Source of the DNA: Kangiellaceae bacterium
GTDB taxonomy: Bacteria > Pseudomonadota > Gammaproteobacteria > Enterobacterales > Kangiellaceae
Direction of reading: 5' to 3'
Length of the DNA: 64,000 nucleotides
Assembly: GCA_013373015.1 (NCBI GenBank)
Contig: JABXIQ010000035.1
Span: 1 to 64,000 of the forward strand
Both the position numbers and the translations under genes were made by a program. Each line of letters opens with the position of its first letter. Positions within the stretch are counted from its first letter, which is position 1. A model generated the notes under the pieces. That model worked only from the letters and a program-made list of their open reading frames with translations, did no database searches and was not told where the DNA came from. Shown here in pieces: positions 1 to 64,000 of this stretch.

Positions 1-64
1 GCAGAATTGAACTGCCGACACAAGGATTTTCAATCCTCCGCTCTACCAACTGAGCTACCAAGCC
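1..64 (-). tRNA. tRNA-Phe (GAA), partial
   Basis: On the minus strand the sequence folds as a tRNA: acceptor 5' arm GGCTTGG, then TA, a D-arm with GCTCAG...GAGC, an anticodon stem-loop with loop TTGAAAA (anticodon GAA, phenylalanine) and a T-arm with TTCAATT in the loop. The anticodon stem closes with a G-U wobble pair. The 3' acceptor strand and the end of the T-stem lie outside the window, so the gene is cut at base 1. The anticodon call is seen directly; only the 3' end is unknown. Confidence 0.93.
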
Positions 65-75
65 AATGGACGCGT

Positions 76-104
76 ATTAAACCGATTCAGAGGCTTTTAG
101 TCAA
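76..104 (-). promoter_or_regulatory. Predicted sigma-70 promoter of tRNA-Phe
   Basis: On the minus strand a -35 box TTGACT (99-104) and a -10 box TTTAAT (76-81) are separated by exactly 17 bp. The next bases, ACGCG, form a G+C-rich discriminator typical of stringently controlled stable-RNA promoters. The predicted start would give a leader of only a few bases before the tRNA 5' end at 64. The motif match and position are seen; activity is inferred. Confidence 0.6.
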
Positions 105-144
105 GCCCCTTTTTGTCAAAAAAGCAAAATTAATGGCGGTTTTT

Positions 145-438
145 CTACCCAGGACTATTCTCGCCGGAAGTATCGTTAGGAGTATAGCCTTCAGGCTTTT
201 CGTAATCGCCCCCAAATAGAAATAATTCCATCTGCTCGGCGAGGTATGTTTGTGCTGCTGGGTCGATTAAACTCAGGCGTTTTTCATTGATCATCATGGT
301 TTGATGGCTCAGCCAAAGCATCCAGCCTTCTTGTGAGATTTCTTTCATGATGCGTTCGCCCAACTCACCTGGATAGGGTTGAAAAGTCAGTGCAGGGGCT
401 TCTTTTTGAAGTTTGGTACAAAAAACGGTGTCGGTCAT
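145..438 (-). CDS. yggX: Fe(2+)-trafficking protein YggX
   Basis: A 97-residue protein starting [11 protein letters not shown]. It matches the YggX family in length and along its whole course: the conserved early Cys (C7), the YPGELG segment, the NEK motif and a C-terminal EGYTP-like motif. YggX is a small cytosolic protein linked to protection of labile iron and Fe-S clusters under oxidative stress. I chose the ATG at 438 instead of an upstream in-frame ATG at 468, because 438 aligns with family N-termini and follows the mutY stop by one base. It is co-transcribed with mutY, the usual arrangement, which pairs an Fe-S repair enzyme with an iron protector. Confidence 0.93.
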
Positions 439-439
439 A

Positions 440-1480
440 TTAGTCGAGATTCTGTTTAAGCTGTTCAAGTAAATTACTCACTGGCGTCGGCAGGCCAACG
501 CTTAGCGGTTCGGCAAGCGAGTACCATTGCTGTGAGCTGGGCTCCATGATACTGATATTGGGCTTTTTTTGCATTAGCAAAGGGTAAATATGCAAATCAT
601 AATGGCTAAATTTATGCAAAATGGCATCCAGTTGCCGTTCGCTGCTGTACTGCTTTTGCACTTTTGCCTCTATTTCTATTTCTGGCAATGACCAGAGGCC
701 GCCCCAAATGCCGCTGGGGGGTCTTTTTTGCAATAAAATCTGCCCTTTATCAAGATAAATTAGCCAATAAACACTTTTGCTTGGACGAGCTTTTTTCGGC
801 TTTCTATGTGGTAGTTCGGCAATTCTATCTTGTTGCAAGGCTTGGCATTTTTGCGCAAGAGGACACTCAGAACACAATGGTTTGTTGCGCTTACAGACCA
901 CAGCGCCGAGATCCATCATGGCTTGATTAAAGGCGGCGGTTTCGTTTTTCGAGGTCAGTTTTTCTGATAAATCCCACAGTTTATTGAGCACCTTAGTTTG
1001 GCCATACCAGCCTTCGATGGCAAAGCAGCGAGCAAGCACCCGTTTAACGTTACCATCTAAAATAGCGGCGGGTTTGTCAAAAGCAAAGGCGGCGATTGCG
1101 CCAGCGGTGGAGCGACCTACACCAGGTAACGACTCTAACTCTGCTTGGCTCTGCGGAAATTCACCTTGATGTTCATCGCGCACCATTTGCGCAGCTTTAT
1201 GCAAATTTCTTGCGCGGCTGTAGTAACCAAGACCACTCCATAAATGCAAAACCTCGTCCAATTCGGCATTGGCTAAATCCAATACATTAGGGAAGGCTTT
1301 GAGGAATTTTTGGTAGTAAGGGATGACGGTTTTAACTTGAGTTTGCTGCAGCATAATTTCAGATAACCAGATCCGATATGGATCTTTGGTATTATGCCAT
1401 GGCAAGTCTTTGCGACCTTTTTCATGATAGTAAGCAATAACTTGCTTAGCGAAAGACCGTGGCTTCCACTCTGATGTCAT
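440..1480 (-). CDS. mutY: A/G-specific adenine DNA glycosylase MutY
   Basis: A 346-residue base-excision repair enzyme that removes adenine mispaired with 8-oxoguanine. Visible features: catalytic Glu near residue 41 in the [10 protein letters not shown] segment; the helix-hairpin-helix [12 protein letters not shown] at about 118-129; catalytic Asp142 in ILDGNVKRV; a [4Fe-4S] loop with C196, C203, C206 and C212 in the canonical C-x6-C-x2-C-x5-C spacing; and a C-terminal NUDIX-like 8-oxoG recognition domain from about residue 230. The length is normal for the family. It is the first gene of a two-gene operon with yggX and starts 7 bp after the upstream permease gene's stop, so it may also be read from that promoter. 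Confidence 0.97.
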
Positions 1481-1486
1481 TTGAAG

Positions 1487-3316
1487 TTAGAAGCCGTAGA
1501 TAATAGGTAGAATAATCGACAAGCTGATCCACATGATCAGCACCAGCGGTACGCCTATTTTGACGAAGTCAGAGAATTTGTAACCGCCGGCATTCATCAC
1601 CAATAGATTGGTTTTATAGGCCATTGGAGTAGCGAAACTCATATTGGCACCAAACAGAACCGCAATGATAAATGGCTCTGGCGGCAAATTTAGCTGCGTT
1701 GCCACGCTATAGGCAATCGGTGTGCCAATGACCGCAGCTGCGTTATTGGAAACTACGTTGGTCAACAAGGCGAGCAACAGCATCAAGCCACTTAGAATGA
1801 TCATTGGCGGGGTGCCAGCGGTGGCCCATACGAAAATTTCAGCAATGTATTCGGCGCCATCGGTTTCGGTCATGGCGGTACCGAGCGCTAAACTTGAGGC
1901 GACGATCAGCACCACTTGTGCAGAGAGTGCGTTCAGTGCATCACGCCAACTAATGCAATGAGTCAAAATCATCAATAGTGCACCAGCTAGCGCGCTGATC
2001 GCAATGGGCAAGATCCCAACAGCGGCAAAGAAAATGACCCCAAGCATGATCCACAAGGCGCGTGGCGCACGATGTGAGCGTGGTAGATCAGTAGTAGCAT
2101 CAAGGATTAAGATTTCGCCGCGCTTTTTAAACTCGGCAATTTCTCTTTGTCCGCCTTGCACTAACAATACATCACCAACGTGCAATATAACTTTGCCCAA
2201 GCCTTTGTTGTGCATATCCACCACTTTATCGGCGCGGTGTAGGGCGATGGCAACTAGTCCATACTCGTTAATAAAGCTGACGTCTTTTAGGGTTTTTCCT
2301 GCTAAGGGCGAGCCTGGAGTTACTACTAACTCAGAAAGTTGCTGATTTTCGGCGGTTAAAGGGTGATCGTCATCTACTTGATGACCTTTTTTGAATAGCT
2401 TAGCCCCCAAAACCTGCTCGTATTCTTTGAGTTTATCAGGGTTATCCATCACTCTGAGCTTATCGCCAGCTTTGATCTTGGCATCCGGCATGGGAACGAT
2501 AGTCGCGTCGGAGCCACGCTGAATACGCGAAACCTTCATTTGGCCTTCGGTCTTATTAATCACTTCTGCCAGTGTTTTTCCAACCGCCCAGCTATCTTCA
2601 GCGATATGCAGTTGCGCCGTGAACACCCGTGGCGAAGTGTTTTTCATGGCCGCTTGACGCTGTGGAATGATCTTAGGTGCGATCAACCACAAGTAAATAA
2701 TGGCAATAACCCCAGCCAATGAGGCAGGAAGTAAAAAGTCGAACATGCCGAACTTTTCCAAACCCAGATCGGCGGCAACAGAAACTACTAATAAGTTGGT
2801 AGAAGTACCGATAGTGGTAGCCATACCACCAACTAAAGTAGCAAAACCCATGGGCATTAATAGACTTGATGGGCTGGTATTGGCGCGCAGGGCAACACTA
2901 ATTAAAATCGGTAAAAGTAAGACAACGATCGGCGTATTGTTGACAAAAGCACTTAAAATCGCAGCAATTAACAAAGTTAACAATAGTGAAAATAGCGGTG
3001 AAGTCTTCCATATTCGTCCTAGGAAGCGGCCAATTGGCTCTAAAGCGCCGGTTCTGACCAAGCCTTGCCCCGCGACCATTAAGGCGCACACGGCAATCAG
3101 TGCTTCATGCCCAAAGCCTGTGAAAAACTCCATCGGTTCAAGATGGCCATTATGGTTGTAAAAAGGAACTAGGGTGAAACCAATGGTCAGCAACAAGAGT
3201 ACGATCACGCAGGAAGTTTCCAGCGGAATATCATCGCGGCGGAATAAAAATAGCGCTACAACCGTTAAAACCAGCACAAATAGTGCATGGTAGTTGGGTA
3301 ATTCTGGAAACGGCAT
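1487..3316 (-). CDS. SLC13/DASS-type anion permease with two RCK_C (TrkA_C) domains
   Basis: A 609-residue polytopic inner-membrane protein. About five to six hydrophobic segments fill residues 1-205, including a helical-hairpin motif with [11 protein letters not shown]. Two soluble TrkA_C-like domains lie at about 220-300 and 325-405. A second membrane half from about 420 carries [11 protein letters not shown], the pseudo-symmetric partner motif. This is the layout of ion-transporter superfamily permeases of the SLC13/CitMHS type (sulfate, dicarboxylate or sodium-coupled anions). The substrate cannot be read from sequence. RCK_C domains usually bind small ligands and could gate transport. 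It shares a 168-bp divergent region with trmB and runs toward mutY. Confidence 0.85.
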
Positions 3317-3484
3317 TCCTTAGCTTACCCCCAAGTTACGAATCATTCGTTATTTTTAGAGTTTTCACACAGTCGAACTTCAAACTCTACTGATTTTGAC
3401 GACACTAGGCAACGACTTTTATGTAAATTCAAACGCTTAGCTTGGGATAAGTTTGGGATAAAGCTCAACTTAGGTGAATGGCCT

Positions 3485-4252
3485 ATGGTAAAATCTCGCC
3501 AATTCAGTGCCATGAGAAGCAAGTCTGTGAGTGAAAAATCAAACGTGGAAGCCGATGTTGAGTTTAATCAAGATGGCAAGCGTGTTCGTAAAATCAAAAG
3601 TTTTGTATTAAGAGAAGGCCGTCTGACCAAGGGGCAACAAAGAGCCATGGATGAGCTTTTCCCAAAACTTGGCTTAGAGTTTCAACGCCAACCTTATGAT
3701 TTAAAACAGGTTTTTGGTCGTGAAGCAGAAAAAATATTAGAAATTGGCTTTGGCATGGGCAAGTCCCTAGCAGAGCAAGCCAGTTGTGAGCGGGATAAAG
3801 ATTTTGTCGGTATTGAGGTACATAAACCTGGTGTTGGCGCTTGTCTTTTATTGGCCGAAGAATATGGCATCGATAATATTCGGGTGATTCATCATGATGC
3901 GGTTGAAATTATTGATTATGCCATTGCTGATCATTCGCTCGATAAAATTCAAATCTTCTTCCCAGATCCTTGGCATAAGAAAAAACACCATAAAAGACGT
4001 ATCGTGCAAACAGAGTTTTGCCAGAAGTTGCACAAGAAGTTAAAGCCAGGCGGAGTTTTACATTTAGCCACAGATTGGGAAAACTATGCCGAGCATATGT
4101 TGGAAGTGTTAGCGCCAATGGCTGAGTACGAAAATTTATCGGAAGCTGGTGATTATGTGCCAAGACCTGATTCGAGGCCTTTGACAAAATTCGAACAGCG
4201 GGGGCATCGGTTAGGTCATGGGGTCTGGGATCTGATGTTTTTAGCTAAATAA
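3485..4252 (+). CDS. trmB: tRNA (guanine-N7-)-methyltransferase TrmB
   Basis: A 255-residue SAM-dependent enzyme forming m7G46 in tRNA. The SAM-binding motif EIGFGMGKS, the [13 protein letters not shown] segment, [15 protein letters not shown] and the C-terminal [24 protein letters not shown] block are all family hallmarks. The ATG at 3485 has a good Shine-Dalgarno (AGGTGA at 3472-3477, 7-nt spacer), so I keep it although an in-frame ATG at 3512 would give a length closer to the E. coli protein. The basic N-terminal extension is unremarkable. It is followed by a long hairpin at 4282-4341 that may terminate its transcript. Confidence 0.96.
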
Positions 4253-4281
4253 AATTGCCTATTTTGCTTATTTCTTTGTTA

Positions 4282-4341
4282 TTAAAAAATTATGAGCCGG
4301 TCATTAACGAATTGTTAACTCCGCTCCCCATAATTTTTAAA
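4282..4341 (+). terminator. Nested 60-bp hairpin downstream of trmB (terminator or palindromic repeat)
   Basis: The outer arms AAAAATTATG (4285-4294) and CATAATTTTT (4329-4338) are perfect 10-bp complements. Inside them lie AGCCGG/CCGCT (one bulge) and then an inner TTAAC-GAATT-GTTAA stem-loop. The right arm ends in five Ts, so it could act as an intrinsic terminator for trmB. Its length and nested symmetry are also like a small palindromic repeat unit. Confidence 0.5.
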
Positions 4342-4384
4342 TGCCTCGAACTAAACAAAATATTTCAATTTTAGGGCTCTAGGT

Positions 4385-4699
4385 ATGATAGAAAAAATAA
4401 ACAAGATAGAGATCTTAGATTCTGGAGAGCTATATTTGTGTTTGGTTTCGGGTGAGCGAGCAAGCTATCAACATATTTATAGAGATGGGCGTGAGGTTTA
4501 TTGGGATAATGATAAGCAAGGTTTCAAGAGCCCTAAACCAAGGAAATGGAGCTACTTTGATTGGTATAAACATATTTGCTTGGTGGTTTCTCAAAGTATG
4601 AATTTGACATTAGAGCTGGCAAAAACAGTCGAGTGGAAAAATATTTCTTCAGAGTTGCAGTTAAAAATAATCAACCATGATCAATCTGCACATCATTAG
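4385..4699 (+). CDS. Hypothetical 104-residue protein
   Basis: A small soluble protein without signal peptide or membrane segment. It is rich in Trp and Tyr, with a YQHIYRDGREVYWDNDKQGF segment, then SYFDWYKHI, and a hydrophobic helix. The pattern loosely recalls small proteins carried in integron cassettes, but I cannot assign a family with confidence and see no attC site. Its 3' end overlaps the convergent SRPBCC gene by 29 bp. An AGG lies immediately before the ATG, too close to be an ideal ribosome site. Translation is plausible because the frame is intact and protein-like, but function is unknown. Confidence 0.6.
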   Translation: MIEKINKIEILDSGELYLCLVSGERASYQHIYRDGREVYWDNDKQGFKSPKPRKWSYFDWYKHICLVVSQSMNLTLELAKTVEWKNISSELQLKIINHDQSAHH

Positions 4700-5111
4700 G
4701 AAAAGGCTGGCCTTGGCCTTTTTCAAGCAAGTCTTTCAGGCTTAATAAGAACACAGCCCATTTTAAATTGCAGTGGGCAAAGAATGGTGTTTCTTCTTCC
4801 CAGTCGTATTGTTTGAAGTGAATAAAAACTTGTTCGTCAGTTTGCTCTAACTCAAAAGAAACGTGGGTGGGCGTCCAGGCTTCAGGCATATCGGCGTGGT
4901 GTTTCCAAACCACTTTTTTATTTGGAACTAATTCGGCTACTTCAAACTGCACCACAATTTCATTAAAGCGGAAGTTGATAATGGAGCCGACATCACCTGC
5001 GCCATCGGTGGTGCTGGTCCACCAGCCGCTTAATCCTTGATCGGTGGTTAGTGCTTCATAAATAGCGTCCGTTGAGGCTTTTACACCAACTTTATGGTAA
5101 ATCGTGGCCAT
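4671..5111 (-). CDS. SRPBCC / AHSA1-type domain protein
   Basis: A 146-residue single-domain protein with the START-like helix-grip pattern: an N-terminal strand (IYHKVGVKAS), the ALTT..GLSGWWTSTT segment characteristic of the AHSA1 group, alternating strands, and a long C-terminal helix (LKWAVFLLSLKDLLEKGQGQ). Members bind hydrophobic ligands or act as co-chaperone-like or toxin-resistance proteins; the ligand cannot be inferred here. It is convergent with and overlaps the hypothetical gene ending at 4699. It lies 15 bp downstream of hemW on the same strand order, so read-through from hemW is possible. Confidence 0.85.
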   Translation of the reverse strand: MATIYHKVGVKASTDAIYEALTTDQGLSGWWTSTTDGAGDVGSIINFRFNEIVVQFEVAELVPNKKVVWKHHADMPEAWTPTHVSFELEQTDEQVFIHFKQYDWEEETPFFAHCNLKWAVFLLSLKDLLEKGQGQPFPNDVQIDHG

Positions 5112-5126
5112 GGCTTACTCCTTTCG

Positions 5127-6329
5127 CTAAAGTGATTTGATGGATATTGTTTTGTGTTTTGCGTCTTGCTCTATAATAAAACGTTCTAACAACTCATTCA
5201 AAAACAATGAGCCTTTGGCGCTAGGCTTGATCCAGTTATCCATGTTCTCTAACAAACCATCCTGCTTAGCTTCAGTTAACATTGGAGCAATATCTTGCAG
5301 TAACAAACCTGTTCTTTGCGAATAGATATTGGCAGGCACACCTTCCACCAGCCGCAACGCATTGAGCATAAATTCAAAGGGTAATTCATGACTAGGAATG
5401 GATTTGGTTTCAGTAACTTGCGTCCAATCCTGAGTTAAATAATCTTTCGGATGGCGCTTGTTGTTGGTGCGCTGAATTTCATTCAGATCTATTCTGGTAA
5501 CTTTGCCATGAGCGCCTGCGCCAATACCTAAGTAATCGCCGAATTGCCAATAATTAAGATTATGACGAGATTGATAGTGAAAATCTTGAGCATAAGCTGA
5601 AATTTCATATTGGTTAAAACCATTATTAGCTAGCAACTGCTGCCCAGCTTCTTGAATATCCCAAAGAGTTTCATCTTGCGGTAAGCTCGGTGGCTGTTGA
5701 TAAAACAGTGTGTTTGGCTCAAGGGTTAATTGATACCAAGAAATGTGTTGTGGCTTTAAGTCAATGGCGGTTTGTAGATCGCTTAATGCTTGCTCGGTAG
5801 TTTGATTGGGCAAGCCGTGCATTAAGTCTAAATTAAAAGATTTAAAACCAGCCTTATGGGCAAATTCGGCTGCCGCAATAGCTTGCTCAGGATCATGCAC
5901 CCGTCCAAGCTGTTGTAAATGCTTCGCATTAAAACTTTGCACGCCAATGGATAGGCGATTTATTCCTGCTTGGCGAAAACCTAAAAACTTATCCGCTTCA
6001 AAAGTACCAGGATTGGCTTCCATGGTGATTTCAATGTCGCCTTCGAACGGAATTAAAGCGCGCACGCCGCTGATGAGCTTATCGATGGCGGATGCAGAAA
6101 ACAAGCTGGGTGTGCCGCCGCCAATAAAAATGCTGTGCAACTTTCTGCCCCATACTGTAGGCACTTGTTGGGCTAAATCTTCCAGTAAACGATCCACATA
6201 AAGTGTTTCGGGAATATCGGCAATCGAGTCGCCTTGTTTAATGCCGTGAGAATTAAAGTCGCAATAGGGACATTTTTTGATGCACCATGGGATATGGATA
6301 TACAGCGATAAGGGCGGGTTGCTGAGCAT
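5127..6329 (-). CDS. hemW: Radical SAM heme chaperone HemW
   Basis: A 400-residue cytosolic radical-SAM protein of the HemN-like/HemW family. The cluster motif is C16-x3-C20-x2-C23 in IPWCIKKCPYCDFNSH. The GGGTPSLF motif, the MEANPGT segment, NRLSIGVQSF and the HGLPNQT loop are conserved, and a C-terminal HemN-type domain follows. HemW transfers heme rather than oxidising coproporphyrinogen. The N-terminal Cys found in coproporphyrinogen oxidases is not evident here, favouring HemW. It starts 3 bp after the rdgB stop, in the widespread rdgB-hemW operon. Confidence 0.95.
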   Translation of the reverse strand: MLSNPPLSLYIHIPWCIKKCPYCDFNSHGIKQGDSIADIPETLYVDRLLEDLAQQVPTVWGRKLHSIFIGGGTPSLFSASAIDKLISGVRALIPFEGDIEITMEANPGTFEADKFLGFRQAGINRLSIGVQSFNAKHLQQLGRVHDPEQAIAAAEFAHKAGFKSFNLDLMHGLPNQTTEQALSDLQTAIDLKPQHISWYQLTLEPNTLFYQQPPSLPQDETLWDIQEAGQQLLANNGFNQYEISAYAQDFHYQSRHNLNYWQFGDYLGIGAGAHGKVTRIDLNEIQRTNNKRHPKDYLTQDWTQVTETKSIPSHELPFEFMLNALRLVEGVPANIYSQRTGLLLQDIAPMLTEAKQDGLLENMDNWIKPSAKGSLFLNELLERFIIEQDAKHKTISIKSL

Positions 6330-6332
6330 AAT

Positions 6333-6953
6333 TTATAAATACTCTGGCAACTTTGCCATTAATTCGCGCAAGGCTTTGCCTCGATGACTAATCTCGGCTT
6401 TCTGCTCAGGCGTTAACTCGGCAGAAGCGCACTGGTGCTCAGGAGACCAAAACAAAGGGTCATAACCAAAGCCATTAGTCCCAACTTCTTGGTCAAGAAT
6501 TTTGCCTTGCCAAGCGCCATGACAAATTAAGGGAGTGGGATCTGCGGCATGTCGCATAAAAACCAAAATACATTGATAGCGGCCAGTGCGCTTTGATGCT
6601 TCGACACCTTGCAGTTTTTCCACTAACAGATCGTTATTGGCTTGATCCCAGTCGCCATTGGGCGGATTGGTTACGCCATTCATTTTGGCAAAACGCGCCG
6701 AATAAATTCCAGGTTGGCCTTTCAAGTAATCGATTTCAATACCCGAATCATCAGCTATCGCAGGCAAACCAGTAACTTCAGCAGCATGGCGCGCTTTAAT
6801 AATGGCATTCTCAACAAAAGTCGTGCCAGTTTCGGGCACATCTTCAACGCCAAGTTCTTTTTGCGGAATAATTTGATAATTAAAAGGCGCTAATAATTCG
6901 GTTAGCTCTTTTACCTTTTTTTTATTGCCTGATGCCAGTACGATTTTCTGCAT
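6333..6953 (-). CDS. rdgB: XTP/dITP diphosphatase (RdgB/HAM1)
   Basis: A 206-residue house-cleaning NTP pyrophosphatase that removes dITP, dITP-like and XTP pools. Family motifs are visible: the N-terminal LASGNKKKVKEL, the DDSGIEIDYL metal site, PGIYSARFA, GFGYDPLFW, and the C-terminal SHRGKAL motif. Length and start match the family. It lies upstream of hemW with a 3-bp gap and downstream of a terminator-like hairpin (7001-7027) that separates it from the DUF4426 gene, so it may have its own promoter in the 89-bp gap. Confidence 0.96.
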   Translation of the reverse strand: MQKIVLASGNKKKVKELTELLAPFNYQIIPQKELGVEDVPETGTTFVENAIIKARHAAEVTGLPAIADDSGIEIDYLKGQPGIYSARFAKMNGVTNPPNGDWDQANNDLLVEKLQGVEASKRTGRYQCILVFMRHAADPTPLICHGAWQGKILDQEVGTNGFGYDPLFWSPEHQCASAELTPEQKAEISHRGKALRELMAKLPEYL

Positions 6954-7000
6954 AATGCTTTGCCAATTATTGTTACGGCGATTTATAAGGGATTATAAAA

Positions 7001-7027
7001 CAAAAAGGCCGCTAATTAGCGACCTTA
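7001..7027 (-). terminator. Intrinsic terminator after the DUF4426 gene
   Basis: On the minus strand, AAGGTCGCTAATTAGCGGCC forms a hairpin (arms at 7005-7013 and 7018-7026, one mismatch) followed by a T-run (7002-7006 read as A on the plus strand). It ends the yggS-proC-yggT-DUF4426 transcript before rdgB. Confidence 0.65.
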
Positions 7028-7042
7028 ATAAAATTTTAATGC

Positions 7043-7489
7043 TTAATCTTTATAAAACTTTTTATCCAGTTCCAATTCAATCGGTTCGACTTCGCCTGGA
7101 ATGCGAATGATAAATTGGAGTTCGGTTTCTTCTTTGGGACGAAATTGAAAATCTGCCAAATAATAAATGGCGCTGTCTTCTTTGATTTCTCTGAAAGCCA
7201 ACTCCTCAAATTGCGACAATTGGTTTTTAGCTCGGCCTTGAACATTGGCACTGATGGCGTCGGGGCGGTTTTCAGCATTGGCTTTGTGGATGGCAATGTT
7301 TAAGACGCCAGTGGTTCCTGAGCGTGAAATATTGTAAGTCTTGGCGACATTCGGCTGTAGAAAAGAGCTGTTAAAAGCATTGTAATAAACAATATAGTCG
7401 CCAACGCGCTTTTCTTCTGCATGCAGATTTGGGGCAAAAAACACTGCAAACAAAAGCGTCGAAAATAAAATTAAACCTAGTGTTTTCAT
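7043..7489 (-). CDS. DUF4426 exported protein
   Basis: A 148-residue protein with a clean N-terminal signal peptide (KTLGLILFSTLLFAVFFAPNLHA, cleavage likely after HAEE). The mature part is an all-beta-looking domain with YIVYYNAFNSSFLQP, the typical opening of DUF4426 proteins. Its function is unknown. The position between yggT and rdgB is conserved in Vibrio- and Shewanella-like genomes, which supports the assignment. A weak TAAGG-like site lies upstream of the ATG (the stretch reads AAGGAGTTAC in the transcript), a strong ribosome site. Confidence 0.85.
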   Translation of the reverse strand: MKTLGLILFSTLLFAVFFAPNLHAEEKRVGDYIVYYNAFNSSFLQPNVAKTYNISRSGTTGVLNIAIHKANAENRPDAISANVQGRAKNQLSQFEELAFREIKEDSAIYYLADFQFRPKEETELQFIIRIPGEVEPIELELDKKFYKD

Positions 7490-7554
7490 AAAGTAACTCC
7501 TTGTTAGGTTGCTGGCCTTAATGTTAGACGCTTCAATTGTCGATAAGTTACCTG

Positions 7555-8139
7555 CTATTGCACTAATCGCAGCCCAAACTCCATTAAAGCCTTTTGTAAA
7601 TAGAGTAGCACAAACAGTAAGATCATGGGCGTGATATCTATCGCACCACCGATAGGCGGAATGATTTTTTGTAGTGGTCTTAGCAGTGGTCGGGTAACTT
7701 GATGAAAAAACATCAGCGCTGGGTTGTATTGGCCGCCTGCTAGAAAGCTAGTAACCATTAGACCGATAAAAAGAACCGTGAGTAGGGTTACCAATATCGA
7801 TATGAATCCAGCTAATTGAATGTAACCAGGGTTCAGATAAGCGATAAAAGTGCCTATGATTAGCTGGTTACCATTCAAAGGTAATCCAAATCCGAAATGA
7901 AAAATGCCGAGCTTGATTAGAATCACAACTAAAATGATGAGCAGAGCTGCAGTATTAAACTTGCCCAAATCTGGGATGACCGAGCGCAAAGGGTTGATTG
8001 CAGGATAGGTAAATTTATGCACGAATTGCGAAATTGGATTGTTAAAATCGGCTTGGGCAATCTGCAATAAAATGCGCACCATAAACACCATGCAAATTAA
8101 GTTACCTAAGTGTTCGATTAATTGGACTAATAAATTCAT
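7555..8139 (-). CDS. yggT: YggT family membrane protein
   Basis: A 194-residue inner-membrane protein made of two homologous YggT repeats. Each has a hydrophobic hairpin followed by a conserved amphipathic segment: FVHKFTYPAINPLRSVIPDLG in the first half and FFHQVTRPLLRPLQKIIPPIGG in the second. YggT proteins have been linked to osmotic tolerance and membrane organisation, without a settled mechanism. It lies 16 bp after proC, the usual neighbour. Confidence 0.93.
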   Translation of the reverse strand: MNLLVQLIEHLGNLICMVFMVRILLQIAQADFNNPISQFVHKFTYPAINPLRSVIPDLGKFNTAALLIILVVILIKLGIFHFGFGLPLNGNQLIIGTFIAYLNPGYIQLAGFISILVTLLTVLFIGLMVTSFLAGGQYNPALMFFHQVTRPLLRPLQKIIPPIGGAIDITPMILLFVLLYLQKALMEFGLRLVQ

Positions 8140-8155
8140 AGAGTTCTCAGTATTA

Positions 8156-9055
8156 TCATTTTTCGTTGTTGATTTGCTTGTCGGTTTGCTTATTAGCTTC
8201 TTTGGCGATTTGTGCTAGTTCTTTACCGCGCCTTACCGATGCTTTGAGCGCTGTATCTATTATCTCAGCAAAATCATGAGTTTGGAATGACTCGATGGCT
8301 GCGGCGGTAGTGCCGCCTGGCGAAGTTACGTTGGCTCTTAGCTCGGCTATATCCGTGGCAGAATTTTGAGAAACCATTTGTGCAGCGCCAAGTGCCGTTT
8401 GAACTGCCAATTGTTTGGCTGTCTCAGCATCCATACCTTGTTCGACGGCGCTTTGAATGACGGCTTCTAAAAATAAAAAATAATGGGCAGGACCGCTGCC
8501 TGAAACCGCGGTCACCAGATCCATTTGTTGCTCATCCAGAATCCAAACACTGTTGCCAACGGCATTAAAAACCGTTTCGGCTTGTTGTTTTTGCAATTGG
8601 CTAACTTGGCCATTGGCGTATAAACCTGTAGCGCCCAGGCCAATGGTGGCAGGGGTGTTAGGCATGGCGCGCACAATGGCGACAGTTTGCTGTAATTGCT
8701 GCTCGATAGCATCAGTTTCAACTCCAGCGGCCACCGAAACCAGTAGCTTTTGGCTAAAATCAAATCCAGAAATTGATGCTAGCGCTTTGCTCATCATTTG
8801 CGGTTTCACTGCCAACAGCAGAATATCCGATCGCTCGGCAACTGTGGCATTGTGTTGGTAAACATTGAGAGTCGAATATTGCTGACGAAGACGATCCAAT
8901 TTAGGTTGGCTTGGATTTGAGCAATGGATACTGGCTGGGGCTATACCAGCTTGAGCTAAGCCATGGATAATGGCCTGCGCCATATTGCCAGCGCCAATAA
9001 AGCCGATGGCTTTTTGTTCCAGCGCTGAGATTGAGTGACAATTTTTGCTAGCCAT
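8156..9055 (-). CDS. proC: Pyrroline-5-carboxylate reductase
   Basis: A 299-residue NAD(P)H-dependent enzyme catalysing the last step of proline biosynthesis. The Rossmann motif GFIGAGNMAQAI (about residue 18), the LLAVKP segment, RAMPNTPATIG, the VSGSGPAHYF motif and the C-terminal TSPGGTT..A block are all present. The first ~15 residues extend slightly beyond typical family members and the last ~20 (Lys/Asn/Gln-rich) are a non-conserved tail. It begins 3 bp after the yggS stop, indicating tight co-transcription. Confidence 0.96.
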   Translation of the reverse strand: MASKNCHSISALEQKAIGFIGAGNMAQAIIHGLAQAGIAPASIHCSNPSQPKLDRLRQQYSTLNVYQHNATVAERSDILLLAVKPQMMSKALASISGFDFSQKLLVSVAAGVETDAIEQQLQQTVAIVRAMPNTPATIGLGATGLYANGQVSQLQKQQAETVFNAVGNSVWILDEQQMDLVTAVSGSGPAHYFLFLEAVIQSAVEQGMDAETAKQLAVQTALGAAQMVSQNSATDIAELRANVTSPGGTTAAAIESFQTHDFAEIIDTALKASVRRGKELAQIAKEANKQTDKQINNEK

Positions 9056-9058
9056 AAA

Positions 9059-9757
9059 TTAATTTAATTCCGTATCTTGTCTTGCGCCAAATAAAGCAGT
9101 GCCGACCCTAATCATAGTCGAGCCAGCCAAAATCGCGGCTTGAAAATCATTCGACATCCCCATGGAAAGTGTGTCCATCTTTGGGTATTGTTGCTTTAAA
9201 TGCTGATAAAAGTCATTAATTTCATCAAATTGTTGTTTCTGATTGGAAAACGTCGTTTGTTTTGGCGGTAACACCATTAATCCACGAAGTTTCAAGTTTG
9301 GCATTTCGGTTATCATTTTCGCCAAAGTTTCCACCTCATTAGGCTTGGCGCCAGACTTTTGCGGCTCATCAAAATAGTTTAGCTGAATGCACACATTCAA
9401 AGGCGATAATTCTGTTGGTCTGGCATCATTTAGCTTGCTAATGAGCTTCTCTCGATCGACCGATTGCACCCAATCAAAATGCTCTGCAATGGCCTTGCAT
9501 TTGCGGCTTTGAATCGCTCCAATAAAGTGCCATTTTACTGATAAATCAGTTAGTTGCGACATCTTATCTAAGGCTTCTTGCAGCTGGTTTTCGGCAAATT
9601 CTGATTGACCTTGTGCTGCTAGCTGACGAATTTTAGCCGCCGATTGGCGTTTACTAACAGCGATTAAACGCACATTTTCCTGAAAAATCTTACCTTTAGC
9701 GCAGGTTTTTGCGATTTCTAGTTGCAGATCTTCTAGTGTAAAGGCTATTCTATTCAT
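9059..9757 (-). CDS. yggS: PLP homeostasis protein YggS (PLPBP)
   Basis: A 232-residue single-domain fold-type III PLP-binding protein. The cofactor lysine is K36 in LIAVSKRQSA. The family segments FAENQLQEA, WHFIGAIQSRKCKAI, SVDR, LRGLMVLPP, SMGMSNDFQAAI and the final IRVGTALFGAR are all recognisable. It is non-catalytic and buffers pyridoxal phosphate and amino-acid pools. First gene of the yggS-proC-yggT-DUF4426 operon, divergent from pilT with only 35 bp between the two start codons, so the two promoters must overlap or lie within coding sequence. Confidence 0.95.
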   Translation of the reverse strand: MNRIAFTLEDLQLEIAKTCAKGKIFQENVRLIAVSKRQSAAKIRQLAAQGQSEFAENQLQEALDKMSQLTDLSVKWHFIGAIQSRKCKAIAEHFDWVQSVDREKLISKLNDARPTELSPLNVCIQLNYFDEPQKSGAKPNEVETLAKMITEMPNLKLRGLMVLPPKQTTFSNQKQQFDEINDFYQHLKQQYPKMDTLSMGMSNDFQAAILAGSTMIRVGTALFGARQDTELN

Positions 9758-9792
9758 AGGTTATAAGAATTATCAAATATGGGGTCTAACAT

Positions 9793-10827
9793 ATGGATAT
9801 TACAGAACTTTTAGCATTTAGTGTTAAGAATAATGCTTCTGATTTACACATATCGGCTGGGATGCCGCCACTGATCCGCGTTGATGGTGATATTCGCAAG
9901 ATTAACTTGCCGCCACTCGAGGATAAAGAAGTTCATTCATTAATTTATGACATTATGAATGATAAGCAGCGTAAAGACTATGAAGAGTTTTTAGAGGCTG
10001 ATTTCTCTTTCGAAATCAAAGACATTGCCCGCTTCCGTGTCAATGCTTATGTACAGAATCGTGGTCGCGCGGCCGTTTTTAGAACCATTCCTTCGCGCGT
10101 ATTAACCTTAGAAGAAATTAACGCGCCAAAAATTTTCCAAGATATTTCGATGCAGCCGCGTGGATTGGTATTGGTAACAGGACCAACGGGTTCTGGTAAA
10201 TCAACCACTCTTGCCGCCATGATGGATTATGTCAACGAGCAAAAGCACGAACACATTTTGACCATTGAAGACCCAATCGAATTCGTGCATGAATCAAAAA
10301 AATGTTTGGTCAATCAGCGTGAAGTTCATCGTGATACCCATAGTTTCTCTAATGCATTGCGTTCAGCACTGCGTGAAGACCCGGATATTATTCTGGTTGG
10401 TGAGATGCGTGATTTGGAGACCATTCGTTTGGCGCTGACCGCGGCAGAAACGGGTCACTTGGTATTCGGCACTCTGCATACTACCTCAGCAGCAAAAACC
10501 ATTGACCGTGTGATTGACGTATTCCCAGCGGGTGAAAAAGCCATGGTGCGCTCGATGCTTTCTGAGTCTTTACAAGCGGTAATTGCACAAACCCTACTCA
10601 AGAAAAATGGTGGTGGTCGTTGTGCGGCACATGAAATCATGATTGGTACTCCAGCGATTCGTAACTTGATCCGTGAAGATAAAATCGCCCAAATGTATTC
10701 GGCGATGCAAACTGGTATGTCGCTAGGGATGCAGACGCTTGATCACGGTCTCAAGCAGTTAGTGCAAAAAGGCATGGTGTCGCGCGCTGATGCTCGATTG
10801 AAAGCTAAGAATCCAGATGATTTTTAA
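9793..10827 (+). CDS. pilT: Type IV pilus retraction ATPase PilT
   Basis: A 344-residue cytosolic hexameric ATPase that depolymerises type IV pili, driving twitching and DNA uptake. N-terminal PAS-like domain with ASDLHISAGMPP (16-26); Walker A GPTGSGKST at 130-138; Asp box around HEHILTIEDPIEF; Walker B ILVGEMRD around 201-207; His box AETGHLVFGTLHT. The C-terminal AIRNLIREDK segment corresponds to the AIRNLIRE motif needed for retraction. Length equals the family norm. It precedes pilU by 12 bp, the standard tandem pair. Confidence 0.97.
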   Translation: MDITELLAFSVKNNASDLHISAGMPPLIRVDGDIRKINLPPLEDKEVHSLIYDIMNDKQRKDYEEFLEADFSFEIKDIARFRVNAYVQNRGRAAVFRTIPSRVLTLEEINAPKIFQDISMQPRGLVLVTGPTGSGKSTTLAAMMDYVNEQKHEHILTIEDPIEFVHESKKCLVNQREVHRDTHSFSNALRSALREDPDIILVGEMRDLETIRLALTAAETGHLVFGTLHTTSAAKTIDRVIDVFPAGEKAMVRSMLSESLQAVIAQTLLKKNGGGRCAAHEIMIGTPAIRNLIREDKIAQMYSAMQTGMSLGMQTLDHGLKQLVQKGMVSRADARLKAKNPDDF

Positions 10828-10839
10828 CAAGGAGTTGTT

Positions 10840-11979
10840 ATGTTAATTGAACCATTGCTAAAAGCATTAATGGACAATAAGGGCTCGGATTTATTTATTA
10901 CGGTGCATAGACCGCCGAGTATCAAAATTAACGGTAAAATTCGTCCAGCTTCAAAGTCGATGCTGACGCCGAAACAGGTGATTGAGTTAATTCATTCGTC
11001 CATGACGGAAAAGCAAAAGCAGGAGTTTGAAGATACTAGCGAATGCCAGTATGCGATTTCGGTGGAAAATGTAGGTCGTTTTCGTGCTTCAGCATTTATG
11101 CAACGAAATCAACCAGGCTTAATTATTCGACGTATCGAAACCAAAATTCCGACGACTACGGATCTAAAAATCCCAGAAATTTTAAATGATTTGGTTATGT
11201 CTAAGCGTGGCATCATTATTTTCGTGGGCGCAACGGGTACGGGTAAATCGACTTCTTTGGCCGCCATGATTGGTCATCGCAACAGAAATTCGCAAGGTCA
11301 TATTATTTCGGTGGAAGATCCAATTGAGTATGTGCATCGTCATGATCAGTGCATCATCACGCAACGTGAAGTAGGGATTGATACTGAATCATTTGAAGTG
11401 GCGCTGAAAAATACGCTGCGTCAAGCACCTGATGTGATCTTGATTGGTGAGGTGCGTTCGCACGAAACCATGTCGAATGCGATTACATTCGCTGAAACAG
11501 GTCACTTATGTTTATGTACTTTACACGCCAACAACGCTAACCAAGCGATTGACCGTATTTTGCACTTCTTCCCGAAAGAAGAGCATACTCGGGTATTAAT
11601 GGATTTATCCATGAATTTGAAGGCGATTATTGCACAACAATTGGTTCCAACCATCGACGGTAAAGGTCGTCGTGCGGCGGTTGAAATTATGATCAATACG
11701 CCATTGATGTCGGATCATGTGCGCAAAGGTGAAGTGCACTTAATGAAAGAGTTGATGGCGCGTTCTCGTGAAGCCGGCATGCAGACTTTCGATCAGGCAT
11801 TATTTGATTTATATGTTGAAGGCTTTATTAGTTATGACGATGCGTTACTGCATGCTGATTCTGCCAATGATCTACGTCTACGAATCAAGTTGCATGAAAA
11901 AGATGCTTCGGCGTTAGAAGATTCTACCGATGGCTTAACCATGCAGGCCGATGAAGATGTTTCGGTGAATATGTTTTAA
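10840..11979 (+). CDS. pilU: PilT-dependent retraction ATPase PilU
   Basis: A 379-residue PilT paralogue. Walker A reads GATGTGKST at 130-138, with GSDLFITVHRPP at the N terminus, an IISVEDPIEYVH Asp box, a Walker B VILIGEVRS and a His box AETGHLCLCTLHA. PilU acts with PilT to increase retraction force and does not retract on its own. The C-terminal ~35 residues past the ATPase core are variable and acidic, as is usual for PilU. A strong AAGGAG ribosome site precedes the ATG. A bidirectional terminator follows. Confidence 0.96.
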   Translation: MLIEPLLKALMDNKGSDLFITVHRPPSIKINGKIRPASKSMLTPKQVIELIHSSMTEKQKQEFEDTSECQYAISVENVGRFRASAFMQRNQPGLIIRRIETKIPTTTDLKIPEILNDLVMSKRGIIIFVGATGTGKSTSLAAMIGHRNRNSQGHIISVEDPIEYVHRHDQCIITQREVGIDTESFEVALKNTLRQAPDVILIGEVRSHETMSNAITFAETGHLCLCTLHANNANQAIDRILHFFPKEEHTRVLMDLSMNLKAIIAQQLVPTIDGKGRRAAVEIMINTPLMSDHVRKGEVHLMKELMARSREAGMQTFDQALFDLYVEGFISYDDALLHADSANDLRLRIKLHEKDASALEDSTDGLTMQADEDVSVNMF

Positions 11980-11995
11980 TGAAGTTTGAGGAAAA

Positions 11996-12021
11996 AGGCC
12001 CAGCAATAGCTGGGCTTTTTT
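11996..12021. terminator. Bidirectional terminator between pilU and ruvX
   Basis: A perfect 7-bp stem GCCCAGC (11998-12004) / GCTGGGC (12009-12015) with AATA loop is flanked by A-rich sequence on the left and a T-run on the right. It can stop transcripts from both convergent genes, and the ruvX stop codon directly abuts it. Confidence 0.85.
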
Positions 12022-12454
12022 ATGTTTTATTCAAATTTTCAAAGAAGCTTTTCAGGATTAGCTCTGCAGCATAAGCATCGATGTCTTGCTGTAGCTTTTT
12101 ATAGCCGCCTATTTCAAATAAGTATTCTTTCACTTCGGCTGAGCTTAATCGCTCGTCGTGGAAAAAAATAGGTAAGCCAAAACGACCATGTAAGCGGTTA
12201 CCAAATTTTTTGGCTTTTTGGGTAATAAGTTGTTCGCTATCATCCATGTTTAAGGGCAAGCCAACCACAAAAGCCTCGACTTGCCACTCTTTAATAATAG
12301 CCTCGACTTCAAGCCAATTGGGCTGCTCATTTTGGCAATTTAAGATGGTTAAGGCTTGGGTACTCGCTAGCTGCAAATTACCTGTGGCAACGCCAATCCT
12401 TTTTTCACCATAGTCGAAAGCTAAAAATCGATTCAAGGTTTTTTCGGCGATCAC
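12020..12454 (-). CDS. ruvX: Holliday junction resolvase-like RuvX (YqgF)
   Basis: A 144-residue RNase H-fold protein, the essential YqgF/RuvX family, implicated in processing of pre-16S rRNA ends. Motifs: FLAFDYGEKRIGVA with the first metal Asp, VVGLPLNMDDSE, FHDERLSS and a C-terminal IDAYAAELIL carrying the last acidic residue. I start it at the GTG at 12454: it overlaps the yqgE stop (TAGTG), has AAGGA 8 nt upstream, and gives the family N-terminus. The in-frame ATG at 12523 would add 23 non-homologous residues inside yqgE. Confidence 0.92.
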   Translation of the reverse strand: MIAEKTLNRFLAFDYGEKRIGVATGNLQLASTQALTILNCQNEQPNWLEVEAIIKEWQVEAFVVGLPLNMDDSEQLITQKAKKFGNRLHGRFGLPIFFHDERLSSAEVKEYLFEIGGYKKLQQDIDAYAAELILKSFFENLNKT

Positions 12455-13017
12455 TAGGCGTGTCCTTCTTGGCTGCTGAGCTGGGTCCAATCGATGCCTA
12501 ACAACTGGGTTGCTTTTTGCCATATTTGATCTACAGGCGTTTCAAACAACAGAGATTCACTTGCTTTAACGAACAACCATGAATTTTCTTCGATTTCTTT
12601 TTCCAGTTGGCCTTTTTCCCAGCCAGCATAACCCAGTGCAATTCGAGCTTTATCAGGGCCTTGGTTTAAAGCGATGGCGGTTAGTATATCTTCAGAAGTA
12701 GATAAGGCGATTTCATCTGTAACCGTTAAACTTGAATCCCAATTGCCAATCGGGCTGTGCAAAATAAACCCGCGCTCAGGCGATACGGGGCCACCAGCAA
12801 GTAGCTTGTTTTGCAAATCAGGAGTATCTAAAGTGGCAAACTTGAGATGAGAAAATAGTTCTGCGTAAGTCGCTTCAAGCGGTGAATTCAATACGATGCC
12901 CAAAGCGCCTTCGCTGCTGTGCTCACAGATATAGGTAACACTTCTACCAAAAAAGGGATCTTCTAAGTTGGGCATGGCGATCAACAGGTGATCGGCTAAA
13001 GAATCAATTTGTTGCAT
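12454..13017 (-). CDS. yqgE: UPF0301 / AlgH family protein YqgE
   Basis: A 187-residue cytosolic protein of the YqgE/AlgH family. The N-terminus LADHLLIAMPNLEDPFFGRSV, the GALGIVLN segment, LLAGGPVSPERGFILH and ARIALGYAGWEKGQLE are diagnostic. The ATG at 13017 matches the family start; an in-frame codon further upstream (13116) would read through the tonB-like gene. The molecular role is not settled; AlgH was named for an effect on alginate production in Pseudomonas. Translational coupling to ruvX by a 1-bp overlap is evident. Confidence 0.93.
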   Translation of the reverse strand: MQQIDSLADHLLIAMPNLEDPFFGRSVTYICEHSSEGALGIVLNSPLEATYAELFSHLKFATLDTPDLQNKLLAGGPVSPERGFILHSPIGNWDSSLTVTDEIALSTSEDILTAIALNQGPDKARIALGYAGWEKGQLEKEIEENSWLFVKASESLLFETPVDQIWQKATQLLGIDWTQLSSQEGHA

Positions 13018-13057
13018 GGGCTGATTATAACAGTTATTAGATTGCAGAAATAAGAAA

Positions 13058-13981
13058 TTATTTATTGGAGTTACTGCTGACGCCTGAACCTGGATCGAAA
13101 TCCATGCGACGGACAAATTCTAACTGATTGCCTTTTTTCAATACCGATTCGGGTAAAGGATCGTATGGTGCCGCTAAGCGGATCAGTTCTTTGGCAGTTT
13201 CGTCGATTAAGGTATTGCCCGAACTTTTTTGTAGTAAAACCGATACTAACTGACCTTCACGTCCGATAATCACTTTGATGGTTGGAGAGCCATAACCGAG
13301 TTTATGTGAAATAGGTACATAATGTTGATTACCAATATCTAAAACCTTGTTGCGCCACTTCTCTAAATATGGCGCTTCCTCAGGTGATGCAATGACTGAG
13401 GCGGCGATACCTTGTTCCTTTTCCCCGCGCGTGGCGATGTTATCATTAATTGATTGCTCTAGATTTAGTTGTTTCAACAGTTCAGGCTCAGGACTTTCTT
13501 GAGTTACCTGCTCAATTTCCTGTTCGAGTTCTTTTGGATTTTCTTCCAATGATTGATGTACTTTAAATTCACTGTTGCCATTGGTCGTAAGAATGGTTTT
13601 GTTAGACTCGATTTTCGCTTGCTCTGGGATCACTTCTAAACTCGGTGTGGTCGTCACGCCTTCTGTGGATTTAAAATGTTCTAATTCAGTTGCTGGTCTT
13701 TCTGCTACTTCATTCTTGCCAGCGCCAATCTGATTATTCTGGCCAATAAAATCGGCATCTTCTGGAGCTTCAAGACTGGAGCGATGGGCGAGGGTCACAT
13801 CAAGTGATAATGGAATTGGGCTCGATTCAGCACTAGGCAAAACAAAGCGTACTCCAAAAATTACGATAAAATGCAGGGCTAAAGCAAAGAAAATAGCAAA
13901 GCGTAGCCGATCCGATTCAGTGACCGGAGAACTCTTGAGTTTTATTAGATCCTTGCTTTTCGCTATATTCTCGCCAGACAT
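13058..13981 (-). CDS. TonB-family energy transducer-like protein
   Basis: A 307-residue protein with one N-terminal membrane anchor (about 27-48, AIFFALALHFIVIFGVRFVL) and a long, charged Glu/Gln-rich periplasmic linker rather than the Pro-rich linker of classical TonB. The C-terminal domain (about 215-300) has YLEKWRNKVLDIGNQHYV, LLQKSSGNTLIDETAKELIRLAAPYDPLP and a final strand. This resembles the TonB protein encoded between gshB and yqgE next to pilG in Pseudomonas, whose link to pilus motility has been suggested. No ExbB/ExbD partners are adjacent. It lies 6 bp after the gshB stop. Confidence 0.88.
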   Translation of the reverse strand: MSGENIAKSKDLIKLKSSPVTESDRLRFAIFFALALHFIVIFGVRFVLPSAESSPIPLSLDVTLAHRSSLEAPEDADFIGQNNQIGAGKNEVAERPATELEHFKSTEGVTTTPSLEVIPEQAKIESNKTILTTNGNSEFKVHQSLEENPKELEQEIEQVTQESPEPELLKQLNLEQSINDNIATRGEKEQGIAASVIASPEEAPYLEKWRNKVLDIGNQHYVPISHKLGYGSPTIKVIIGREGQLVSVLLQKSSGNTLIDETAKELIRLAAPYDPLPESVLKKGNQLEFVRRMDFDPGSGVSSNSNK

Positions 13982-13987
13982 AAAATG

Positions 13988-14950
13988 TTAGCTACTGATT
14001 TTCTGCTCGATGGCATCAAACAAAATACCAGCGATATTGATTTCAAATTCGTTTTCTAATTCTCGCATACAAGTTGGGCTGGTTACATTGATCTCAGTAA
14101 CATATTCGCCAATCATGTCTAAGCCCACAAAATAAAGCCCACGCTTCATCAGCTCAGGAGCAATTTGCTCAGCAATGGCTTTTTCCGCCTCAGTAATCGG
14201 CATAGGAACACCGCTACCGCCAGCCGCTAAGTTGCCGCGGGTTTCGCCTTTTGAAGGAATACGAGCCAAGGTGTAGGGAATTACTTGACCGATGACCACC
14301 AAGATACGCTTATCGCCATAAACAATTTCAGGAATGAATTGCTGCGCCATGGCCAGTTGCTGACCATGTGCCGTTAAAGTTTCAATGATCACTGAAACAT
14401 TGGGATCACTCGCCTTAACCTTAAAAATAGAAGCGCCACCCATGCCGTCCAATGGTTTTAAAATAACGTCTTGCTGCTTGGCGATAAAGGCTTTGAGTTT
14501 GTCTTTGTTGGCAGATACTAGAGTTTTTGGCGTAAACTGCGGAAACCAAGCTGTAAACAGCTTTTCATTGCAATCGCGTAAGCTGCGGGGGTGATTGACT
14601 ACTAAAGTTCCCGCTTCTTGGGCCAATTCCAGCAAATAGGTGCTGTAAATATAATCCATATCAAATGGTGGATCTTTGCGCATGAAAACCGTGCTGAACT
14701 CAGATACAGTTCTAGTTTCAAGGTCATTGACTTGATAGTGAGCGCCAACTTCATTGGCAACACTAATATTAGAGCATTCAGCTACAACTTGGTTGTTTTC
14801 GAGGCTTAGATCTTGCGGTTGACAGTAAAATAGCTGCCAGCCACGCCGCTGCGCCTCAAGTAGAAAGCCGAAACTGGTGTCTTTTTTAATGTTAATGGAC
14901 TCAATCGGGTCCATAATCATCAGTAGTGAGTGACTCATGCCAATCGTCAT
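13988..14950 (-). CDS. gshB: Glutathione synthetase
   Basis: An approximately 320-residue ATP-grasp ligase adding glycine to gamma-glutamylcysteine. Motifs: MDPIESINIKKDTSFGFLLEAQRRG at the N terminus, MRKDPPFDMDYIY, VVNHPRSLRDCNEKLF, LKPLDGMGGASIF (ATP lid), LARIPSKGETRGNLAAGG, and TEINVTSPTCMRELE. The start is uncertain: an in-frame TTG at 14962, the ATG at 14950 and another ATG at 14938 all lack a good ribosome site. I chose 14950. It lies upstream of tonB-like-yqgE-ruvX and divergent from pilG, as in Pseudomonas. Confidence 0.95.
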   Translation of the reverse strand: MTIGMSHSLLMIMDPIESINIKKDTSFGFLLEAQRRGWQLFYCQPQDLSLENNQVVAECSNISVANEVGAHYQVNDLETRTVSEFSTVFMRKDPPFDMDYIYSTYLLELAQEAGTLVVNHPRSLRDCNEKLFTAWFPQFTPKTLVSANKDKLKAFIAKQQDVILKPLDGMGGASIFKVKASDPNVSVIIETLTAHGQQLAMAQQFIPEIVYGDKRILVVIGQVIPYTLARIPSKGETRGNLAAGGSGVPMPITEAEKAIAEQIAPELMKRGLYFVGLDMIGEYVTEINVTSPTCMRELENEFEINIAGILFDAIEQKISS

Positions 14951-15205
14951 ATTAGGAATCAATGGCTTAGGGTATCATTAAAGCCAAAATTGGATCTACG
15001 AATTATAGACTTTCAAGCTGTAAAAAAATCTGACGCAGATCAAATAAAACAGTTGCAACTAATGCGCTAGCGCTTTAGGCTATATTTAAATAGGAGCTTT
15101 ACTAGCTACAGAAAAGTATGTTAGAAAGGATTGGTTAGAAAAATATTTAAGTTTTTTAGCTAAGCTGTTATTTAATCTAGTTATTTTTATTTGGGTAACC
15201 CTAGA

Positions 15206-15598
15206 ATGAGCGATTTATTTTCAGGACTAAAGGTCATGGTGGTTGACGATAGTAAGACCATTCGTCGTACTGCTGAGACTTTATTGAAAAAACAAGGATG
15301 TGAAGTGGTGACAGGTGTAGATGGATATGACGCCTTATCCAAGATTGCCGACTATAAACCTGACATAATTTTCATCGATATTATGATGCCACGTTTAGAT
15401 GGTTATCAGACGTGCGCGTTAGTAAAAAGTAATAAGGAATTTGGCAAAACTCCTATTATCATGCTGTCCAGTAAAGACGGCGTTTTCGATAAAGCAAAAG
15501 GTCGAGTGGTGGGTTCGGATAATTATCTGACCAAACCTTTTAGCCGAGATGAATTGTTAAATGCCATCAGCGGCCAGCTAGACCAGAGCTCGTCTTAA
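15206..15598 (+). CDS. pilG: Twitching motility response regulator PilG
   Basis: A 130-residue stand-alone receiver domain that passes the Chp phosphosignal to pilus extension in the Pseudomonas model. The acidic pocket VMVVDDSKTIRRTAETLLKKQGC, phospho-acceptor Asp in IIFIDIMMPRLDGYQTCALVK, Ser in IIMLSSKDG and Lys in NYLTKPFS are nearly identical to Pseudomonas PilG. The ATG at 15206 gives the family length; an in-frame TTG at 15191 would add five residues. It opens the chemosensory cluster and has a 255-bp divergent region with gshB. Confidence 0.96.
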   Translation: MSDLFSGLKVMVVDDSKTIRRTAETLLKKQGCEVVTGVDGYDALSKIADYKPDIIFIDIMMPRLDGYQTCALVKSNKEFGKTPIIMLSSKDGVFDKAKGRVVGSDNYLTKPFSRDELLNAISGQLDQSSS

Positions 15599-15670
15599 TT
15601 CGACGACACAATTTTTTGTTAGTGGTTGTTGACCGCTACTTATTTATGCAATTTGAGAGGTAATATTGAT

Positions 15671-16036
15671 ATGGCGCGAGTATTAATTGTGGACGATTCT
15701 CCCACAGAAGCACATATCCTTACGGGAATTTTAGAAAAGAATGGACATCAGGTGATCACAGCGCCAGACGGTGAGTCTGGAATAGTGTCAGCCAAGGCTA
15801 ATCATCCCGATGTGATTTTAATGGACGTAGTTATGCCAGGTTTGAATGGCTTCCAAGCCACCAGGCAATTGAAAAAAGACGGCACTACCTCTTCGATACC
15901 GGTGATCATCGTATCCACCAAATCTCAGGCCACCGATAGAGTCTGGGGAATGCGACAAGGGGCTAATGATTACATTACCAAACCTGTCGATGAAAAAGCC
16001 TTAATTGAGTCTTTGAATAACGTACTAGGTGGATAA
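15671..16036 (+). CDS. pilH: Twitching motility response regulator PilH
   Basis: A 121-residue receiver-only protein, exactly the usual PilH length. MARVLIVDDSPTEAHIL, the phospho-acceptor in VILMDVVMPGLNGFQATRQLKKD, IIVSTKSQATDRVWGMRQGA and the Lys in DYITKPVDE identify it. In Pseudomonas it acts as a phosphate sink or retraction-biasing partner of PilG. GAGG lies 10 nt upstream of the ATG at 15671, deciding against an upstream in-frame start at 15626. It is followed by pilI after 5 bp. Confidence 0.96.
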   Translation: MARVLIVDDSPTEAHILTGILEKNGHQVITAPDGESGIVSAKANHPDVILMDVVMPGLNGFQATRQLKKDGTTSSIPVIIVSTKSQATDRVWGMRQGANDYITKPVDEKALIESLNNVLGG

Positions 16037-16041
16037 TCATT

Positions 16042-16602
16042 ATGGCAGAGCAGAACAGTAATACATCGATGGAATTGGTTGAACTGTTAACGACGATCGT
16101 TGATCGTAGTCGTAGCCATAAAGATTCATTACCCGAACATGACGTTCGAGGTACTTCCTTCTGGAGTGGAGTCAGTTTTACATTGAGTGGCGTTGAATAT
16201 TTGGCGCCACTGGATGAAATCCACGAAATTATCCCCGTTCCAGAAACAACAAAAGTGCCAGGGGTCAAACCTTGGTTAAAGGGCGTCACCAACTTGCGTG
16301 GTGTCCTTTTAACTCTAATCGATCTACAAGAGTTCTTAGGTCGTCCCACTTCCAGAAATGTATTAAGACAACGTGTATTGGTGCTTGATCAGCAAGGCTC
16401 TTACTTAGGGTTAATTGTTGACGAAGTAGTTGGTATGCAGCATTTCGACCAAGACGACATAAAAGAAGAAGGATTAACTGCGGATGCCGCAGTAGCGCCC
16501 TATGTGGTAGGTGCATTTGAGCGCGATCAGGGGTTATGGCGAATATTTGGTATGAAAGAGTTGGCAGAAAGCGCCGCCATTCACCAAATTGCCGTCGTAT
16601 AG
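16042..16602 (+). CDS. pilI: Twitching motility CheW-like adaptor PilI
   Basis: A 186-residue CheW-domain adaptor linking the PilJ receptor to the ChpA kinase. The CheW fold begins at about residue 40 (FWSGVSFTLSGVEYLAPLDEIHEII). Conserved elements are VPGVKPWLKGVTNLRGVLLTLIDLQEFLG, VDEVVGM, and the C-terminal strand. An N-terminal ~40-residue extension is typical of PilI. Position, directly after pilH, is the standard one. Confidence 0.95.
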   Translation: MAEQNSNTSMELVELLTTIVDRSRSHKDSLPEHDVRGTSFWSGVSFTLSGVEYLAPLDEIHEIIPVPETTKVPGVKPWLKGVTNLRGVLLTLIDLQEFLGRPTSRNVLRQRVLVLDQQGSYLGLIVDEVVGMQHFDQDDIKEEGLTADAAVAPYVVGAFERDQGLWRIFGMKELAESAAIHQIAVV

Positions 16603-16660
16603 GTTTAGCTAGATTTAAAAAAACGAAATTGTTATTTGATTAACGTCTCGGGAGCAACTC

Positions 16661-19057
16661 ATGAGTGAGACCACAGTAAAAAAAGGCCGTTCAGGCTCTA
16701 ACTTTATCATTTTCCTATTGGTATTGGTGCTAATCGCATTCGCCGCCAACGCAATTTATGGCGCAATCCAATCGGGCAATGTAACCAAGCGTATCGCATT
16801 AGCTTCAGAAATGAAGGTATTGTCGCAGCAGATTTCAACCAACGCCACTGAGGCCGCTAAAGGTACACAGGCAGCGTTTAGTGAGTTGGATGAAGCCTCT
16901 AACAAGTTTAACGCAAACCTGCGTAACTTGATGGATGGTGACAATATTGCAGGTCTGCCTGCTGCACCAGCATCGATTAAGAATAATCAGTTGGCTGCGC
17001 TAAATACTTTGTGGTCAGACGTTAAAGCTAATACAGACCGCATTCTTGAAAACCGTACTGTGGTAAATCAAATGTTTACCAACTCGAATGAGTTGGATAG
17101 CTTGATCCCTAGCATGCAGGATAAGTACACCGATGTAGTTGATATCCTACTCAACTCGCGTGCCAGTGGTGATGAAGTGCATCAAGCTACGCGTCAGAAT
17201 TGGTTAGCCGAGCGTATCTCATCGGGTTTGCAGAAAGTATTCCGTGGTGGTGAAGAAGCTCAGCGTTCAGCCCAAAAGTTCGGTGAAGACGTGGGAACCT
17301 TCGGTGATAACTTAGAAGGCCAGCTTAATGGTGACGATATTTTGGACATTCGACGAGTAGCCAATGCTAATGCCCGCTCCGCATTAGAGTCTATCGTTGA
17401 TGATTATCAGCAAGTTAGTGACCGTGTTGATTACATTGTATTCAGTACGCCAAAACTGTTCCAAGTACAGGCTGCTTCAGATGCAATTTTCGCCAACTCA
17501 GAAGGTTTACTGTCTTCTACTGAGGCGGTAGAGAATGCATTCAGTAGCACCACCACCAGTTTAACTGACTTTGGTAGTAACGCTATTTCGTTAGCCTTAT
17601 TCGTGTTGATTCTTTTGATGCTGGTTTTACTTTATTTGAGTCAACGTAAAGCGGAAAAAGCGCGTTTAGCTGAAACTGAAATTGCAGCAGAGAAAGAAAA
17701 AGAAGAAAACGCTCAGAACCAGGAAGCGATTATTCGTCTACTGGATGAGATTGATGCATTAGCAGATGGTGACTTGACGGTTAAAGCAACAGTAACCGAG
17801 GACTTCACGGGTGCGATTGCTGATTCCTTTAACTTAACCATTGATCAGCTGCGTGGCGTGGTAGGCACCATTAACACGGCGGTAAAACAGGTAACAAAAT
17901 CTACAGAGGATACCCAGCAAACCTCGATGGCGCTAGCAGAAGCATCGCGTCAACAAGCACAAGAAATTACGGGAGCTTCGGCGGCGATTAACGAAATGGC
18001 AATGTCCATTGAGCAGGTATCTACCAACGCAGCGGAATCATCTCAGGTTGCGGAAAAGTCGGTAGAAATCGCGAAAAAAGGCGGCGAAGTTGTACGTAAT
18101 ACGATTAAGGGTATGGACACGATTCGTGAGCAGATCCAAGAGACATCGAAACGTATTAAACGTCTAGGTGAGTCATCGCAAGAGATTGGTAACATCGTAT
18201 CGCTTATTAACGATATTGCTGACCAAACGAACATTCTGGCATTGAACGCGGCGATTCAGGCATCGGCAGCGGGTGAGGCCGGTCGTGGTTTCGCGGTTGT
18301 TGCGGATGAGGTACAGCGACTGGCGGAACGTTCTGGTAACGCGACTAAACAGATTGAAGCTCTGGTAAAAACCATTCAAACGGATACTAACGAAGCGGTA
18401 ATTTCGATGGAAGATACCACTTCTGAGGTTGTTCGTGGGGCTCGATTGGCACAAGACGCGGGTGTTGCACTGGAAGAAATTGAGTCAGTATCAACTAATC
18501 TGGCGGACTTGATTCAGTCGATTTCGAATGCAGCACGTCAACAGGCGGCATCTGCAGGTCATGTATCAAATACGATGACAGTTATTCAGGAAATTACGAC
18601 TCAAACTTCGGAAGGTACTCAAGAAACCGCTAAGTCGATTGGTCAGCTGGCTGAGTTGTCTGATGAATTGCGTCGCTCTGTTGCAGGTTTCAAATTGGAT
18701 TCGACGAATGATGATTTCTACAGCTCATCGGATTCAGATTATGTTGCAGAAAGTTTCGACGAAGACGTTTCAATTGAGGAAATGTTAGAGCATGGCGAAG
18801 CCACGTTTGATGAAGATGCTCAAGAGTTTGAAGAGTCGTTAGATGAATCTTTAGAAGAGTTATCAGAAGAAGTCGATGCGTTAGAAGATAGCGTTGAAGA
18901 GTTACAAGACTTGGAAGCTGAGCTTGAGCAGTCTCTAGATAACTTGGAAGATTCTAACGAAGAACTTGAAGACTTTTTGGCAGAGACTGAAGAGACTTTT
19001 GAAGAGTTAGAAGATATGACTTCAGACAGTGACGATGCTTATAAGCCTCGTGACTAA
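16661..19057 (+). CDS. pilJ: Methyl-accepting chemotaxis protein PilJ with a long acidic C-terminal tail
   Basis: A 798-residue inner-membrane receptor of the Chp system. TM1 is at about 14-36, a periplasmic ligand/PilA-sensing region follows, TM2 is at about 305-328, then HAMP-like sequence and an MCP signalling domain whose hairpin tip reads NDIADQTNILALNAAIQASAAGEAGRGFAVVADEVQRLAERS. This core corresponds to the ~680-residue Pseudomonas PilJ. After about residue 680 comes a roughly 115-residue tail in which 51 residues are Asp or Glu, with heptad-like EEL/SLD/LED spacing suggesting an acidic coiled coil. No terminal pentapeptide tether for CheR is present. GGGAG precedes the ATG with a 7-nt spacer. 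Confidence 0.95.
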   Translation: MSETTVKKGRSGSNFIIFLLVLVLIAFAANAIYGAIQSGNVTKRIALASEMKVLSQQISTNATEAAKGTQAAFSELDEASNKFNANLRNLMDGDNIAGLPAAPASIKNNQLAALNTLWSDVKANTDRILENRTVVNQMFTNSNELDSLIPSMQDKYTDVVDILLNSRASGDEVHQATRQNWLAERISSGLQKVFRGGEEAQRSAQKFGEDVGTFGDNLEGQLNGDDILDIRRVANANARSALESIVDDYQQVSDRVDYIVFSTPKLFQVQAASDAIFANSEGLLSSTEAVENAFSSTTTSLTDFGSNAISLALFVLILLMLVLLYLSQRKAEKARLAETEIAAEKEKEENAQNQEAIIRLLDEIDALADGDLTVKATVTEDFTGAIADSFNLTIDQLRGVVGTINTAVKQVTKSTEDTQQTSMALAEASRQQAQEITGASAAINEMAMSIEQVSTNAAESSQVAEKSVEIAKKGGEVVRNTIKGMDTIREQIQETSKRIKRLGESSQEIGNIVSLINDIADQTNILALNAAIQASAAGEAGRGFAVVADEVQRLAERSGNATKQIEALVKTIQTDTNEAVISMEDTTSEVVRGARLAQDAGVALEEIESVSTNLADLIQSISNAARQQAASAGHVSNTMTVIQEITTQTSEGTQETAKSIGQLAELSDELRRSVAGFKLDSTNDDFYSSSDSDYVAESFDEDVSIEEMLEHGEATFDEDAQEFEESLDESLEELSEEVDALEDSVEELQDLEAELEQSLDNLEDSNEELEDFLAETEETFEELEDMTSDSDDAYKPRD

Positions 19058-19091
19058 ACGACGAATTGTTTAACAGAGTCGAGACAAGTCA

Positions 19092-19967
19092 TTGAGTCAT
19101 AATTCATTAACTCATGTACCGGAAATGGAGCTTGGTAGTTTTAAGCGCTGGCAGGCTCTGATCCGTAAATATTCAGGTATTTGGATACCTTCGCACCGCG
19201 AAATATTTCTAAAAACCAGTTTATTAAAGCGTATTCGTGAGTTGCATTTAACGGGTTATGACGAGTATTACCAAAAATTACAGGATAAAAATTGGGCTTC
19301 TTTAGAATGGTTTCAGCTGATAGATGCTTTGACCATTCATGAAACTAGTTTTTTCCGCCACAAAGAATCATTTGATTTAGTGCAGCACGTTTGCCAACAA
19401 AAAATAGTGCAATCGGCTAACGCAGAAAGTGACTGTAATATTCAACTTTGGAGTGTAGGTTGCTCAACTGGAGAAGAACCTTACAGTTTAGCCATTGCGT
19501 TAGAAGAACTGAGCGTTAAAACTTTGAATGAAAAAGGCTTACGCTTTTTCTATGGGATTACTGGCATTGATATCAGTTATCCAGCGTTAAGCTCTGCACG
19601 ACAAGCGATATACAGTGAGCGTAAGTTGCACATGATGTCGCAACAGATTAAAGAAAAGTATTTTAATCGACACGATGATCAACATTGGCAAGTGAAAGAA
19701 GATATTCGTAATCGCGTGTTGTTTTTGCAATCTAATTTGAATGAGATTGCAAAAGCTCCAAAACGAAATTATGACGTGATTTATTGCCAGAATGTGCTGA
19801 TTTATTTTCAGCCAGAAGATCGCATCAAGATTCTTGAGGCTTTGGTAGAAAGATTAATCCCCGGAGGGGTTTTGATTTTGGGCGTGGGTGAGATTATTAA
19901 TTGGAATCATCCTTTATTGTCCAGAATTAATGATAAGAATTGTTTGGCGTATCAACGACAAATATAG
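19092..19967 (+). CDS. pilK: CheR-type receptor methyltransferase PilK
   Basis: A 291-residue SAM-dependent protein-glutamate methyltransferase expected to methylate PilJ. The N-terminal all-alpha domain precedes the catalytic domain with TIHETSFFRHKESF, the SAM motif LWSVGCSTGEEPYSLAIAL, GIDISYPALSSAR, and YDVIYCQNVLIYFQPEDR. The first codon at 19092 is TTG; the next in-frame start is the ATG at 19125, which would drop 11 residues. The choice is uncertain. Order between pilJ and chpA matches Pseudomonas. The stop is 22 bp before the chpA start. Confidence 0.93.
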   Translation: MSHNSLTHVPEMELGSFKRWQALIRKYSGIWIPSHREIFLKTSLLKRIRELHLTGYDEYYQKLQDKNWASLEWFQLIDALTIHETSFFRHKESFDLVQHVCQQKIVQSANAESDCNIQLWSVGCSTGEEPYSLAIALEELSVKTLNEKGLRFFYGITGIDISYPALSSARQAIYSERKLHMMSQQIKEKYFNRHDDQHWQVKEDIRNRVLFLQSNLNEIAKAPKRNYDVIYCQNVLIYFQPEDRIKILEALVERLIPGGVLILGVGEIINWNHPLLSRINDKNCLAYQRQI

Positions 19968-19989
19968 CTACAAAAAACACGGTGTAGGT

Positions 19990-22900
19990 ATGAAAGATAA
20001 TCAAACAAAAGTAGCTTTGAATTGGGTTAAGGACGAAGTTGAGGGCACATTAGAGCAAGCTCAACTAGCGATCAAAGCGTTTGCTGAAGATGAATCAGAT
20101 AAAACGCAAATCCATTTTTGTGCTAACTGTATGCATCAGATCCGAGGCACCATGCAAATGCTGGAGTTTTTCGGTGCTGCTTTAATGGCAGAAGAGATGG
20201 AAGCATTAGCCGAAGCGATAGGTGAAGGAAAAGTTGATTCAAATGAGCAGGCGTATGAAGTCTTTTTATCGGCTATTTTACGCTTTAAAAGTTACTTAGC
20301 ACGATATGGTGAAGATAAGCCAGATTTGCCAGTAATTTTATTGCCAATCATTAATGATATGCGCACCTGCCGTAACGAAGAATTGTTAGGCGTGGGTAAT
20401 TTGATCACCATCCCAACTGAAGGTGTGGATGTTCCAGTAGCCCCTGTGCGCACAGAATTACAGGGTGATATTTTAGCCGAAGTAAAGGCATTGCGATTGA
20501 AATATCAGCAAGGGTTATTAGGCGTTATTCGTGATGTTGATGTCGATACTAATTTGGAGCGAATGCAAGGAGTTACGCAGTCATTATGGGGTTTAGGTAA
20601 CCGTGTACCTTACGAAGCTCTGTGGTGGGTTGCTAGCGTATTCTTAAAGCAAGTCAAAGCTGTACACAGTCAAGACAATGTTGCTGTAAAAGGTCTATTA
20701 GGACAGATTGATCGTCGTATTCGAGAGTTAATTGAGCAAAATGTTAATCAGCAAGATGCTGATAAGTTACTGACTAATTTATTATTTTATGTGGCTCAAT
20801 TTGATATTGATGATGAGCAAGTTCACCTAGTTCAAGAAAGTTATAAATTAAACCAATTACTAGCTTCGTTGGGTGATCTGGAAGATGAATCTAAAGATCT
20901 TGCTGGTCCCGATGCAAGCAGTATGCGTATCGTATTAACAGCCATACAAGAAGACTTAACAGAAATTAAAGAATCGCTGGATTTATATATCCGCACTAAC
21001 TCGCAAGATAGTGAGCAGCTTGAAGAGTTATTGCCTGCGATGCAGAAAATTTCAGACACTATGGCAATTCTAAGTTTAGGTCAGTCGCGGAACTTGATTC
21101 AAGAGCAAATGACCGCGGTGAACAATCTTATAGATGGTACTCAGCCAGACCGCACTCAGGGCTTGGTTTCTATCGCGGAAGCCGTACTCAAACTTGAAGA
21201 TTATATCGAACGCGCCATGTCCATGGATAGCAAGCAGCTTGCTAATGAAACGGAAGGTTTGGGTGATGGTGAGTCATTACAAGTGGTTAATGCACGCTAT
21301 CAATTAGTGCAAGAGTCGCGCGGTAATTTGCATAAAGTTAAAGATGCCATTTCAGATTATCTAGATGAAAACCATAATATTGATCGATTAGTTAATGTTC
21401 CTGAATTACTGAAAGAAGCCGAAGGTGCCTTAAGTTTTGCGCAACTTGATAATTTGTTGGAAGTGGTTGCAAAAACAAACAACTTTATCAGCAAATATTT
21501 GGTTAGTGACAAAGTCGTATTGAGTGAAGATGAAGTTTCAACGCTGGCCGATGCTTTAAGCTCTGTTGATTATTATCTTGAAGGTTTAATGTCTTCTGGC
21601 TTACATGGTTTGCCAATTATTTTGCAGCGTGCAACTGATAGCATAAATGAGTTGGAAGCACACTATGGCGCGCTTGAAGAAGAAACCCTTCCTGTGTTGG
21701 AAGATTCTTTTGATATGCCAGAAATTGAAATGGTTGAGTTGGAGCCTGTGGAAGCAGAGCCAGAGGAAGACGATGATGACTTGATTGATGATGAGGTTCG
21801 TGAAATTTTCATTGAAGAAGCTGAAGAAGTTTTGGAGGAAATGCACCGCTTGCTTCCAGTTTTGAAGCAAGATACTCACAATCAAGAAGCTCTTTCAACG
21901 GTACGTCGTAACTTCCATACGCTAAAAGGCAGCGGCCGTATGGTTGGCGCAACCGATATTGGTGAGTTAGCTTGGTCAATTGAAAATATGCTCAATCGTT
22001 GGATAGATAATAGTATTGAGTACAGTCCAGCAGTATTAATTACTATGGAGCAAGCGGCGCATTTAATTCCTGCAATGGTCATAGATTTTGCTGAGGGAAA
22101 TAAAACGAATTTCCCAGAAGAGCTTGCGGATAGAGCGCATCGCATTAGTAAAGGCGAAATCATTACCGATCTCGAGCCAGCTATTGAAGTTGAAGCAGAA
22201 CCAGAAATGACCCCTGAGCAAGAGCTGTTTGAAATCTTTAAGCAGGAAGCAGAGGGCCATGTAACCAATCTCGAAATGTTTGCAAACCAGCGTGTGCAAG
22301 GTATCACGCAAAGTCATATCAGTGACAATCTACTGCGTTCGTTACATACCCTAAAAGGGGTTGCGCATATCGCGAATATTCAATCGCTGAGTAATGTTAT
22401 CGTACCTGTTGAAAGCTATTTCCAAGAGCTTAAAACGCGTGAGTTGATGGCTGAAGAAGGCGATATGGGATTGATTGCTCATACCAAAGATCTATTGAAG
22501 CACATTATTGAGACGCCTGATGATGAGCAAGTCATAACGGCTCATGAAGAAGCAATTATTTACCAATTATCATCATTACAAACCCGCTTCGATGAAGAGT
22601 TGCAAACAGATGAAGATATGGGGCGCGATCCTGAGCTAATCAAAGATGTGTTCAATGTTGCCGCTGATGTGTTGGCGGATATTGAAGGTAATAGCTTACA
22701 AGAAACGGTTGAAGATCAACGTTTAGATTCAGTTTCCTATCTAATGGCTTCTACGGACCGCTTGCGCAATGTATTAATGGCTGCGGACATTCCAGAAATT
22801 GAAGTAATCGTGACTGCCATGGGTGATGCTTTGCAACGCAATATGACAGCTTTGGCAGTTGATCCAAGTCTTGATGAGTTGCTTAACACCTCGCACAGCC

Positions 22901-25900
22901 AACTAGAAAATCAATTCGATTGCTTAGCGGCTAACTTATCTATTCCTGAAGCTCCTGATTTAGTCAAAGCGTTACAAGAGTGGCAACCTGAGGTTGTTAT
23001 GGTTGAGCTATCTGAATCAGACGTTGTTGAAGATCAAAGCGTTGAACTTGAACTGGTTGATGAATTAGCAGATAGTTCGCAAGAACAAGAATTTGCTAAG
23101 ACCATTAGCCTTGATCTGGATATGGACGATGAGCTACTAGAAATCTTTACGGAAGAAGCGGAAGAGTTATTCGATAGTGATGCTGGTTTATTGCAACGCT
23201 TACGTCAAGACCCCGCAGATAAGAGCGTTATTGCTGAATTGCAAAGAAACTTGCACACCTTAAAAGGTAGTGCTCGTATGGCTGGCTTTACGCCTATTGG
23301 TGATTTAGCGCACGGTATTGAAGACTTATATACTGCTATTACCGATCAGTTAATTCCACCGTCGAAAGAAGCTGTAAATTTGGCGGAGAAAGCTGAAGAT
23401 AAATTACTGGCTATTTTCTCAGCAAGAACAACGCCACATATGATCCCTTCACCAGAAGGAATGCTTGCAGAAATTAATCAATTTATTCTGGATCAAAAAT
23501 CAGCTCCGAGAGTTGATGCTGATGATGTAATCGAAGATGCGATCGATGAGTTAGAAGTCGAGCTTTCTGAGGTAACTAATGATCATATTACGATTGATGA
23601 TATCGAGCTTGAAACTGAGATCGGACAACAAGATTCAGATGATGAGTCGTTAATTGACTTTGATCTTGAGCAAGACGATAGTGCTGATGAAGAAATCGAG
23701 ATTGAAGAAACTCTTGAATCGACCATTGAGCAAGATGATGAAGATAGTATTGAAGAACTTGCCGAAGAAATCGTTGATGAGTCGATCGAAGAGATAGTTG
23801 AAGAAAGTTTAGAGTCGGCAGGTGAGCTACAAGAAGATGAAGTCGACTCTGATGAAATACTTGAGCAGCTTGAAGAAACCATTGACGAGTTGGATCAAGA
23901 TACAGCAGAAACAGTTGTAGAAGAGCTAGAAGAAGTTGCTGAATCACTGACTGAAAACCTTGAGAGTTTAGACGAAAGTGTTGATGAAGCAGTCGAAGAC
24001 ATCGTTGAAGAGACCACTGAGTCAGTGGAAGATGCTGACTGGAATCAAGAGCTGGCTGAATTATTCTTGGGTGAAGCTACCGAGTTGCTTGCTTCTTATG
24101 ATGAAGCTGTTGAGCGCTGGGCTACTGATAACCATGATACAGATCATTTGCGCGCAGCTATGCGTAGTCTACACACCTTAAAGTCGGGAGCTCGTTTAGC
24201 GGCCATTTCCCCAATTGGTGACTTGACCCACAAGTTGGAATCTGTACTAGAAGTGTTGGCGCGTGATAACCGTCTGGGGCAAACTCGCTGGGTTGACATG
24301 TTACGTCATAGTCATGATGAAATTCATGCAATGGTCAATAGTGTGCGCGATGGTCGTATGCCTGCTGAACCTGAGGAGTTACTGCGTAAGCTAGAGAATG
24401 ACAAATCAATCATAGAAGCGCAAATTGAACAACTTGAAAAACGTGATTTAGCAGAGTCCGGCGAACAAGCTGAAGTTAAGGTTATTTCTCTCGCTGAGCG
24501 TCAAAGACAAAAAGATGAGGCGGCTAAAGAAGCGGCAAATCGTGACGTCATTCGTGTTCGTTCCGAAGTGTTAGATAACCTCGTAAACTTATCGGGTGAG
24601 GCATCAATTTTCCGCTCACGTCTTGAGCAGCAGGTTGCAGACTTAAACTTCAACTTACATGAGATGTCGTCAACTGTTGAGCGTTTGCGTGATCAGTTGC
24701 GTAATATGGAAATTGAAACCGAAGCGCAGGTATCTTATCGTAAAGAAGTTGAAGGTGTGGATTTAGACGATTTCGATCCACTTGAAATGGACCGTTATAC
24801 CCGTCAACAAGAATTAACTCGAAGCCTGTTAGAGGCTGCTAGTGACTTATTGTCTATTCAAGAAACACTTGAAACGAAAGTAGGTGATGCCGAAGCAACC
24901 TTGCTTGCTCAGGGGCGAGTGAATACCGAGTTACAAGATCGATTAATGCGCACACGCATGGTTCCGTTTAACAGTATCGAATCACGTTTGCGACGCATGG
25001 TACGTCAGATTGCTAATGAACTTGGCAAAGAAGTTGAATTAGATTTGCGTTCCGAAGGTGAAATGGATAGAACCGTTATTGAGCGAATGGTTGCGCCACT
25101 TGATCATATGCTGCGCAACGCCATTGACCACGGTATTGAATCGAAAGAGGAACGTCAAAAAGCGGGTAAGCCAGCAGTGGGTAAGGTCACAGTGGACTTA
25201 ACTCGTCGCGGTAATGAGGTCTTTATCCAAATTCAAGATGACGGTGCAGGTATTCGTAAAGATAAGGTTAAGCAGCGAGCAGTAGCTCAAGGCATGATTG
25301 ATGAAAGTTACGAACCTACGGATCGTGAATTATATCGTTTGATTTTACAGCCAGGTTTCTCCACAGCAGAAAAGGTCACTCAGATTTCTGGTCGCGGTGT
25401 CGGTATGGACGTTGTGCACAGCGAAATTTTGCAGCTAGGTGGTTCGTTGCAAGTCTCATCGGAGACTAATCAAGGCACAACCATGACAGTGCGTTTGCCG
25501 TTTACCTTATCTTCGAACCAAGCGTTAATGGTCAAAGTTAAAGGTGAAAATTTTGCAATTCCTTTGTCAAATATCACAACAGTTGCCCGTGTAAGTGCGC
25601 AAGAAATTGTTGATATTTATCAAAATAAGGACAAAAGCTTTAATCATCTAGGGCAAGAGTATGAATTACGCTATCTGGGTCAGATTCTTGATCGAAATTC
25701 TGACATTTTAGCTCCTGCCGATGAATTTGTTCCTGTCTTGATCATTCAAGGTGAAGAAAAGCCGATAGCGGTTCATGTTGATGAGCTCTTAGGTAGCCGC
25801 GAGATTGTGGTGAAGAGTGTTGGTCGTCAATTATCAACAGTACCTGGTATGTCAGGCGCTTCGATCCTTGGTGATGGTAGCGTTGTACTGATTCTTGATA

Positions 25901-26358
25901 TGCAAACCTTGGTTGATCGTTTCCATGAGTGGGATTTTGCTCACGAAGCAGGAATGGCCGAAGAAATTCCAGTGGAAGATCGTGTGCCAACCGTTATGGT
26001 GGTGGACGACTCGATTACGGTACGTAAAGTTACGGCTCGTCTATTACAGCGTCATCAGTTCCAAGTGATGACCGCCAAAGATGGTGTCGATGCTTTAACT
26101 CAGCTGCATGATGATGTGCCTGATGTTATGTTGCTGGATATTGAAATGCCTCGTATGGATGGTTTCGAGTTGGCGACAATTATTCGACACGATGAGCGCT
26201 TGAAACACTTACCAATCATCATGATTACTTCTCGTACAGGTGAAAAACACCGTGAGCGTGCTGAGCAGATTGGCGTCAATCGTTATTTAGGAAAGCCGTA
26301 TAATGAAGACACCTTGTTAGGTACCATCAGCGAGATGTTGGAAAAAGACGAGGAATAG
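19990..26358 (+). CDS. chpA: Hybrid chemosensory histidine kinase ChpA (PilL) with multiple Hpt domains
   Basis: A 2122-residue CheA-type hybrid kinase, the core of the Chp system. Hpt-type histidines are visible at H643, H786, H1089 and H1395, each in an H-T-L-K-[GS] motif, plus a degenerate N-terminal one at H49 (HQIRG). An Asp/Glu-rich linker spans about 1177-1350. Dimerisation domain is at about 1525-1680, the HATPase around 1700-1840 (MLRNAIDHGIES, GRGVGMDVV), CheW-like domain about 1840-1980, and receiver about 2002-2120 with phospho-acceptor D2050. It is shorter than the ~2470-residue Pseudomonas ChpA, with fewer phosphotransfer modules. I start at the ATG at 19990, matching family N-termini; an earlier in-frame codon at 19888 would overlap pilK by 80 bp. 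Confidence 0.95.
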   Translation: MKDNQTKVALNWVKDEVEGTLEQAQLAIKAFAEDESDKTQIHFCANCMHQIRGTMQMLEFFGAALMAEEMEALAEAIGEGKVDSNEQAYEVFLSAILRFKSYLARYGEDKPDLPVILLPIINDMRTCRNEELLGVGNLITIPTEGVDVPVAPVRTELQGDILAEVKALRLKYQQGLLGVIRDVDVDTNLERMQGVTQSLWGLGNRVPYEALWWVASVFLKQVKAVHSQDNVAVKGLLGQIDRRIRELIEQNVNQQDADKLLTNLLFYVAQFDIDDEQVHLVQESYKLNQLLASLGDLEDESKDLAGPDASSMRIVLTAIQEDLTEIKESLDLYIRTNSQDSEQLEELLPAMQKISDTMAILSLGQSRNLIQEQMTAVNNLIDGTQPDRTQGLVSIAEAVLKLEDYIERAMSMDSKQLANETEGLGDGESLQVVNARYQLVQESRGNLHKVKDAISDYLDENHNIDRLVNVPELLKEAEGALSFAQLDNLLEVVAKTNNFISKYLVSDKVVLSEDEVSTLADALSSVDYYLEGLMSSGLHGLPIILQRATDSINELEAHYGALEEETLPVLEDSFDMPEIEMVELEPVEAEPEEDDDDLIDDEVREIFIEEAEEVLEEMHRLLPVLKQDTHNQEALSTVRRNFHTLKGSGRMVGATDIGELAWSIENMLNRWIDNSIEYSPAVLITMEQAAHLIPAMVIDFAEGNKTNFPEELADRAHRISKGEIITDLEPAIEVEAEPEMTPEQELFEIFKQEAEGHVTNLEMFANQRVQGITQSHISDNLLRSLHTLKGVAHIANIQSLSNVIVPVESYFQELKTRELMAEEGDMGLIAHTKDLLKHIIETPDDEQVITAHEEAIIYQLSSLQTRFDEELQTDEDMGRDPELIKDVFNVAADVLADIEGNSLQETVEDQRLDSVSYLMASTDRLRNVLMAADIPEIEVIVTAMGDALQRNMTALAVDPSLDELLNTSHSQLENQFDCLAANLSIPEAPDLVKALQEWQPEVVMVELSESDVVEDQSVELELVDELADSSQEQEFAKTISLDLDMDDELLEIFTEEAEELFDSDAGLLQRLRQDPADKSVIAELQRNLHTLKGSARMAGFTPIGDLAHGIEDLYTAITDQLIPPSKEAVNLAEKAEDKLLAIFSARTTPHMIPSPEGMLAEINQFILDQKSAPRVDADDVIEDAIDELEVELSEVTNDHITIDDIELETEIGQQDSDDESLIDFDLEQDDSADEEIEIEETLESTIEQDDEDSIEELAEEIVDESIEEIVEESLESAGELQEDEVDSDEILEQLEETIDELDQDTAETVVEELEEVAESLTENLESLDESVDEAVEDIVEETTESVEDADWNQELAELFLGEATELLASYDEAVERWATDNHDTDHLRAAMRSLHTLKSGARLAAISPIGDLTHKLESVLEVLARDNRLGQTRWVDMLRHSHDEIHAMVNSVRDGRMPAEPEELLRKLENDKSIIEAQIEQLEKRDLAESGEQAEVKVISLAERQRQKDEAAKEAANRDVIRVRSEVLDNLVNLSGEASIFRSRLEQQVADLNFNLHEMSSTVERLRDQLRNMEIETEAQVSYRKEVEGVDLDDFDPLEMDRYTRQQELTRSLLEAASDLLSIQETLETKVGDAEATLLAQGRVNTELQDRLMRTRMVPFNSIESRLRRMVRQIANELGKEVELDLRSEGEMDRTVIERMVAPLDHMLRNAIDHGIESKEERQKAGKPAVGKVTVDLTRRGNEVFIQIQDDGAGIRKDKVKQRAVAQGMIDESYEPTDRELYRLILQPGFSTAEKVTQISGRGVGMDVVHSEILQLGGSLQVSSETNQGTTMTVRLPFTLSSNQALMVKVKGENFAIPLSNITTVARVSAQEIVDIYQNKDKSFNHLGQEYELRYLGQILDRNSDILAPADEFVPVLIIQGEEKPIAVHVDELLGSREIVVKSVGRQLSTVPGMSGASILGDGSVVLILDMQTLVDRFHEWDFAHEAGMAEEIPVEDRVPTVMVVDDSITVRKVTARLLQRHQFQVMTAKDGVDALTQLHDDVPDVMLLDIEMPRMDGFELATIIRHDERLKHLPIIMITSRTGEKHRERAEQIGVNRYLGKPYNEDTLLGTISEMLEKDEE

Positions 26359-26377
26359 GCGCACGGCCGCAACAGCG

Positions 26378-26971
26378 ATGGATACGATGTTAGTGTTGTT
26401 GGGTGCTTCAACGGGAGGCCCAGCAGCGGTTAAAGAATTTATTGATGCTTTACCGCATCAGCCGTTGCCAGCGTGTTTTGTGTTAGCAAATCATATTACG
26501 CAAGATTTTTTATCCAACTTACAAGACATGTTGAATGAGCATCCTAATATTGATGCTGAAATTATTGACGGGCGGAAGCCTATTCAAGGTGGCAAGTTAT
26601 ACATTGCGCCTGTCGATAGAAAAATTGCATTTAGTAATTCTGGTTATTTAGAGTTACTAAATGAAGAGTGGAGTAAACCGTATGCTCCGAATATTAATGA
26701 TGTGTTTAACGCGTCGCTTGAATTGAACGACATCGAAACGCTTGCCATTGTATTTAGTGGCATGGATGATGATGGTACGCAAAGCGCGGATGCTTTAGCA
26801 GACAAAGGAGTTGAAATATGGTGTCAAAGTATAGAGAGCTGTGTTCAATCTTCGATGCCAGAAAGCATTATTAAAACGGGCAAAGTAATTTATAAAGACG
26901 ATCCGCAAGGTCTAGCTAGACAATTAGCCGACTTGTTAGAGATGGTCTACCCTATTGATCAATATGCGTGA
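26378..26971 (+). CDS. chpB: CheB-type methylesterase ChpB, receiver-less
   Basis: A 197-residue protein made of the CheB catalytic domain alone: nucleophile S11 in LLGASTGGPAAV, catalytic His at H39 (VLANHITQDF) and catalytic Asp D132 in SGMDDDGTQSADAL, where the usual SGMGxDG has Asp in place of the first Gly. No receiver domain precedes it, so phosphorylation control as in classical CheB is not available. It presumably removes methyl groups or deamidates PilJ, antagonising PilK. It starts 19 bp after chpA and ends 8 bp before the chpC ATG. Confidence 0.9.
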   Translation: MDTMLVLLGASTGGPAAVKEFIDALPHQPLPACFVLANHITQDFLSNLQDMLNEHPNIDAEIIDGRKPIQGGKLYIAPVDRKIAFSNSGYLELLNEEWSKPYAPNINDVFNASLELNDIETLAIVFSGMDDDGTQSADALADKGVEIWCQSIESCVQSSMPESIIKTGKVIYKDDPQGLARQLADLLEMVYPIDQYA

Positions 26972-26979
26972 GAATAAAC

Positions 26980-27438
26980 ATGAGTGAAAAAATAAAAGAC
27001 GTTTACAGCTTCTTAATTCCTATTTTGGAGCACAGTTTATTATTACCTAATACCACGGTTGCTGAAATCGTGCCATTCATGAATGTGACCTTGTTTGATG
27101 ATGCATTGTCGTCTGATAAAGCGCATGTGGGAACGGTGATTTGGAGAAACTTGGATATTCCCGTATTGTCTTTAGAGCGTGTTGCAGGCAGACAGGATCT
27201 AGGCGAAGTGCGTCGTTCACGTATTGCGATTATCTATACCTTGAATGGCAATGAGAAAGTACCTTATGTGGCGGTGATGGTGCAAGGTATTCCTCGTTTG
27301 GTGCCAGTCGATGAAAACAATAGTCAGATGGTGGATGCCAACCCTTCGGATAAAGGCGTTAAAGCGTGGGTTGATATTGACGGTAAGCGCGCTATGATTC
27401 CTGATATTGACCTATTAGAAGATATGATGGCAGGCTAG
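26980..27438 (+). CDS. chpC: CheW-like adaptor ChpC
   Basis: A 152-residue CheW-domain protein: VYSFLIPILEHSLLLPNTTVAEIVPF, IPVLSLERVAG and IPRLVPVD are conserved positions. It is the second CheW-like adaptor of the Chp cluster and in Pseudomonas couples additional inputs to ChpA. I start at the ATG 26980; an in-frame GTG at 26968 overlaps the chpB stop and would add four residues. It closes the cluster and is convergent with rsmE, 24 bp away, with no obvious terminator between them. Confidence 0.9.
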   Translation: MSEKIKDVYSFLIPILEHSLLLPNTTVAEIVPFMNVTLFDDALSSDKAHVGTVIWRNLDIPVLSLERVAGRQDLGEVRRSRIAIIYTLNGNEKVPYVAVMVQGIPRLVPVDENNSQMVDANPSDKGVKAWVDIDGKRAMIPDIDLLEDMMAG

Positions 27439-27462
27439 ATAAGGATTGCTGTACAAGTCAGT

Positions 27463-28194
27463 TTAATAATCACCCCAAACTGTATTGATTGAGGCAACGG
27501 CGGCTAAGGCTGCCGTTTCTGTTCTTAGCACTCTTGGTCCTAATTGAACGGGTGTACAACCTTTGCTTTTGACTTGTGTAACTTCGCTGTCACTAAAACC
27601 ACCTTCTGGTCCTACCCATAGTTGTATTGATAAATCTGTATCGGGTTTCTTGAGACTGGCAAAGCGATGCTCGGCATGCGGATCAAGAAATAAACTTTGA
27701 GCATTTAAGTCGTCTAATGCTTCTGCAAAAGATTTAACCGTGTGTAGTTGCGGGATGATATTACGTCCTGATTGCTCGCAAGCGCTGCGAATAACTTTTT
27801 GCCAATGGTCTAACTTTTTTTGCCAACGTTTGGCATCAAGTTTTACGCCACAGCGTTCAGTTATAATCGGAGTGAATTGTTTTACGCCAAGCTCTACAGC
27901 TTTTTGTAACGTTAAATCCATTTTATCACCGCGAGACACGCCTTGGAAAAGGTGCAAATCAAGTGGAGATTCATTATCAACAGCTAGCTTATTAAGAATG
28001 TGCGCACTAACTTGATTGCGTTCTATAGATAAAATTTGGGCGTTATAACTGAAACCATCGCCATTAAATAGCTCAAGCTCGTTACCAACATTTAATCGCA
28101 AAACGTGGCTGATATGATTGCTCGGATCTTTATCAAGAGCTACAGCTTGTCCAAGAATCAATTCTTGGTTACTAAAGATCCGAGTAATACGCAT
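27463..28194 (-). CDS. rsmE: 16S rRNA (uracil1498-N3)-methyltransferase
   Basis: A 243-residue SPOUT-class methyltransferase. N-terminal PUA-like domain with HISHVLRLNVGNELELFNGDG; the knot domain includes GVSRGDKMDLTLQKAVELGVKQFTPI, SACEQSGRN, LWVGPEGGFSDSEV and LGPRVLRTETAALAA, all diagnostic. It modifies U1498 of 16S rRNA in the assembled 30S subunit. It starts 16 bp after ahcY stops, so it is probably in the metK-ahcY-rsmE transcript, placing a SAM-using enzyme with SAM-cycle genes. Confidence 0.96.
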   Translation of the reverse strand: MRITRIFSNQELILGQAVALDKDPSNHISHVLRLNVGNELELFNGDGFSYNAQILSIERNQVSAHILNKLAVDNESPLDLHLFQGVSRGDKMDLTLQKAVELGVKQFTPIITERCGVKLDAKRWQKKLDHWQKVIRSACEQSGRNIIPQLHTVKSFAEALDDLNAQSLFLDPHAEHRFASLKKPDTDLSIQLWVGPEGGFSDSEVTQVKSKGCTPVQLGPRVLRTETAALAAVASINTVWGDY

Positions 28195-28210
28195 AACTAA
28201 CAGTTACAGA

Positions 28211-29608
28211 TTAATAACGATAATGTTCAGGCTTATAAGGCCCTTCGACTGCAACGTTAATATAATCTGCTTGATCTTTGCTTAGCGTGGTTAATTTCGC
28301 GCCAATACGATCGAGATGCAAGCGAGCAACTTTTTCGTCAAGATGCTTTGGTAAAACATACACATCGTTGTTGTATTGCTCACCTTTGTTCCATAATTCA
28401 ATTTGTGCTAAGACTTGATTGGTAAACGAATTTGACATGACAAAACTCGGATGACCCGTTGCGCAGCCTAAGTTCACCAAGCGACCTTGTGCTAATAAAA
28501 TAATGCGCTTACCATCTGGAAACTCAATGTGGTCAACTTGATCTTTGATATTTTCCCATTTGTATTTTGATAAACTCGCAACATCAATTTCATTGTCGAA
28601 GTGACCAATGTTACTAACAATAGCTTGATCTTTCATACGTGCCATATGGTCGTGGCGAATAACATCTTTGTTGCCTGTCGCTGTGACAAAAATATCAGCT
28701 TGCTCAATAACTCCAGGCTCTTCTATGTCAACGACACGATAACCTTCCATTGCAGCTTGCAAAGCACATATTGGATCGATTTCAGTAACCCATACGTTGG
28801 CTCCTAAGCCTCGTAAAGATTGAGCAGAGCCTTTGCCAACGTCACCAAAACCACAAACGATAGCAACTTTACCCGCAACCATTACGTCAGTTGCACGTTT
28901 AATTCCATCAACCAGTGATTCACGACAGCCATATAAGTTGTCGAATTTAGATTTAGTAACTGAATCGTTAACGTTAATTGCAGGGAAAGGAAGCTCACCG
29001 CGATCACGCATTTGATAGAGACGAGCAACGCCAGTTGTAGTCTCTTCTGTCACACCCTGAATATTTGCCAAAGTGCGCGAATAGAATGTAGCGTCTTCAG
29101 CGAGCTTTGCTTTGATTGATTTAAACAAGGCAATTTCTTCTTCACTACCGGGTTTGTCTAATACTGATAAATCCTGCTCTGCTCGGGTACCAAGAATTAG
29201 CAACATAGTAGCATCGCCACCATCATCTAAGATCATGTTAGGCGCGCCACCATCGTGCCAAGTCATTAAGCGATGAGTGTAATCCCAATATTCATCTAAA
29301 GTTTCACCTTTATAGGCGAAAACAGGAATGCCTTGATCGGCAATTGCCGCTGCAGCATGGTCTTGAGTTGAGAAAATGTTACACGAAACCCAGCGTACTT
29401 CAGCACCCAAAGCGATCAATGTTTCGATCAACATAGCCGTTTGGATTGTCATGTGCAAAGAGCCAGCAATACGTGCGCCTTTTAATGGTTGTTGGCTGCC
29501 ATACTCTTCGCGAATGGCCATTAAACCAGGCATTTCACTCTTGGCAATTTCGATTTCTTTATGGCCCCAAGGTGCGAGGTTAATATCTTTAATGATGTAA
29601 TCGTTCAT
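28211..29608 (-). CDS. ahcY: Adenosylhomocysteinase
   Basis: A 465-residue NAD-dependent enzyme that cleaves S-adenosylhomocysteine to adenosine and homocysteine. Motifs: [78 protein letters not shown], the NAD loop [20 protein letters not shown], and the C-terminal [13 protein letters not shown]-like segment ending PYKPEHYRY. Length is normal. It follows metK with a terminator-like hairpin between them, so it may be expressed both by read-through and from a promoter in the 91-bp gap. Confidence 0.97.
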
Positions 29609-29649
29609 AATTTTCTCAATCTAATTTGTGCTCATCGCAGAAAAAACTC

Positions 29650-29692
29650 TGCAAAATAAAAGCTCAAAACCGCAATACGGCTTGAGCTTTAT
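29650..29692 (-). terminator. Terminator-like hairpin after metK
   Basis: Arms AAGCTCAA (29660-29667) and TTGAGCTT (29682-29689) form a stem. Read on the minus strand it is followed by TTTATTTT. This would end or attenuate metK transcription ahead of ahcY. Confidence 0.65.
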
Positions 29693-29699
29693 TGAATAG

Positions 29700-30860
29700 T
29701 TATAGACCTGCTGCAGCGCGTAGTTCGTCAGCTTTATCGGTTCTTTCCCAAGTGAAAGTATCTTCGGTACGTCCAAAGTGGCCGTATGCCGCTGTTGGCA
29801 AGTAGATTGGTTGTAAAAGATCTAACATTTTAGTTAAACCACGTGGACGCAAATCGAAATGTTCACGAACTAGCTCAACCAATCTTTGCTCAGAAACTTT
29901 GCCCGTTCCAAAAGTGTTGATACTGATAGAAGTCGGTTCTGCAACACCAATGGCATAAGATACTTGGATTTCACAGCGATCAGCTAATCCGGCAGCAACG
30001 ATGTTCTTAGCAACATAACGTCCAGCGTAAGCAGCACTGCGATCCACCTTAGAAGGATCTTTACCAGAGAAGGCTCCACCACCATGACGAGCCATACCGC
30101 CATAAGTATCAACAATGATTTTACGACCTGTTAAACCACAATCACCCATTGGACCGCCAATCACGAAATTACCCGTTGGATTAACGAAATACTTGGTGTT
30201 GCTATCGATCCAATCACTTGGCAATACAGGCTTAATAATTTCTTCAATAACGGCTTCTTGCAAATCAGATAATTTGATATCAGGAGTATGCTGTGTTGAT
30301 AACACAACCGCTTCAATACCTACTGGCTTATCATTCTCATAGCGGAATGTTAATTGGCTTTTTGCATCAGGGCGCAACCATGGTAGCTGACCATTCTTAC
30401 GAAGCTCGGCTTGCTTTTGTACTAAACGGTGCGAGTAGCTGATTGGGGCAGGCATTAAAACGTCAGTTTCGTTGGTCGCGTAACCAAACATTAAACCTTG
30501 GTCACCAGCGCCTTGCGCTTCAGGGTTATCACGATCTACACCTTGAGCAATGTCTGGGCTTTGCTTACCAATCGCATTAAGCACCGCACAAGATTCCCAA
30601 TCGAAGCCCATATCTGAGCTGCTGTAACCAATTTGCTTGATGGTATCGCGCGCTAGTTGCTCAATATCTACCCAGGCAGAAGTTGCTACTTCTCCAGCTA
30701 CAATAACCATACCTGTTTTGACCATGGTCTCAACAGCAACACGTGCATTAATATCTTGGGCTAAAATAGCATCAAGAACTGCATCAGAAATTTGGTCAGC
30801 AATTTTATCAGGATGTCCCTCGGACACAGACTCTGATGTGAATACAGAATAATTACTCAT
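29700..30860 (-). CDS. metK: S-adenosylmethionine synthetase
   Basis: A 386-residue enzyme making SAM from methionine and ATP. The N-terminus [27 protein letters not shown], the [16 protein letters not shown] loop, [22 protein letters not shown] and the C-terminal [17 protein letters not shown] segment are highly conserved. The gene lies in the order metK-ahcY-rsmE, a SAM-cycle grouping. Its 5' leader holds a GTAAAC-TAGGC-GTTTAC inverted repeat but no recognised SAM riboswitch. Confidence 0.97.
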
Positions 30861-31249
30861 CTTTTTAATTTACCTTTTACGTAAACTAGGCGTTTACTTA
30901 ATAATCGCGCAAAATCGGCTGGTTAAAAATTAGGCGGATTTTACACATTTTACTCATCTAAATCACGCATTTTCGGCCTTAACAGGTGAAAATTCGATGA
31001 ATGACAATTATAAGGGATAATGGAATCAGTATGACATTATAAGGTCAAGTTAAGAGAATAAAACCCATAGAAAGTTACAGATTATGCTGCTGAACTGTTA
31101 ATATATTCGCAAATTATAAAGAAATGCCTAACAGTAAGGGCTGCAGAAAAATTAGCATTCGCTAATCTTATAAGGTTTATAGCCGTTATTACTTAAGAGC
31201 ATAACAAAATAGGCATTATTACACTAAAAAAGCAAGAGAAAGGCTATTA
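30861..31249. other. 389-bp divergent intergenic region (metK / Kv channel)
   Basis: A+T-rich stretch between two divergent start codons. It contains the GTAAAC-N5-GTTTAC inverted repeat at 30881-30897, several A/T-rich -10-like hexamers, and no open frame that looks coding. I see no recognisable riboswitch aptamer or tRNA. Confidence 0.6.
30881..30897. promoter_or_regulatory. GTAAAC-N5-GTTTAC inverted repeat in the metK leader
   Basis: A perfect 6-bp dyad (GTAAAC 30881-30886, GTTTAC 30892-30897, spacer TAGGC) 21 bp before the metK ATG. It could be an operator or a leader hairpin; it does not match the MetJ box (AGACGTCT). Confidence 0.35.
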
Positions 31250-32098
31250 ATGAAAAATTATCGACCACACGATTTTGACAAAGGGGAGCCACTTGTACCT
31301 TGGCGTGAGAAAATACATGAAGTGATTTTTGAAGCTGAAACGCCAGCGGGTAAAGCATTTGATGTGGTGCTGATCATATCAATATTTGCTAGTGTCATAG
31401 CGGTAATGTTGGATAGTGTGGAGTCAATTGCTACTCAGTATGGAACAGTTTTGTTCATTGCTGAATGGGCTTTTACTATTTTATTCACCATTGAATATAT
31501 CTTGCGCTTGATCAGTGTGCGCAGACCTTTGCTTTATGCACGATCTTTTTATGGTATTGTCGATCTCTTATCGATTATTCCTACTTATCTGACGCTATTC
31601 CTAGTCGATGCCAAATACTTCTTGGTCATTCGAATCTTAAGAGTGTTGCGTATTTTCCGAATCTTCAAATTAGCAAGCTATATGGGCGAGGCCAATTTAA
31701 TGGTGGACGCGCTTAAAAATAGCCGCGAAAAAATCAGCGTGTTTTTGTATGCAGTAATACTCATGGTGGTCATTTTCGGCTCGATCATGTACGTGCTGGA
31801 AGGCCCTGAGAATGGTTTTCATAATATCCCACAAGCGGTATATTGGGCGATTGTGACATTAACCACCGTCGGTTATGGCGACATAGCGCCACATACACCG
31901 CTTGGCCAGTTTATTGCTTCGGCAATTATGATTATGGGCTATGGGATAATTGCTGTACCAACTGGCATCTATAGCGCTGAGTTAACTCGCCAAGTATTGA
32001 AAGAAAAAGATATCACCAATAATGCTTGTCCATCGTGTTCATTTGAGGGGCATGATAAGGATGCGGTGCATTGTAAGAAGTGTGGTACGAAACTATAA
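31250..32098 (+). CDS. Voltage-gated-type potassium channel subunit with C-terminal zinc ribbon
   Basis: A 282-residue six-TM ion-channel subunit. S1 is at about 38-56, S2 about 68-88, S3 about 103-121, an Arg-bearing S4 at about 127-141 (RILRVLRIFRIFK), S5 about 163-183, a pore helix, and the K+ selectivity filter TTVGYGD at 205-211, then S6. The C terminus carries C260-x2-C263...C275-x2-C278, a zinc-ribbon signature after a short linker. It probably forms a tetrameric K+ channel; the ribbon could assist assembly or sensing. It is a single-gene transcript divergent from metK and convergent with coq7. Confidence 0.9.
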   Translation: MKNYRPHDFDKGEPLVPWREKIHEVIFEAETPAGKAFDVVLIISIFASVIAVMLDSVESIATQYGTVLFIAEWAFTILFTIEYILRLISVRRPLLYARSFYGIVDLLSIIPTYLTLFLVDAKYFLVIRILRVLRIFRIFKLASYMGEANLMVDALKNSREKISVFLYAVILMVVIFGSIMYVLEGPENGFHNIPQAVYWAIVTLTTVGYGDIAPHTPLGQFIASAIMIMGYGIIAVPTGIYSAELTRQVLKEKDITNNACPSCSFEGHDKDAVHCKKCGTKL

Positions 32099-32147
32099 AC
32101 CACTTTTAGTCGGATGTTTCGTAAAGGTTGATTATGATGAATGTTAC

Positions 32148-32786
32148 TTATAAGTAATAAACACTCTTAGTCATTACTTTGGACATTAGGGTCATAGCAC
32201 CTTTAATCGGTGCTGGAAGTTCTGCGCCGCCATGCTCTAGTGCGACAGTGGCGTGTTTTAATTCTTCTTCCTTCATTTGCTCAAGAATAGCTTGGCTTTT
32301 TTTATCTTGCGACGGCAATTTTTCTAAGTGTTCATCAAGATGGCGGCACACTTGATGCTCAGTTTCAGCAACAAAGCCCAAACTCCATTTATCGCCAGCG
32401 ATACCAGCTAAAGCACCAATGCTAAAAGACATGCCATACCATAATGGGTTTAGGTAGCTTTCACGGCTATTTAGCTGCTTGATTCGTTCGCTACACCAAG
32501 CTAGGTGGTCAATTTCTTCATCCGCAGCTTGTTCCATCTTTTGGCGGATATTGGGTAATTTGGCGGTTAAAGCTTGTCCTTGATAGAGGGCTTGTGCACA
32601 CACTTCACCTGTGTGGTTGATGCGCATGAGGCTGGCAGCATGTTTTTGCTCTTGTTCACTCAGCTCTACATCATCAATATCAGCCGCCGGGCTGGTGCGA
32701 GGCTGCATATCATAAATGCCAACAGTGGTTTTAAGCGCTGAGTCGGCAACCATACAAAGTCGATCAAAAAAGCTGAATTGACGCAT
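32148..32786 (-). CDS. coq7: Demethoxyubiquinone hydroxylase (2-polyprenyl-3-methyl-6-methoxy-1,4-benzoquinone monooxygenase)
   Basis: A 212-residue di-iron protein performing the penultimate ring hydroxylation of ubiquinone synthesis. The ferritin-like four-helix bundle carries metal ligands in [37 protein letters not shown] and [14 protein letters not shown], the ExxH pattern of Coq7. A long N-terminal segment precedes it, as in Pseudomonas-type proteins. Monocistronic; divergent from the AAA ATPase gene with about 110 bp between the starts. Confidence 0.94.
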
Positions 32787-32898
32787 AATTCTGGTAAGCT
32801 ATAGTGAAATCAGTGAAGCCATTTTAGCGCTTTTTTAAGCTAAAAGAAATTGAGCTAGATCATGACTAGCCAGTAGAACCAATAAGAATCTTGAATTA

Positions 32899-34398
32899 AT
32901 GGGCAGTAAAACTGAACAAAATGACTTAACACTACTGATTAAGTCAAAAAATCCAATTATTGTTATAGAAACGCACGAAGAGCAGCGTGCTTTGGAGTTG
33001 CTCACAAAAATCGCAATTAGCCAAAATATGCCCTTGTTTGGCTGGCATGTGACCGAAGGCTTACGTCGGGTGGAGATGCAAAATGAAAATTTTGCACCAT
33101 TAAAAGATACTGCTGAGCCTACGGCATGTTTGCAACATATACGCAGAATGGAACGCAAAGGCATTTATGTTTTGTGTGATTTTCACCCGTTTGTGGATAA
33201 AGAGCACCCGCAAAATATAAGGCTCTTGAAGGATATTGCTTTAAGTTTTAAAGACCATCAGCAAACATTGATTTTGATCAGTCATGACTTACGTTTGCCT
33301 GATGAAGTTCGCAAGTTTGGCGCAACATTTGAGTTATCTTTGCCTGATTCGCAGCAATTGGGAAAACTTATCAAACAAGAAGCCATTCGATGGTCAATGG
33401 AGCATCAGGGTAAAAAAGTGCGGACTGACCAAAAGACAATGCAACGCTTGATTCAAAACTTAATGGGTTTGACTTATGACGATGCGCGGCAAATTATCAG
33501 AAATTTGATTTATGATGATGGCGCTATTACTGATGATGAAATGGAAAAAGTCAATAAAGCACGCTATCAGCTACTAGATTTGGATGGTGCAGTACATTAT
33601 GAATATGAAACTGCCCATTTTGCCGAAGTCGGTGGTATGCAGCGTTTAAAGAAGTGGTTACAACTCAGACAGAAAATATTTATCGAAGAAAATAAGTTTG
33701 GTTTGGATAAGCCAAAAGGGATCATGTTGGTCGGCGTGCAAGGCGGTGGTAAATCATTGGCCGCGAAGGCGGTAGCAGGGATGTGGGGCGTGCCATTGCT
33801 ACGTTTAGATTTTGGAGCTTTATATAATAAATGGCATGGAGAAAGTGAGAAAAACTTGCGTAATTCTTTGAAGCTGGCTGAAATGATGTCGCCTTGTGTA
33901 TTATGGCTTGATGAGGTGGAGAAGGGTATATCAACGGGTGACAACGACAGTGGAACCTCAAAACGTGTTCTTGGTACTCTATTAACCTTTATGCAAGAAA
34001 ATAATTTTCCTGTGTTTATCGTGGCAACTGCTAATGATATTTCAGCGTTACCGCCCGAATTTGTACGAAAAGGTCGTTTAGACGAAATCTTTTTTGTCGA
34101 TTTGCCTGATGAACAAACCCGCCAAGAAATTTTCAGAATACACTTAGATAAAAGACGCCAAGAAAGTATCGAATTTGACTTGCTGAAATTAGCAAAAGCT
34201 ACAGAAGGTTTTAGTGGTGCTGAGATTGAGCAAGCTATTGTGGCAGGGTTATATGCCTCGCTGTATCACGATAATAAGCTAGACACCGAAACTATTTTGC
34301 AAGAAATTGATAGCACCAGTCCTTTGTCGCAGGTAATGTCTGAGAAAATGGTTATATTGCGGCAATGGGCAGAAGGACGTGCGGTGTTAGCTAACTAA
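32899..34398 (+). CDS. Ycf46-like AAA ATPase
   Basis: A 499-residue protein with a ~250-residue N-terminal region (LLIKSKNPIIVIETHEEQRALELL..., a degenerate P-loop-like fold) and a C-terminal AAA domain: Walker A G279-V-Q-G-G-G-K-S286, Walker B around 335-339 (LWLDE), sensor and arginine-finger segment FVRKGRLDEIFFVDLPDEQTRQEIF, and the C-terminal lid SGAEIEQAIV. The whole resembles Ycf46/SpoVK-like AAA proteins of cyanobacteria and proteobacteria, of unknown substrate. It has no transmembrane segment and precedes a GST gene by 27 bp. Confidence 0.88.
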   Translation: MGSKTEQNDLTLLIKSKNPIIVIETHEEQRALELLTKIAISQNMPLFGWHVTEGLRRVEMQNENFAPLKDTAEPTACLQHIRRMERKGIYVLCDFHPFVDKEHPQNIRLLKDIALSFKDHQQTLILISHDLRLPDEVRKFGATFELSLPDSQQLGKLIKQEAIRWSMEHQGKKVRTDQKTMQRLIQNLMGLTYDDARQIIRNLIYDDGAITDDEMEKVNKARYQLLDLDGAVHYEYETAHFAEVGGMQRLKKWLQLRQKIFIEENKFGLDKPKGIMLVGVQGGGKSLAAKAVAGMWGVPLLRLDFGALYNKWHGESEKNLRNSLKLAEMMSPCVLWLDEVEKGISTGDNDSGTSKRVLGTLLTFMQENNFPVFIVATANDISALPPEFVRKGRLDEIFFVDLPDEQTRQEIFRIHLDKRRQESIEFDLLKLAKATEGFSGAEIEQAIVAGLYASLYHDNKLDTETILQEIDSTSPLSQVMSEKMVILRQWAEGRAVLAN

Positions 34399-34425
34399 CT
34401 CAAGTACCAAGCACAGGTAATAACT

Positions 34426-35022
34426 ATGACCATGCAACTCATTTATTCTACTGCCTCACCGTATGCGCGAACTGCGCGTATAGTGGTTCGAGAATTAAGC
34501 TTACTCAATCAAGTGGAAGAAGTGTTCCAGCATCCTTTTGAGAACCCGGAGTTATTGATTACTGCAAACCCTCTATGCAAAGTGCCATGTTTGGTGGTGG
34601 ATGGGAATGGTTTGTTTGATAGCCAGGTTATTTGTGAATACTTGGATTCATTGGCAGGTGATAAATTATTTGCTGAAATTAGTAAGAACTGGCAACTTAA
34701 AACCTTATATTCATTAACTCGTGGAATACTGGATTCTTGTGTTGCTTGGCAACAAGATAAAATGCGCGATCAATCACAACGTTCCGAGTTTTGGCAGCAA
34801 CGTTTTATAAGCAGTATTGAAAGAGGGTTAGAGCATTTTGCTGGCAGATTAGATGAGCTTCCAAAAGGCTTTTCAGCTTTGCACATCAATCTGGTCACTG
34901 CGCTAGAGTATTTAAGCTTTCGCCATTCTGAGTATCAGTGGCAACAAAAGCACCCACAATTGATAGATTGGTACCAAAAATACAAAAGCCGTACCAGCAT
35001 AACTGATACGGCTCCTGAATAA
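34426..35022 (+). CDS. Glutathione S-transferase family protein
   Basis: A 198-residue GST-fold protein. The thioredoxin-like N-domain contains IYSTASPYARTARIVVRELSL, the cis-Pro motif CKVPCLV and the glutathione-contact DSQVICEYLDSL; the C-domain is all-alpha. The N-terminal Ser in STASPYAR suggests a Ser-type (beta/theta-like) active site. The substrate is unknown. The last codons encode, on the other strand, a hairpin that looks like the terminator of the ydb operon. Likely co-transcribed with the AAA ATPase upstream. Confidence 0.9.
   Translation: MTMQLIYSTASPYARTARIVVRELSLLNQVEEVFQHPFENPELLITANPLCKVPCLVVDGNGLFDSQVICEYLDSLAGDKLFAEISKNWQLKTLYSLTRGILDSCVAWQQDKMRDQSQRSEFWQQRFISSIERGLEHFAGRLDELPKGFSALHINLVTALEYLSFRHSEYQWQQKHPQLIDWYQKYKSRTSITDTAPE
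34983..35013 (-). terminator. Terminator of ydbH-ynbE-ydbL inside the GST 3' end
   Basis: Arms AGCCGTA (34987-34993) and TACGGCT (35007-35013) with an inner CAG/CTG pair form a 10-bp stem with one mismatch. Read on the minus strand it is followed by TTTTG. It is positioned 28 bp beyond the ydbL stop and overlaps the end of the convergent GST coding sequence. Confidence 0.55.
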
Positions 35023-35040
35023 CGGACTTAATAGTGCAGG

Positions 35041-35385
35041 TTATTTCTTTTTCCAAACACCATCGACACTAATGTAATGTCCTGCGCTGGTTTTATCCAA
35101 ATTACGCTTAGCTGCGATAGCTTCAACTTCAGCAAGGCTGAGGTTGTTTTTCTTTGCTTGTGACTCATAGATAGATTTACGTTTAGTATTGATACCATTG
35201 ACGTAAGCTACTAGTTCGCTGTCAGGGCTTTTGATGACGATGCCAACATAGCCGTTATCGAGCTCACCGACCACGCCTTGATCTTTTAATGAACTGATAT
35301 CTAATGCCAATGCTTGAGCGGCCAATAATAAAGCTGCTGAAAGGGTTAATGTTAATTTTGAAACAGTTTTAATAAATGTTCGCAT
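35041..35385 (-). CDS. ydbL: YdbL family (DUF1318) periplasmic protein
   Basis: A 114-residue exported protein with a signal peptide (KLTLTLSAALLLAAQALA, cleavage after ALA). The mature part contains LKDQGVVGELDNGYVGIV, IYESQAKKNNLSLAEVEAIAAKR and GHYISVDGVWKKK, typical of DUF1318/YdbL. In E. coli it is encoded with YdbH and YnbE and is thought to modulate that envelope complex. The SD-like AGGAGA-type stretch AGAATCCTT... immediately before the ATG (AAGGA spacing via CTAGGAGAATCC) is strong. Third gene of the operon; ynbE lies 10 bp upstream. Confidence 0.9.
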   Translation of the reverse strand: MRTFIKTVSKLTLTLSAALLLAAQALALDISSLKDQGVVGELDNGYVGIVIKSPDSELVAYVNGINTKRKSIYESQAKKNNLSLAEVEAIAAKRNLDKTSAGHYISVDGVWKKK

Positions 35386-35395
35386 AAGGATTCTC

Positions 35396-35590
35396 CTAGA
35401 ATAATCCTGAATCTTCGCTCAAGGCTTGATCCAATTCTTTTTCTACCTTAACTACAATTTCATGTTTGATAGTAAAATCACCAATAATATGAATGGGTTT
35501 ATCGGGTGCTTCTAACTTGACGGTACAAGCTGATGCAAATAGCGATAAACTAACAGCCGCTAAAAGCGTTTTTAAACTAGGTTTGGTCAT
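35396..35590 (-). CDS. ynbE: YnbE family outer-membrane lipoprotein
   Basis: A 64-residue lipoprotein. The signal peptide ends in the lipobox LFASAC, and the mature part holds APDKPIHIIGDFTIKHEIVVKVEKELDQAL, matching the tiny YnbE proteins. YnbE is thought to stack as a beta-strand oligomer under the outer membrane and meet the AsmA-like YdbH. I start at the ATG 35590; an in-frame GTG at 35602 would add four residues. It lies 53 bp after ydbH. Confidence 0.88.
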   Translation of the reverse strand: MTKPSLKTLLAAVSLSLFASACTVKLEAPDKPIHIIGDFTIKHEIVVKVEKELDQALSEDSGLF

Positions 35591-35643
35591 AAGCGATCTC
35601 ACAAATCTATTACGTTAAGTTTATTGTATAACAATAACATGAA

Positions 35644-38325
35644 TTATGGCTGAATGTTGAGAGATTGTTTTTGTTTTATATCATCTAAAACAGGCTTGGC
35701 CATATCACCAGTAATTAACATCGAATACAGCAGATCAGGTAACTGGCCGCGTAAAGTCAAATCAAGCTGAACTGGGAAACCATCGTATAGATCTGGATTG
35801 GAGCCTAGCAAGTCCAAAACTATCCTATAATTGCCTTCTTTGTCATAATTTATAGTGCCATTAAACTTTTTATAGTGAAAGTTTTCCAGCGCTTGATATG
35901 CAATGTTGGCTTCTTTGCCATCTTTGTTCTTGATTTTGAGGACTCCAGAACCACGGCTAGAAAATGTTCCATCGGTAATTTGCTGGTTTTTGTCGCCTAT
36001 AGTGATGGGTAAATTAAAATCAAAACGGCCATCAATTGATAAGGTCTCACTTTCTAACGCACTTAACAGGCTTTGCATATCGATATTATTGAGCCGCGCG
36101 ACAAAGGGCTGGATGGAGCCTTCATTGATGGTTAACTGGGGAACATCAATGGAGCCTTTAAGTAATTTTCCAGTAAATTGACGGATGATAAATGCTGTTA
36201 GACTATGTTGTAATTTGAAGCTGATATCGGTTATTGAAATACCCGCAGCCACCTCAATCGACTCGATTCTGTTAACGGTGTTGCCGTTAAAGCTACTGCT
36301 GGAATTAAGCAGATCTTTGACCTGCCAATTGTTAACTTTTAGCTCGTCATAGGATAAATCAATATTGCTACCCGAGAGTGAGCCATCGAATAATAGCTCA
36401 AGTGGATCACCAGTAATGGTATCGATGGTCAAGTCGCCCGTACTAATATTGAGGTTAGGGTAGTTCTTGAAAATTTTGAGCCAGCTTTTAACGGTACGCA
36501 ATGGCAGTTGAGTTTGATCAATCGACAATTGGTGCTTTTCTTGTTCAAGATCCAGCTTATAAGTAAATGGTACTTGGTTTTGCGATTGATTTAGTTTTCC
36601 TTTCGCCGAAAATATTTCACCTTGCTTAATCCAGTTGGCTTGTCCACTGATGTAGTTGATATCAAGTTGTTCAGATTGATAGGCGATATTATCAAAGCTG
36701 GTTTTGCCCTGTGTAATCATGTTATCAAGATTGATATTTATGTTACCTGTCACCTTTTTAACGATAAGCGGTTGTTGCTTAAAGTTAAGCTGATTTGCAG
36801 AGTAGTTGCCAGTGATAATTTTCGGGCTTGTGCTAGGTTTAATTTTACTGCTTATAGAAAAGTCTTTTAGATCAATGGTTTCTTTGTCTAAAACCAAGCG
36901 CGCACTAACAGGCTGATGTAAAGATAGATCAATTGATTGCTCTTTAATGGATAACTGATCTAAGTCATCAATCAACCAATGGCCTCTTGCTTGCCATTGA
37001 GTTGAAGGTAATATCAATAAATAGGTTTTATCTTTAATGCGTAAAGGATCGAGTGATAATTTCCAGTTACTGGTGGTGAACTTAGCTTCACCATCTGCTA
37101 CCAAAAAATCCCCCGATAGTTGATTATCTAACTTGGCAAACTTTCCAATCAAAGTGTCTTGTTGGTATTGCAGATCTTGGCCAATGAAGTTAAGAGTAAC
37201 CGAACTCTCAACTATTTGTTTCGGATCAGTCAAGTCGTGTTCTAGCCAAAGAGATAAAGCGGTTATATCGCTGCTAAACGAGAGTACCGGGTGAGCAAAA
37301 TCAGTAAGGATTTGTCCTTGTTCAAGCGTGAATTGCTTGGCTGACGTAGAATAAGCAAGCTGACTATCTTGTGTAATATTAATTTCAAGCAGAGCAACTT
37401 GTTCTGATGATAACGCTGGAATTGTTGCGTTAACACCCTCATTGGATAGAAAGTCTTTGATAGTATTTTGCAAATTTAACTCAGACAGAATAATGGGTAG
37501 TTTTATCCAGTTTTGTTGTTCACCCGTAAAATCGATAAGATTTCTTATTTCGCTTGAGTTTTGAGTTGCACTGCTCATTCCATTGACAAGTTGCTGGGTT
37601 AATAATCCCTGTAAGTTAAATGAAACAGTTTGTAAGCCGTTGATTGCCGAATAATTATTGACATCAAGAGTACCTTGGCTAGACCATTGCCATTGAAACT
37701 CGTCATTTTTATTGGGCGTCAGAGAAAGGGTTAGAGTATCTTGTTGCTGCTTGATGCTGGCGGTCAGTGATCTTAGTAAATTATTTTCAGATAATGCCTG
37801 AGCCTTTACAGCAAACTGGTAATTAAAAAAATCAACCTGACTTTCAATAGAGTAACTTTGCTCGTGATAATCAAGCTGCAATTCATACAAAGCAATATCT
37901 TGCACTAAAAAGCCTTTTAGCAACAATCGCTCAATATCTAATGATTCTAAAGGTAGCTGTGGTAGTGGAATTTTATTAGAGACTCTGGATGCTGCAGCAG
38001 GTCTATCACTAACTTTTTTGCTTATTTCTGCATAGTCAGCGCTGATACTGTTCAGTTTTTTGTCCCACAGTGAGTAATGCAGAGTGGCACCTGTAAGTGA
38101 AACATGAATAGGCTCGTTGGTTTGTATAATTAACTCAAGCTGCTTGATCGATGCTGAGGTCAAGTCTGGTCTTTCTAAAGATGCCTCTTGTAGCTGTATG
38201 TTATCTGGCAAAAATTTAGCAATTTGTTGCGGAACCCAATAGGGGGTCGAAAGGTATAGACCCATCAAGGTTACCAATAAAAAGAGCAATAATATGCTTG
38301 TCCATTTAAGTATTTTTTTTATCAC
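35644..38325 (-). CDS. ydbH: YdbH family AsmA-like intermembrane bridge protein
   Basis: An 893-residue protein with one N-terminal inner-membrane anchor (about 8-28) and a very long beta-strand-rich periplasmic domain ending with a YdbH/dicarboxylate-transport-type C-terminal region. It belongs with TamB and YhdP, the AsmA-like proteins that move phospholipids to the outer membrane. The start codon is GTG at 38325 (GTG-ATA-AAA), with no near in-frame ATG. First gene of ydbH-ynbE-ydbL; preceded by the purD terminator. Residue identity along the barrel-like groove is low, so the family call rests on architecture plus operon context. Confidence 0.88.
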   Translation of the reverse strand: MIKKILKWTSILLLFLLVTLMGLYLSTPYWVPQQIAKFLPDNIQLQEASLERPDLTSASIKQLELIIQTNEPIHVSLTGATLHYSLWDKKLNSISADYAEISKKVSDRPAAASRVSNKIPLPQLPLESLDIERLLLKGFLVQDIALYELQLDYHEQSYSIESQVDFFNYQFAVKAQALSENNLLRSLTASIKQQQDTLTLSLTPNKNDEFQWQWSSQGTLDVNNYSAINGLQTVSFNLQGLLTQQLVNGMSSATQNSSEIRNLIDFTGEQQNWIKLPIILSELNLQNTIKDFLSNEGVNATIPALSSEQVALLEINITQDSQLAYSTSAKQFTLEQGQILTDFAHPVLSFSSDITALSLWLEHDLTDPKQIVESSVTLNFIGQDLQYQQDTLIGKFAKLDNQLSGDFLVADGEAKFTTSNWKLSLDPLRIKDKTYLLILPSTQWQARGHWLIDDLDQLSIKEQSIDLSLHQPVSARLVLDKETIDLKDFSISSKIKPSTSPKIITGNYSANQLNFKQQPLIVKKVTGNININLDNMITQGKTSFDNIAYQSEQLDINYISGQANWIKQGEIFSAKGKLNQSQNQVPFTYKLDLEQEKHQLSIDQTQLPLRTVKSWLKIFKNYPNLNISTGDLTIDTITGDPLELLFDGSLSGSNIDLSYDELKVNNWQVKDLLNSSSSFNGNTVNRIESIEVAAGISITDISFKLQHSLTAFIIRQFTGKLLKGSIDVPQLTINEGSIQPFVARLNNIDMQSLLSALESETLSIDGRFDFNLPITIGDKNQQITDGTFSSRGSGVLKIKNKDGKEANIAYQALENFHYKKFNGTINYDKEGNYRIVLDLLGSNPDLYDGFPVQLDLTLRGQLPDLLYSMLITGDMAKPVLDDIKQKQSLNIQP

Positions 38326-38363
38326 GTGTGTACTGTTTCTTATATGGTCTTGATTTGCGTCAT

Positions 38364-38398
38364 TAAAAAAGCCCTACACTGTTTAGTGTAAGGCTTTC
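38364..38398 (-). terminator. Terminator of the purH-purD transcript
   Basis: A 13-bp stem with one mismatch, AAAGCCCTACACT (38368-38380) and AGTGTAAGGCTTT (38385-38397), with a GTTT loop. Read on the minus strand it is followed by TTTTTT (encoded at 38365-38370). It lies 70 bp past the purD stop and just before the ydbH start. Confidence 0.85.
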
Positions 38399-38468
38399 GA
38401 GTTTTTGTTCAAATTATTCTTTGTTTTTTGCTTGCTGTATCAATAAGTGCAGCAGTTTTGAGATGTTT

Positions 38469-39749
38469 CTAACTGTTTTCGCGAGCAATCGCTCTATGGC
38501 CAATATCAGTACGATAATAAACCTTATCCCAAGATACTTGTTTGACGGCCTGATATGCTTTGCTTTGTGCTTCTGTTACGGTATCACCCAAAGCCACAAC
38601 ACAGAGCACGCGACCGCCATTTGTTACAACTTGGCCGTCCTTTTCAGCAGTGCCTGCATGAAATACTTTACCTTCGGTAACATCATTAAGGCCATTGATT
38701 ACATCGCCTTTTGGATAGTTATCAGGATAACCACCTGCAGCCATTACAACGCCAACTGCTGCGCGAGCATCCCACTGCGCCGTTGTGCTATCAAGTTTAC
38801 CATCAAGGGCAGCTAAGCAGAGTTCGCTTAAATCGGACTGTAAACGGCTCATGATCGGCTGGGTTTCAGGATCACCAAAGCGGCAGTTGTATTCAAGCAC
38901 TTTAGGCACACCGTCTTTGTCGATCATCACACCTGCATATAAAAAGCCAGTGTAAGGATGACCTTCAGCAGCCATACCTTCAACGGTTGGAATGATCACT
39001 TGTTGCATAATACGATCATGCATTTCAGGGGTTACCACAGGAGCTGGTGAGTAAGCACCCATACCGCCAGTATTGGGACCTTTATCGCCATTATCGCGAG
39101 CTTTGTGATCTTGTGAAGTGGCTAAAGGTAAAATATTTTTGCCGTCGACCATGACGATGAAGCTGGCTTCTTCGCCTTGCAAGAACTCTTCGATAACCAC
39201 GCGATGACCTGCGTCGCCAAACTTGTTGCCTGCTAACATATCGTCAATCGCAGCGTCTGCTTGCTCGATGTTTTCAGCAATAATGACGCCTTTACCGGCA
39301 GCTAAACCATCGGCTTTAATCACGATAGGTGTGCCCATGTCGCGAACATAGGCTTTAGCTGGTTCAATTTCTGTAAAGTTTTGATAAGCTGCCGTCGGTA
39401 TATTATGACGAGCCAAAAAGTCTTTAGTGAAAGCTTTTGATCCTTCTAATTGTGCTGCACCTTTGCTTGGGCCAAAACACTTCAAACCTGCTTCGGTAAA
39501 AGCATCGACCACGCCAATAACTAAAGGTGCCTCAGGGCCAACAATGGTCAATGCAACATTGTTGTCTTGCGCAAAAGTGATTAAAGCTTCAATGTCTTCC
39601 GAACCAATGGCAACATTTTCAACTTTGTTTTCTAACCCTGTACCTGCATTGCCAGGCGCGACAAATACTTTTGAAACTTTGTCTGATTGGGCGGTTTTCC
39701 ATGCCAAAGCATGCTCGCGCCCACCACTACCGATAATTAGTACATTCAT
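38469..39749 (-). CDS. purD: Phosphoribosylamine-glycine ligase
   Basis: A 426-residue ATP-grasp enzyme of purine synthesis (GAR synthetase). MNVLIIGSGGREHALAWK, VVGPEAPL-like VGPEAPLVIGVVDAF, GPSKGAAQLEGSKAFTKDFL, VIKADGLAAGKGVIIA, ARDNGDKGPNTGGMGAYSPAP and VLEYNCRFGDPETQPIM are conserved. AGGAG precedes the ATG. It follows purH by 15 bp, the normal purHD operon, and ends at a strong terminator. Confidence 0.97.
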   Translation of the reverse strand: MNVLIIGSGGREHALAWKTAQSDKVSKVFVAPGNAGTGLENKVENVAIGSEDIEALITFAQDNNVALTIVGPEAPLVIGVVDAFTEAGLKCFGPSKGAAQLEGSKAFTKDFLARHNIPTAAYQNFTEIEPAKAYVRDMGTPIVIKADGLAAGKGVIIAENIEQADAAIDDMLAGNKFGDAGHRVVIEEFLQGEEASFIVMVDGKNILPLATSQDHKARDNGDKGPNTGGMGAYSPAPVVTPEMHDRIMQQVIIPTVEGMAAEGHPYTGFLYAGVMIDKDGVPKVLEYNCRFGDPETQPIMSRLQSDLSELCLAALDGKLDSTTAQWDARAAVGVVMAAGGYPDNYPKGDVINGLNDVTEGKVFHAGTAEKDGQVVTNGGRVLCVVALGDTVTEAQSKAYQAVKQVSWDKVYYRTDIGHRAIARENS

Positions 39750-39764
39750 TGAAAAAGCTCCTAA

Positions 39765-41330
39765 TTAATGTCTAAAGTGACGCATTCCGGTGAACACCAT
39801 AGCCATGTCGTGCTCATTGGCCGCTTCGATCACTTCATCGTCGCGAATAGAGCCGCCTGGCTGGATCACTGCGGTAATGCCCGCTTCAGCAGCAGCATCA
39901 ATACCGTCACGGAATGGGAAGAAAGCATCTGATGCCATTACAGAGCCTTTAACTTCCAGATTTTCATCTGCTGCTTTTATACCAGCAATTTTAGCAGAGT
40001 AAACACGGCTCATTTGACCTGCGCCAACGCCAATAGTTTGTCCATCACGCGCGTAAACAATGGCGTTTGATTTTACAAACTTAGCCACTTTCCAACAGAA
40101 CATGAGATCACGCATTTCTTGGGCGCTCGGTTGGCGCTTTGAGACAATGCGTAAATCATCTTCGAATACCATGCCTAAATCACGGTCTTGAACCAATAAG
40201 CCACCATTAACACGCTTAAAGTCGTAGGCTGCTTGCGGTTGCGACCATTGGCCACACTCTAATAAACGCACATTTTTCTTTTCAGCAACTGCGGCTTTAG
40301 CTTCTTCAGAAACGCTTGGCGCAATGATGACCTCGACAAATTGACGATCAACAATCGCTTGAGCAGTTTCGCCGTCTAACTCGCGGTTAAAAGCGATAAT
40401 GCCACCAAAAGCTGACGTTGGGTCGGTTGCAAATGCTAAGTCATAGGCTTGCTTGATGTTGTCGGCAATGGCAACGCCACAAGGATTGGCATGCTTTACG
40501 ATCACACAAGCTGGCTCATCAAAGCTCTTAACACACTCAAGTGCAGCATCAGTATCGGCAACATTGTTGAACGATAATTCTTTGCCTTGAATTTGTTTAG
40601 CGGTTGAAACACTTGCTTCTTGCGCTGAATGCTCAACATAGAAAGCAGCACCTTGATGTGGATTTTCACCATAACGCATATCTTGTGCTTTTTTGTATTG
40701 CACAGAATATGTTGGCGGGTAATCACTGTCATCATCGGCAGCTTGTACGCCAAGGTAGTTCGAAATTGCAGAATCGTAACGAGCAGTATGAGCAAAAGCT
40801 TTTGCTGCTAGGCGGAAACGTGTTGGTTTATCAACACCGCCATGCTCAGTAATTTGACGAGCTACTTCTGTGAAGTCTTCATTTTCAACAACAATAGTTA
40901 CATCTTGATGATTTTTTGCTGCAGAGCGAACCATTGCAGGGCCGCCAATATCAATATTTTCGATAGCATCTTCCAAAGTTGCATCGGCACGCGCGATAGT
41001 GCTTTCAAAAGGATATAAATTGACTACGACCAAGTCGATGCCAATGATGCCATGTTCAGCCATGATTTCATCATCCATGCCACGACGACCTAAAATTGCA
41101 CCGTGAACTTTTGGATGAAGGGTTTTTACACGCCCCGCCATCATTTCTGGGAATTGTGTATATTCAGCAACGTCTGTTACTGTAATGTCGTTAGCGCGTA
41201 ATAATTTTGCAGTACCACCAGTTGATAAGATTTCAACGCCTTTGGCAGTTAGAGATTGGGCAAATTCAACTACCCCGTTTTTATCTGAAACGCTGATTAA
41301 AGCGCGCTTCACTGGGCGATAGTTTGGCAT
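39765..41330 (-). CDS. purH: Bifunctional AICAR transformylase / IMP cyclohydrolase
   Basis: A 521-residue enzyme for the last two steps of IMP synthesis. The N-terminal MGS-like cyclohydrolase domain has [30 protein letters not shown] and [15 protein letters not shown]. The C-terminal transformylase carries [63 protein letters not shown] and [13 protein letters not shown] start at the ATG 41330, which has GAGGA 7 nt upstream; an in-frame TTG lies one codon earlier. It is downstream of the dusB-fis terminator. Confidence 0.97.
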
Positions 41331-41380
41331 CAATAGTTCCTCGCTGTGCTATGGGAAAATTCCCAAACGATAATTAGAGC

Positions 41381-41412
41381 TTGAAAATAAAAGGGTTCTT
41401 AAAAGAACCCTG
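41381..41412 (-). terminator. Terminator of dusB-fis
   Basis: AGGGTTCTT (41392-41400) pairs with AAGAACCCT (41403-41411). Read on the minus strand the stem is followed by TTTATTTT. It lies 18 bp beyond the fis stop. Confidence 0.85.
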
Positions 41413-41429
41413 ATTGTAAAAAGTTATTG

Positions 41430-41747
41430 TTACAGTAAGTCGTAACGCTTTAACTTTTTACGCAATGTTCCACGGTTCAAACCTAGAACTTGCGCTGCTT
41501 TAGTTTGGTTATTGCGCGTATGTTCCATGATTGCGCGTAATAAAGGTTCTTCAACTTGGCTTAATACCAAGTCATACACTTCATTGAGTGGCTGACCGTG
41601 CATTTGCTTTAAGTAATGTTGCATAGAAATGGCAACGTGCTCGCGCAATGTAGGGTTTGAAGAAAAAGAAGCAGAATCTGCTTGTAAGTTGTCACTTGAA
41701 TGAGTGTTCATATTGCTAGAATGGTTGTTAGTGTCAAAAATAGTCAT
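41430..41747 (-). CDS. fis: DNA-binding protein Fis
   Basis: A 105-residue nucleoid protein. The C-terminal helix-turn-helix NQTKAAQVLGLNRGTLRKKLKRYDLL and the LREHVAISMQHYLKQMHG / LNEVYDLVLSQVEEPLLRAIMEHTRNNQ core are nearly identical to other Fis proteins. The N-terminal ~20 residues are Asn/Ser-rich and variable. It overlaps the dusB stop by four bases (ATGA), the usual translational coupling, and is expected to be growth-phase regulated through the dusB promoter. Confidence 0.97.
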   Translation of the reverse strand: MTIFDTNNHSSNMNTHSSDNLQADSASFSSNPTLREHVAISMQHYLKQMHGQPLNEVYDLVLSQVEEPLLRAIMEHTRNNQTKAAQVLGLNRGTLRKKLKRYDLL

Positions 41748-42748
41748 GCTGCTATAGCCTGTTTTTGTTCAAAATAATGGTTTAAAACTTCTAATTGTTG
41801 AGCACCTTCATCAATGGCGTTGAAAGTGGCTCTAAACTGTTTGTATTCTGCCAGTTGCGAAGCATCATCTTCATTTACTTGCGCTGGCAAATACCAATCT
41901 ACGTGCTTCCTGGCGATCCGTGGACCCATGACCTCACCGTAAAAATCATGCAAAGCCAAAACATGTCCCAAAAGCACTTGGTGAACTTGTTGCCAACTTG
42001 GCGGCGCCAAAAGTTCACCGGTTTGCAAATAATGCCAAACCTCATCAAAAATCCACGGGTTACCTTGCGCTCCACGGCCAATCATCAAACCATCGACTTT
42101 GGTGTAATCCAAAACACGCTTGGCTTTTTGTGGACTGGTAATGTCGCCATTGGCAACTACCGGAATCGATACCGCCTGCTTAATCGCTGCAATGGTATCG
42201 TATTCTGCATAACCCAGATATTTACAAGCTCGCGTTCGGCCATGTACCGCTAAGGCTTGAATGCCATTGCCTTGAGCAATTTTGGCAATCTCAACGCCAT
42301 TGCGATTATCAGGGTTCCAGCCCGTACGGATTTTTAACGTAACTGGTACATCAACCGCATTGACCACTGCACGTAAGATCTGATCAACCAATATAGGATC
42401 TTGCAGAAGTGCTGAACCAGCAGCTTTCTTGCACACCTTTTTGGCTGGACAGCCCATATTAATGTCAATGATTTGCGCACCGTTTTGCACATTATATTGC
42501 GCCGCTTCTGCCATCATCTGTGGTTCTGCGCCAGCAATTTGTACCGAACGAATACCAGGTTCTCCATGATGATTACTGCGTAGCAGGCTTTTGCGCGTGT
42601 TTCGTAATTGTGGATTGGAAGCCACCATTTCCGAAACTGTCATGCCCGCACCCAGCTCTTTGCAGAGCTTACGGAATGGCCTATCGGTCACCCCAGCCAT
42701 TGGTGCCAAAATCAAAGGTTTGTCGAGCTGATAAGGACCAATTTGCAT
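41744..42748 (-). CDS. dusB: tRNA-dihydrouridine synthase B
   Basis: A 334-residue FMN-dependent flavoprotein reducing uridine in the tRNA D-loop. LAPMAGVTDRPFRKLCKELGA, the catalytic-Cys loop INMGCPAKKVCKKAAGSALLQDP, TLKIRTGWNPDNRNG, VHGRTR and NGDITSP are family motifs. It is first in the dusB-fis operon and has a ~95-nt leader from the promoter at 42850-42878. Confidence 0.96.
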   Translation of the reverse strand: MQIGPYQLDKPLILAPMAGVTDRPFRKLCKELGAGMTVSEMVASNPQLRNTRKSLLRSNHHGEPGIRSVQIAGAEPQMMAEAAQYNVQNGAQIIDINMGCPAKKVCKKAAGSALLQDPILVDQILRAVVNAVDVPVTLKIRTGWNPDNRNGVEIAKIAQGNGIQALAVHGRTRACKYLGYAEYDTIAAIKQAVSIPVVANGDITSPQKAKRVLDYTKVDGLMIGRGAQGNPWIFDEVWHYLQTGELLAPPSWQQVHQVLLGHVLALHDFYGEVMGPRIARKHVDWYLPAQVNEDDASQLAEYKQFRATFNAIDEGAQQLEVLNHYFEQKQAIAA

Positions 42749-42849
42749 TATTACGCTTAACCATCATGCTTGTTCATTCGTTCAAATTTCTAATCTCTAC
42801 TTGAATATCGGTATGCAATATTCGTTGCAGGGCGAAATTTGAGGTCGCG

Positions 42850-42878
42850 ATCATACACGCTTTGCAACACGATTTGAA
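42850..42878 (-). promoter_or_regulatory. Predicted dusB-fis promoter
   Basis: On the minus strand, -35 TTCAAA (42873-42878) and -10 TATGAT (42850-42855) have a 17-bp spacer and are followed by CGCGACC, a G+C-rich discriminator. Such discriminators mark stringently controlled promoters, which fits fis regulation elsewhere. This is motif-based inference. Confidence 0.4.
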
Positions 42879-42998
42879 TGGAAATTGATTAAAAAATCAT
42901 CAATATTTTTCTTGACAAACCAGCCATCAATCACTTAACAGAGTAGCTAGCTAATCAAGGTGAGAAAAAGCAAATAGGATGAGCTATTAAGCGTTGGG

Positions 42999-43763
42999 CT
43001 AATTGACCAACTCTACCTGATAGCCGCTATAGGTTCTTTGATCACTATTAAAACTAAAAGCGATTTGTACCGACTGATTGGGCTGGATCAAGGCGTTGTG
43101 ATTGAGCTCTGGCAAATATTGTTCAGGTGTATAGATAGGCGTAGCGAACTGATTACCTTTAATATCGCTAAGAATGACTCGCATTTTAGGGAACGGTTGG
43201 GCGAAATTGGCGTTATTTTTCAACACCATAGTGACTTTTTTCTGACCGCCGCTGCTATCAGAAACATCAATCGCGCTGACTCGATATTGCTCAAGATCTT
43301 GCAACGGTGGAACCTGGCACTGCAATATTGAACAGGAAAATTGCAATACAGGTCGCCAGCTTGCATCTTGCGCCAAGGCGGATTTGTTAGGCCATAAATA
43401 CAAATACCAGAAAGCTAGAAAGCTTAATGCGATTACTGGAATGGCATAGGCTACCCATTTCAGGAGATTTGTCGTAGAGCTTTCGGCTTGTGCACTACCG
43501 TCGAGTTCATAGTGTTCAGACTTATCTTGATCGGTTAGCTCTGGGATCAACTTTTCAAATAATTTCTCTTCGGCTTTATCAACCGTATCTTCCATCTGCG
43601 CTTTTTGGGTTTCCTTTTCCAAAGATACTAACGAGTCGGTGGCTAAAAACAATGAGCGACAATTGCCACAACGCACATGACCCGAAGCAACTTCGAGGTG
43701 CTCTTTGCGCAGCTTAAACACTGATTTGCAGTGTGGGCAATTGGTTAAAAAGGTTTCACTCAT
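42999..43763 (-). CDS. MJ0042-type zinc-ribbon and DUF3426 membrane protein
   Basis: A 254-residue single-pass protein. The N-terminal zinc ribbon reads CPHCKSVFKL...VRCGNC; a charged linker follows; one TM segment lies at about 103-123 (WVAYAIPVIALSFLAFWYLYLW). The outer domain is DUF3426: CSILQCQVPPLQDLEQYRV, VTMVLKNNANFAQPFPKMRVILSDIKGN and a C-terminal beta region. Function unknown, perhaps envelope assembly. It is commonly encoded next to prmA, which precedes it by 39 bp. Confidence 0.9.
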   Translation of the reverse strand: MSETFLTNCPHCKSVFKLRKEHLEVASGHVRCGNCRSLFLATDSLVSLEKETQKAQMEDTVDKAEEKLFEKLIPELTDQDKSEHYELDGSAQAESSTTNLLKWVAYAIPVIALSFLAFWYLYLWPNKSALAQDASWRPVLQFSCSILQCQVPPLQDLEQYRVSAIDVSDSSGGQKKVTMVLKNNANFAQPFPKMRVILSDIKGNQFATPIYTPEQYLPELNHNALIQPNQSVQIAFSFNSDQRTYSGYQVELVN

Positions 43764-43802
43764 GGATAGTTTTTCGCGTCTTATGGTTTAATTTTTCAAG
43801 TG

Positions 43803-44708
43803 TTAGTTTTTTTGCCCAGAAAGCCGCGCCCAATCTTCTTGGTGCTGAGCTGGATCCATTCTAAACCATTGTTGGTAAATGGATAATAACTCTGGAGCCT
43901 GACTTCCAAGCAAGCCCGATAATACCAGATTGCCGCCAGATTTCACCGAATTTGCAATAGATTCTGCCAACTGGCGCAAAGGTTCAGCCAAAATATTGGC
44001 GAGCAGGATATCTGCTTGCGGTAATTCCACTTGTTCAGGCAAGCCAAGCACCAATCGATCACTACTGATGCCATTGCGCTCAAGGTTTTGCTTGGTGGCT
44101 TCGATAGCTTGTGGATCAATATCTACTGCATAGACCTTTTCAGCGCCCAACAATAAAGCAGCAATTGCTAGAATACCCGAACCACACCCATAATCGATGA
44201 CCGTCTTGCCAGCCAAATCAGCCCCATCGAGCCATTGTAAACATAAAGCAGTTGTTGGGTGAGTGCCTGTGCCGAAAGCTAACCCTGGATCAAGTTTGAT
44301 ATTTACCGCACCTGGATCAGGCGCATCGCTCCAACTTGGCACGATCCACACCCGCTGACCAAATTGCATCGGCTTGAAATTCTCCATCCAAGCGCGCTCC
44401 CAATCTTGGTCACGAATAATTTCCCACTGATAGATGTGCTCATTACTAAGCGGGTTAAGGGATATATATTGCGAAAAATTACTATTTTCGATGACTTTAT
44501 CTATCAAAGCCGTATCCGCATCAGCGTTGAATAGCGCCAATACGATCAAATGATCCCACAAAGGCGTTTCACCTGGCTTTGGCTCCAAAATGGGCTTGTC
44601 TTCCGCATCAAGAAAAGTCACTGCTAGCGCACCTAACTCCATTAAGTAATCACTCAACGAGTCAGCATCAGGGTTTTGATAATCAAATTTTAACTGGATC
44701 CAAGCCAT
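43803..44708 (-). CDS. prmA: Ribosomal protein L11 methyltransferase
   Basis: A 301-residue SAM-dependent enzyme that trimethylates L11. N-terminal substrate domain starts AWIQLKFDYQNPDADSLSDYLMELGA. The catalytic part carries LDPGLAFGTGTHPTTALCLQWLD, VIDYGCGSGILAIAALLLGA, VDIDPQAIEATKQN, and the NILAEPLRQLA motif. I start at 44708 (MAWIQ), matching the family; an in-frame ATG at 44720 has no ribosome site either. It is usually followed upstream by accC, but here a ~1.4-kb accessory stretch intervenes. Confidence 0.96.
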   Translation of the reverse strand: MAWIQLKFDYQNPDADSLSDYLMELGALAVTFLDAEDKPILEPKPGETPLWDHLIVLALFNADADTALIDKVIENSNFSQYISLNPLSNEHIYQWEIIRDQDWERAWMENFKPMQFGQRVWIVPSWSDAPDPGAVNIKLDPGLAFGTGTHPTTALCLQWLDGADLAGKTVIDYGCGSGILAIAALLLGAEKVYAVDIDPQAIEATKQNLERNGISSDRLVLGLPEQVELPQADILLANILAEPLRQLAESIANSVKSGGNLVLSGLLGSQAPELLSIYQQWFRMDPAQHQEDWARLSGQKN

Positions 44709-44775
44709 AACTAGGGACATAACAAAAGAATGATGAGTCTATTATAAAGACTAATTGAGATAAGGGTAATAAAAG

Positions 44776-44942
44776 CTACGGTAACTTGTCCATAGAGTGT
44801 TTGAAGGCCGTGTATAACTGTACAGCTAAAGGCAACCTTTGCTCTCTGTATTTGGCGTAGAAATATTTGTCTACATATGTTTTAGGTGATGACTCTAATA
44901 AAACGCAGTGCAACCGAATCTTCTGCGCGTACTTGTTAAGCC
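44776..44942 (-). pseudogene. Out-of-frame C-terminal remnant of the adjacent hypothetical gene
   Basis: Directly beyond the stop of the 143-residue frame, the next frame continues with about 55 protein-like residues (RLNKYAQKIRLHCVLLESSP..., ending AFKHSMDKLP). Removing one A from the A5 run at 44943-44947 (minus strand) joins them into about 196 residues. Either a real frameshift mutation or a homopolymer sequencing error. Confidence 0.35.
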
Positions 44943-45367
44943 TTTTTCCAAGACCAAAATGTAAAATGTCCTTCTCTTTCTTCGACCTTATAAAGTGAGT
45001 TGCATTTAGTACATTTACACATGTAATAATCAATCCATTTACCATCAATCTTTGCGATTTCTGAAATGTTAATACTACATGCTTTTTCTTCATTAATTGG
45101 GTTGAAAAATATGTACTCAGGATAAAGGGAGCAAAGACAACTTTTTCTTCTCTTTACTAGACGCAGCTTTTTTAACGCAAACTCTAAATGATAACTATTG
45201 GGGCAGAAACCACCTCCTAGATCTATATCTGCAGTTGCTTGCTCAATGATCTCCAGATCGTCTGAAATAGAATCCAGTAATTCTAAGTTATTAGATTTGG
45301 CTATTTCACAGCTGGCAGACCAAATCTGATCAGGGTTTCCAGACATAAATTTTCTAAGAATATTCAT
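44936..45367 (-). CDS. Hypothetical cysteine-containing protein, probably frameshifted
   Basis: A 143-residue soluble protein of no family I recognise. It starts MNILRKFMSGNPDQIWSASC with a modest purine-rich site upstream, contains RRKSCLCSLYPEYIF and a metal-like C-x-C-x2-C in YMCKCTKCNSLYKVEE. The frame stops abruptly after FTFWSWKKA, but a neighbouring frame continues sensibly (see the remnant at 44776-44942). It lies between prmA and a structured repeat, in a short accessory insert. Confidence 0.5.
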   Translation of the reverse strand: MNILRKFMSGNPDQIWSASCEIAKSNNLELLDSISDDLEIIEQATADIDLGGGFCPNSYHLEFALKKLRLVKRRKSCLCSLYPEYIFFNPINEEKACSINISEIAKIDGKWIDYYMCKCTKCNSLYKVEEREGHFTFWSWKKA

Positions 45368-45436
45368 ACATACTCTTGAGGTTTAACATATTATTATATG
45401 AATTCGATTTAACAGCATAATTTATAGAAAGAACTT

Positions 45437-45541
45437 TGTCATTCCCGCGAGAGCGGGAATCCATAGTAAGACAAGCAAAGTCTTTTGGAACAGGATTCCC
45501 TTAAAGGGATTCTCATTGGTCACGCGGCGACCACAATGAGT
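45437..45541. repeat. REP-like composite of three hairpins
   Basis: Three adjacent dyads: ATTCCCGC-GAGA-GCGGGAAT (45441-45460), TCCCTT-A-AAGGGA (45497-45509), and CTCATTG (45512-45518) with CAATGAG (45534-45540). The first is the TCATTCCCGCG...CGCGGGAATCCA type motif common as an interspersed palindromic repeat in gammaproteobacterial genomes. Located between two accessory genes, it may be a non-autonomous mobile repeat. Only one copy is visible in the window. Confidence 0.6.
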
Positions 45542-45583
45542 GCCAACGGTAAATGACGTCACTATGTATAAAAATATTGAAGA

Positions 45584-45997
45584 TTAATGCTCCAGCCAAA
45601 CTTCTTTAGCCCAATGCCAAATGGAAGGCCATGTATCTTCATGCTGTTCATCGGCTTGCCATAATGTGACTTCACCAGTTTTTTCGATGCAGTAAAATTG
45701 ATCACCCTCTTCGTTGTAGATTTGGCAAATAGGTATTAGGTGACGTGGTACACCTTGATCCCATGCGGTCGCGGCAACTTCTGGCAGATAACTGTGTGAG
45801 TAGGGATCAGTAACGGTGACGGGTTCCAATGAGCCGATAATGAGGTCACTAACTTCAAGTAGAAATAGACGTAAATCATCGGGTAGTGAGATAAATAGTT
45901 GCTCTTCGATTTCGACGAGCAAATCATCGTCGGGCAGTTCCATACCGTAATTTTGTTGTTGTGCGCTGTCGCGTAATAATTCTATGACGTCTTCCAA
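45584..45997 (-). CDS. SMI1/KNR4 family protein
   Basis: A 137-residue cytosolic SMI1/KNR4 (SUKH) domain protein: ISLPDDLRLFLLEVSDLIIGSLEPV, an ICQIYNEEGDQFYCIEKTGEVTLW segment and the closing W..IWHWAKEVWLEH. SUKH proteins are often immunity factors of polymorphic toxins, but no toxin is adjacent. The first codon is TTG (45997) without a ribosome site; an internal ATG at 45943 would give 119 residues, so the start is uncertain. Confidence 0.82.
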   Translation of the reverse strand: MEDVIELLRDSAQQQNYGMELPDDDLLVEIEEQLFISLPDDLRLFLLEVSDLIIGSLEPVTVTDPYSHSYLPEVAATAWDQGVPRHLIPICQIYNEEGDQFYCIEKTGEVTLWQADEQHEDTWPSIWHWAKEVWLEH

Positions 45998-46078
45998 GTG
46001 GCGGCCCGATTAATGTGTATTTGATTAAAGGATTGTAGTAGAAGATTGGGTGTGAGCCAATGATGATTTATTTCAAGC

Positions 46079-46107
46079 ATAAAAAAAGCAGACCGAAGTC
46101 TGCTTTC
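46079..46107 (-). terminator. Terminator of aroQ-accB-accC
   Basis: AAAGCAGAC (46085-46093) and GTCTGCTTT (46098-46106) form a 9-bp stem with CGAA in the plus strand, read TTCG on the minus strand, a stable UUCG tetraloop. A long T-run follows (46081-46087 read as A). It ends the acc operon before the SMI1/KNR4 gene. Confidence 0.9.
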
Positions 46108-46137
46108 TATAGTCGTATCTAATGCAGAGAATGATGA

Positions 46138-47487
46138 TTAATGTTCATCACCAAACATTTTGCGTTCCAAATAGTGGATATTGGTGCCACCTTTTTGGAA
46201 GTTTGCATCGGCAAGAATACGCTTTTGTAGAGCAATATTGGTTTTGATGCCATCAATTACGATTTCTTCAAGCGCCATTTGCATACGCGCAATCGCTACT
46301 TCACGAGTTTCGCCATGAGTGATCAGTTTGCCGATCATTGAGTCATAGTGTGGCGGAACTTTGTAGCTGGCATATATATGTGAATCCATACGAATGCCTG
46401 GACCACCTGGTGCATGGTAGCGGGTGATAGTGCCTGGTGATGGAATAAATGTATCTGGATCTTCAGCATTGATACGACATTCGATAGAGTGGCCATTAAG
46501 CACAATATCTTCTTGCTTGAAGGATAAGGGTTGATTACTGGCGATACGTAATTGTTCTTTAATGATATCGACACCAGTGATTAGTTCAGAAACAGGATGC
46601 TCTACCTGAACACGGGTGTTCATTTCAATAAAGTAAAACTCACCTTTTTCGAACAAGAACTCGAAAGTGCCTGCACCGCGATAGCCAATTTCACGACAGG
46701 CTTGAGTACAGCGCTCACCAATATGACGACGCATTTGTTCAGTAATGCCTGGTGCTGGCGCTTCTTCAACCACTTTTTGGTGACGGCGCTGCATTGAGCA
46801 GTCGCGTTCGCCAAGGTGAATAGCGTTACCATGACCGTCAGCCAATACTTGGATTTCAACGTGACGTGGGTTTTCTAGGAATTTCTCCATATATACCATG
46901 TCATTACCAAAAGCTGCGCCTGCTTCGGCTTTGGTCAACTCGATTGAGCGGAGCAATTCTTGTTCTTTATGAACTACGCGCATACCGCGTCCACCGCCGC
47001 CGCCGGCAGCCTTGATGATCACTGGATAACCGATACGCTTGGCCATTGCCATGTTATCTTTATCGTTATCTCCGAGAGGGCCGTCGGAGCCTGGAACACA
47101 AGGCACGCCAGCTTTTTTCATGGCGGCAATTGCGGATACTTTATCACCCATCAAGCGGATCACATCAGCGCTAGGGCCAATAAAGGTGAAACCACTTTTT
47201 TCAACTTGTTCTGCAAAATCAGCATTTTCTGCTAAAAAGCCGTAACCTGGATGGATGCCTACAGCATCGGTAATTTCGGCTGCAGAAATAATGGCTGGAA
47301 TATTCAAATAGCTTTGATGGGCTGGGGCTGGGCCAATACAAACCGACTCATCAGCGAGGCGAACGTGCATCAAGTCTTCGTCGGCAGTAGAGTGCACGGC
47401 GACTGTTTTAATTCCCAGCTCGCGACAAGCGCGCAGAATGCGTAAAGCAATTTCTCCGCGGTTTGCTATGACTACTTTTTCTAACAT
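46138..47487 (-). CDS. accC: Acetyl-CoA carboxylase biotin carboxylase subunit
   Basis: A 449-residue ATP-grasp enzyme that carboxylates the biotin on Acc[53 protein letters not shown] (glycine-rich ATP lid), [20 protein letters not shown] and [20 protein letters not shown] are all present. Normal length. It follows accB by 66 bp and is first-committed-step machinery of fatty-acid synthesis. Confidence 0.98.
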
Positions 47488-47553
47488 AGTAGTGTCCTAT
47501 AAATAGTACTTTTGAGGGTACTTAATTTGATAATTGTCGTTAATAACTAGGGA

Positions 47554-48003
47554 TTACTCGATAATGAACATTGGTTCATCGTATTCAACGGGTTCACCAT
47601 TGCTTAGCAAGATGGCTTTAACCGTACCAGATACGTCTGACTCAATTTGGTTCATCATTTTCATGGCTTCAACGATACACAACACATCGCCTGCTTTAAC
47701 TTGCTGACCAACGGTAACGAAATCTTTAGCGCCTGGCGATGGTGCAGCGTAAAAAGTACCAACCATTGGCGAGCGAATTGCATGGCCTGAAGTCTCTTCC
47801 GCCACTGGAGCTGCAACTTCAGCAACTGGAGCCGCGGTTGGAGCTGGCATGGCCGCAGGTGCTGCAAAATGCTGAATAGGGGCTGGAGCGGTAGAGCTAG
47901 AGCGAGAAATACGTACCGACTCTTCACCTTCTTGGATCTCAAGTTCAGCAATACCAGATTCTTCTACTAACTCGATTAATTTTTTGATTTTTCGTAAATC
48001 CAT
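47554..48003 (-). CDS. accB: Biotin carboxyl carrier protein of acetyl-CoA carboxylase
   Basis: A 149-residue carrier with N-terminal helix, a Pro/Ala-rich flexible linker (about 48-75, [21 protein letters not shown]) and a C-terminal biotinyl domain. The biotinylated Lys is K115 in [10 protein letters not shown]. Length and start are typical. It lies between aroQ and accC, in the widespread aroQ-accB-accC order. Confidence 0.97.
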
Positions 48004-48040
48004 AATAGTAATACCTATTAACTAGCGCTTTGGCTTTGGG

Positions 48041-48484
48041 TTAGGGTTTTTGAATGTATTTAATAGCTGCATCAATCGCATAACGATAGCTATCGGCGCC
48101 ACAACCAGCGATAACCGCTAAGGCTTTATCGCTGAAATACGAATGACGACGGAAGTTTTCGCGTGTATGCGGATTAGAAAGATGCACCTCTATAAAAGGG
48201 ATTGCCACAGCAAGCAGAGCATCGCGTAAAGCAACGCTGGTATGGGTAAAAGCTGCGGGGTTAAAGACAATTAGCGACACCTTATCGACTTTTGCCTGAT
48301 GTATTCTTTGAATAAGCTCTGATTCAGAGTTGGACTGTAGGCTAGAAAACTGCATATCAGCCTGCTCAACTTGAGCTTTTGCCGCATTATTGATGCTATT
48401 TAGGTCAATATCACCATAAATCGAGGTTTCTCGTTGGCCAAGAAGGTTTAGATTAGGACCTTGTAACAATAAAATATGTGGCAT
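48041..48484 (-). CDS. aroQ: Type II 3-dehydroquinate dehydratase
   Basis: A 147-residue dodecameric enzyme of the shikimate pathway. Active-site lid [14 protein letters not shown](TSIYG), [34 protein letters not shown] and the final [15 protein letters not shown] are diagnostic. I start at the ATG 48484, which matches family N-termini and has an AAAGAG site upstream; an in-frame ATG at 48499 adds five residues. First gene of the acc operon. Confidence 0.96.
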
Positions 48485-48933
48485 TAAGTGCTCTTTCATT
48501 GGATTATAATCGCTTAAATGTTGTTAAATGACAACGATAATCGGTTATTTTCCGCTAAAATATGATTTTAATCTTAATCTAGTATTTGGCAACAAGAATA
48601 TGATTAAAGTCAGTTGTAATATTTAAGATGGTGCATTTTACAGTAATTTCACTGCAAATAACTACATTTATCGACTTTGGTCGGAGCAGTGGTATCGAGT
48701 AAAAAAACGCTGTACTATAAAAAAATGAACAAAGCGTCTAATTATTTTACATTTGTTTAAATTCTAATCGCATTTTTGCGTATAGAATATAAGGACTGTT
48801 CAAGGGTATTGCGCAAGGTATGGTTTTAGTTCGCAAGACGCAATATCGAATGGAATAGAGTAAGTTATTACAATAAATGTCGTTCTTCATACTTTATTAA
48901 TCTGAGTATAGTTGAGCGCAAAATGGAGCAAGC
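48485..48933. other. 449-bp divergent intergenic region (aroQ / response regulator)
   Basis: Non-coding, A+T-rich. On the aroQ side lie a GTTGT-N6-ACAAC dyad (48520-48535) and a promoter candidate at 48565-48592. On the regulator side is a TATTGCG (48807-48813) ... CGCAATA (48839-48845) inverted repeat 90 bp before the regulator ATG. No small gene is convincing. Confidence 0.55.
48565..48592 (-). promoter_or_regulatory. Predicted aroQ-accBC promoter
   Basis: On the minus strand a -35 TTGCCA (48587-48592) and -10 TAAAAT (48565-48570) with a 16-bp spacer lie 81 bp before the aroQ start. Motif-based inference. Confidence 0.4.
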
Positions 48934-49647
48934 ATGTCAGATCGAATCAGAGTCCTCTATTTAGAAGATGAACCAACTCAAGCGGAAGCAATGCAATCAG
49001 TATTGCGTGATGCGGGTTTTGAGTGTACCCATTGTGATTTGGGCGAAACGTTTCTAAAAAAATTAGAAAATAGTGAATACGATCTCTTAATTTTGGATTG
49101 GGAAGTACCTGATAAATCTGGTGTTGAAGTTCTAGAGCAAGTGCGTTCTTTTTACCAATGGAAAGGTCCTATCTTGTTTGTAACCAACCGTGACGCGGAA
49201 CAAGATATTGTCTCAGCGCTGGAAAAAGGTGCTGATGATTATATGATCAAACCATTTCGTCGTTCAGAATTAGCTGCCAGATTAACGGCATTAGTACGTC
49301 GCGCTGGACTGCTTGATGAGAAAGGTGACCTTGAAATTGGTCCTTTTACTATTTCTCAAGCACACCGTGAGATTTTAGTTGAGGGTAAAGCGGTTGCTTT
49401 GACTACTAAAGAGTACGAGTTAGGACTCTTGTTATTAAAGAACGTTGGTCGTTTATATTCGCGAAAATACTTGTTAAAAAACATCTGGGGTATTGATTCA
49501 GATATCAGTACACGCACAGTTGATGCTCATGTGAGTTCGCTACGTCGTAAGCTCAATATTCGTGCAGCAAGCGGCTACCGTATCAAAACTGTCTACCAGC
49601 ATGGATATCGTTTAGAAAAACTGTTAGAGTCAGAGGCAGTTGCGTAA
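48934..49647 (+). CDS. OmpR/PhoB-type response regulator
   Basis: A 237-residue two-component regulator: receiver with acidic pocket YLEDEPTQ, phospho-acceptor D55 in LLILDWEVPDKSG, and K106 in YMIKPFRR, then a winged-helix DNA-binding domain (about 130-230; LTTKEYELGLLLLKN, RTVDAHVSSLRRKLN, TVYQHGYRLE). First gene of a three-gene operon, 23 bp before a LysM-FecR gene and upstream of a CHASE2 histidine kinase, the likely partner. GGAG lies 5 nt before the ATG. Confidence 0.95.
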   Translation: MSDRIRVLYLEDEPTQAEAMQSVLRDAGFECTHCDLGETFLKKLENSEYDLLILDWEVPDKSGVEVLEQVRSFYQWKGPILFVTNRDAEQDIVSALEKGADDYMIKPFRRSELAARLTALVRRAGLLDEKGDLEIGPFTISQAHREILVEGKAVALTTKEYELGLLLLKNVGRLYSRKYLLKNIWGIDSDISTRTVDAHVSSLRRKLNIRAASGYRIKTVYQHGYRLEKLLESEAVA

Positions 49648-49670
49648 ATTCTAAACACTCAAGTAAATCT

Positions 49671-51032
49671 ATGAAAAAAATATTGGTTTGGTTTCTAGTA
49701 GCACTCACACTGTGGTTGGGTGCTTTATCCTCTGTATTAGCAGAAGATTGGATCTACACGGTTCGTCGTGGTGATACCATTTGGGGATTGTCACATAAGT
49801 ATTTGAAAGAACCTCTGAAATTCAAAGAAATCCAAGATTACAATCAGGTTACTTTTGACCGCCAAATCCCGCCCGGCACTATCTTAAAATTCCCGCTCGA
49901 ATACCTAAAGTTTGGTCCAGCAGAGGTTTCAGTAATCGCCATTCAAGGTCAAGCAAGTTTTATTCGACGCCAACAAACTTCAACACTTACTTTGCAACAA
50001 AGCTTGACCGTTGATGATGTGGTGGTGACAAGTGCTGATTCAAGTGTGGCGCTGCGTTTTGCAGACGGTTCGGAATTACTGTTGGGTGAAAATTCAGAAT
50101 TGATTTTTGATGTACAAACCCAGTATGGCGAAACAGGTATGGTTGACAGCCGTATGCGATTGAATAAAGGGAGTGCTGAGGGTCGAGTAAAAAAACTGAT
50201 TGGTCCTGGATCGCATTTCGAGGTTCATACTCCATCGGCGGTGGCAACAGTGCGTGGTACAGAGTTTAGGGTGCGTGTTGATGCAGCAGATAATTCAGTA
50301 GTGTTTAATGAAGTCAGTGAAGGGAAGGTTGCGGTTAACCTGGAGCAAGACAGTAAATTGGTAAACCAAGGTTTTGGTTTGCGGGCTTCAAAAAACCAAC
50401 CATTGGTAGAGCCTAAACCGTTGTTAGCAAAACCGATTTTGAGTGGGGTTTTAGACAGTTACCCAGGCCATCCTGTGATTTTGGATTGGGACCTTATTGA
50501 TGGAGCGGTTAGCTATCAAGTAGAAATATTCTCAGACAGTAATTTAACTCGCTTGACGCAAAAATTTGACACAGCTGATCATCAATTACAGCTGCCTTTA
50601 ATTGAGCCTGATACTTATTATGCTCGTATTAAAGGAATTGATAGCGAGGCCTACCAAGGTTTAGCAGCGGTACAAAAATTTACCATTGCTAAAGTATTGG
50701 CTGTGCCAAAAAATATCGATCTAGAAGAGCAAATAGAATCAGATCAAACGCTAGAAGTAAGTTGGCAAGCGGTACCTCAAGCAACTTCTTACCAATGGCA
50801 AGTTGCCGCTGACAGCGAGTTTAATCAGATACTCACTCATGGTGAAGTGAACGAGCCTTTTGTTTCAATTGATAATTTACAACAACAACCGCTTTACTTT
50901 AGAGTGGCCGCCAAAGGACCTTATCAAGAGCTTGCTTATAGTCAGGGCAAACCATTTGAGGTGGTAGAGGCAGATAATGGCAAAACCAAGTTTAGCCTAG
51001 CCTCTGTGTTATTGTTTATTTTATTGCTTTAG
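49671..51032 (+). CDS. LysM and FecR domain periplasmic protein
   Basis: A 453-residue exported protein. Signal peptide about 1-24 (LVWFLVALTLWLGALSSVLA). LysM peptidoglycan-binding domain at about 28-76 (YTVRRGDTIWGLSHKYL...IPPGTILKFP). FecR domain at about 100-215, including SVALRFADGSELLLGENSEL and THFEVHTPSAVATVRGTEFRV-type motif (FEVHTPSAVATVRGTEFRV). Two fibronectin-III-like repeats follow (VSYQVEIFSD...; TSYQWQVAAD...). A final hydrophobic stretch (SLASVLLFILLL) may anchor it in a membrane. It is 8 bp before the CHASE2 kinase, suggesting it is a periplasmic accessory sensor. Confidence 0.92.
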   Translation: MKKILVWFLVALTLWLGALSSVLAEDWIYTVRRGDTIWGLSHKYLKEPLKFKEIQDYNQVTFDRQIPPGTILKFPLEYLKFGPAEVSVIAIQGQASFIRRQQTSTLTLQQSLTVDDVVVTSADSSVALRFADGSELLLGENSELIFDVQTQYGETGMVDSRMRLNKGSAEGRVKKLIGPGSHFEVHTPSAVATVRGTEFRVRVDAADNSVVFNEVSEGKVAVNLEQDSKLVNQGFGLRASKNQPLVEPKPLLAKPILSGVLDSYPGHPVILDWDLIDGAVSYQVEIFSDSNLTRLTQKFDTADHQLQLPLIEPDTYYARIKGIDSEAYQGLAAVQKFTIAKVLAVPKNIDLEEQIESDQTLEVSWQAVPQATSYQWQVAADSEFNQILTHGEVNEPFVSIDNLQQQPLYFRVAAKGPYQELAYSQGKPFEVVEADNGKTKFSLASVLLFILLL

Positions 51033-51040
51033 GTAAAACA

Positions 51041-53584
51041 TTGGCTAACTCTGCCAATACATCTTTTTTTAGCTCTAGCTGGTTGTACGCAGGTGTTGCC
51101 GCGCTACTGACTTTTTGCTTGAGCTATTTTCAAATCTTTCAACCAATAGAGTATTTGGCCTACGACCGTTTGCTCAGAGTGCAGTCTGAAGCACCTGACA
51201 ATGAGGTTGTGATCATTGCCATGGATGAAAAAAGCCTACAGCGATTTGGTCCTTTGCCGTGGCCTCGGGATGTTCATGCACAAATGATTAATGTGTTAAC
51301 TCAAGCGCAAGTGACTGCCATTGGATACGATGTGTTATTTGATAAGGCTCGAGACCCCTCTGACAAAAATTTAATTCAGGCAGTAAAAAATAATAAAAAA
51401 ATCGTTTTCCCTGTGGTAATTGAAAATCTTAAACAAGATGGCCAGTTGTTGGAGCTGCAACCTTTTGCTCAACTCAATCAAGTCACGCCAAGTCTAGGAT
51501 TGGTTCACTTTCAATTAAGTGATGACAATATATCGCGTGGAGTTTATTTGCGAGGGGGCTTGGGAGAACCCTTTTGGAGAGCTTTTTCTGCAGAGGTGTT
51601 GGATATTGCCAATGGTGAACAGGAGTATATCCTACCGCTACAGGAGCAGAAGATCAGCAAGCCATCATTTGATCTGAAAAAAATAGAGCAGAGTCAATAT
51701 GTGATGATTCCTTTCAAGGAAGATAAACACTTTTTCAAACGCATAAGTTTTGTAGAGTTATTAGACAATCAAGAGTTTGCAGCAGAGTTGAAGGACAAAG
51801 TGGTTTTTGTAGGGGTAACAGCAACGGCAGCCAGAAACGCAGATTTTTTACCTGTACCAATTAGTCGAGATGGGCAAATAATGCCCGGTGTTGAAATCAA
51901 TGCAACTTTATACCATGCGCTAAAACATGAGCATTATATTGTGCCAATCAACAAATGGGTTATAGCAATCCTTTCAGCTTTAATCGTTTTTTGTGCATTC
52001 ACATTATTACCAATTTCTTTGCCACGAAGGAATTTTTATTATTTCTTATTAGGTATTCTTGGTGTTGCCAGCTTGATGTGGTTAGCACTCCATTTAATGC
52101 ATCAGTGGTGGCCTTTGGTTACACCTCTGATTGTTATGACTACTGGATATTTGTTCTGGGTCTGGCGCAAAGTAGTCGGAAATATGACATTTTTCAATCA
52201 AACCATTAACCGCTTACAACATGAAGCAGCAAATGCCATTGAATTAGAGCGAAATACATCGTTACATGACAAATTTAAGTTTTGGCATCATCTAAAATTA
52301 ATTAAGCAATGGCGTTCTTCAGATCAACGTGAAGGTGTTTATCAACAATCTGTTCCTGTTTTAATTGATGGAAAAGAGTGGTTGTTAGAGCCTGAAAATT
52401 TAAGTAAGAAAGAGCAGCGACTTTTTAACAAGTTATTGGCTCAAACCTTGTCAAAACCTGTTGAGCATAAACAGCAATTGGCAGGGGTGATTGAAAATCG
52501 TATCGTGCAAGTTGAAGACGCCATTACGAAGATGAATTTCTTACGCCGTTTTGTAGAAAAAAGTATGGATAAACTTACTGATGGCGTGATATTGGCAGAT
52601 AATGACGGACAAGTATTCTATAGCAATATTGAAGCTAACAACCTTTTGCCTGAGTTGCGTAATAAAGATCAAATAGATTTGTTAGATATTTTGAATGGCC
52701 TAACTCTTGTTGGTAACAGTAATTGGCAATATTTATTGAAACAAGTGTTGTTAGAGGGCATTGGTCGAGAAATTCAAGCTATTACGTCGAATAAAAGAGA
52801 CTTAAAAGTTGGTTTGTCATTATTGAGTAATGTTGCGGGCAAAGACTTTGTGATCATTAATTTATCTGACATCACGACTATCAAGCGCGAACAGCGTCGT
52901 CAGTTGGAAATGATTGACTTTATTTCGCATGATTTACGATCGCCGATGACTTCGATTTTGGCGTTACTCAGTCGCTATCAAAGTCATCCTGAAGAGTTTG
53001 AAGAAAAACAGTTGAGCGCTGATATCGAACGTCTTACTCGATCCAGTTTGTCGTTGGCAGAGCATTTCTTAATGTTATCGCGAACGGAAAGTCATATTGA
53101 AATTGCTTTGTATCCCGTTGAATTGTTAAACAGCATTGATAATGCTTTGGCCGTTATTATGCCGTTGGCGAAAGAGAAAAATATCGAAATTGCATTCGAT
53201 TTTATGGCTTATGATGATATTTGGCTTAATGCAAATGAGGATTTGTTAGGTCGGGTGATTACCAACTTATTAACTAATGCTGTGAAATATTCTCCGCAAG
53301 GCTCTTTTGTTAATCTTGATATTGAGCAGGATTCAACTGGTTTAAGGTTAAGAGTACAAGATCAAGGTGAGGGCATTGACAAAGAGCAAATGACGACGAT
53401 TTTCAAACCCTTTACGCGAATGCAACGTCATGAGATGGCTAAGGTTAAAGGTATTGGATTAGGCTTGCGCTTTGTGCGAGCAGCCATGTTGCGTTTTGGG
53501 GGTTCTGTTGGCGTGGAGAGTGAGCCAGGCAAAGGCAGTTGTTTTATTTTGAAGTTCCCTGCCTCATCAATTATCGAAGATTGA
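51041..53584 (+). CDS. CHASE2 domain sensor histidine kinase
   Basis: An 847-residue kinase. An N-terminal TM (about 12-32), an extracytoplasmic CHASE2 domain (about 40-300; EVVIIAMDEKSLQRFGPLPWPRDVHA, VFVGVTATAARNADFLPVP), then three closely spaced TM helices (about 305-380), a linker, a PAS-like segment, HisKA with H630 (DFISHDLRSPMTS), and an HATPase (LLGRVITNLLTNAVKYSPQG, GIGLGLRFVRAAM). The start is TTG (51041) with AGGT 6 nt upstream and no earlier ATG in frame. It completes a regulator, LysM-FecR and kinase operon. Confidence 0.93.
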   Translation: MANSANTSFFSSSWLYAGVAALLTFCLSYFQIFQPIEYLAYDRLLRVQSEAPDNEVVIIAMDEKSLQRFGPLPWPRDVHAQMINVLTQAQVTAIGYDVLFDKARDPSDKNLIQAVKNNKKIVFPVVIENLKQDGQLLELQPFAQLNQVTPSLGLVHFQLSDDNISRGVYLRGGLGEPFWRAFSAEVLDIANGEQEYILPLQEQKISKPSFDLKKIEQSQYVMIPFKEDKHFFKRISFVELLDNQEFAAELKDKVVFVGVTATAARNADFLPVPISRDGQIMPGVEINATLYHALKHEHYIVPINKWVIAILSALIVFCAFTLLPISLPRRNFYYFLLGILGVASLMWLALHLMHQWWPLVTPLIVMTTGYLFWVWRKVVGNMTFFNQTINRLQHEAANAIELERNTSLHDKFKFWHHLKLIKQWRSSDQREGVYQQSVPVLIDGKEWLLEPENLSKKEQRLFNKLLAQTLSKPVEHKQQLAGVIENRIVQVEDAITKMNFLRRFVEKSMDKLTDGVILADNDGQVFYSNIEANNLLPELRNKDQIDLLDILNGLTLVGNSNWQYLLKQVLLEGIGREIQAITSNKRDLKVGLSLLSNVAGKDFVIINLSDITTIKREQRRQLEMIDFISHDLRSPMTSILALLSRYQSHPEEFEEKQLSADIERLTRSSLSLAEHFLMLSRTESHIEIALYPVELLNSIDNALAVIMPLAKEKNIEIAFDFMAYDDIWLNANEDLLGRVITNLLTNAVKYSPQGSFVNLDIEQDSTGLRLRVQDQGEGIDKEQMTTIFKPFTRMQRHEMAKVKGIGLGLRFVRAAMLRFGGSVGVESEPGKGSCFILKFPASSIIED

Positions 53585-53706
53585 TAGAGCTCAACCTCAA
53601 GTAAGATTACTTTTTTTCATGATAATGATGAAAAAAGATCGTTTTTCTAATCTGTTTACTATTTATACAATGCGTTTCTTTAAGACTTGATATTTTTGAG
53701 GCGCAT

Positions 53707-54693
53707 ATGCAACAAGCTCGTCAAACACAATTAGCTATATTCGGACTGGTGGCTGCTATCGTTTTATGGTCAGCTTCTTTTGTTGCCATGAAGTATGCGA
53801 TTGCTGAATTTGGCCCAATACTGACGGTGTTCTTGCGCATGATCCTAGCCGCAGCAGTGTTGATATTCTTTTTGCCGCCAATGGCAAAAAAGCAGAAATA
53901 TCAGCAAGGTGATTGGTGGTTGCTAGGTTTGTTGGCTTTGTGCGAGCCATGCCTATATTTTATTTTTGAAAGCTATGCCTTGACCTACACCACTGCTTCA
54001 GAAGCAGGCATGGTCACAGCTCTTCAGCCTTTAATGGTTGCGATCACTGCATACTATTTCTTAAAAGAACAGATCAGCGGTCGGTTAATCGTAGGCTGTT
54101 TACTGGCAGTAGTCGGCGTGGTTTGGTTAACGCTAGCGGGCACCTCAAGTGAACACGCTTCCAATCCTTGGCTAGGTAATGCTTTAGAGTTTGGGGCGAT
54201 TTGTGCCGCAACGGGTTACAGCTTATTAGCGCGCAAACTTTCCCAGCGTTATTCGCCAATATTCTTGACCTTATTGCAAACCATTATGGGCAGTGTGTTT
54301 TTCTTGCCATTAATTTTTTGGCAAGGAGCTAGCATCAGTTTAGATGTTTCTGCAGAAGCCATTATGGCGATACTGTTTTTAGCATTTGGAGTGAATATTT
54401 TTGCTTTTACTTGTTACAATTTTGCTTTTAAAACGATGCCAGCTAGTCAAGTAGGCAGCTTAATGAATTTGTTGCCGATTGGTACTTTATTCTTCGGTTG
54501 GTTAATGTTAGGTGAACAACTTAATGGTATGCAGTATATGGCTGCAGGCTTGGTATTGCTTGGCGTTATTTGGTCGCAGACTAAACCGCGTCATAAAACA
54601 ATATTTATTGAGCAGGAATTGGCTGGCCGCTCTTTGAGACAAAGAGCTAAAGCTGGATTGAAGCGAGGTTTGGGTTTAAGCCGAGCACATTAA
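53707..54693 (+). CDS. EamA/DMT-family transporter
   Basis: A 328-residue inner-membrane protein with ten predicted TM helices as two EamA repeats (ASFVAMKYAIAEFGPILTVFLRMIL...; ALEFGAICAATGYSLLARKLSQ...). DMT exporters move metabolites such as amino acids; the substrate is not evident. GAGG precedes the ATG. A basic C-terminal tail (SLRQRAKAGLKRGLGLSRAH) is unusual but plausible as a cytosolic tail. A bidirectional terminator follows. Confidence 0.92.
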   Translation: MQQARQTQLAIFGLVAAIVLWSASFVAMKYAIAEFGPILTVFLRMILAAAVLIFFLPPMAKKQKYQQGDWWLLGLLALCEPCLYFIFESYALTYTTASEAGMVTALQPLMVAITAYYFLKEQISGRLIVGCLLAVVGVVWLTLAGTSSEHASNPWLGNALEFGAICAATGYSLLARKLSQRYSPIFLTLLQTIMGSVFFLPLIFWQGASISLDVSAEAIMAILFLAFGVNIFAFTCYNFAFKTMPASQVGSLMNLLPIGTLFFGWLMLGEQLNGMQYMAAGLVLLGVIWSQTKPRHKTIFIEQELAGRSLRQRAKAGLKRGLGLSRAH

Positions 54694-54720
54694 TTTTATT
54701 AGAGTTCGATTTATAACGAA

Positions 54721-54750
54721 CAAAAAGGCATTCATTTGAATGCCTTTTTG
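54721..54750. terminator. Bidirectional terminator between the EamA and PPK2 genes
   Basis: A 12-bp perfect stem AAAAAGGCATTC (54722-54733) / GAATGCCTTTTT (54738-54749) with an ATTT loop. The built-in A and T runs serve both convergent genes. Confidence 0.92.
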
Positions 54751-54758
54751 CTGAGTTA

Positions 54759-55745
54759 CTAGCTGTGCGAGTTATGCTGTGGGTGCAGAGATTTAGCCAA
54801 AATATGCTCATCATTTTTAATGATGGTATTGGCATTTCCCACTATTAATGGGTCAGGTTTACGAACTATTCGAGTATTTTTGTTCGGATAATCCAGCTGC
54901 GACAAGAAGTGCAACATACAATTAATTCGAGCACGTTTCTTATCATCTGATTTCACCACTGTCCAAGGTGCATCGGCGGTATGAGTATAGAAAAACATGG
55001 CTTCTTTGGCTTCTGTATAATCATCCCATTTGTCCAGCGACTGTACATCAATAGGACTGAGCTTCCATTGTTTTAGCGGGTCAACTTTACGCTTGGTGAA
55101 ACGCATTTTTTGCTCGGGTTGGCTTACCGAGAACCAATACTTAAACAGCATAATATCACTGCGAACTAGCATTCTTTCGAGGTCTGGGACTTGGCGCATG
55201 AACTCTAAATATTCCGAAGGCTGGCAAAAATTCATCACTCGCTCTACACCCGCGCGGTTATACCAGCTACGATCAAATAATACCATTTCACCGTTAGTGG
55301 GTAGGTGCTTGATATAACGTTGGAAATACCATTGGCCTTTTTCTTCTTCGGTGGGCTTTTCTAAAGCCACTACTCGTGCCGCACGCGGGTTAAGATGTTC
55401 CATAAATCTTTTGATAGTACCGCCTTTACCTGCAGCATCACGTCCTTCAAAGATTAAAACAATCTTTTTGCCACTCTCTTTAACCCAGCGCTGTACTTTT
55501 AATAATTCAACCTGAAGTTCTTGTTTGTGATTTTCATAGGTAGAGCGTTTAATTTTCGTTCTGTAGGGATATTCAGAAGAGTAAAAGCTTTTCTCGATGG
55601 CGGCTTTATCGTGCTTTATTTCAGCTAATTTATGACGTAGCTCTCCACCATGTAATTCTTCCTTGTCCTGTGCGGGGTTTTTAGATGTAGGCTCAGTTTT
55701 TTGTTTTGTGTTCAATGATACAGAGTTTGATGTTGGACTAGACAT
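54759..55745 (-). CDS. ppk2: Polyphosphate kinase 2
   Basis: A 328-residue PPK2 that transfers phosphate between polyphosphate and nucleoside diphosphates. After a ~65-residue charged N-terminal extension, Walker A FEGRDAAGKGGTIKR (99-113), the MVLFDRSWYNRAGVERVM Walker B/lid (154-171), and the RMLVRSDIMLFKYWFSVSQPEQ and VKSDDKKRARINCMLHFLSQL segments place it in the class I group. Convergent with the transporter, divergent from a YkgJ-type gene. Confidence 0.95.
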   Translation of the reverse strand: MSSPTSNSVSLNTKQKTEPTSKNPAQDKEELHGGELRHKLAEIKHDKAAIEKSFYSSEYPYRTKIKRSTYENHKQELQVELLKVQRWVKESGKKIVLIFEGRDAAGKGGTIKRFMEHLNPRAARVVALEKPTEEEKGQWYFQRYIKHLPTNGEMVLFDRSWYNRAGVERVMNFCQPSEYLEFMRQVPDLERMLVRSDIMLFKYWFSVSQPEQKMRFTKRKVDPLKQWKLSPIDVQSLDKWDDYTEAKEAMFFYTHTADAPWTVVKSDDKKRARINCMLHFLSQLDYPNKNTRIVRKPDPLIVGNANTIIKNDEHILAKSLHPQHNSHS

Positions 55746-55961
55746 TCGATTACCTCGCAGTTATTAACTCATATTGCTAGTATAGAAAAAACTGTTGGTG
55801 AGCTGTAGCACACAAAGGGCTTGACTTGATCTAGATCAATAGAAAATAGACGAATAAAGGAATTTCGTAGCGGTTTATTATCAAGCTAGACAAATTAATG
55901 GAATTGTCATTAAAATTCACTGTTCTCAACCTTGGTCTTTGCGTGAGCCTTTTATCAAACC

Positions 55962-56333
55962 ATGAGCGCTAATTTTTGTATGACTTGCGGTGCCTGTTGT
56001 GCAACCTTTCGGGTGTCATTCTATTGGGGTGAAACTGATGATTCTTATTTTGGCACTGTTCCCCAGCAATTGACACAAAAACTCAATCATCAGCGTGTTT
56101 GCATGAGTGGCACTAATCAAAAACAGCCGCGCTGTGTAGCTTTAGTTGGAGAGGTTGGACAGGAAGTGTCATGCTCCATTTATCAACAACGTCCAAGCCC
56201 TTGCCGTGAGTTTTTAGCTAATCAAGATGGGGTTAACCCTGATTGTGATAAAGCGCGAGCTCGATACGGTTTAGTCCCTATTCATGTAATAGATATCGAG
56301 CCTAGCAATGGCGAGCAGGAAATTGTGGCGTAA
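55962..56333 (+). CDS. YkgJ family cysteine-cluster protein
   Basis: A 123-residue protein with the motif C-M-T-C-G-A-C-C near the N terminus, CVALVGEVGQEVSCSIYQQRPSPCREF and a further C in NPDCDKARARYG, the conserved cysteine pattern of YkgJ/UPF0153 proteins that probably bind zinc or an Fe-S cluster. Function unknown. It is convergent with dsbD, 15 bp apart. Confidence 0.9.
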   Translation: MSANFCMTCGACCATFRVSFYWGETDDSYFGTVPQQLTQKLNHQRVCMSGTNQKQPRCVALVGEVGQEVSCSIYQQRPSPCREFLANQDGVNPDCDKARARYGLVPIHVIDIEPSNGEQEIVA

Positions 56334-56348
56334 AGCCTCAGTGCAGGA

Positions 56349-58142
56349 TCATGGGTTAAAAGCTGCTTTTATTCTCTTTTCAAAAGTTTGAGCATCTTCA
56401 AAACCTGTAGCTCTAAACTTAGGCAACTCATTGCCTTGAGCATCAAAAAACATAATGCTTGGTAAGCCTAGTACTTCAAAGGCTTCCATCAGTTCTACAT
56501 CAGCTGCGTCATTAGCGGTTACGTCAGCTTGTAACAAAAGTGTATTGGATAAAGCGGCTGCAACTTTTGCGTCGCTGAACACAAGCGCTTCAAATTCGTA
56601 ACAGGCAGCACACCATTCAGCAAAAAAATCAAGCATTACGGTTTTACCTTGCGCATTGGCTTGGGTAACCATTTCTTCCAGTTGAGCTAGTGTTTTTATG
56701 CGCTCAAAGGGCAAATGGCTTTGTTTACTAATGCTAGCGCTGTCTGATATTCCATTTTTTAGAGGGTTAAGTAAGTCTCGATTGCTTTTTGCGCCACCTA
56801 CCATTAAGAGTGCGCCATAGATCATTAAGATTAAACCAACAGCTTTGAATAAATTACTCCAACCAGTGTGAGCCAATTGATTTTTCAATAAAAAGAAACC
56901 AGGAATGATGGATAATAAAGCCCAGCCGTACATATAGATCGAGTTAGGCAATAGGTGTTTGATTAAATATAAAGCCACAGCCAACATAGCCACACCAAAT
57001 GCCGCCTTGATTCCGTCCATCCAAGGGCCAGCTTTGGGCAGGAATTTGCCTTCTGTAACAGCGATGATTATAAGCGGAATGCCCATGCCGATGCCAAGGC
57101 CGTATAAGGCGGTTGCTCCTAGAAAAAGATCTCCAGATTGAGCAATAAATAATAGAATTGCAATTAAAGGAACTGTTACACAAGGTGAGACAATTAAGGC
57201 CGAGATTGCCCCCATAATTGCAGTACCGATATAGCCGCCTTTTTGTGAGTTGCTTTTATTGGCTAGTTTGGCTTGCAAACTGGCTGGGAGTTGTAGCTCA
57301 TAAAACCCAAACATAGATAAGGATAAGATCACAAAGACGATAGCTGCGCCAATAACGAAAAATGGACTTTGCAAGTACCCCGACAATGACTTGCCTGCAA
57401 GCGCCACTAAAACGCCAAAAATAGCGTAAACAATTGCAACTGCTTGGGTGTAGGTGAGCGATAATCCAAAGGCGCGGCGAGTGCTAATATCTTTTCCTTG
57501 TCCTGCAATAATGCCAGAAATAATCGGGATCATGGGAAAGACGCATGGCGTGAAAGTTAAACCAAGCCCTATCAAGATAAATTTAAAGAAATTCCAGATG
57601 GCGCTATTATCTTCAAGGCTTGTGATTAAGCTATCTTGCTCGCTAACAAACTCAGTGGTAGCGCCTTTTTGTATAACTGAGGCTACGCCATCAATGGCTA
57701 AAGTTACCGTTCGAGTGGTTGGTGGATAGCACAAGCGATCAGTGGCACAACCTTGAAAATCGACGCTAAAATTGATTTCCGATTGCGCATTACTAAAAGG
57801 CACAGAGGCTTCAAAAAAGTTATGATAAACCTCAGTCATGCCGAAGTAAGGGTCATCTTTAACTTTGCCCTCTGGCATTAAGGCTTCACCCAGCGTGGCA
57901 TTGTCACTGTTGAATGCGAAACGCTCCCGATACATATAGTAATCTTCAGCGATTTCAAATTTAACCAGAATGTTATTATCTAGCACTTCTACCTGTAGCT
58001 TGAATGCTTCATCAACGGTCAGAAGCTCTTCTTGATTGCCCAGCAGTTCGTTGAGGTTAATGGTAAAAGCCTTTGCTTGGTTAATAACTAACCATGAGCT
58101 GGAGAATACTAATAACAAAAAGCCAAAAATAATCTTTTTCAT
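56349..58142 (-). CDS. dsbD: Thiol:disulfide interchange protein DsbD
   Basis: A 597-residue inner-membrane protein moving reducing equivalents from cytosolic thioredoxin to periplasmic partners. Signal peptide, N-terminal alpha domain with C...C in FQGCATDRLCYPP, a membrane beta domain with redox cysteines in FTPCVFPMIPIISGI and VSPCVTVPLIAILL, and a C-terminal thioredoxin gamma domain with the WCAACYEFE site. It starts 28 bp after the apbE-like gene, on the same strand as the tlpA-DUF4266-DUF3570-apbE genes, so it is probably the reductant supply of that operon. Confidence 0.95.
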   Translation of the reverse strand: MKKIIFGFLLLVFSSSWLVINQAKAFTINLNELLGNQEELLTVDEAFKLQVEVLDNNILVKFEIAEDYYMYRERFAFNSDNATLGEALMPEGKVKDDPYFGMTEVYHNFFEASVPFSNAQSEINFSVDFQGCATDRLCYPPTTRTVTLAIDGVASVIQKGATTEFVSEQDSLITSLEDNSAIWNFFKFILIGLGLTFTPCVFPMIPIISGIIAGQGKDISTRRAFGLSLTYTQAVAIVYAIFGVLVALAGKSLSGYLQSPFFVIGAAIVFVILSLSMFGFYELQLPASLQAKLANKSNSQKGGYIGTAIMGAISALIVSPCVTVPLIAILLFIAQSGDLFLGATALYGLGIGMGIPLIIIAVTEGKFLPKAGPWMDGIKAAFGVAMLAVALYLIKHLLPNSIYMYGWALLSIIPGFFLLKNQLAHTGWSNLFKAVGLILMIYGALLMVGGAKSNRDLLNPLKNGISDSASISKQSHLPFERIKTLAQLEEMVTQANAQGKTVMLDFFAEWCAACYEFEALVFSDAKVAAALSNTLLLQADVTANDAADVELMEAFEVLGLPSIMFFDAQGNELPKFRATGFEDAQTFEKRIKAAFNP

Positions 58143-58170
58143 TTAAAAAACTCTATTGTCTTGAGGTGTC

Positions 58171-59073
58171 TTAACGTCTTTGGATCCAGTGCTTAACTTG
58201 TTGGGCTTGTAGAAAACGCTCTGCCCCTTTGCCTTTTAGCATGGCTATGGTCGAAAGCATACCCGCTTGAGTACAATTTTCAGCCATAACCGTAATAGAA
58301 GCGGCTGCGTGCTCTACTGGCCAACCCGTATTCGGGTCTAATACATGGCTGAGGATTTTACCATGATCCGTGAGATAACGCTTACTATCGCCACTGGTAG
58401 CTACTGCGCCAAAGCGAAGTCCAATCTTTGGCTGCTGTTTACCACCCAGGGCAATAGGCTCAATACCTATTGCCCAATGTGGTCTAGAATCAGGTGGTTT
58501 TGTTGAATAGATATCGCCGCCAAAATTAATCAAAACGGGTGCTTCGGTTAGTTGTTTCACCAGCATTGCAGCACTATCCACAGCATATTCCTTGCCAATC
58601 CCACCAAAATCTATAGCCATGCCAGAGGGCATTGTTAGCAATGGTTTATTCCATTGCACTTTGTGCCAGCCTACCATCGCTAGAAGTAGTTTGACTTCGC
58701 TTTCTTCAGGAATGTTACAACTTCCATCAAATTTCCATAATTTCCCTAATATACCAGAACTAATATCAAACATACCTTCGCTGGATTGGTAGCAAAAATC
58801 TGCAAAATCAATCAGTTTGGCGGTTTCATCATCGACCTTGATGCTCTCGCCTAAGGCATGGTTAATTTTATAGATAACGTTGTCTTTTCTATAGCGACTA
58901 AATGTAGTTTCGATGCGCCAAGCTTCTTGCGCTGCTGTTTGGCAAACTTTTCGGGCAAGCTGCATATCATCAGTTTCGATAAGAACTTCGCAAGGACCTG
59001 CCATGGCTTGAAATGAGCCAGTAACAAACCCTTGCGAGCTTCGGTAGGAAACCGTTCGTTGCGGTAACGCCAT
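58171..59073 (-). CDS. ApbE-like FAD:protein FMN transferase, signal-less variant
   Basis: A 300-residue ApbE-fold protein. GMAIDFGGIGKEYAVD, APVLINFGGDIY, VATSGDSKRYLTDHGKILSHVLDPNTGWPV and CTQAGMLSTIAMLKG correspond to ApbE motifs. Two oddities: it begins right at the catalytic domain with no signal peptide or lipobox (no in-frame start exists upstream), and the metal-binding Asp expected in A-D-x-L-[SA]-T is Gly271 (AGMLST), with Thr275 kept. It may be a cytosolic or modified enzyme. It lies between the DUF3570 and dsbD genes. Confidence 0.88.
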   Translation of the reverse strand: MALPQRTVSYRSSQGFVTGSFQAMAGPCEVLIETDDMQLARKVCQTAAQEAWRIETTFSRYRKDNVIYKINHALGESIKVDDETAKLIDFADFCYQSSEGMFDISSGILGKLWKFDGSCNIPEESEVKLLLAMVGWHKVQWNKPLLTMPSGMAIDFGGIGKEYAVDSAAMLVKQLTEAPVLINFGGDIYSTKPPDSRPHWAIGIEPIALGGKQQPKIGLRFGAVATSGDSKRYLTDHGKILSHVLDPNTGWPVEHAAASITVMAENCTQAGMLSTIAMLKGKGAERFLQAQQVKHWIQRR

Positions 59074-59092
59074 AAGTTTTACTGAGTTAAGG

Positions 59093-60412
59093 TTAAAAAC
59101 TGTAATTGATCCTTAACATAACGGCATTCCAGTCAGGTAACAAGGTTTGATCTTGTAGTACACCAAACTTGGCGGGTTCGGTGGGTGACTGGGCATAATA
59201 TTCTAACGCTATTCGCCAAGTTTGATCTGATTGAGTCGTCCAACCGTACTCCAGCCCAACTGTTACAGCATCATACTCCGCTAAACGATAGTCTGCAGAA
59301 GCATAAGTCGGCAAAGCTTGTGCTTGTAATAGATAGGGTTGATAAAATTCTGCTGCAGTCTGAGTATAATAGCGAACATGCGGTTGTATGTAGCTATCAT
59401 TATTCAGCGCAAAGCGGTATTTGAGGTCAACGGTATGAGAATCAATATCCCAATCATCGGTCATATAGCGGTATGACACATCAACAACGTCACCGTCAAT
59501 AAAACGCTTGTAACGGCCAAAAAGGCTATGTTTGGTTCTTTTATCTGGTCGATTTTCAAAGAGTACATTTGCGGTGGCGATGCCATCATCAAAATAATTA
59601 CCATCAGCACCTAAAACACTGAGTACCTTATAAGGATCGTTGTGATAACCATCGGACATACTGTAAGAATAGTTAAGTTGAAATAAACTATATTTATCAA
59701 TGACTTGAGTCATTCCAAATAGTATATCTAAAGTATCCTTATCTTGTGTACCGTCGAGTTTGGCTTGAGATGCGCCTACAGGCTGCATGCGACTCAATGC
59801 AATCGGTGCACCTCCAACGGGGTCAATGGTATCCGAAGCGAAGGATAAGCCTGCAAATAATGTCGTATTGTTATTGTTAAAGTCATGGCTAATGTTGGCG
59901 TTTACCGAAGCAGAAAAATAATCATACTCATTAGATGCATTCGCTCCCACTGTCATCTGTGTGCTTTCTGCTAAAGGAAAGCTCCAATTGGCAGCTAAAG
60001 CAACACGAGTATCTTTGAAGCTATCATCTAATGGATAAACGTTAGCGCCAACTTGGTAATCTGCATTACCAGATGGTGTCGTAAATGTTTGCACTTGATT
60101 TGAAGCCACTGCCCCACTCGGAGAGGCGCCAGTTAACGAATCAACGGTTAGCTTAAAACTGATAGATTCGTCTTCGTCTAACTGTTTACTGGCCATAAAT
60201 ACTGGTTCAAAGGCTTGTACGCGGCTATCGCTCTCCGAATAGAATAATAAAGCTGCATCAAATTTCCATTCGTAATCTGAGGCCGTCTGTTCGGTTTGGT
60301 TGTTGGTAGGACTTGATAAAGAATCTGTGTCTTGCTGAGAAAGTGCGGGTTGAGTTAATAGCGCAAGAGTGGCACTGGCTAAAGAAGTTTTGATAATTTT
60401 GTTTTTATTCAT
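59093..60412 (-). CDS. DUF3570 outer-membrane barrel protein
   Basis: A 439-residue exported protein: signal peptide about 1-25 (cleavage after ALS), then a beta-rich body of alternating strands with aromatic girdles, ending in ...LRINYSF, the terminal-Phe signature of outer-membrane beta-barrels. This matches DUF3570. Residues 91-97 read D-S-L-T-G-A-S, similar to ApbE flavinylation targets (D-x-x-[ST]-G-A-[ST]). Its function is unknown. It has a strong AAGGAA ribosome site and lies 15 bp after the DUF4266 gene and 19 bp before the apbE-like gene. Confidence 0.9.
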   Translation of the reverse strand: MNKNKIIKTSLASATLALLTQPALSQQDTDSLSSPTNNQTEQTASDYEWKFDAALLFYSESDSRVQAFEPVFMASKQLDEDESISFKLTVDSLTGASPSGAVASNQVQTFTTPSGNADYQVGANVYPLDDSFKDTRVALAANWSFPLAESTQMTVGANASNEYDYFSASVNANISHDFNNNNTTLFAGLSFASDTIDPVGGAPIALSRMQPVGASQAKLDGTQDKDTLDILFGMTQVIDKYSLFQLNYSYSMSDGYHNDPYKVLSVLGADGNYFDDGIATANVLFENRPDKRTKHSLFGRYKRFIDGDVVDVSYRYMTDDWDIDSHTVDLKYRFALNNDSYIQPHVRYYTQTAAEFYQPYLLQAQALPTYASADYRLAEYDAVTVGLEYGWTTQSDQTWRIALEYYAQSPTEPAKFGVLQDQTLLPDWNAVMLRINYSF

Positions 60413-60427
60413 AGTAATTCCTTAGGT

Positions 60428-60649
60428 TTAGTTACAACCACAACCGCCGCCAGCGTAAGATTTGCCGCCACTAGAAGCCTCTTTGCTAAAATAAATGTGA
60501 TCATCTAACGCATCTGTAAGAGGTTGTTCATTTAATGCCATTTCAGGTTTTGCTAATACATCTTTTTCCCAGGGTTGAACACCCATAGTGGCGCAACCGC
60601 CCAGTGTGCTAATCAAAATAGCTAAAAGTAAAAGTCGTTTTTTTTGCAT
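60428..60649 (-). CDS. DUF4266 small lipoprotein
   Basis: A 73-residue lipoprotein with lipobox LGGC (C19), a short mature domain (VQPWEKDVLAKPEMAL, HIYFSKEA) and a Gly-rich C-terminal tail ending G-G-G-C-G-C-N with C70 and C72. This is the DUF4266 pattern. I start at the ATG 60649, which has GGAG 8 nt upstream; the longer frame to 60691 lacks a site. The vicinal cysteines next to a periplasmic thioredoxin gene suggest redox or metal chemistry, but this is inference. Confidence 0.88.
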   Translation of the reverse strand: MQKKRLLLLAILISTLGGCATMGVQPWEKDVLAKPEMALNEQPLTDALDDHIYFSKEASSGGKSYAGGGCGCN

Positions 60650-60706
60650 GAAGTAGACTCCAGTATTGATTTCAATAGACTGATTTTTCAAAAGATAAAA
60701 GTTGAT

Positions 60707-61243
60707 TTATTGAGCTACATTGGTAGCTTGCGTTATTGGCTGTTCAGAGTCATTACTATTGTGCTCAGCAATGGGTTGGACAAGCAAGGACTCGATATAT
60801 TGTTGTAATACTTGAATATCTTTTTGCCTAAAGCCCTTATGTAGGTATTTTGCGACTCCCTCTCGATTGAAAATATAAGTGCTAGGCATGGCTTGAACTT
60901 GGAATTGTTTAGCTATTTCTCCATCAGGATCGAAAATCACCTCAAAATTTGCAGGGTATTGTTGTAGGAACTGTTTCGCTTGCTCAATATCATTATCTTC
61001 GTTGATTGCCAGAATAACGAAGTCTTGCGAAGCAAATCGCTCATTGAATTGATTCATCGCGGGAAACGATTTCCGGCATGGACCACACCATGAGGCCCAA
61101 AAATCTACATAAACCACTTTGTTCTGGTATTGGCTTAGATCTAATGTTTCGGATTGAGCAGGTTCTACATATCCTAGAGTGATAGCAGCCACGGCAATTG
61201 AGATTGTTAATACTCTAGGCAAAAAGCTAATTAATATTTTCAC
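60707..61243 (-). CDS. TlpA/ResA-type exported thioredoxin-like protein
   Basis: A 178-residue thioredoxin-fold protein. Signal peptide or anchor about 1-31; redox site W52-C53-G-P-C56 in FWASWCGPCRKSFPAM; cis-Pro P120 in QAMPSTYIF. A low-complexity Gln/Asn/Ser-rich C-terminal tail ends it. It likely reduces a periplasmic partner and is itself reduced by DsbD encoded four genes downstream. The start codon is GTG (61243), first gene of the operon. Confidence 0.93.
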   Translation of the reverse strand: MKILISFLPRVLTISIAVAAITLGYVEPAQSETLDLSQYQNKVVYVDFWASWCGPCRKSFPAMNQFNERFASQDFVILAINEDNDIEQAKQFLQQYPANFEVIFDPDGEIAKQFQVQAMPSTYIFNREGVAKYLHKGFRQKDIQVLQQYIESLLVQPIAEHNSNDSEQPITQATNVAQ

Positions 61244-61273
61244 AGTTAAAATTATTAGTTGAATAATAGGCTG

Positions 61274-61301
61274 AATTTACTCTTAACTAACCGCTAGACA
61301 A
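61274..61301 (-). promoter_or_regulatory. Predicted promoter of the tlpA-DUF4266-DUF3570-apbE-dsbD operon
   Basis: On the minus strand -35 TTGTCT (61296-61301) and -10 TAAATT (61274-61279) have a 16-bp spacer. The palindrome at 61303-61314 sits immediately upstream of the -35 box, centred about 7 bp before it, near position -41.5, where class II activators bind. Motif-based inference. Confidence 0.45.
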
Positions 61302-61302
61302 T

Positions 61303-61314
61303 GGGCATATGGCC
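61303..61314. promoter_or_regulatory. Palindrome 1 (GGGCATATGGCC), likely operator
   Basis: A 12-bp dyad with one mismatched pair sharing the core GG-N-CATATG-N-CC with the second site at 61367-61378. Centres are 64 bp apart, about six helical turns, so both lie on the same DNA face. Likely bound by the adjacent LuxR-type regulator. Confidence 0.5.
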
Positions 61315-61366
61315 TAATTTAGGTGAAATTGTTTAATAAACTTAATAATTGCGTACTCTAACAATA

Positions 61367-61378
61367 GGACATATGTCC
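61367..61378. promoter_or_regulatory. Palindrome 2 (GGACATATGTCC), likely operator
   Basis: A perfect 12-bp palindrome overlapping the -35 region of the regulator's own promoter (-10 TATAAT at 61398-61403). Suits autoregulation by the regulator encoded at 61514. Confidence 0.55.
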
Positions 61379-61397
61379 ATTATCATGAAAAAATGTT

Positions 61398-61403
61398 TAT
61401 AAT
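61398..61403 (+). promoter_or_regulatory. -10 box of the LuxR-type regulator gene
   Basis: A consensus TATAAT 111 bp before the regulator ATG. The matching -35 region (about 61374-61380) is poor and overlaps palindrome 2, a sign of regulator-dependent expression. Confidence 0.45.
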
Positions 61404-61513
61404 GCTTTTTTTCACAAAACTTAGCGGTTTAATTTTTGTCCTAAGTTGAACTAAAGATACCGTGCTGTTTGATTATAAAAAAGTTAACCCATTGAGTAAG
61501 GCCCATTTGATAG

Positions 61514-62011
61514 ATGAGTAAATATAAATTAATTGCGCTCATTATAGCGCTAGCCGTTATTGCTATTGCTAATACACTAGATATGTTTAACGACTTAGCG
61601 CTTGACGTAAGTATGACTCATTTGCTTGAAGAAGGCGTTATAGTTGTGTTTTCAATTGGTTTGATGGGTTACTTGATTTATCACTTGTTACAACAAGCAA
61701 AGGTGTTAGAAAGTCTAAAGCGAGAGTTGAGTAGTACTCAGCAGCTAGTAAATGAGCAAACCGAAGAGTTGCGCCAAGCTCGTAAAGAATACAGTCAAGT
61801 TATCAAAAAACAGTTTGAGCAATGGGGTTTTAGTGAAACAGAGAAAAATACCGCTTATCTGTTACTCAAAGGCCTTAGCCTTAAAGAAGTTGCTGAAGTT
61901 AGGGACATTAAAGAAAAAACGGTGCGTCAACAAGCCTCCAATCTTTATTCCAAAGCAAATTTACCTGGTCGTCATGCTTTAGCAGCTTGGTTTTTTGAGG
62001 ATTTCCTTTAA
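61514..62011 (+). CDS. Membrane-anchored LuxR-type HTH regulator
   Basis: A 165-residue protein with two N-terminal TM helices (about 5-23 and 42-61), a coiled coil (about 68-100; LKRELSSTQQLVNEQTEELRQ), and a C-terminal LuxR-type helix-turn-helix (about 108-160; FSETEKNTAYLLLKGLSLKEVAEVRDIKEKTVRQQASNLYSKANLPGRHAL). The DNA-binding domain faces the cytoplasm, so it could sense envelope state directly. Divergent from the redox operon, with a shared 270-bp region holding both palindromes. Confidence 0.9.
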   Translation: MSKYKLIALIIALAVIAIANTLDMFNDLALDVSMTHLLEEGVIVVFSIGLMGYLIYHLLQQAKVLESLKRELSSTQQLVNEQTEELRQARKEYSQVIKKQFEQWGFSETEKNTAYLLLKGLSLKEVAEVRDIKEKTVRQQASNLYSKANLPGRHALAAWFFEDFL

Positions 62012-62014
62012 TTA

Positions 62015-62335
62015 TTACTTAAGTGAATCCGCTAGCCATTGCAGATAAGAGCCAGAAGCCTGCTCAATATTACAACTAATTAACTCAGGAACTTCATACG
62101 GATGTTCTTGTTCCAGCAAACCATCAAGCTTGTGTATCAGCTTTTCTTCAGTTTTGATCAACATTAAAATCTCAGCTTCTTGCTCAATCTCGCCTTGCCA
62201 TTGATAGACGCTGATAATATTGGGCAATAGATTGACGCAGGCTGCAAGTTTACGCTCAACCATCAGGCTCGCTAAATGCTGGGCAACCTCAAGATCAGGT
62301 GCAGTACACAGTGCTATTTGAAAATTTTTAGCCAT
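62015..62335 (-). CDS. cutA: Divalent-cation tolerance protein CutA
   Basis: A 106-residue trimeric CutA1 family protein: AALCTAPD-like N terminus (FQIALCTAPDLEVAQHLASLMVERKLAACVNLLPNIISVYQWQGEIE), EAEILMLIKTEE and EHPYEVPELISCNI. Its role in metal tolerance is not fully settled. Convergent with the LuxR-type gene, 3 bp apart. A dsbD-cutA linkage is common in gammaproteobacteria, which ties it loosely to the redox genes. Confidence 0.95.
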   Translation of the reverse strand: MAKNFQIALCTAPDLEVAQHLASLMVERKLAACVNLLPNIISVYQWQGEIEQEAEILMLIKTEEKLIHKLDGLLEQEHPYEVPELISCNIEQASGSYLQWLADSLK

Positions 62336-62570
62336 AGTTAATACATTGATTATTCGCTACCCGTTAGACCATGAATTCAACCATCGGCAGAAAACATCGA
62401 ACTTGCGAACCCGTAAATTGTCCCCATTATAAGGTAAAGTGTGAAAAAGTAATCTATGGCGCGGGTAAAGAAGCGTAAAGACCGTCAATCTAGCGATTAA
62501 ATCGTGAAAAAAAGGTCAAATTCATAAAATTTACAGTTAAGCAGTAACTGAACAACCTTAAGAGAATCCT

Positions 62571-63053
62571 ATGTGGTTTAGACATTTTGTTTTATTGTTC
62601 ATCATTATCGCGATTGCCGAAGTTTATGTGCTGATTGGTGTCGGTGGTTTGATTGGTACCTGGCCAACTATAGCATTAATCATTTTGACCGGTGTGATTG
62701 GTGTCAATATGTTAAAAGGCCAAGGCATTAGCGTGTTTGCTCGTTTCCAAGAAAAGCTCGCAACTGGCCAAGCGCCAGCTGAAGAGATGGTGGAAGGCGT
62801 ATTATTGGTCGTTGCAGGGGCTTTCTTAATTACCCCTGGATTTATCACAGACACATTAGGTTTTTTATGGCTTATTCCGCAAAGCCGCGATTGGTTTGCA
62901 AAAAAGCTGATTAAACTAGGTTGGTTCAAAACTGTTAACAGCGCAGGGTTTGAACAACCCAATCCTTATAATGGCCATAATCAAGATCAACCAAACAAAC
63001 ATGGGCCGTCTGATGATAATGTTATCGAAGGCGAGTTTGAAAGAAAAGACTAA
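62571..63053 (+). CDS. fxsA: FxsA family membrane protein
   Basis: A 160-residue cytoplasmic-membrane protein: helices at about 4-24 and 27-45, then FARFQEKLATGQAPAEEMVEGVLLVVAGAFLITPGFITDTLGFLWLIP, the FxsA signature, and a charged Asn/Asp-rich C-terminal tail. FxsA affects F-plasmid exclusion of phage T7 in E. coli; the native role is unclear. An AAGAGAAT site precedes the ATG. Confidence 0.93.
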   Translation: MWFRHFVLLFIIIAIAEVYVLIGVGGLIGTWPTIALIILTGVIGVNMLKGQGISVFARFQEKLATGQAPAEEMVEGVLLVVAGAFLITPGFITDTLGFLWLIPQSRDWFAKKLIKLGWFKTVNSAGFEQPNPYNGHNQDQPNKHGPSDDNVIEGEFERKD

Positions 63054-63167
63054 TCTATCAATGACTTATCATTGCTTTGAAGAAAAGAGTGACGAGTTAA
63101 TAAAATTATCCTATCAACAAGATTGAAAAGCTCCATTTCATAAACGGAAAGTACAGGCAGATACTAA

Positions 63168-64000
<833 letters not shown>

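Follow-up and report, generated by a model that had tools for sequence, protein, structure and literature searches.

A cassette between cutA and dsbD in a Kangiellaceae bacterium that probably builds a flavin-bearing outer-membrane relay

Why would a marine bacterium encode a thioredoxin-like protein, a small lipoprotein, an outer-membrane barrel and a flavin transferase next to DsbD, and set all of them opposite a LuxR-type gene? This arrangement lies in the window, a stretch of 64,000 nucleotides from contig JABXIQ010000035.1 of a Kangiellaceae bacterium (GCA_013373015.1). A preliminary description interpreted it as a five-gene envelope redox operon with its own membrane-anchored regulator, and our analysis partly supports this interpretation. 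We lean towards the view that tlpA, DUF4266, DUF3570 and apbE form a relay, equipped with a flavin, that carries electrons to the outer membrane, is fed by DsbD and is controlled at GGACATATGTCC by the membrane LuxR-type regulator, and we consider this fairly probable.

Gene content and position of the cassette

The features of the locus are as follows.

56349-58142, minus strand: dsbD (PF02683, 294 bits; PF11412, 107 bits; thioredoxin C-terminal end; NF001419, 626 bits against a cut-off of 330)
58171-59073, minus strand: apbE, flavin transferase fold (PF02424, 208 bits)
59093-60412, minus strand: DUF3570, outer-membrane beta-barrel (PF12094, 456 bits)
60428-60649, minus strand: DUF4266, lipoprotein of 73 aa (PF14086, 82 bits)
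60707-61243, minus strand: tlpA-like gene, first of the cassette (PF08534/PF00578)
61303-61314, no strand: GGGCATATGGCC, second, weaker palindrome (10/12 match), closer to tlpA
61367-61378, no strand: GGACATATGTCC, proposed operator in the divergent tlpA/luxR promoter
61514-62011, plus strand: luxR-type gene (PF00196, GerE/LuxR, 27 bits, just above the cut-off of 23.5)
62015-62335, minus strand: cutA, the gene that bounds the inserted block opposite dsbD (PF03091, 117 bits)

The five co-directional genes face the LuxR-type gene and are separated by 28, 19, 15 and 57 bp, exactly as first described. No minus-strand terminator-like site lies between them, again as described, but this is weak evidence, since the whole scan returned only 4 sites against 6.3 (sd 2.8) in shuffled sequence. 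Neither the sigma-70 nor the terminator scan of the window rose above shuffles.

Whether these genes scatter independently was the test proposed for the operon, and the outcome was divided: the four-gene core mostly stays together and dsbD does not. In 80 named loci, all found through DUF4266, DUF3570 adjoins DUF4266 without exception, apbE is nearby in 71 and tlpA was counted by script in 67, so the grouping is not due to chance. Five of the nine loci scored without apbE run off the contig, and four have room for the gene and lack it. On inspection, 3 of the 13 tlpA misses (L138, L180 and L185) proved to be windowing misses, and in L175, also scored tlpA-less, the gene sits downstream. By comparison, DsbD (>150 bits) is linked in 8 of the 80 loci and in 6 of the 59 with full flanks.

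The DsbD of the window carries all six expected cysteines (132, 138, 200, 321, 511 and 514), with the three pairs and three domains of the family. Its gene is present in each of the 20 Kangiella genomes surveyed. In the 13 that are cassette-less, dsbD adjoins cutA; in all seven that bear the cassette, the cassette lies between cutA and dsbD, directly upstream of the latter. dsbD is thus the housekeeping gene of a cutA-dsbD pair, and its proposed role as a dedicated member of the operon is rejected on the grounds of this synteny and of the rare linkage elsewhere.

A tree of four flanking proteins with one outgroup does not recover the cassette-bearing Kangiella as a single group but splits them into two, and it places the window's genome (G000) and its relative G004 beside the cassette-less G010, G012 and G015-G017. 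Another cassette-less genome, G009, retains an apbE relic. The split tree and this relic speak for the cassette having been lost in some Kangiella, the alternative being repeated gain at the same site.

The barrel, its predicted FMN site and a divergent ApbE

The DUF3570 protein has the features of an outer-membrane barrel. Its AlphaFold2 model (mean pLDDT 89) contains 16 antiparallel barrel strands, counted manually from the DSSP list with five short in-loop strands left out, the C-terminus ends in an aromatic residue (NYSF) and the N-terminus is signal-like by eye, with a hydrophobic N-terminus in 27 of 30 scored relatives. Among the Foldseek matches listed for the model, 50 of 50 are outer-membrane proteins. 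On the side where the termini lie, the turns span 2-5 residues, and the loops of 17-35 residues are all opposite. The predicted FMN site, D91-S-L-T-G-A-S97, follows the acceptor rule D-x-x-[S/T]-G-A-[S/T] of PMC12052999; D91 is kept in 69/69 rows and the full motif in 66/69. The first copy (TGAS94-97) is complete and the second (SGAV99-102) partial, and the model places the motif at the long-loop end of the barrel. The protein of the window contains no cysteine, and in 66 of the 69 rows no cysteine follows residue 45. Since the barrel lacks thiols and its gene is accompanied by apbE, a flavin is the redox cofactor to be expected.

Two further cassette proteins could supply a thiol route to this barrel. 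The first is a TlpA/ResA-like exported thioredoxin whose only cysteines are C53 and C56 of WCGPC; a hydrophobic N-terminus was found in 67/67 relatives scored. The DUF4266 protein begins at an ATG that leads into the lipobox LGGC (the TTG start at 60691 given by the ORF lister is too long) and ends at the stop with GGGCGCN. Its cysteines are confined to the lipobox and CGC; both, together with the GG, are invariant in 12 diverse rows. By the hydropathy rule, 79/80 DUF4266 proteins have a hydrophobic N-terminus.

The cassette ApbE is divergent. Its model (mean pLDDT 95) resembles 1vrm with a TM score of 0.83 by query length, and a structure search with a limit of E<=0.001 gave 39 PDB chains, every one of them an ApbE, FmnB or Ftp. 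As in the flavin transferases reviewed in PMC12052999, it combines this fold with Ser and His of the catalytic triad and a partner bearing the FMN motif; it differs from them in three respects. Ser227 and His243 are kept, but the catalytic Asp, as aligned with 1vrm and FmnB, is replaced by Gly271. Among 90 cassette ApbEs, Ser is found in 89, His in 90 and Asp in none, and all 89 rows readable at this position carry Gly, one row being incomplete. Cys28 and Cys267 are invariant in cassette ApbEs and absent from the NQR-linked ApbE of the same genome. Finally, a hydrophobic N-terminus suggestive of export was found by the hydropathy rule in only 4 of 71 cassette ApbEs, versus the near-uniform counts for TlpA and DUF4266. 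Cytosolic ApbEs are among those described in PMC12052999. Judged from sequence, activity without the catalytic Asp should not be taken for granted.

The regulator and its candidate operator

The regulator, of a little-studied kind, has two hydrophobic stretches by eye (approximately residues 7-22 and 41-60) and a C-terminal HTH, in agreement with the membrane anchoring proposed for it. Between the two stretches, D23, D27, H36 and E40 are invariant in 27/27 aligned proteins. It aligns over nearly its whole length (residues 9-165) with NF047608, the LIC13292 family transcriptional regulator, at 66 bits; the cut-off of 200 bits was reached in 0 of 247 genomes, and by NCBI's rule the protein is a relative of that family and not a member. 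In a tree, its sister clade consists mostly of regulators beside CusA/CzcA-type metal-efflux operons, and other relatives adjoin cytochrome b561 and flavocytochrome genes. Because of these neighbors, the family may represent a simple one-protein membrane sensor for metal or redox stress in the envelope.

A GGACATATGTCC-like palindrome is conserved upstream of tlpA. When the relatives of the regulator were tested, most had such a palindrome at their promoters, many of them beside metal-efflux or cytochrome b561 genes, so that the regulator clade and the palindrome are associated. The palindrome was first noticed on visual inspection of the window and then used in choosing the 12 training promoters, which are therefore not independent evidence. 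At up to one mismatch, GGACATATGTCC occurs at one place in the 2.58 Mb genome, as does a reversed-pattern control; GGGCATATGGCC is the second-best site of the whole window at 14.1 bits. The palindrome test of 20 stretches was run without the regulators of G375, G003, G011, G019, G032 and G034. The loci of G003, G011 and G019 score 15.7-17.4 bits with the matrix, and the 2.4-kb locus L205 of G375, on a short contig, at most 4.8. In other families, 8 cassette promoters from 7 regulator-positive genomes were scanned with the matrix and gave no site; the one from G529 contains a GGACA-N3-TGTCC repeat, a looser form to which the matrix assigns no score. The association suggests that the regulator binds and acts at GGACATATGTCC.

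At the level of the order, 21 genomes encode a full-length regulator (60 bits or more) and 18 of these have DUF4266, compared with 42 of the 226 others (Fisher p 7e-10, relatedness ignored). We set this co-occurrence aside as support because of kinship, the palindrome-less promoters elsewhere and the luxR relatives of other families, which often lie beside another operon.

Proposed electron path and competing explanations

The preliminary description knew of no described function for this combination of genes. The combination is already known: Meheust et al. (2021, eLife, PMC8238504) describe it as 'DsbD systems' and leave the function open. Their 285 clusters include DUF3570 in 227, DUF4266 in 221 and a thioredoxin-like protein (PF13899) in 183, which makes the latter typical and not required, and 316 further clusters have no linked DsbD. 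The same account gives two [S/T]GA[S/T] motifs for DUF3570, demonstrates flavinylation of a DUF3570 protein by its cognate ApbE and proposes a route from DsbD into a hybrid thioredoxin/flavin system. The present locus shares ApbE, DUF3570 with the FMN motif, DUF4266 with a C-terminal CXC, a thioredoxin-like protein and DsbD (PF02683) within five genes of ApbE and DUF3570. In contrast to those systems, DsbD here is the housekeeping gene beside cutA, and the TlpA-like protein matches PF08534, PF00578, PF13905 and PF00085 in Pfam but not PF13899. Barrel orientation, the missing ApbE signal, the Asp-to-Gly change, the regulator and the palindrome are not mentioned in the portion of PMC8238504 considered here.

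From this arrangement we infer the steps and direction of electron transfer, the side of the membrane on which the flavin lies, the acceptor, the binding of the regulator to the palindrome and the cue that is sensed. ApbE would attach FMN to DUF3570 at D-S-L-T-G-A-S97, and the flavin could sit at the long-loop end of the barrel, either at its outer mouth or tucked inside its lumen. The housekeeping DsbD would reduce the TlpA-like protein, which in turn would reduce the C-terminal CGC of the DUF4266 lipoprotein; DUF4266 would hand the electrons to FMN, and FMN might deliver them, at the cell surface or beyond it, to an acceptor that could be a metal ion. Lying between cutA and dsbD, the block would be governed by the membrane LuxR-type regulator with its D/D/H/E site. 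A more detailed version, which we regard as possible and advance tentatively, holds that the signal-less ApbE, with Gly for Asp and two added invariant cysteines, flavinylates the barrel on a linear motif in the cytosol before Sec export; that FMN is displayed at the outer mouth; and that the sensors, with a ligand or metal at D-x3-D/H-x3-E between their two helices, bind GGACATATGTCC, sister copies controlling the CusA/CzcA-type efflux, cytochrome b561 and flavocytochrome genes.

The most serious competitor is a role in metal handling, in which the CGC of DUF4266 binds or reduces Cu or Fe, the flavin barrel reduces surface metal for uptake or detoxification and the regulator senses metal from within the membrane. 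We consider this doubtful but worth keeping in mind. It would account for the invariant D/D/H/E residues and for the metal-efflux operons of the sister clade, and a VIT1 iron transporter occurs in 25 clusters of the known kind (PMC8238504). On the other hand, we identified no metal transporter beside the operon, only the family name of cutA points to divalent-ion tolerance, and the b561 and flavocytochrome neighbors suggest a redox cue. Moreover, CXC can also serve as a redox pair.

Thiol repair, as first suggested, would make the locus a DsbD-centered path dedicated to outer-membrane proteins with the flavin secondary. DsbD and the TlpA-like protein are indeed encoded together here and DUF4266 does end in CxC, but dsbD belongs with cutA and is seldom linked elsewhere, and the barrel to be repaired is cysteine-free while having an FMN acceptor motif and an ApbE partner. 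We therefore set repair of the barrel aside and hold the reading as a whole to be very unlikely. Lowest of all we rate an inward or oxidative relay, in which DUF3570-FMN takes up outside electrons or oxidizes DUF4266 or TlpA. The sequences fix no direction, but to our knowledge all characterized DsbD and TlpA/ResA-like proteins are reductive. Meheust et al. (PMC8238504) consider reversal possible in principle.

Several observations count against the relay that we favor: the rare linkage of DsbD, the tlpA-less loci, the four loci without apbE, the loss of the catalytic Asp from ApbE, the compatibility of DUF4266 and the regulator with metal handling too, and the absence of the palindrome from the cassette promoters scanned in other families. 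DUF4266, DUF3570 and apbE occur without tlpA in seven loci of Colwellia, Thalassotalea or Psychrosphaera type. Cytochrome b561 occupies the tlpA slot in one genome (L262), a single case that we do not take as a rule, given that no gene recurs in this position among the remaining tlpA-less loci.

The electron path has been in print since 2021 as a proposal, with its function left open (PMC8238504), and three results make it testable. The barrel is cysteine-free and has its flavin motif at the end with the long loops; ApbE departs from two rules assumed for such enzymes, export and the Ser-His-Asp triad, which raises the question of the site and mechanism of flavin attachment; and the palindrome and regulator clade point towards the inducing signal.

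Porin-cytochrome conduits such as MtrAB use a barrel and multihaem cytochromes to carry electrons across the outer membrane. The relay proposed here would likewise employ a barrel, but the part of the multihaem cytochromes would be played by a covalently bound flavin together with a small CxC lipoprotein.

The probable flavinylation operon and its neighbour dsbD

The operon in the window is real and conserved, and is of a kind already described in 2021 (PMC8238504). Every gene named in the preliminary description was borne out by Pfam, its intergenic gaps of 57, 15, 19 and 28 bp are exact, and NCBIfam identifies DsbD at 626 bits (cut-off 330), with all six expected cysteines present. The reported lack of terminators stands in that no minus-strand site lies between the genes, but this weighs little because the scan yields fewer sites than shuffled sequence. 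Judged by eye, a katG-like catalase-peroxidase gene begins on the plus strand at the far end of the window (63209-64000); its N-terminus resembles a signal peptide, and the window stops before the gene does.

Passages of Meheust et al. 2021 describe 285 'DsbD' clusters, typically with ApbE, DUF3570 (227 clusters), a thioredoxin-like protein (183) and DUF4266 (221), and another 316 clusters without linked DsbD; in their cluster filter, a signal in any one of four target gene types sufficed (PMC8238504). The same passages report that Chlorobium luteolum DUF3570 was flavinylated on co-expression with its ApbE (PMC8238504). Literature searches whose coverage excludes most subscription journals returned nothing beyond this paper for DUF3570, DUF4266 and LIC13292, and this paper alone for the theme of flavinylation, DsbD, thioredoxin and the outer membrane. 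Three additions were not found in print: an altered ApbE that lacks a signal, the position of the flavin motif in the barrel model, and a regulator clade with its palindrome.

DUF3570 occurs in 7 of 20 Kangiella genomes (that of the window, G000, and G003, G004, G006, G011, G013 and G019), and dsbD in all 20. All seven share the order cutA, tlpA, DUF4266, DUF3570, apbE, dsbD. Two of them, the window and G004, also have luxR, placed between cutA and tlpA; in G004, about 2.7 kb of additional DNA separates luxR and cutA (L064 10405-13152). With distances measured between match ends, cutA and dsbD are adjacent in each of the 13 cassette-less genomes, and fxsA flanks the pair next to cutA; in eight, dsbD adjoins an EamA-type gene. 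In one of the 13, G009, the cutA-dsbD interval retains an apbE 3' end that contains stop codons. The seven cassette-bearing genomes do not group together in a tree built from four flanking proteins. Most simply, the cassette would once have lain at the cutA-dsbD site in more lineages and then been lost, while dsbD was retained.

DsbD had been proposed as a dedicated member of the locus. Since the cassette is read as lost from a site where dsbD stayed, we now regard dsbD as a housekeeping neighbour by place, outside the cassette: it adjoins cutA in every cassette-less Kangiella genome surveyed and is rarely linked elsewhere. It may well be the electron donor nevertheless. The neighbourhood survey proposed in the preliminary description divides along the same line. 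A search by DUF4266 gave 420 confirmed places; in the best 80, the named loci, the DUF4266, DUF3570, apbE and tlpA core stays together far more tightly than dsbD, which is linked at >150 bits in 8 of 80 (6 of 59 among loci with full flanks, all six divergent); weaker dsbD-like matches of 54-67 bits (L167, L177, L189) were excluded from this count. The search pattern, [GA]GGGCGCN, gives the CxC end of these 80 DUF4266 proteins by construction.

A second DUF4266 subtype, KPYER...GGGCGCN, was seen in L095, L097, L099, L105 and L107; in the last (genome G042) it adjoins a DUF3570-like gene whose match to the Pfam model starts only near position 102, so this pair possibly belongs to a different system. 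In L108 and L109, DUF4266 has a long extension at its N-terminus, and the part read shows no lipobox.

Cassette ApbE and the flavin motif of the barrel

The cassette ApbE has no room for a signal peptide: only about 20 residues separate its conserved F21-x-x-M24 from the earliest start codon available, its model has a strand predicted already at 9-13, and DUF3570 ends just 19 bp upstream of apbE. By a simple hydropathy rule, a hydrophobic N-terminus occurs in 4 of 71 cassette ApbE relatives, two within long ORF extensions and two barely above threshold; the same rule finds one in 67/67 TlpA, 79/80 DUF4266 and 27 of 30 scorable DUF3570 proteins. The second ApbE of this genome, beside nqrF, carries a lipoprotein signal by eye.

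A review names the catalytic triad of V. cholerae ApbE and of FmnB (PMC12052999). Among 90 aligned cassette ApbEs, where some loci duplicate one genome, its Ser is kept in 89 and its His in all 90, whereas 89 have Gly at the Asp position and the remaining row is truncated; 1vrm and FmnB have Asp at this column. Cys28 is present in 90/90 and Cys267 in 89/90, and the model predicts that the ApbE fold is retained. The passages of PMC8238504 make no mention of a signal-less ApbE, the Asp-to-Gly change or an invariant Cys. The boldest reading is that this ApbE may act in the cytosol on the unfolded barrel protein before export; according to the review, a seven-residue linear motif is enough for ApbE (PMC12052999). 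Four DUF3570/DUF4266 clusters, three of them from Granulosicoccus, have the FMN motif and no apbE within reach (L161, L174, L188, L193).

An AlphaFold2 model of DUF3570 from 69 sequences (mean pLDDT 89; residues 1-44 unreliable) gave outer-membrane proteins as the 50 Foldseek matches listed. It has 16 barrel strands, counted by hand from the DSSP list with five short in-loop strands excluded. Turns of 2-5 residues lie on the side of the termini, and all five loops of 17-35 residues, with three short loops, on the opposite side. The motif D91-S-L-T-G-A-S97 closes strand 3 and begins the 29-residue loop 99-127, which contains invariant G100, A101 and S114. Following the usual rule for such barrels, the modelled motif end would face the outer side, or its loop would fold into the lumen. 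D91 is conserved in 69/69 rows and the full D-x-x-[ST]GA[ST] in 66/69; 66/69 also lack Cys beyond residue 45.

The membrane-anchored regulator and its candidate operator

Features upstream of the cassette include:
61367..61378, palindrome, proposed operator between tlpA and luxR
61514..62011 (+), membrane-anchored LuxR-type regulator, divergent from tlpA

Among the 20 Kangiella genomes searched, the regulator is found at E<=2.1e-47 in exactly the seven with the cassette, lying away from it in five; the other 13 gave just two weak matches (E 2e-4 to 5e-4). Across 27 proteins, the membrane part has no invariant residues other than D23, D27, H36 and E40. Their i, i+4 spacing at both helix ends points to a four-ligand site, which may bind metal. 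Literature searches for a regulator of this kind returned no match among the listings.

Allowing at most one mismatch, the genome has a single such place, GGACATATGTCC in the tlpA-luxR promoter; this rarity alone says little because a control with the pattern reversed likewise gave one place. The palindrome lies upstream of tlpA in all seven cassette-bearing Kangiella and in five other family genomes with a linked regulator. These 12 sites score 15.3 to 26.4 bits against a 99th percentile of 12.2 and a maximum of 18.2 in shuffles (n=1210); they are the matrix training set, and three fall below the shuffle maximum. The palindrome was not found in the cassette promoters of the regulator-less family members G022, G024 and G028, nor in the promoters of G029, G034 and G035, where the regulator is elsewhere and, for G035, the upstream stretch is short.

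The matrix was then applied to 20 stretches around regulator relatives, none from the training set, two being from Kangiella and four more from the same family. In 13/20, against about 0.7 expected, the highest-scoring site anywhere in the stretch fell in the luxR promoter window, and 300 column-permuted palindromic matrices reached at most 4/20. In four more (L261, L264, L268 and L273), inspection places the top site upstream of the partner gene. L256, L260 and L265 fail, with the second-best site in the promoter for L256 and L265.

Partner genes of these stretches were assigned by reading, with family checks on examples. Nine have RND metal-efflux-type partners (L256-L259, L263, L265, L266, L271, L272), with regulators divergent from CusA/CzcA-like operons; of those checked, L265 is above the CusA/CzcA cut-off and L271 is a fragment below it. 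Six have cytochrome b561 (L255, L261, L262, L267, L268, L274; five checked), two a flavocytochrome-c-type flavoprotein (L264, L273; one checked), and three have other partners. In L262, the b561 gene occupies the tlpA slot ahead of DUF4266-DUF3570-apbE.

A midpoint-rooted FastTree phylogeny of the regulators (support values not given, G034 regulator not placed) largely tracks the partner gene. One clade unites the family's cassette-linked regulators with the unlinked ones from Kangiella, and the neighbouring clade is mostly RND-linked. The exceptions are L262, beside b561 and a cassette, and L261, beside b561, both inside the mostly RND-linked clade; b561-linked regulators do not form a single group. 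The RND-linked relatives are possibly a family of metal-efflux regulators, and in 7 of 9 such loci the best palindrome of the stretch lies within the shared luxR-RND promoter. In L264 and L273, it lies upstream of a pair formed by the flavoprotein gene and a second gene, near the regulator relative.
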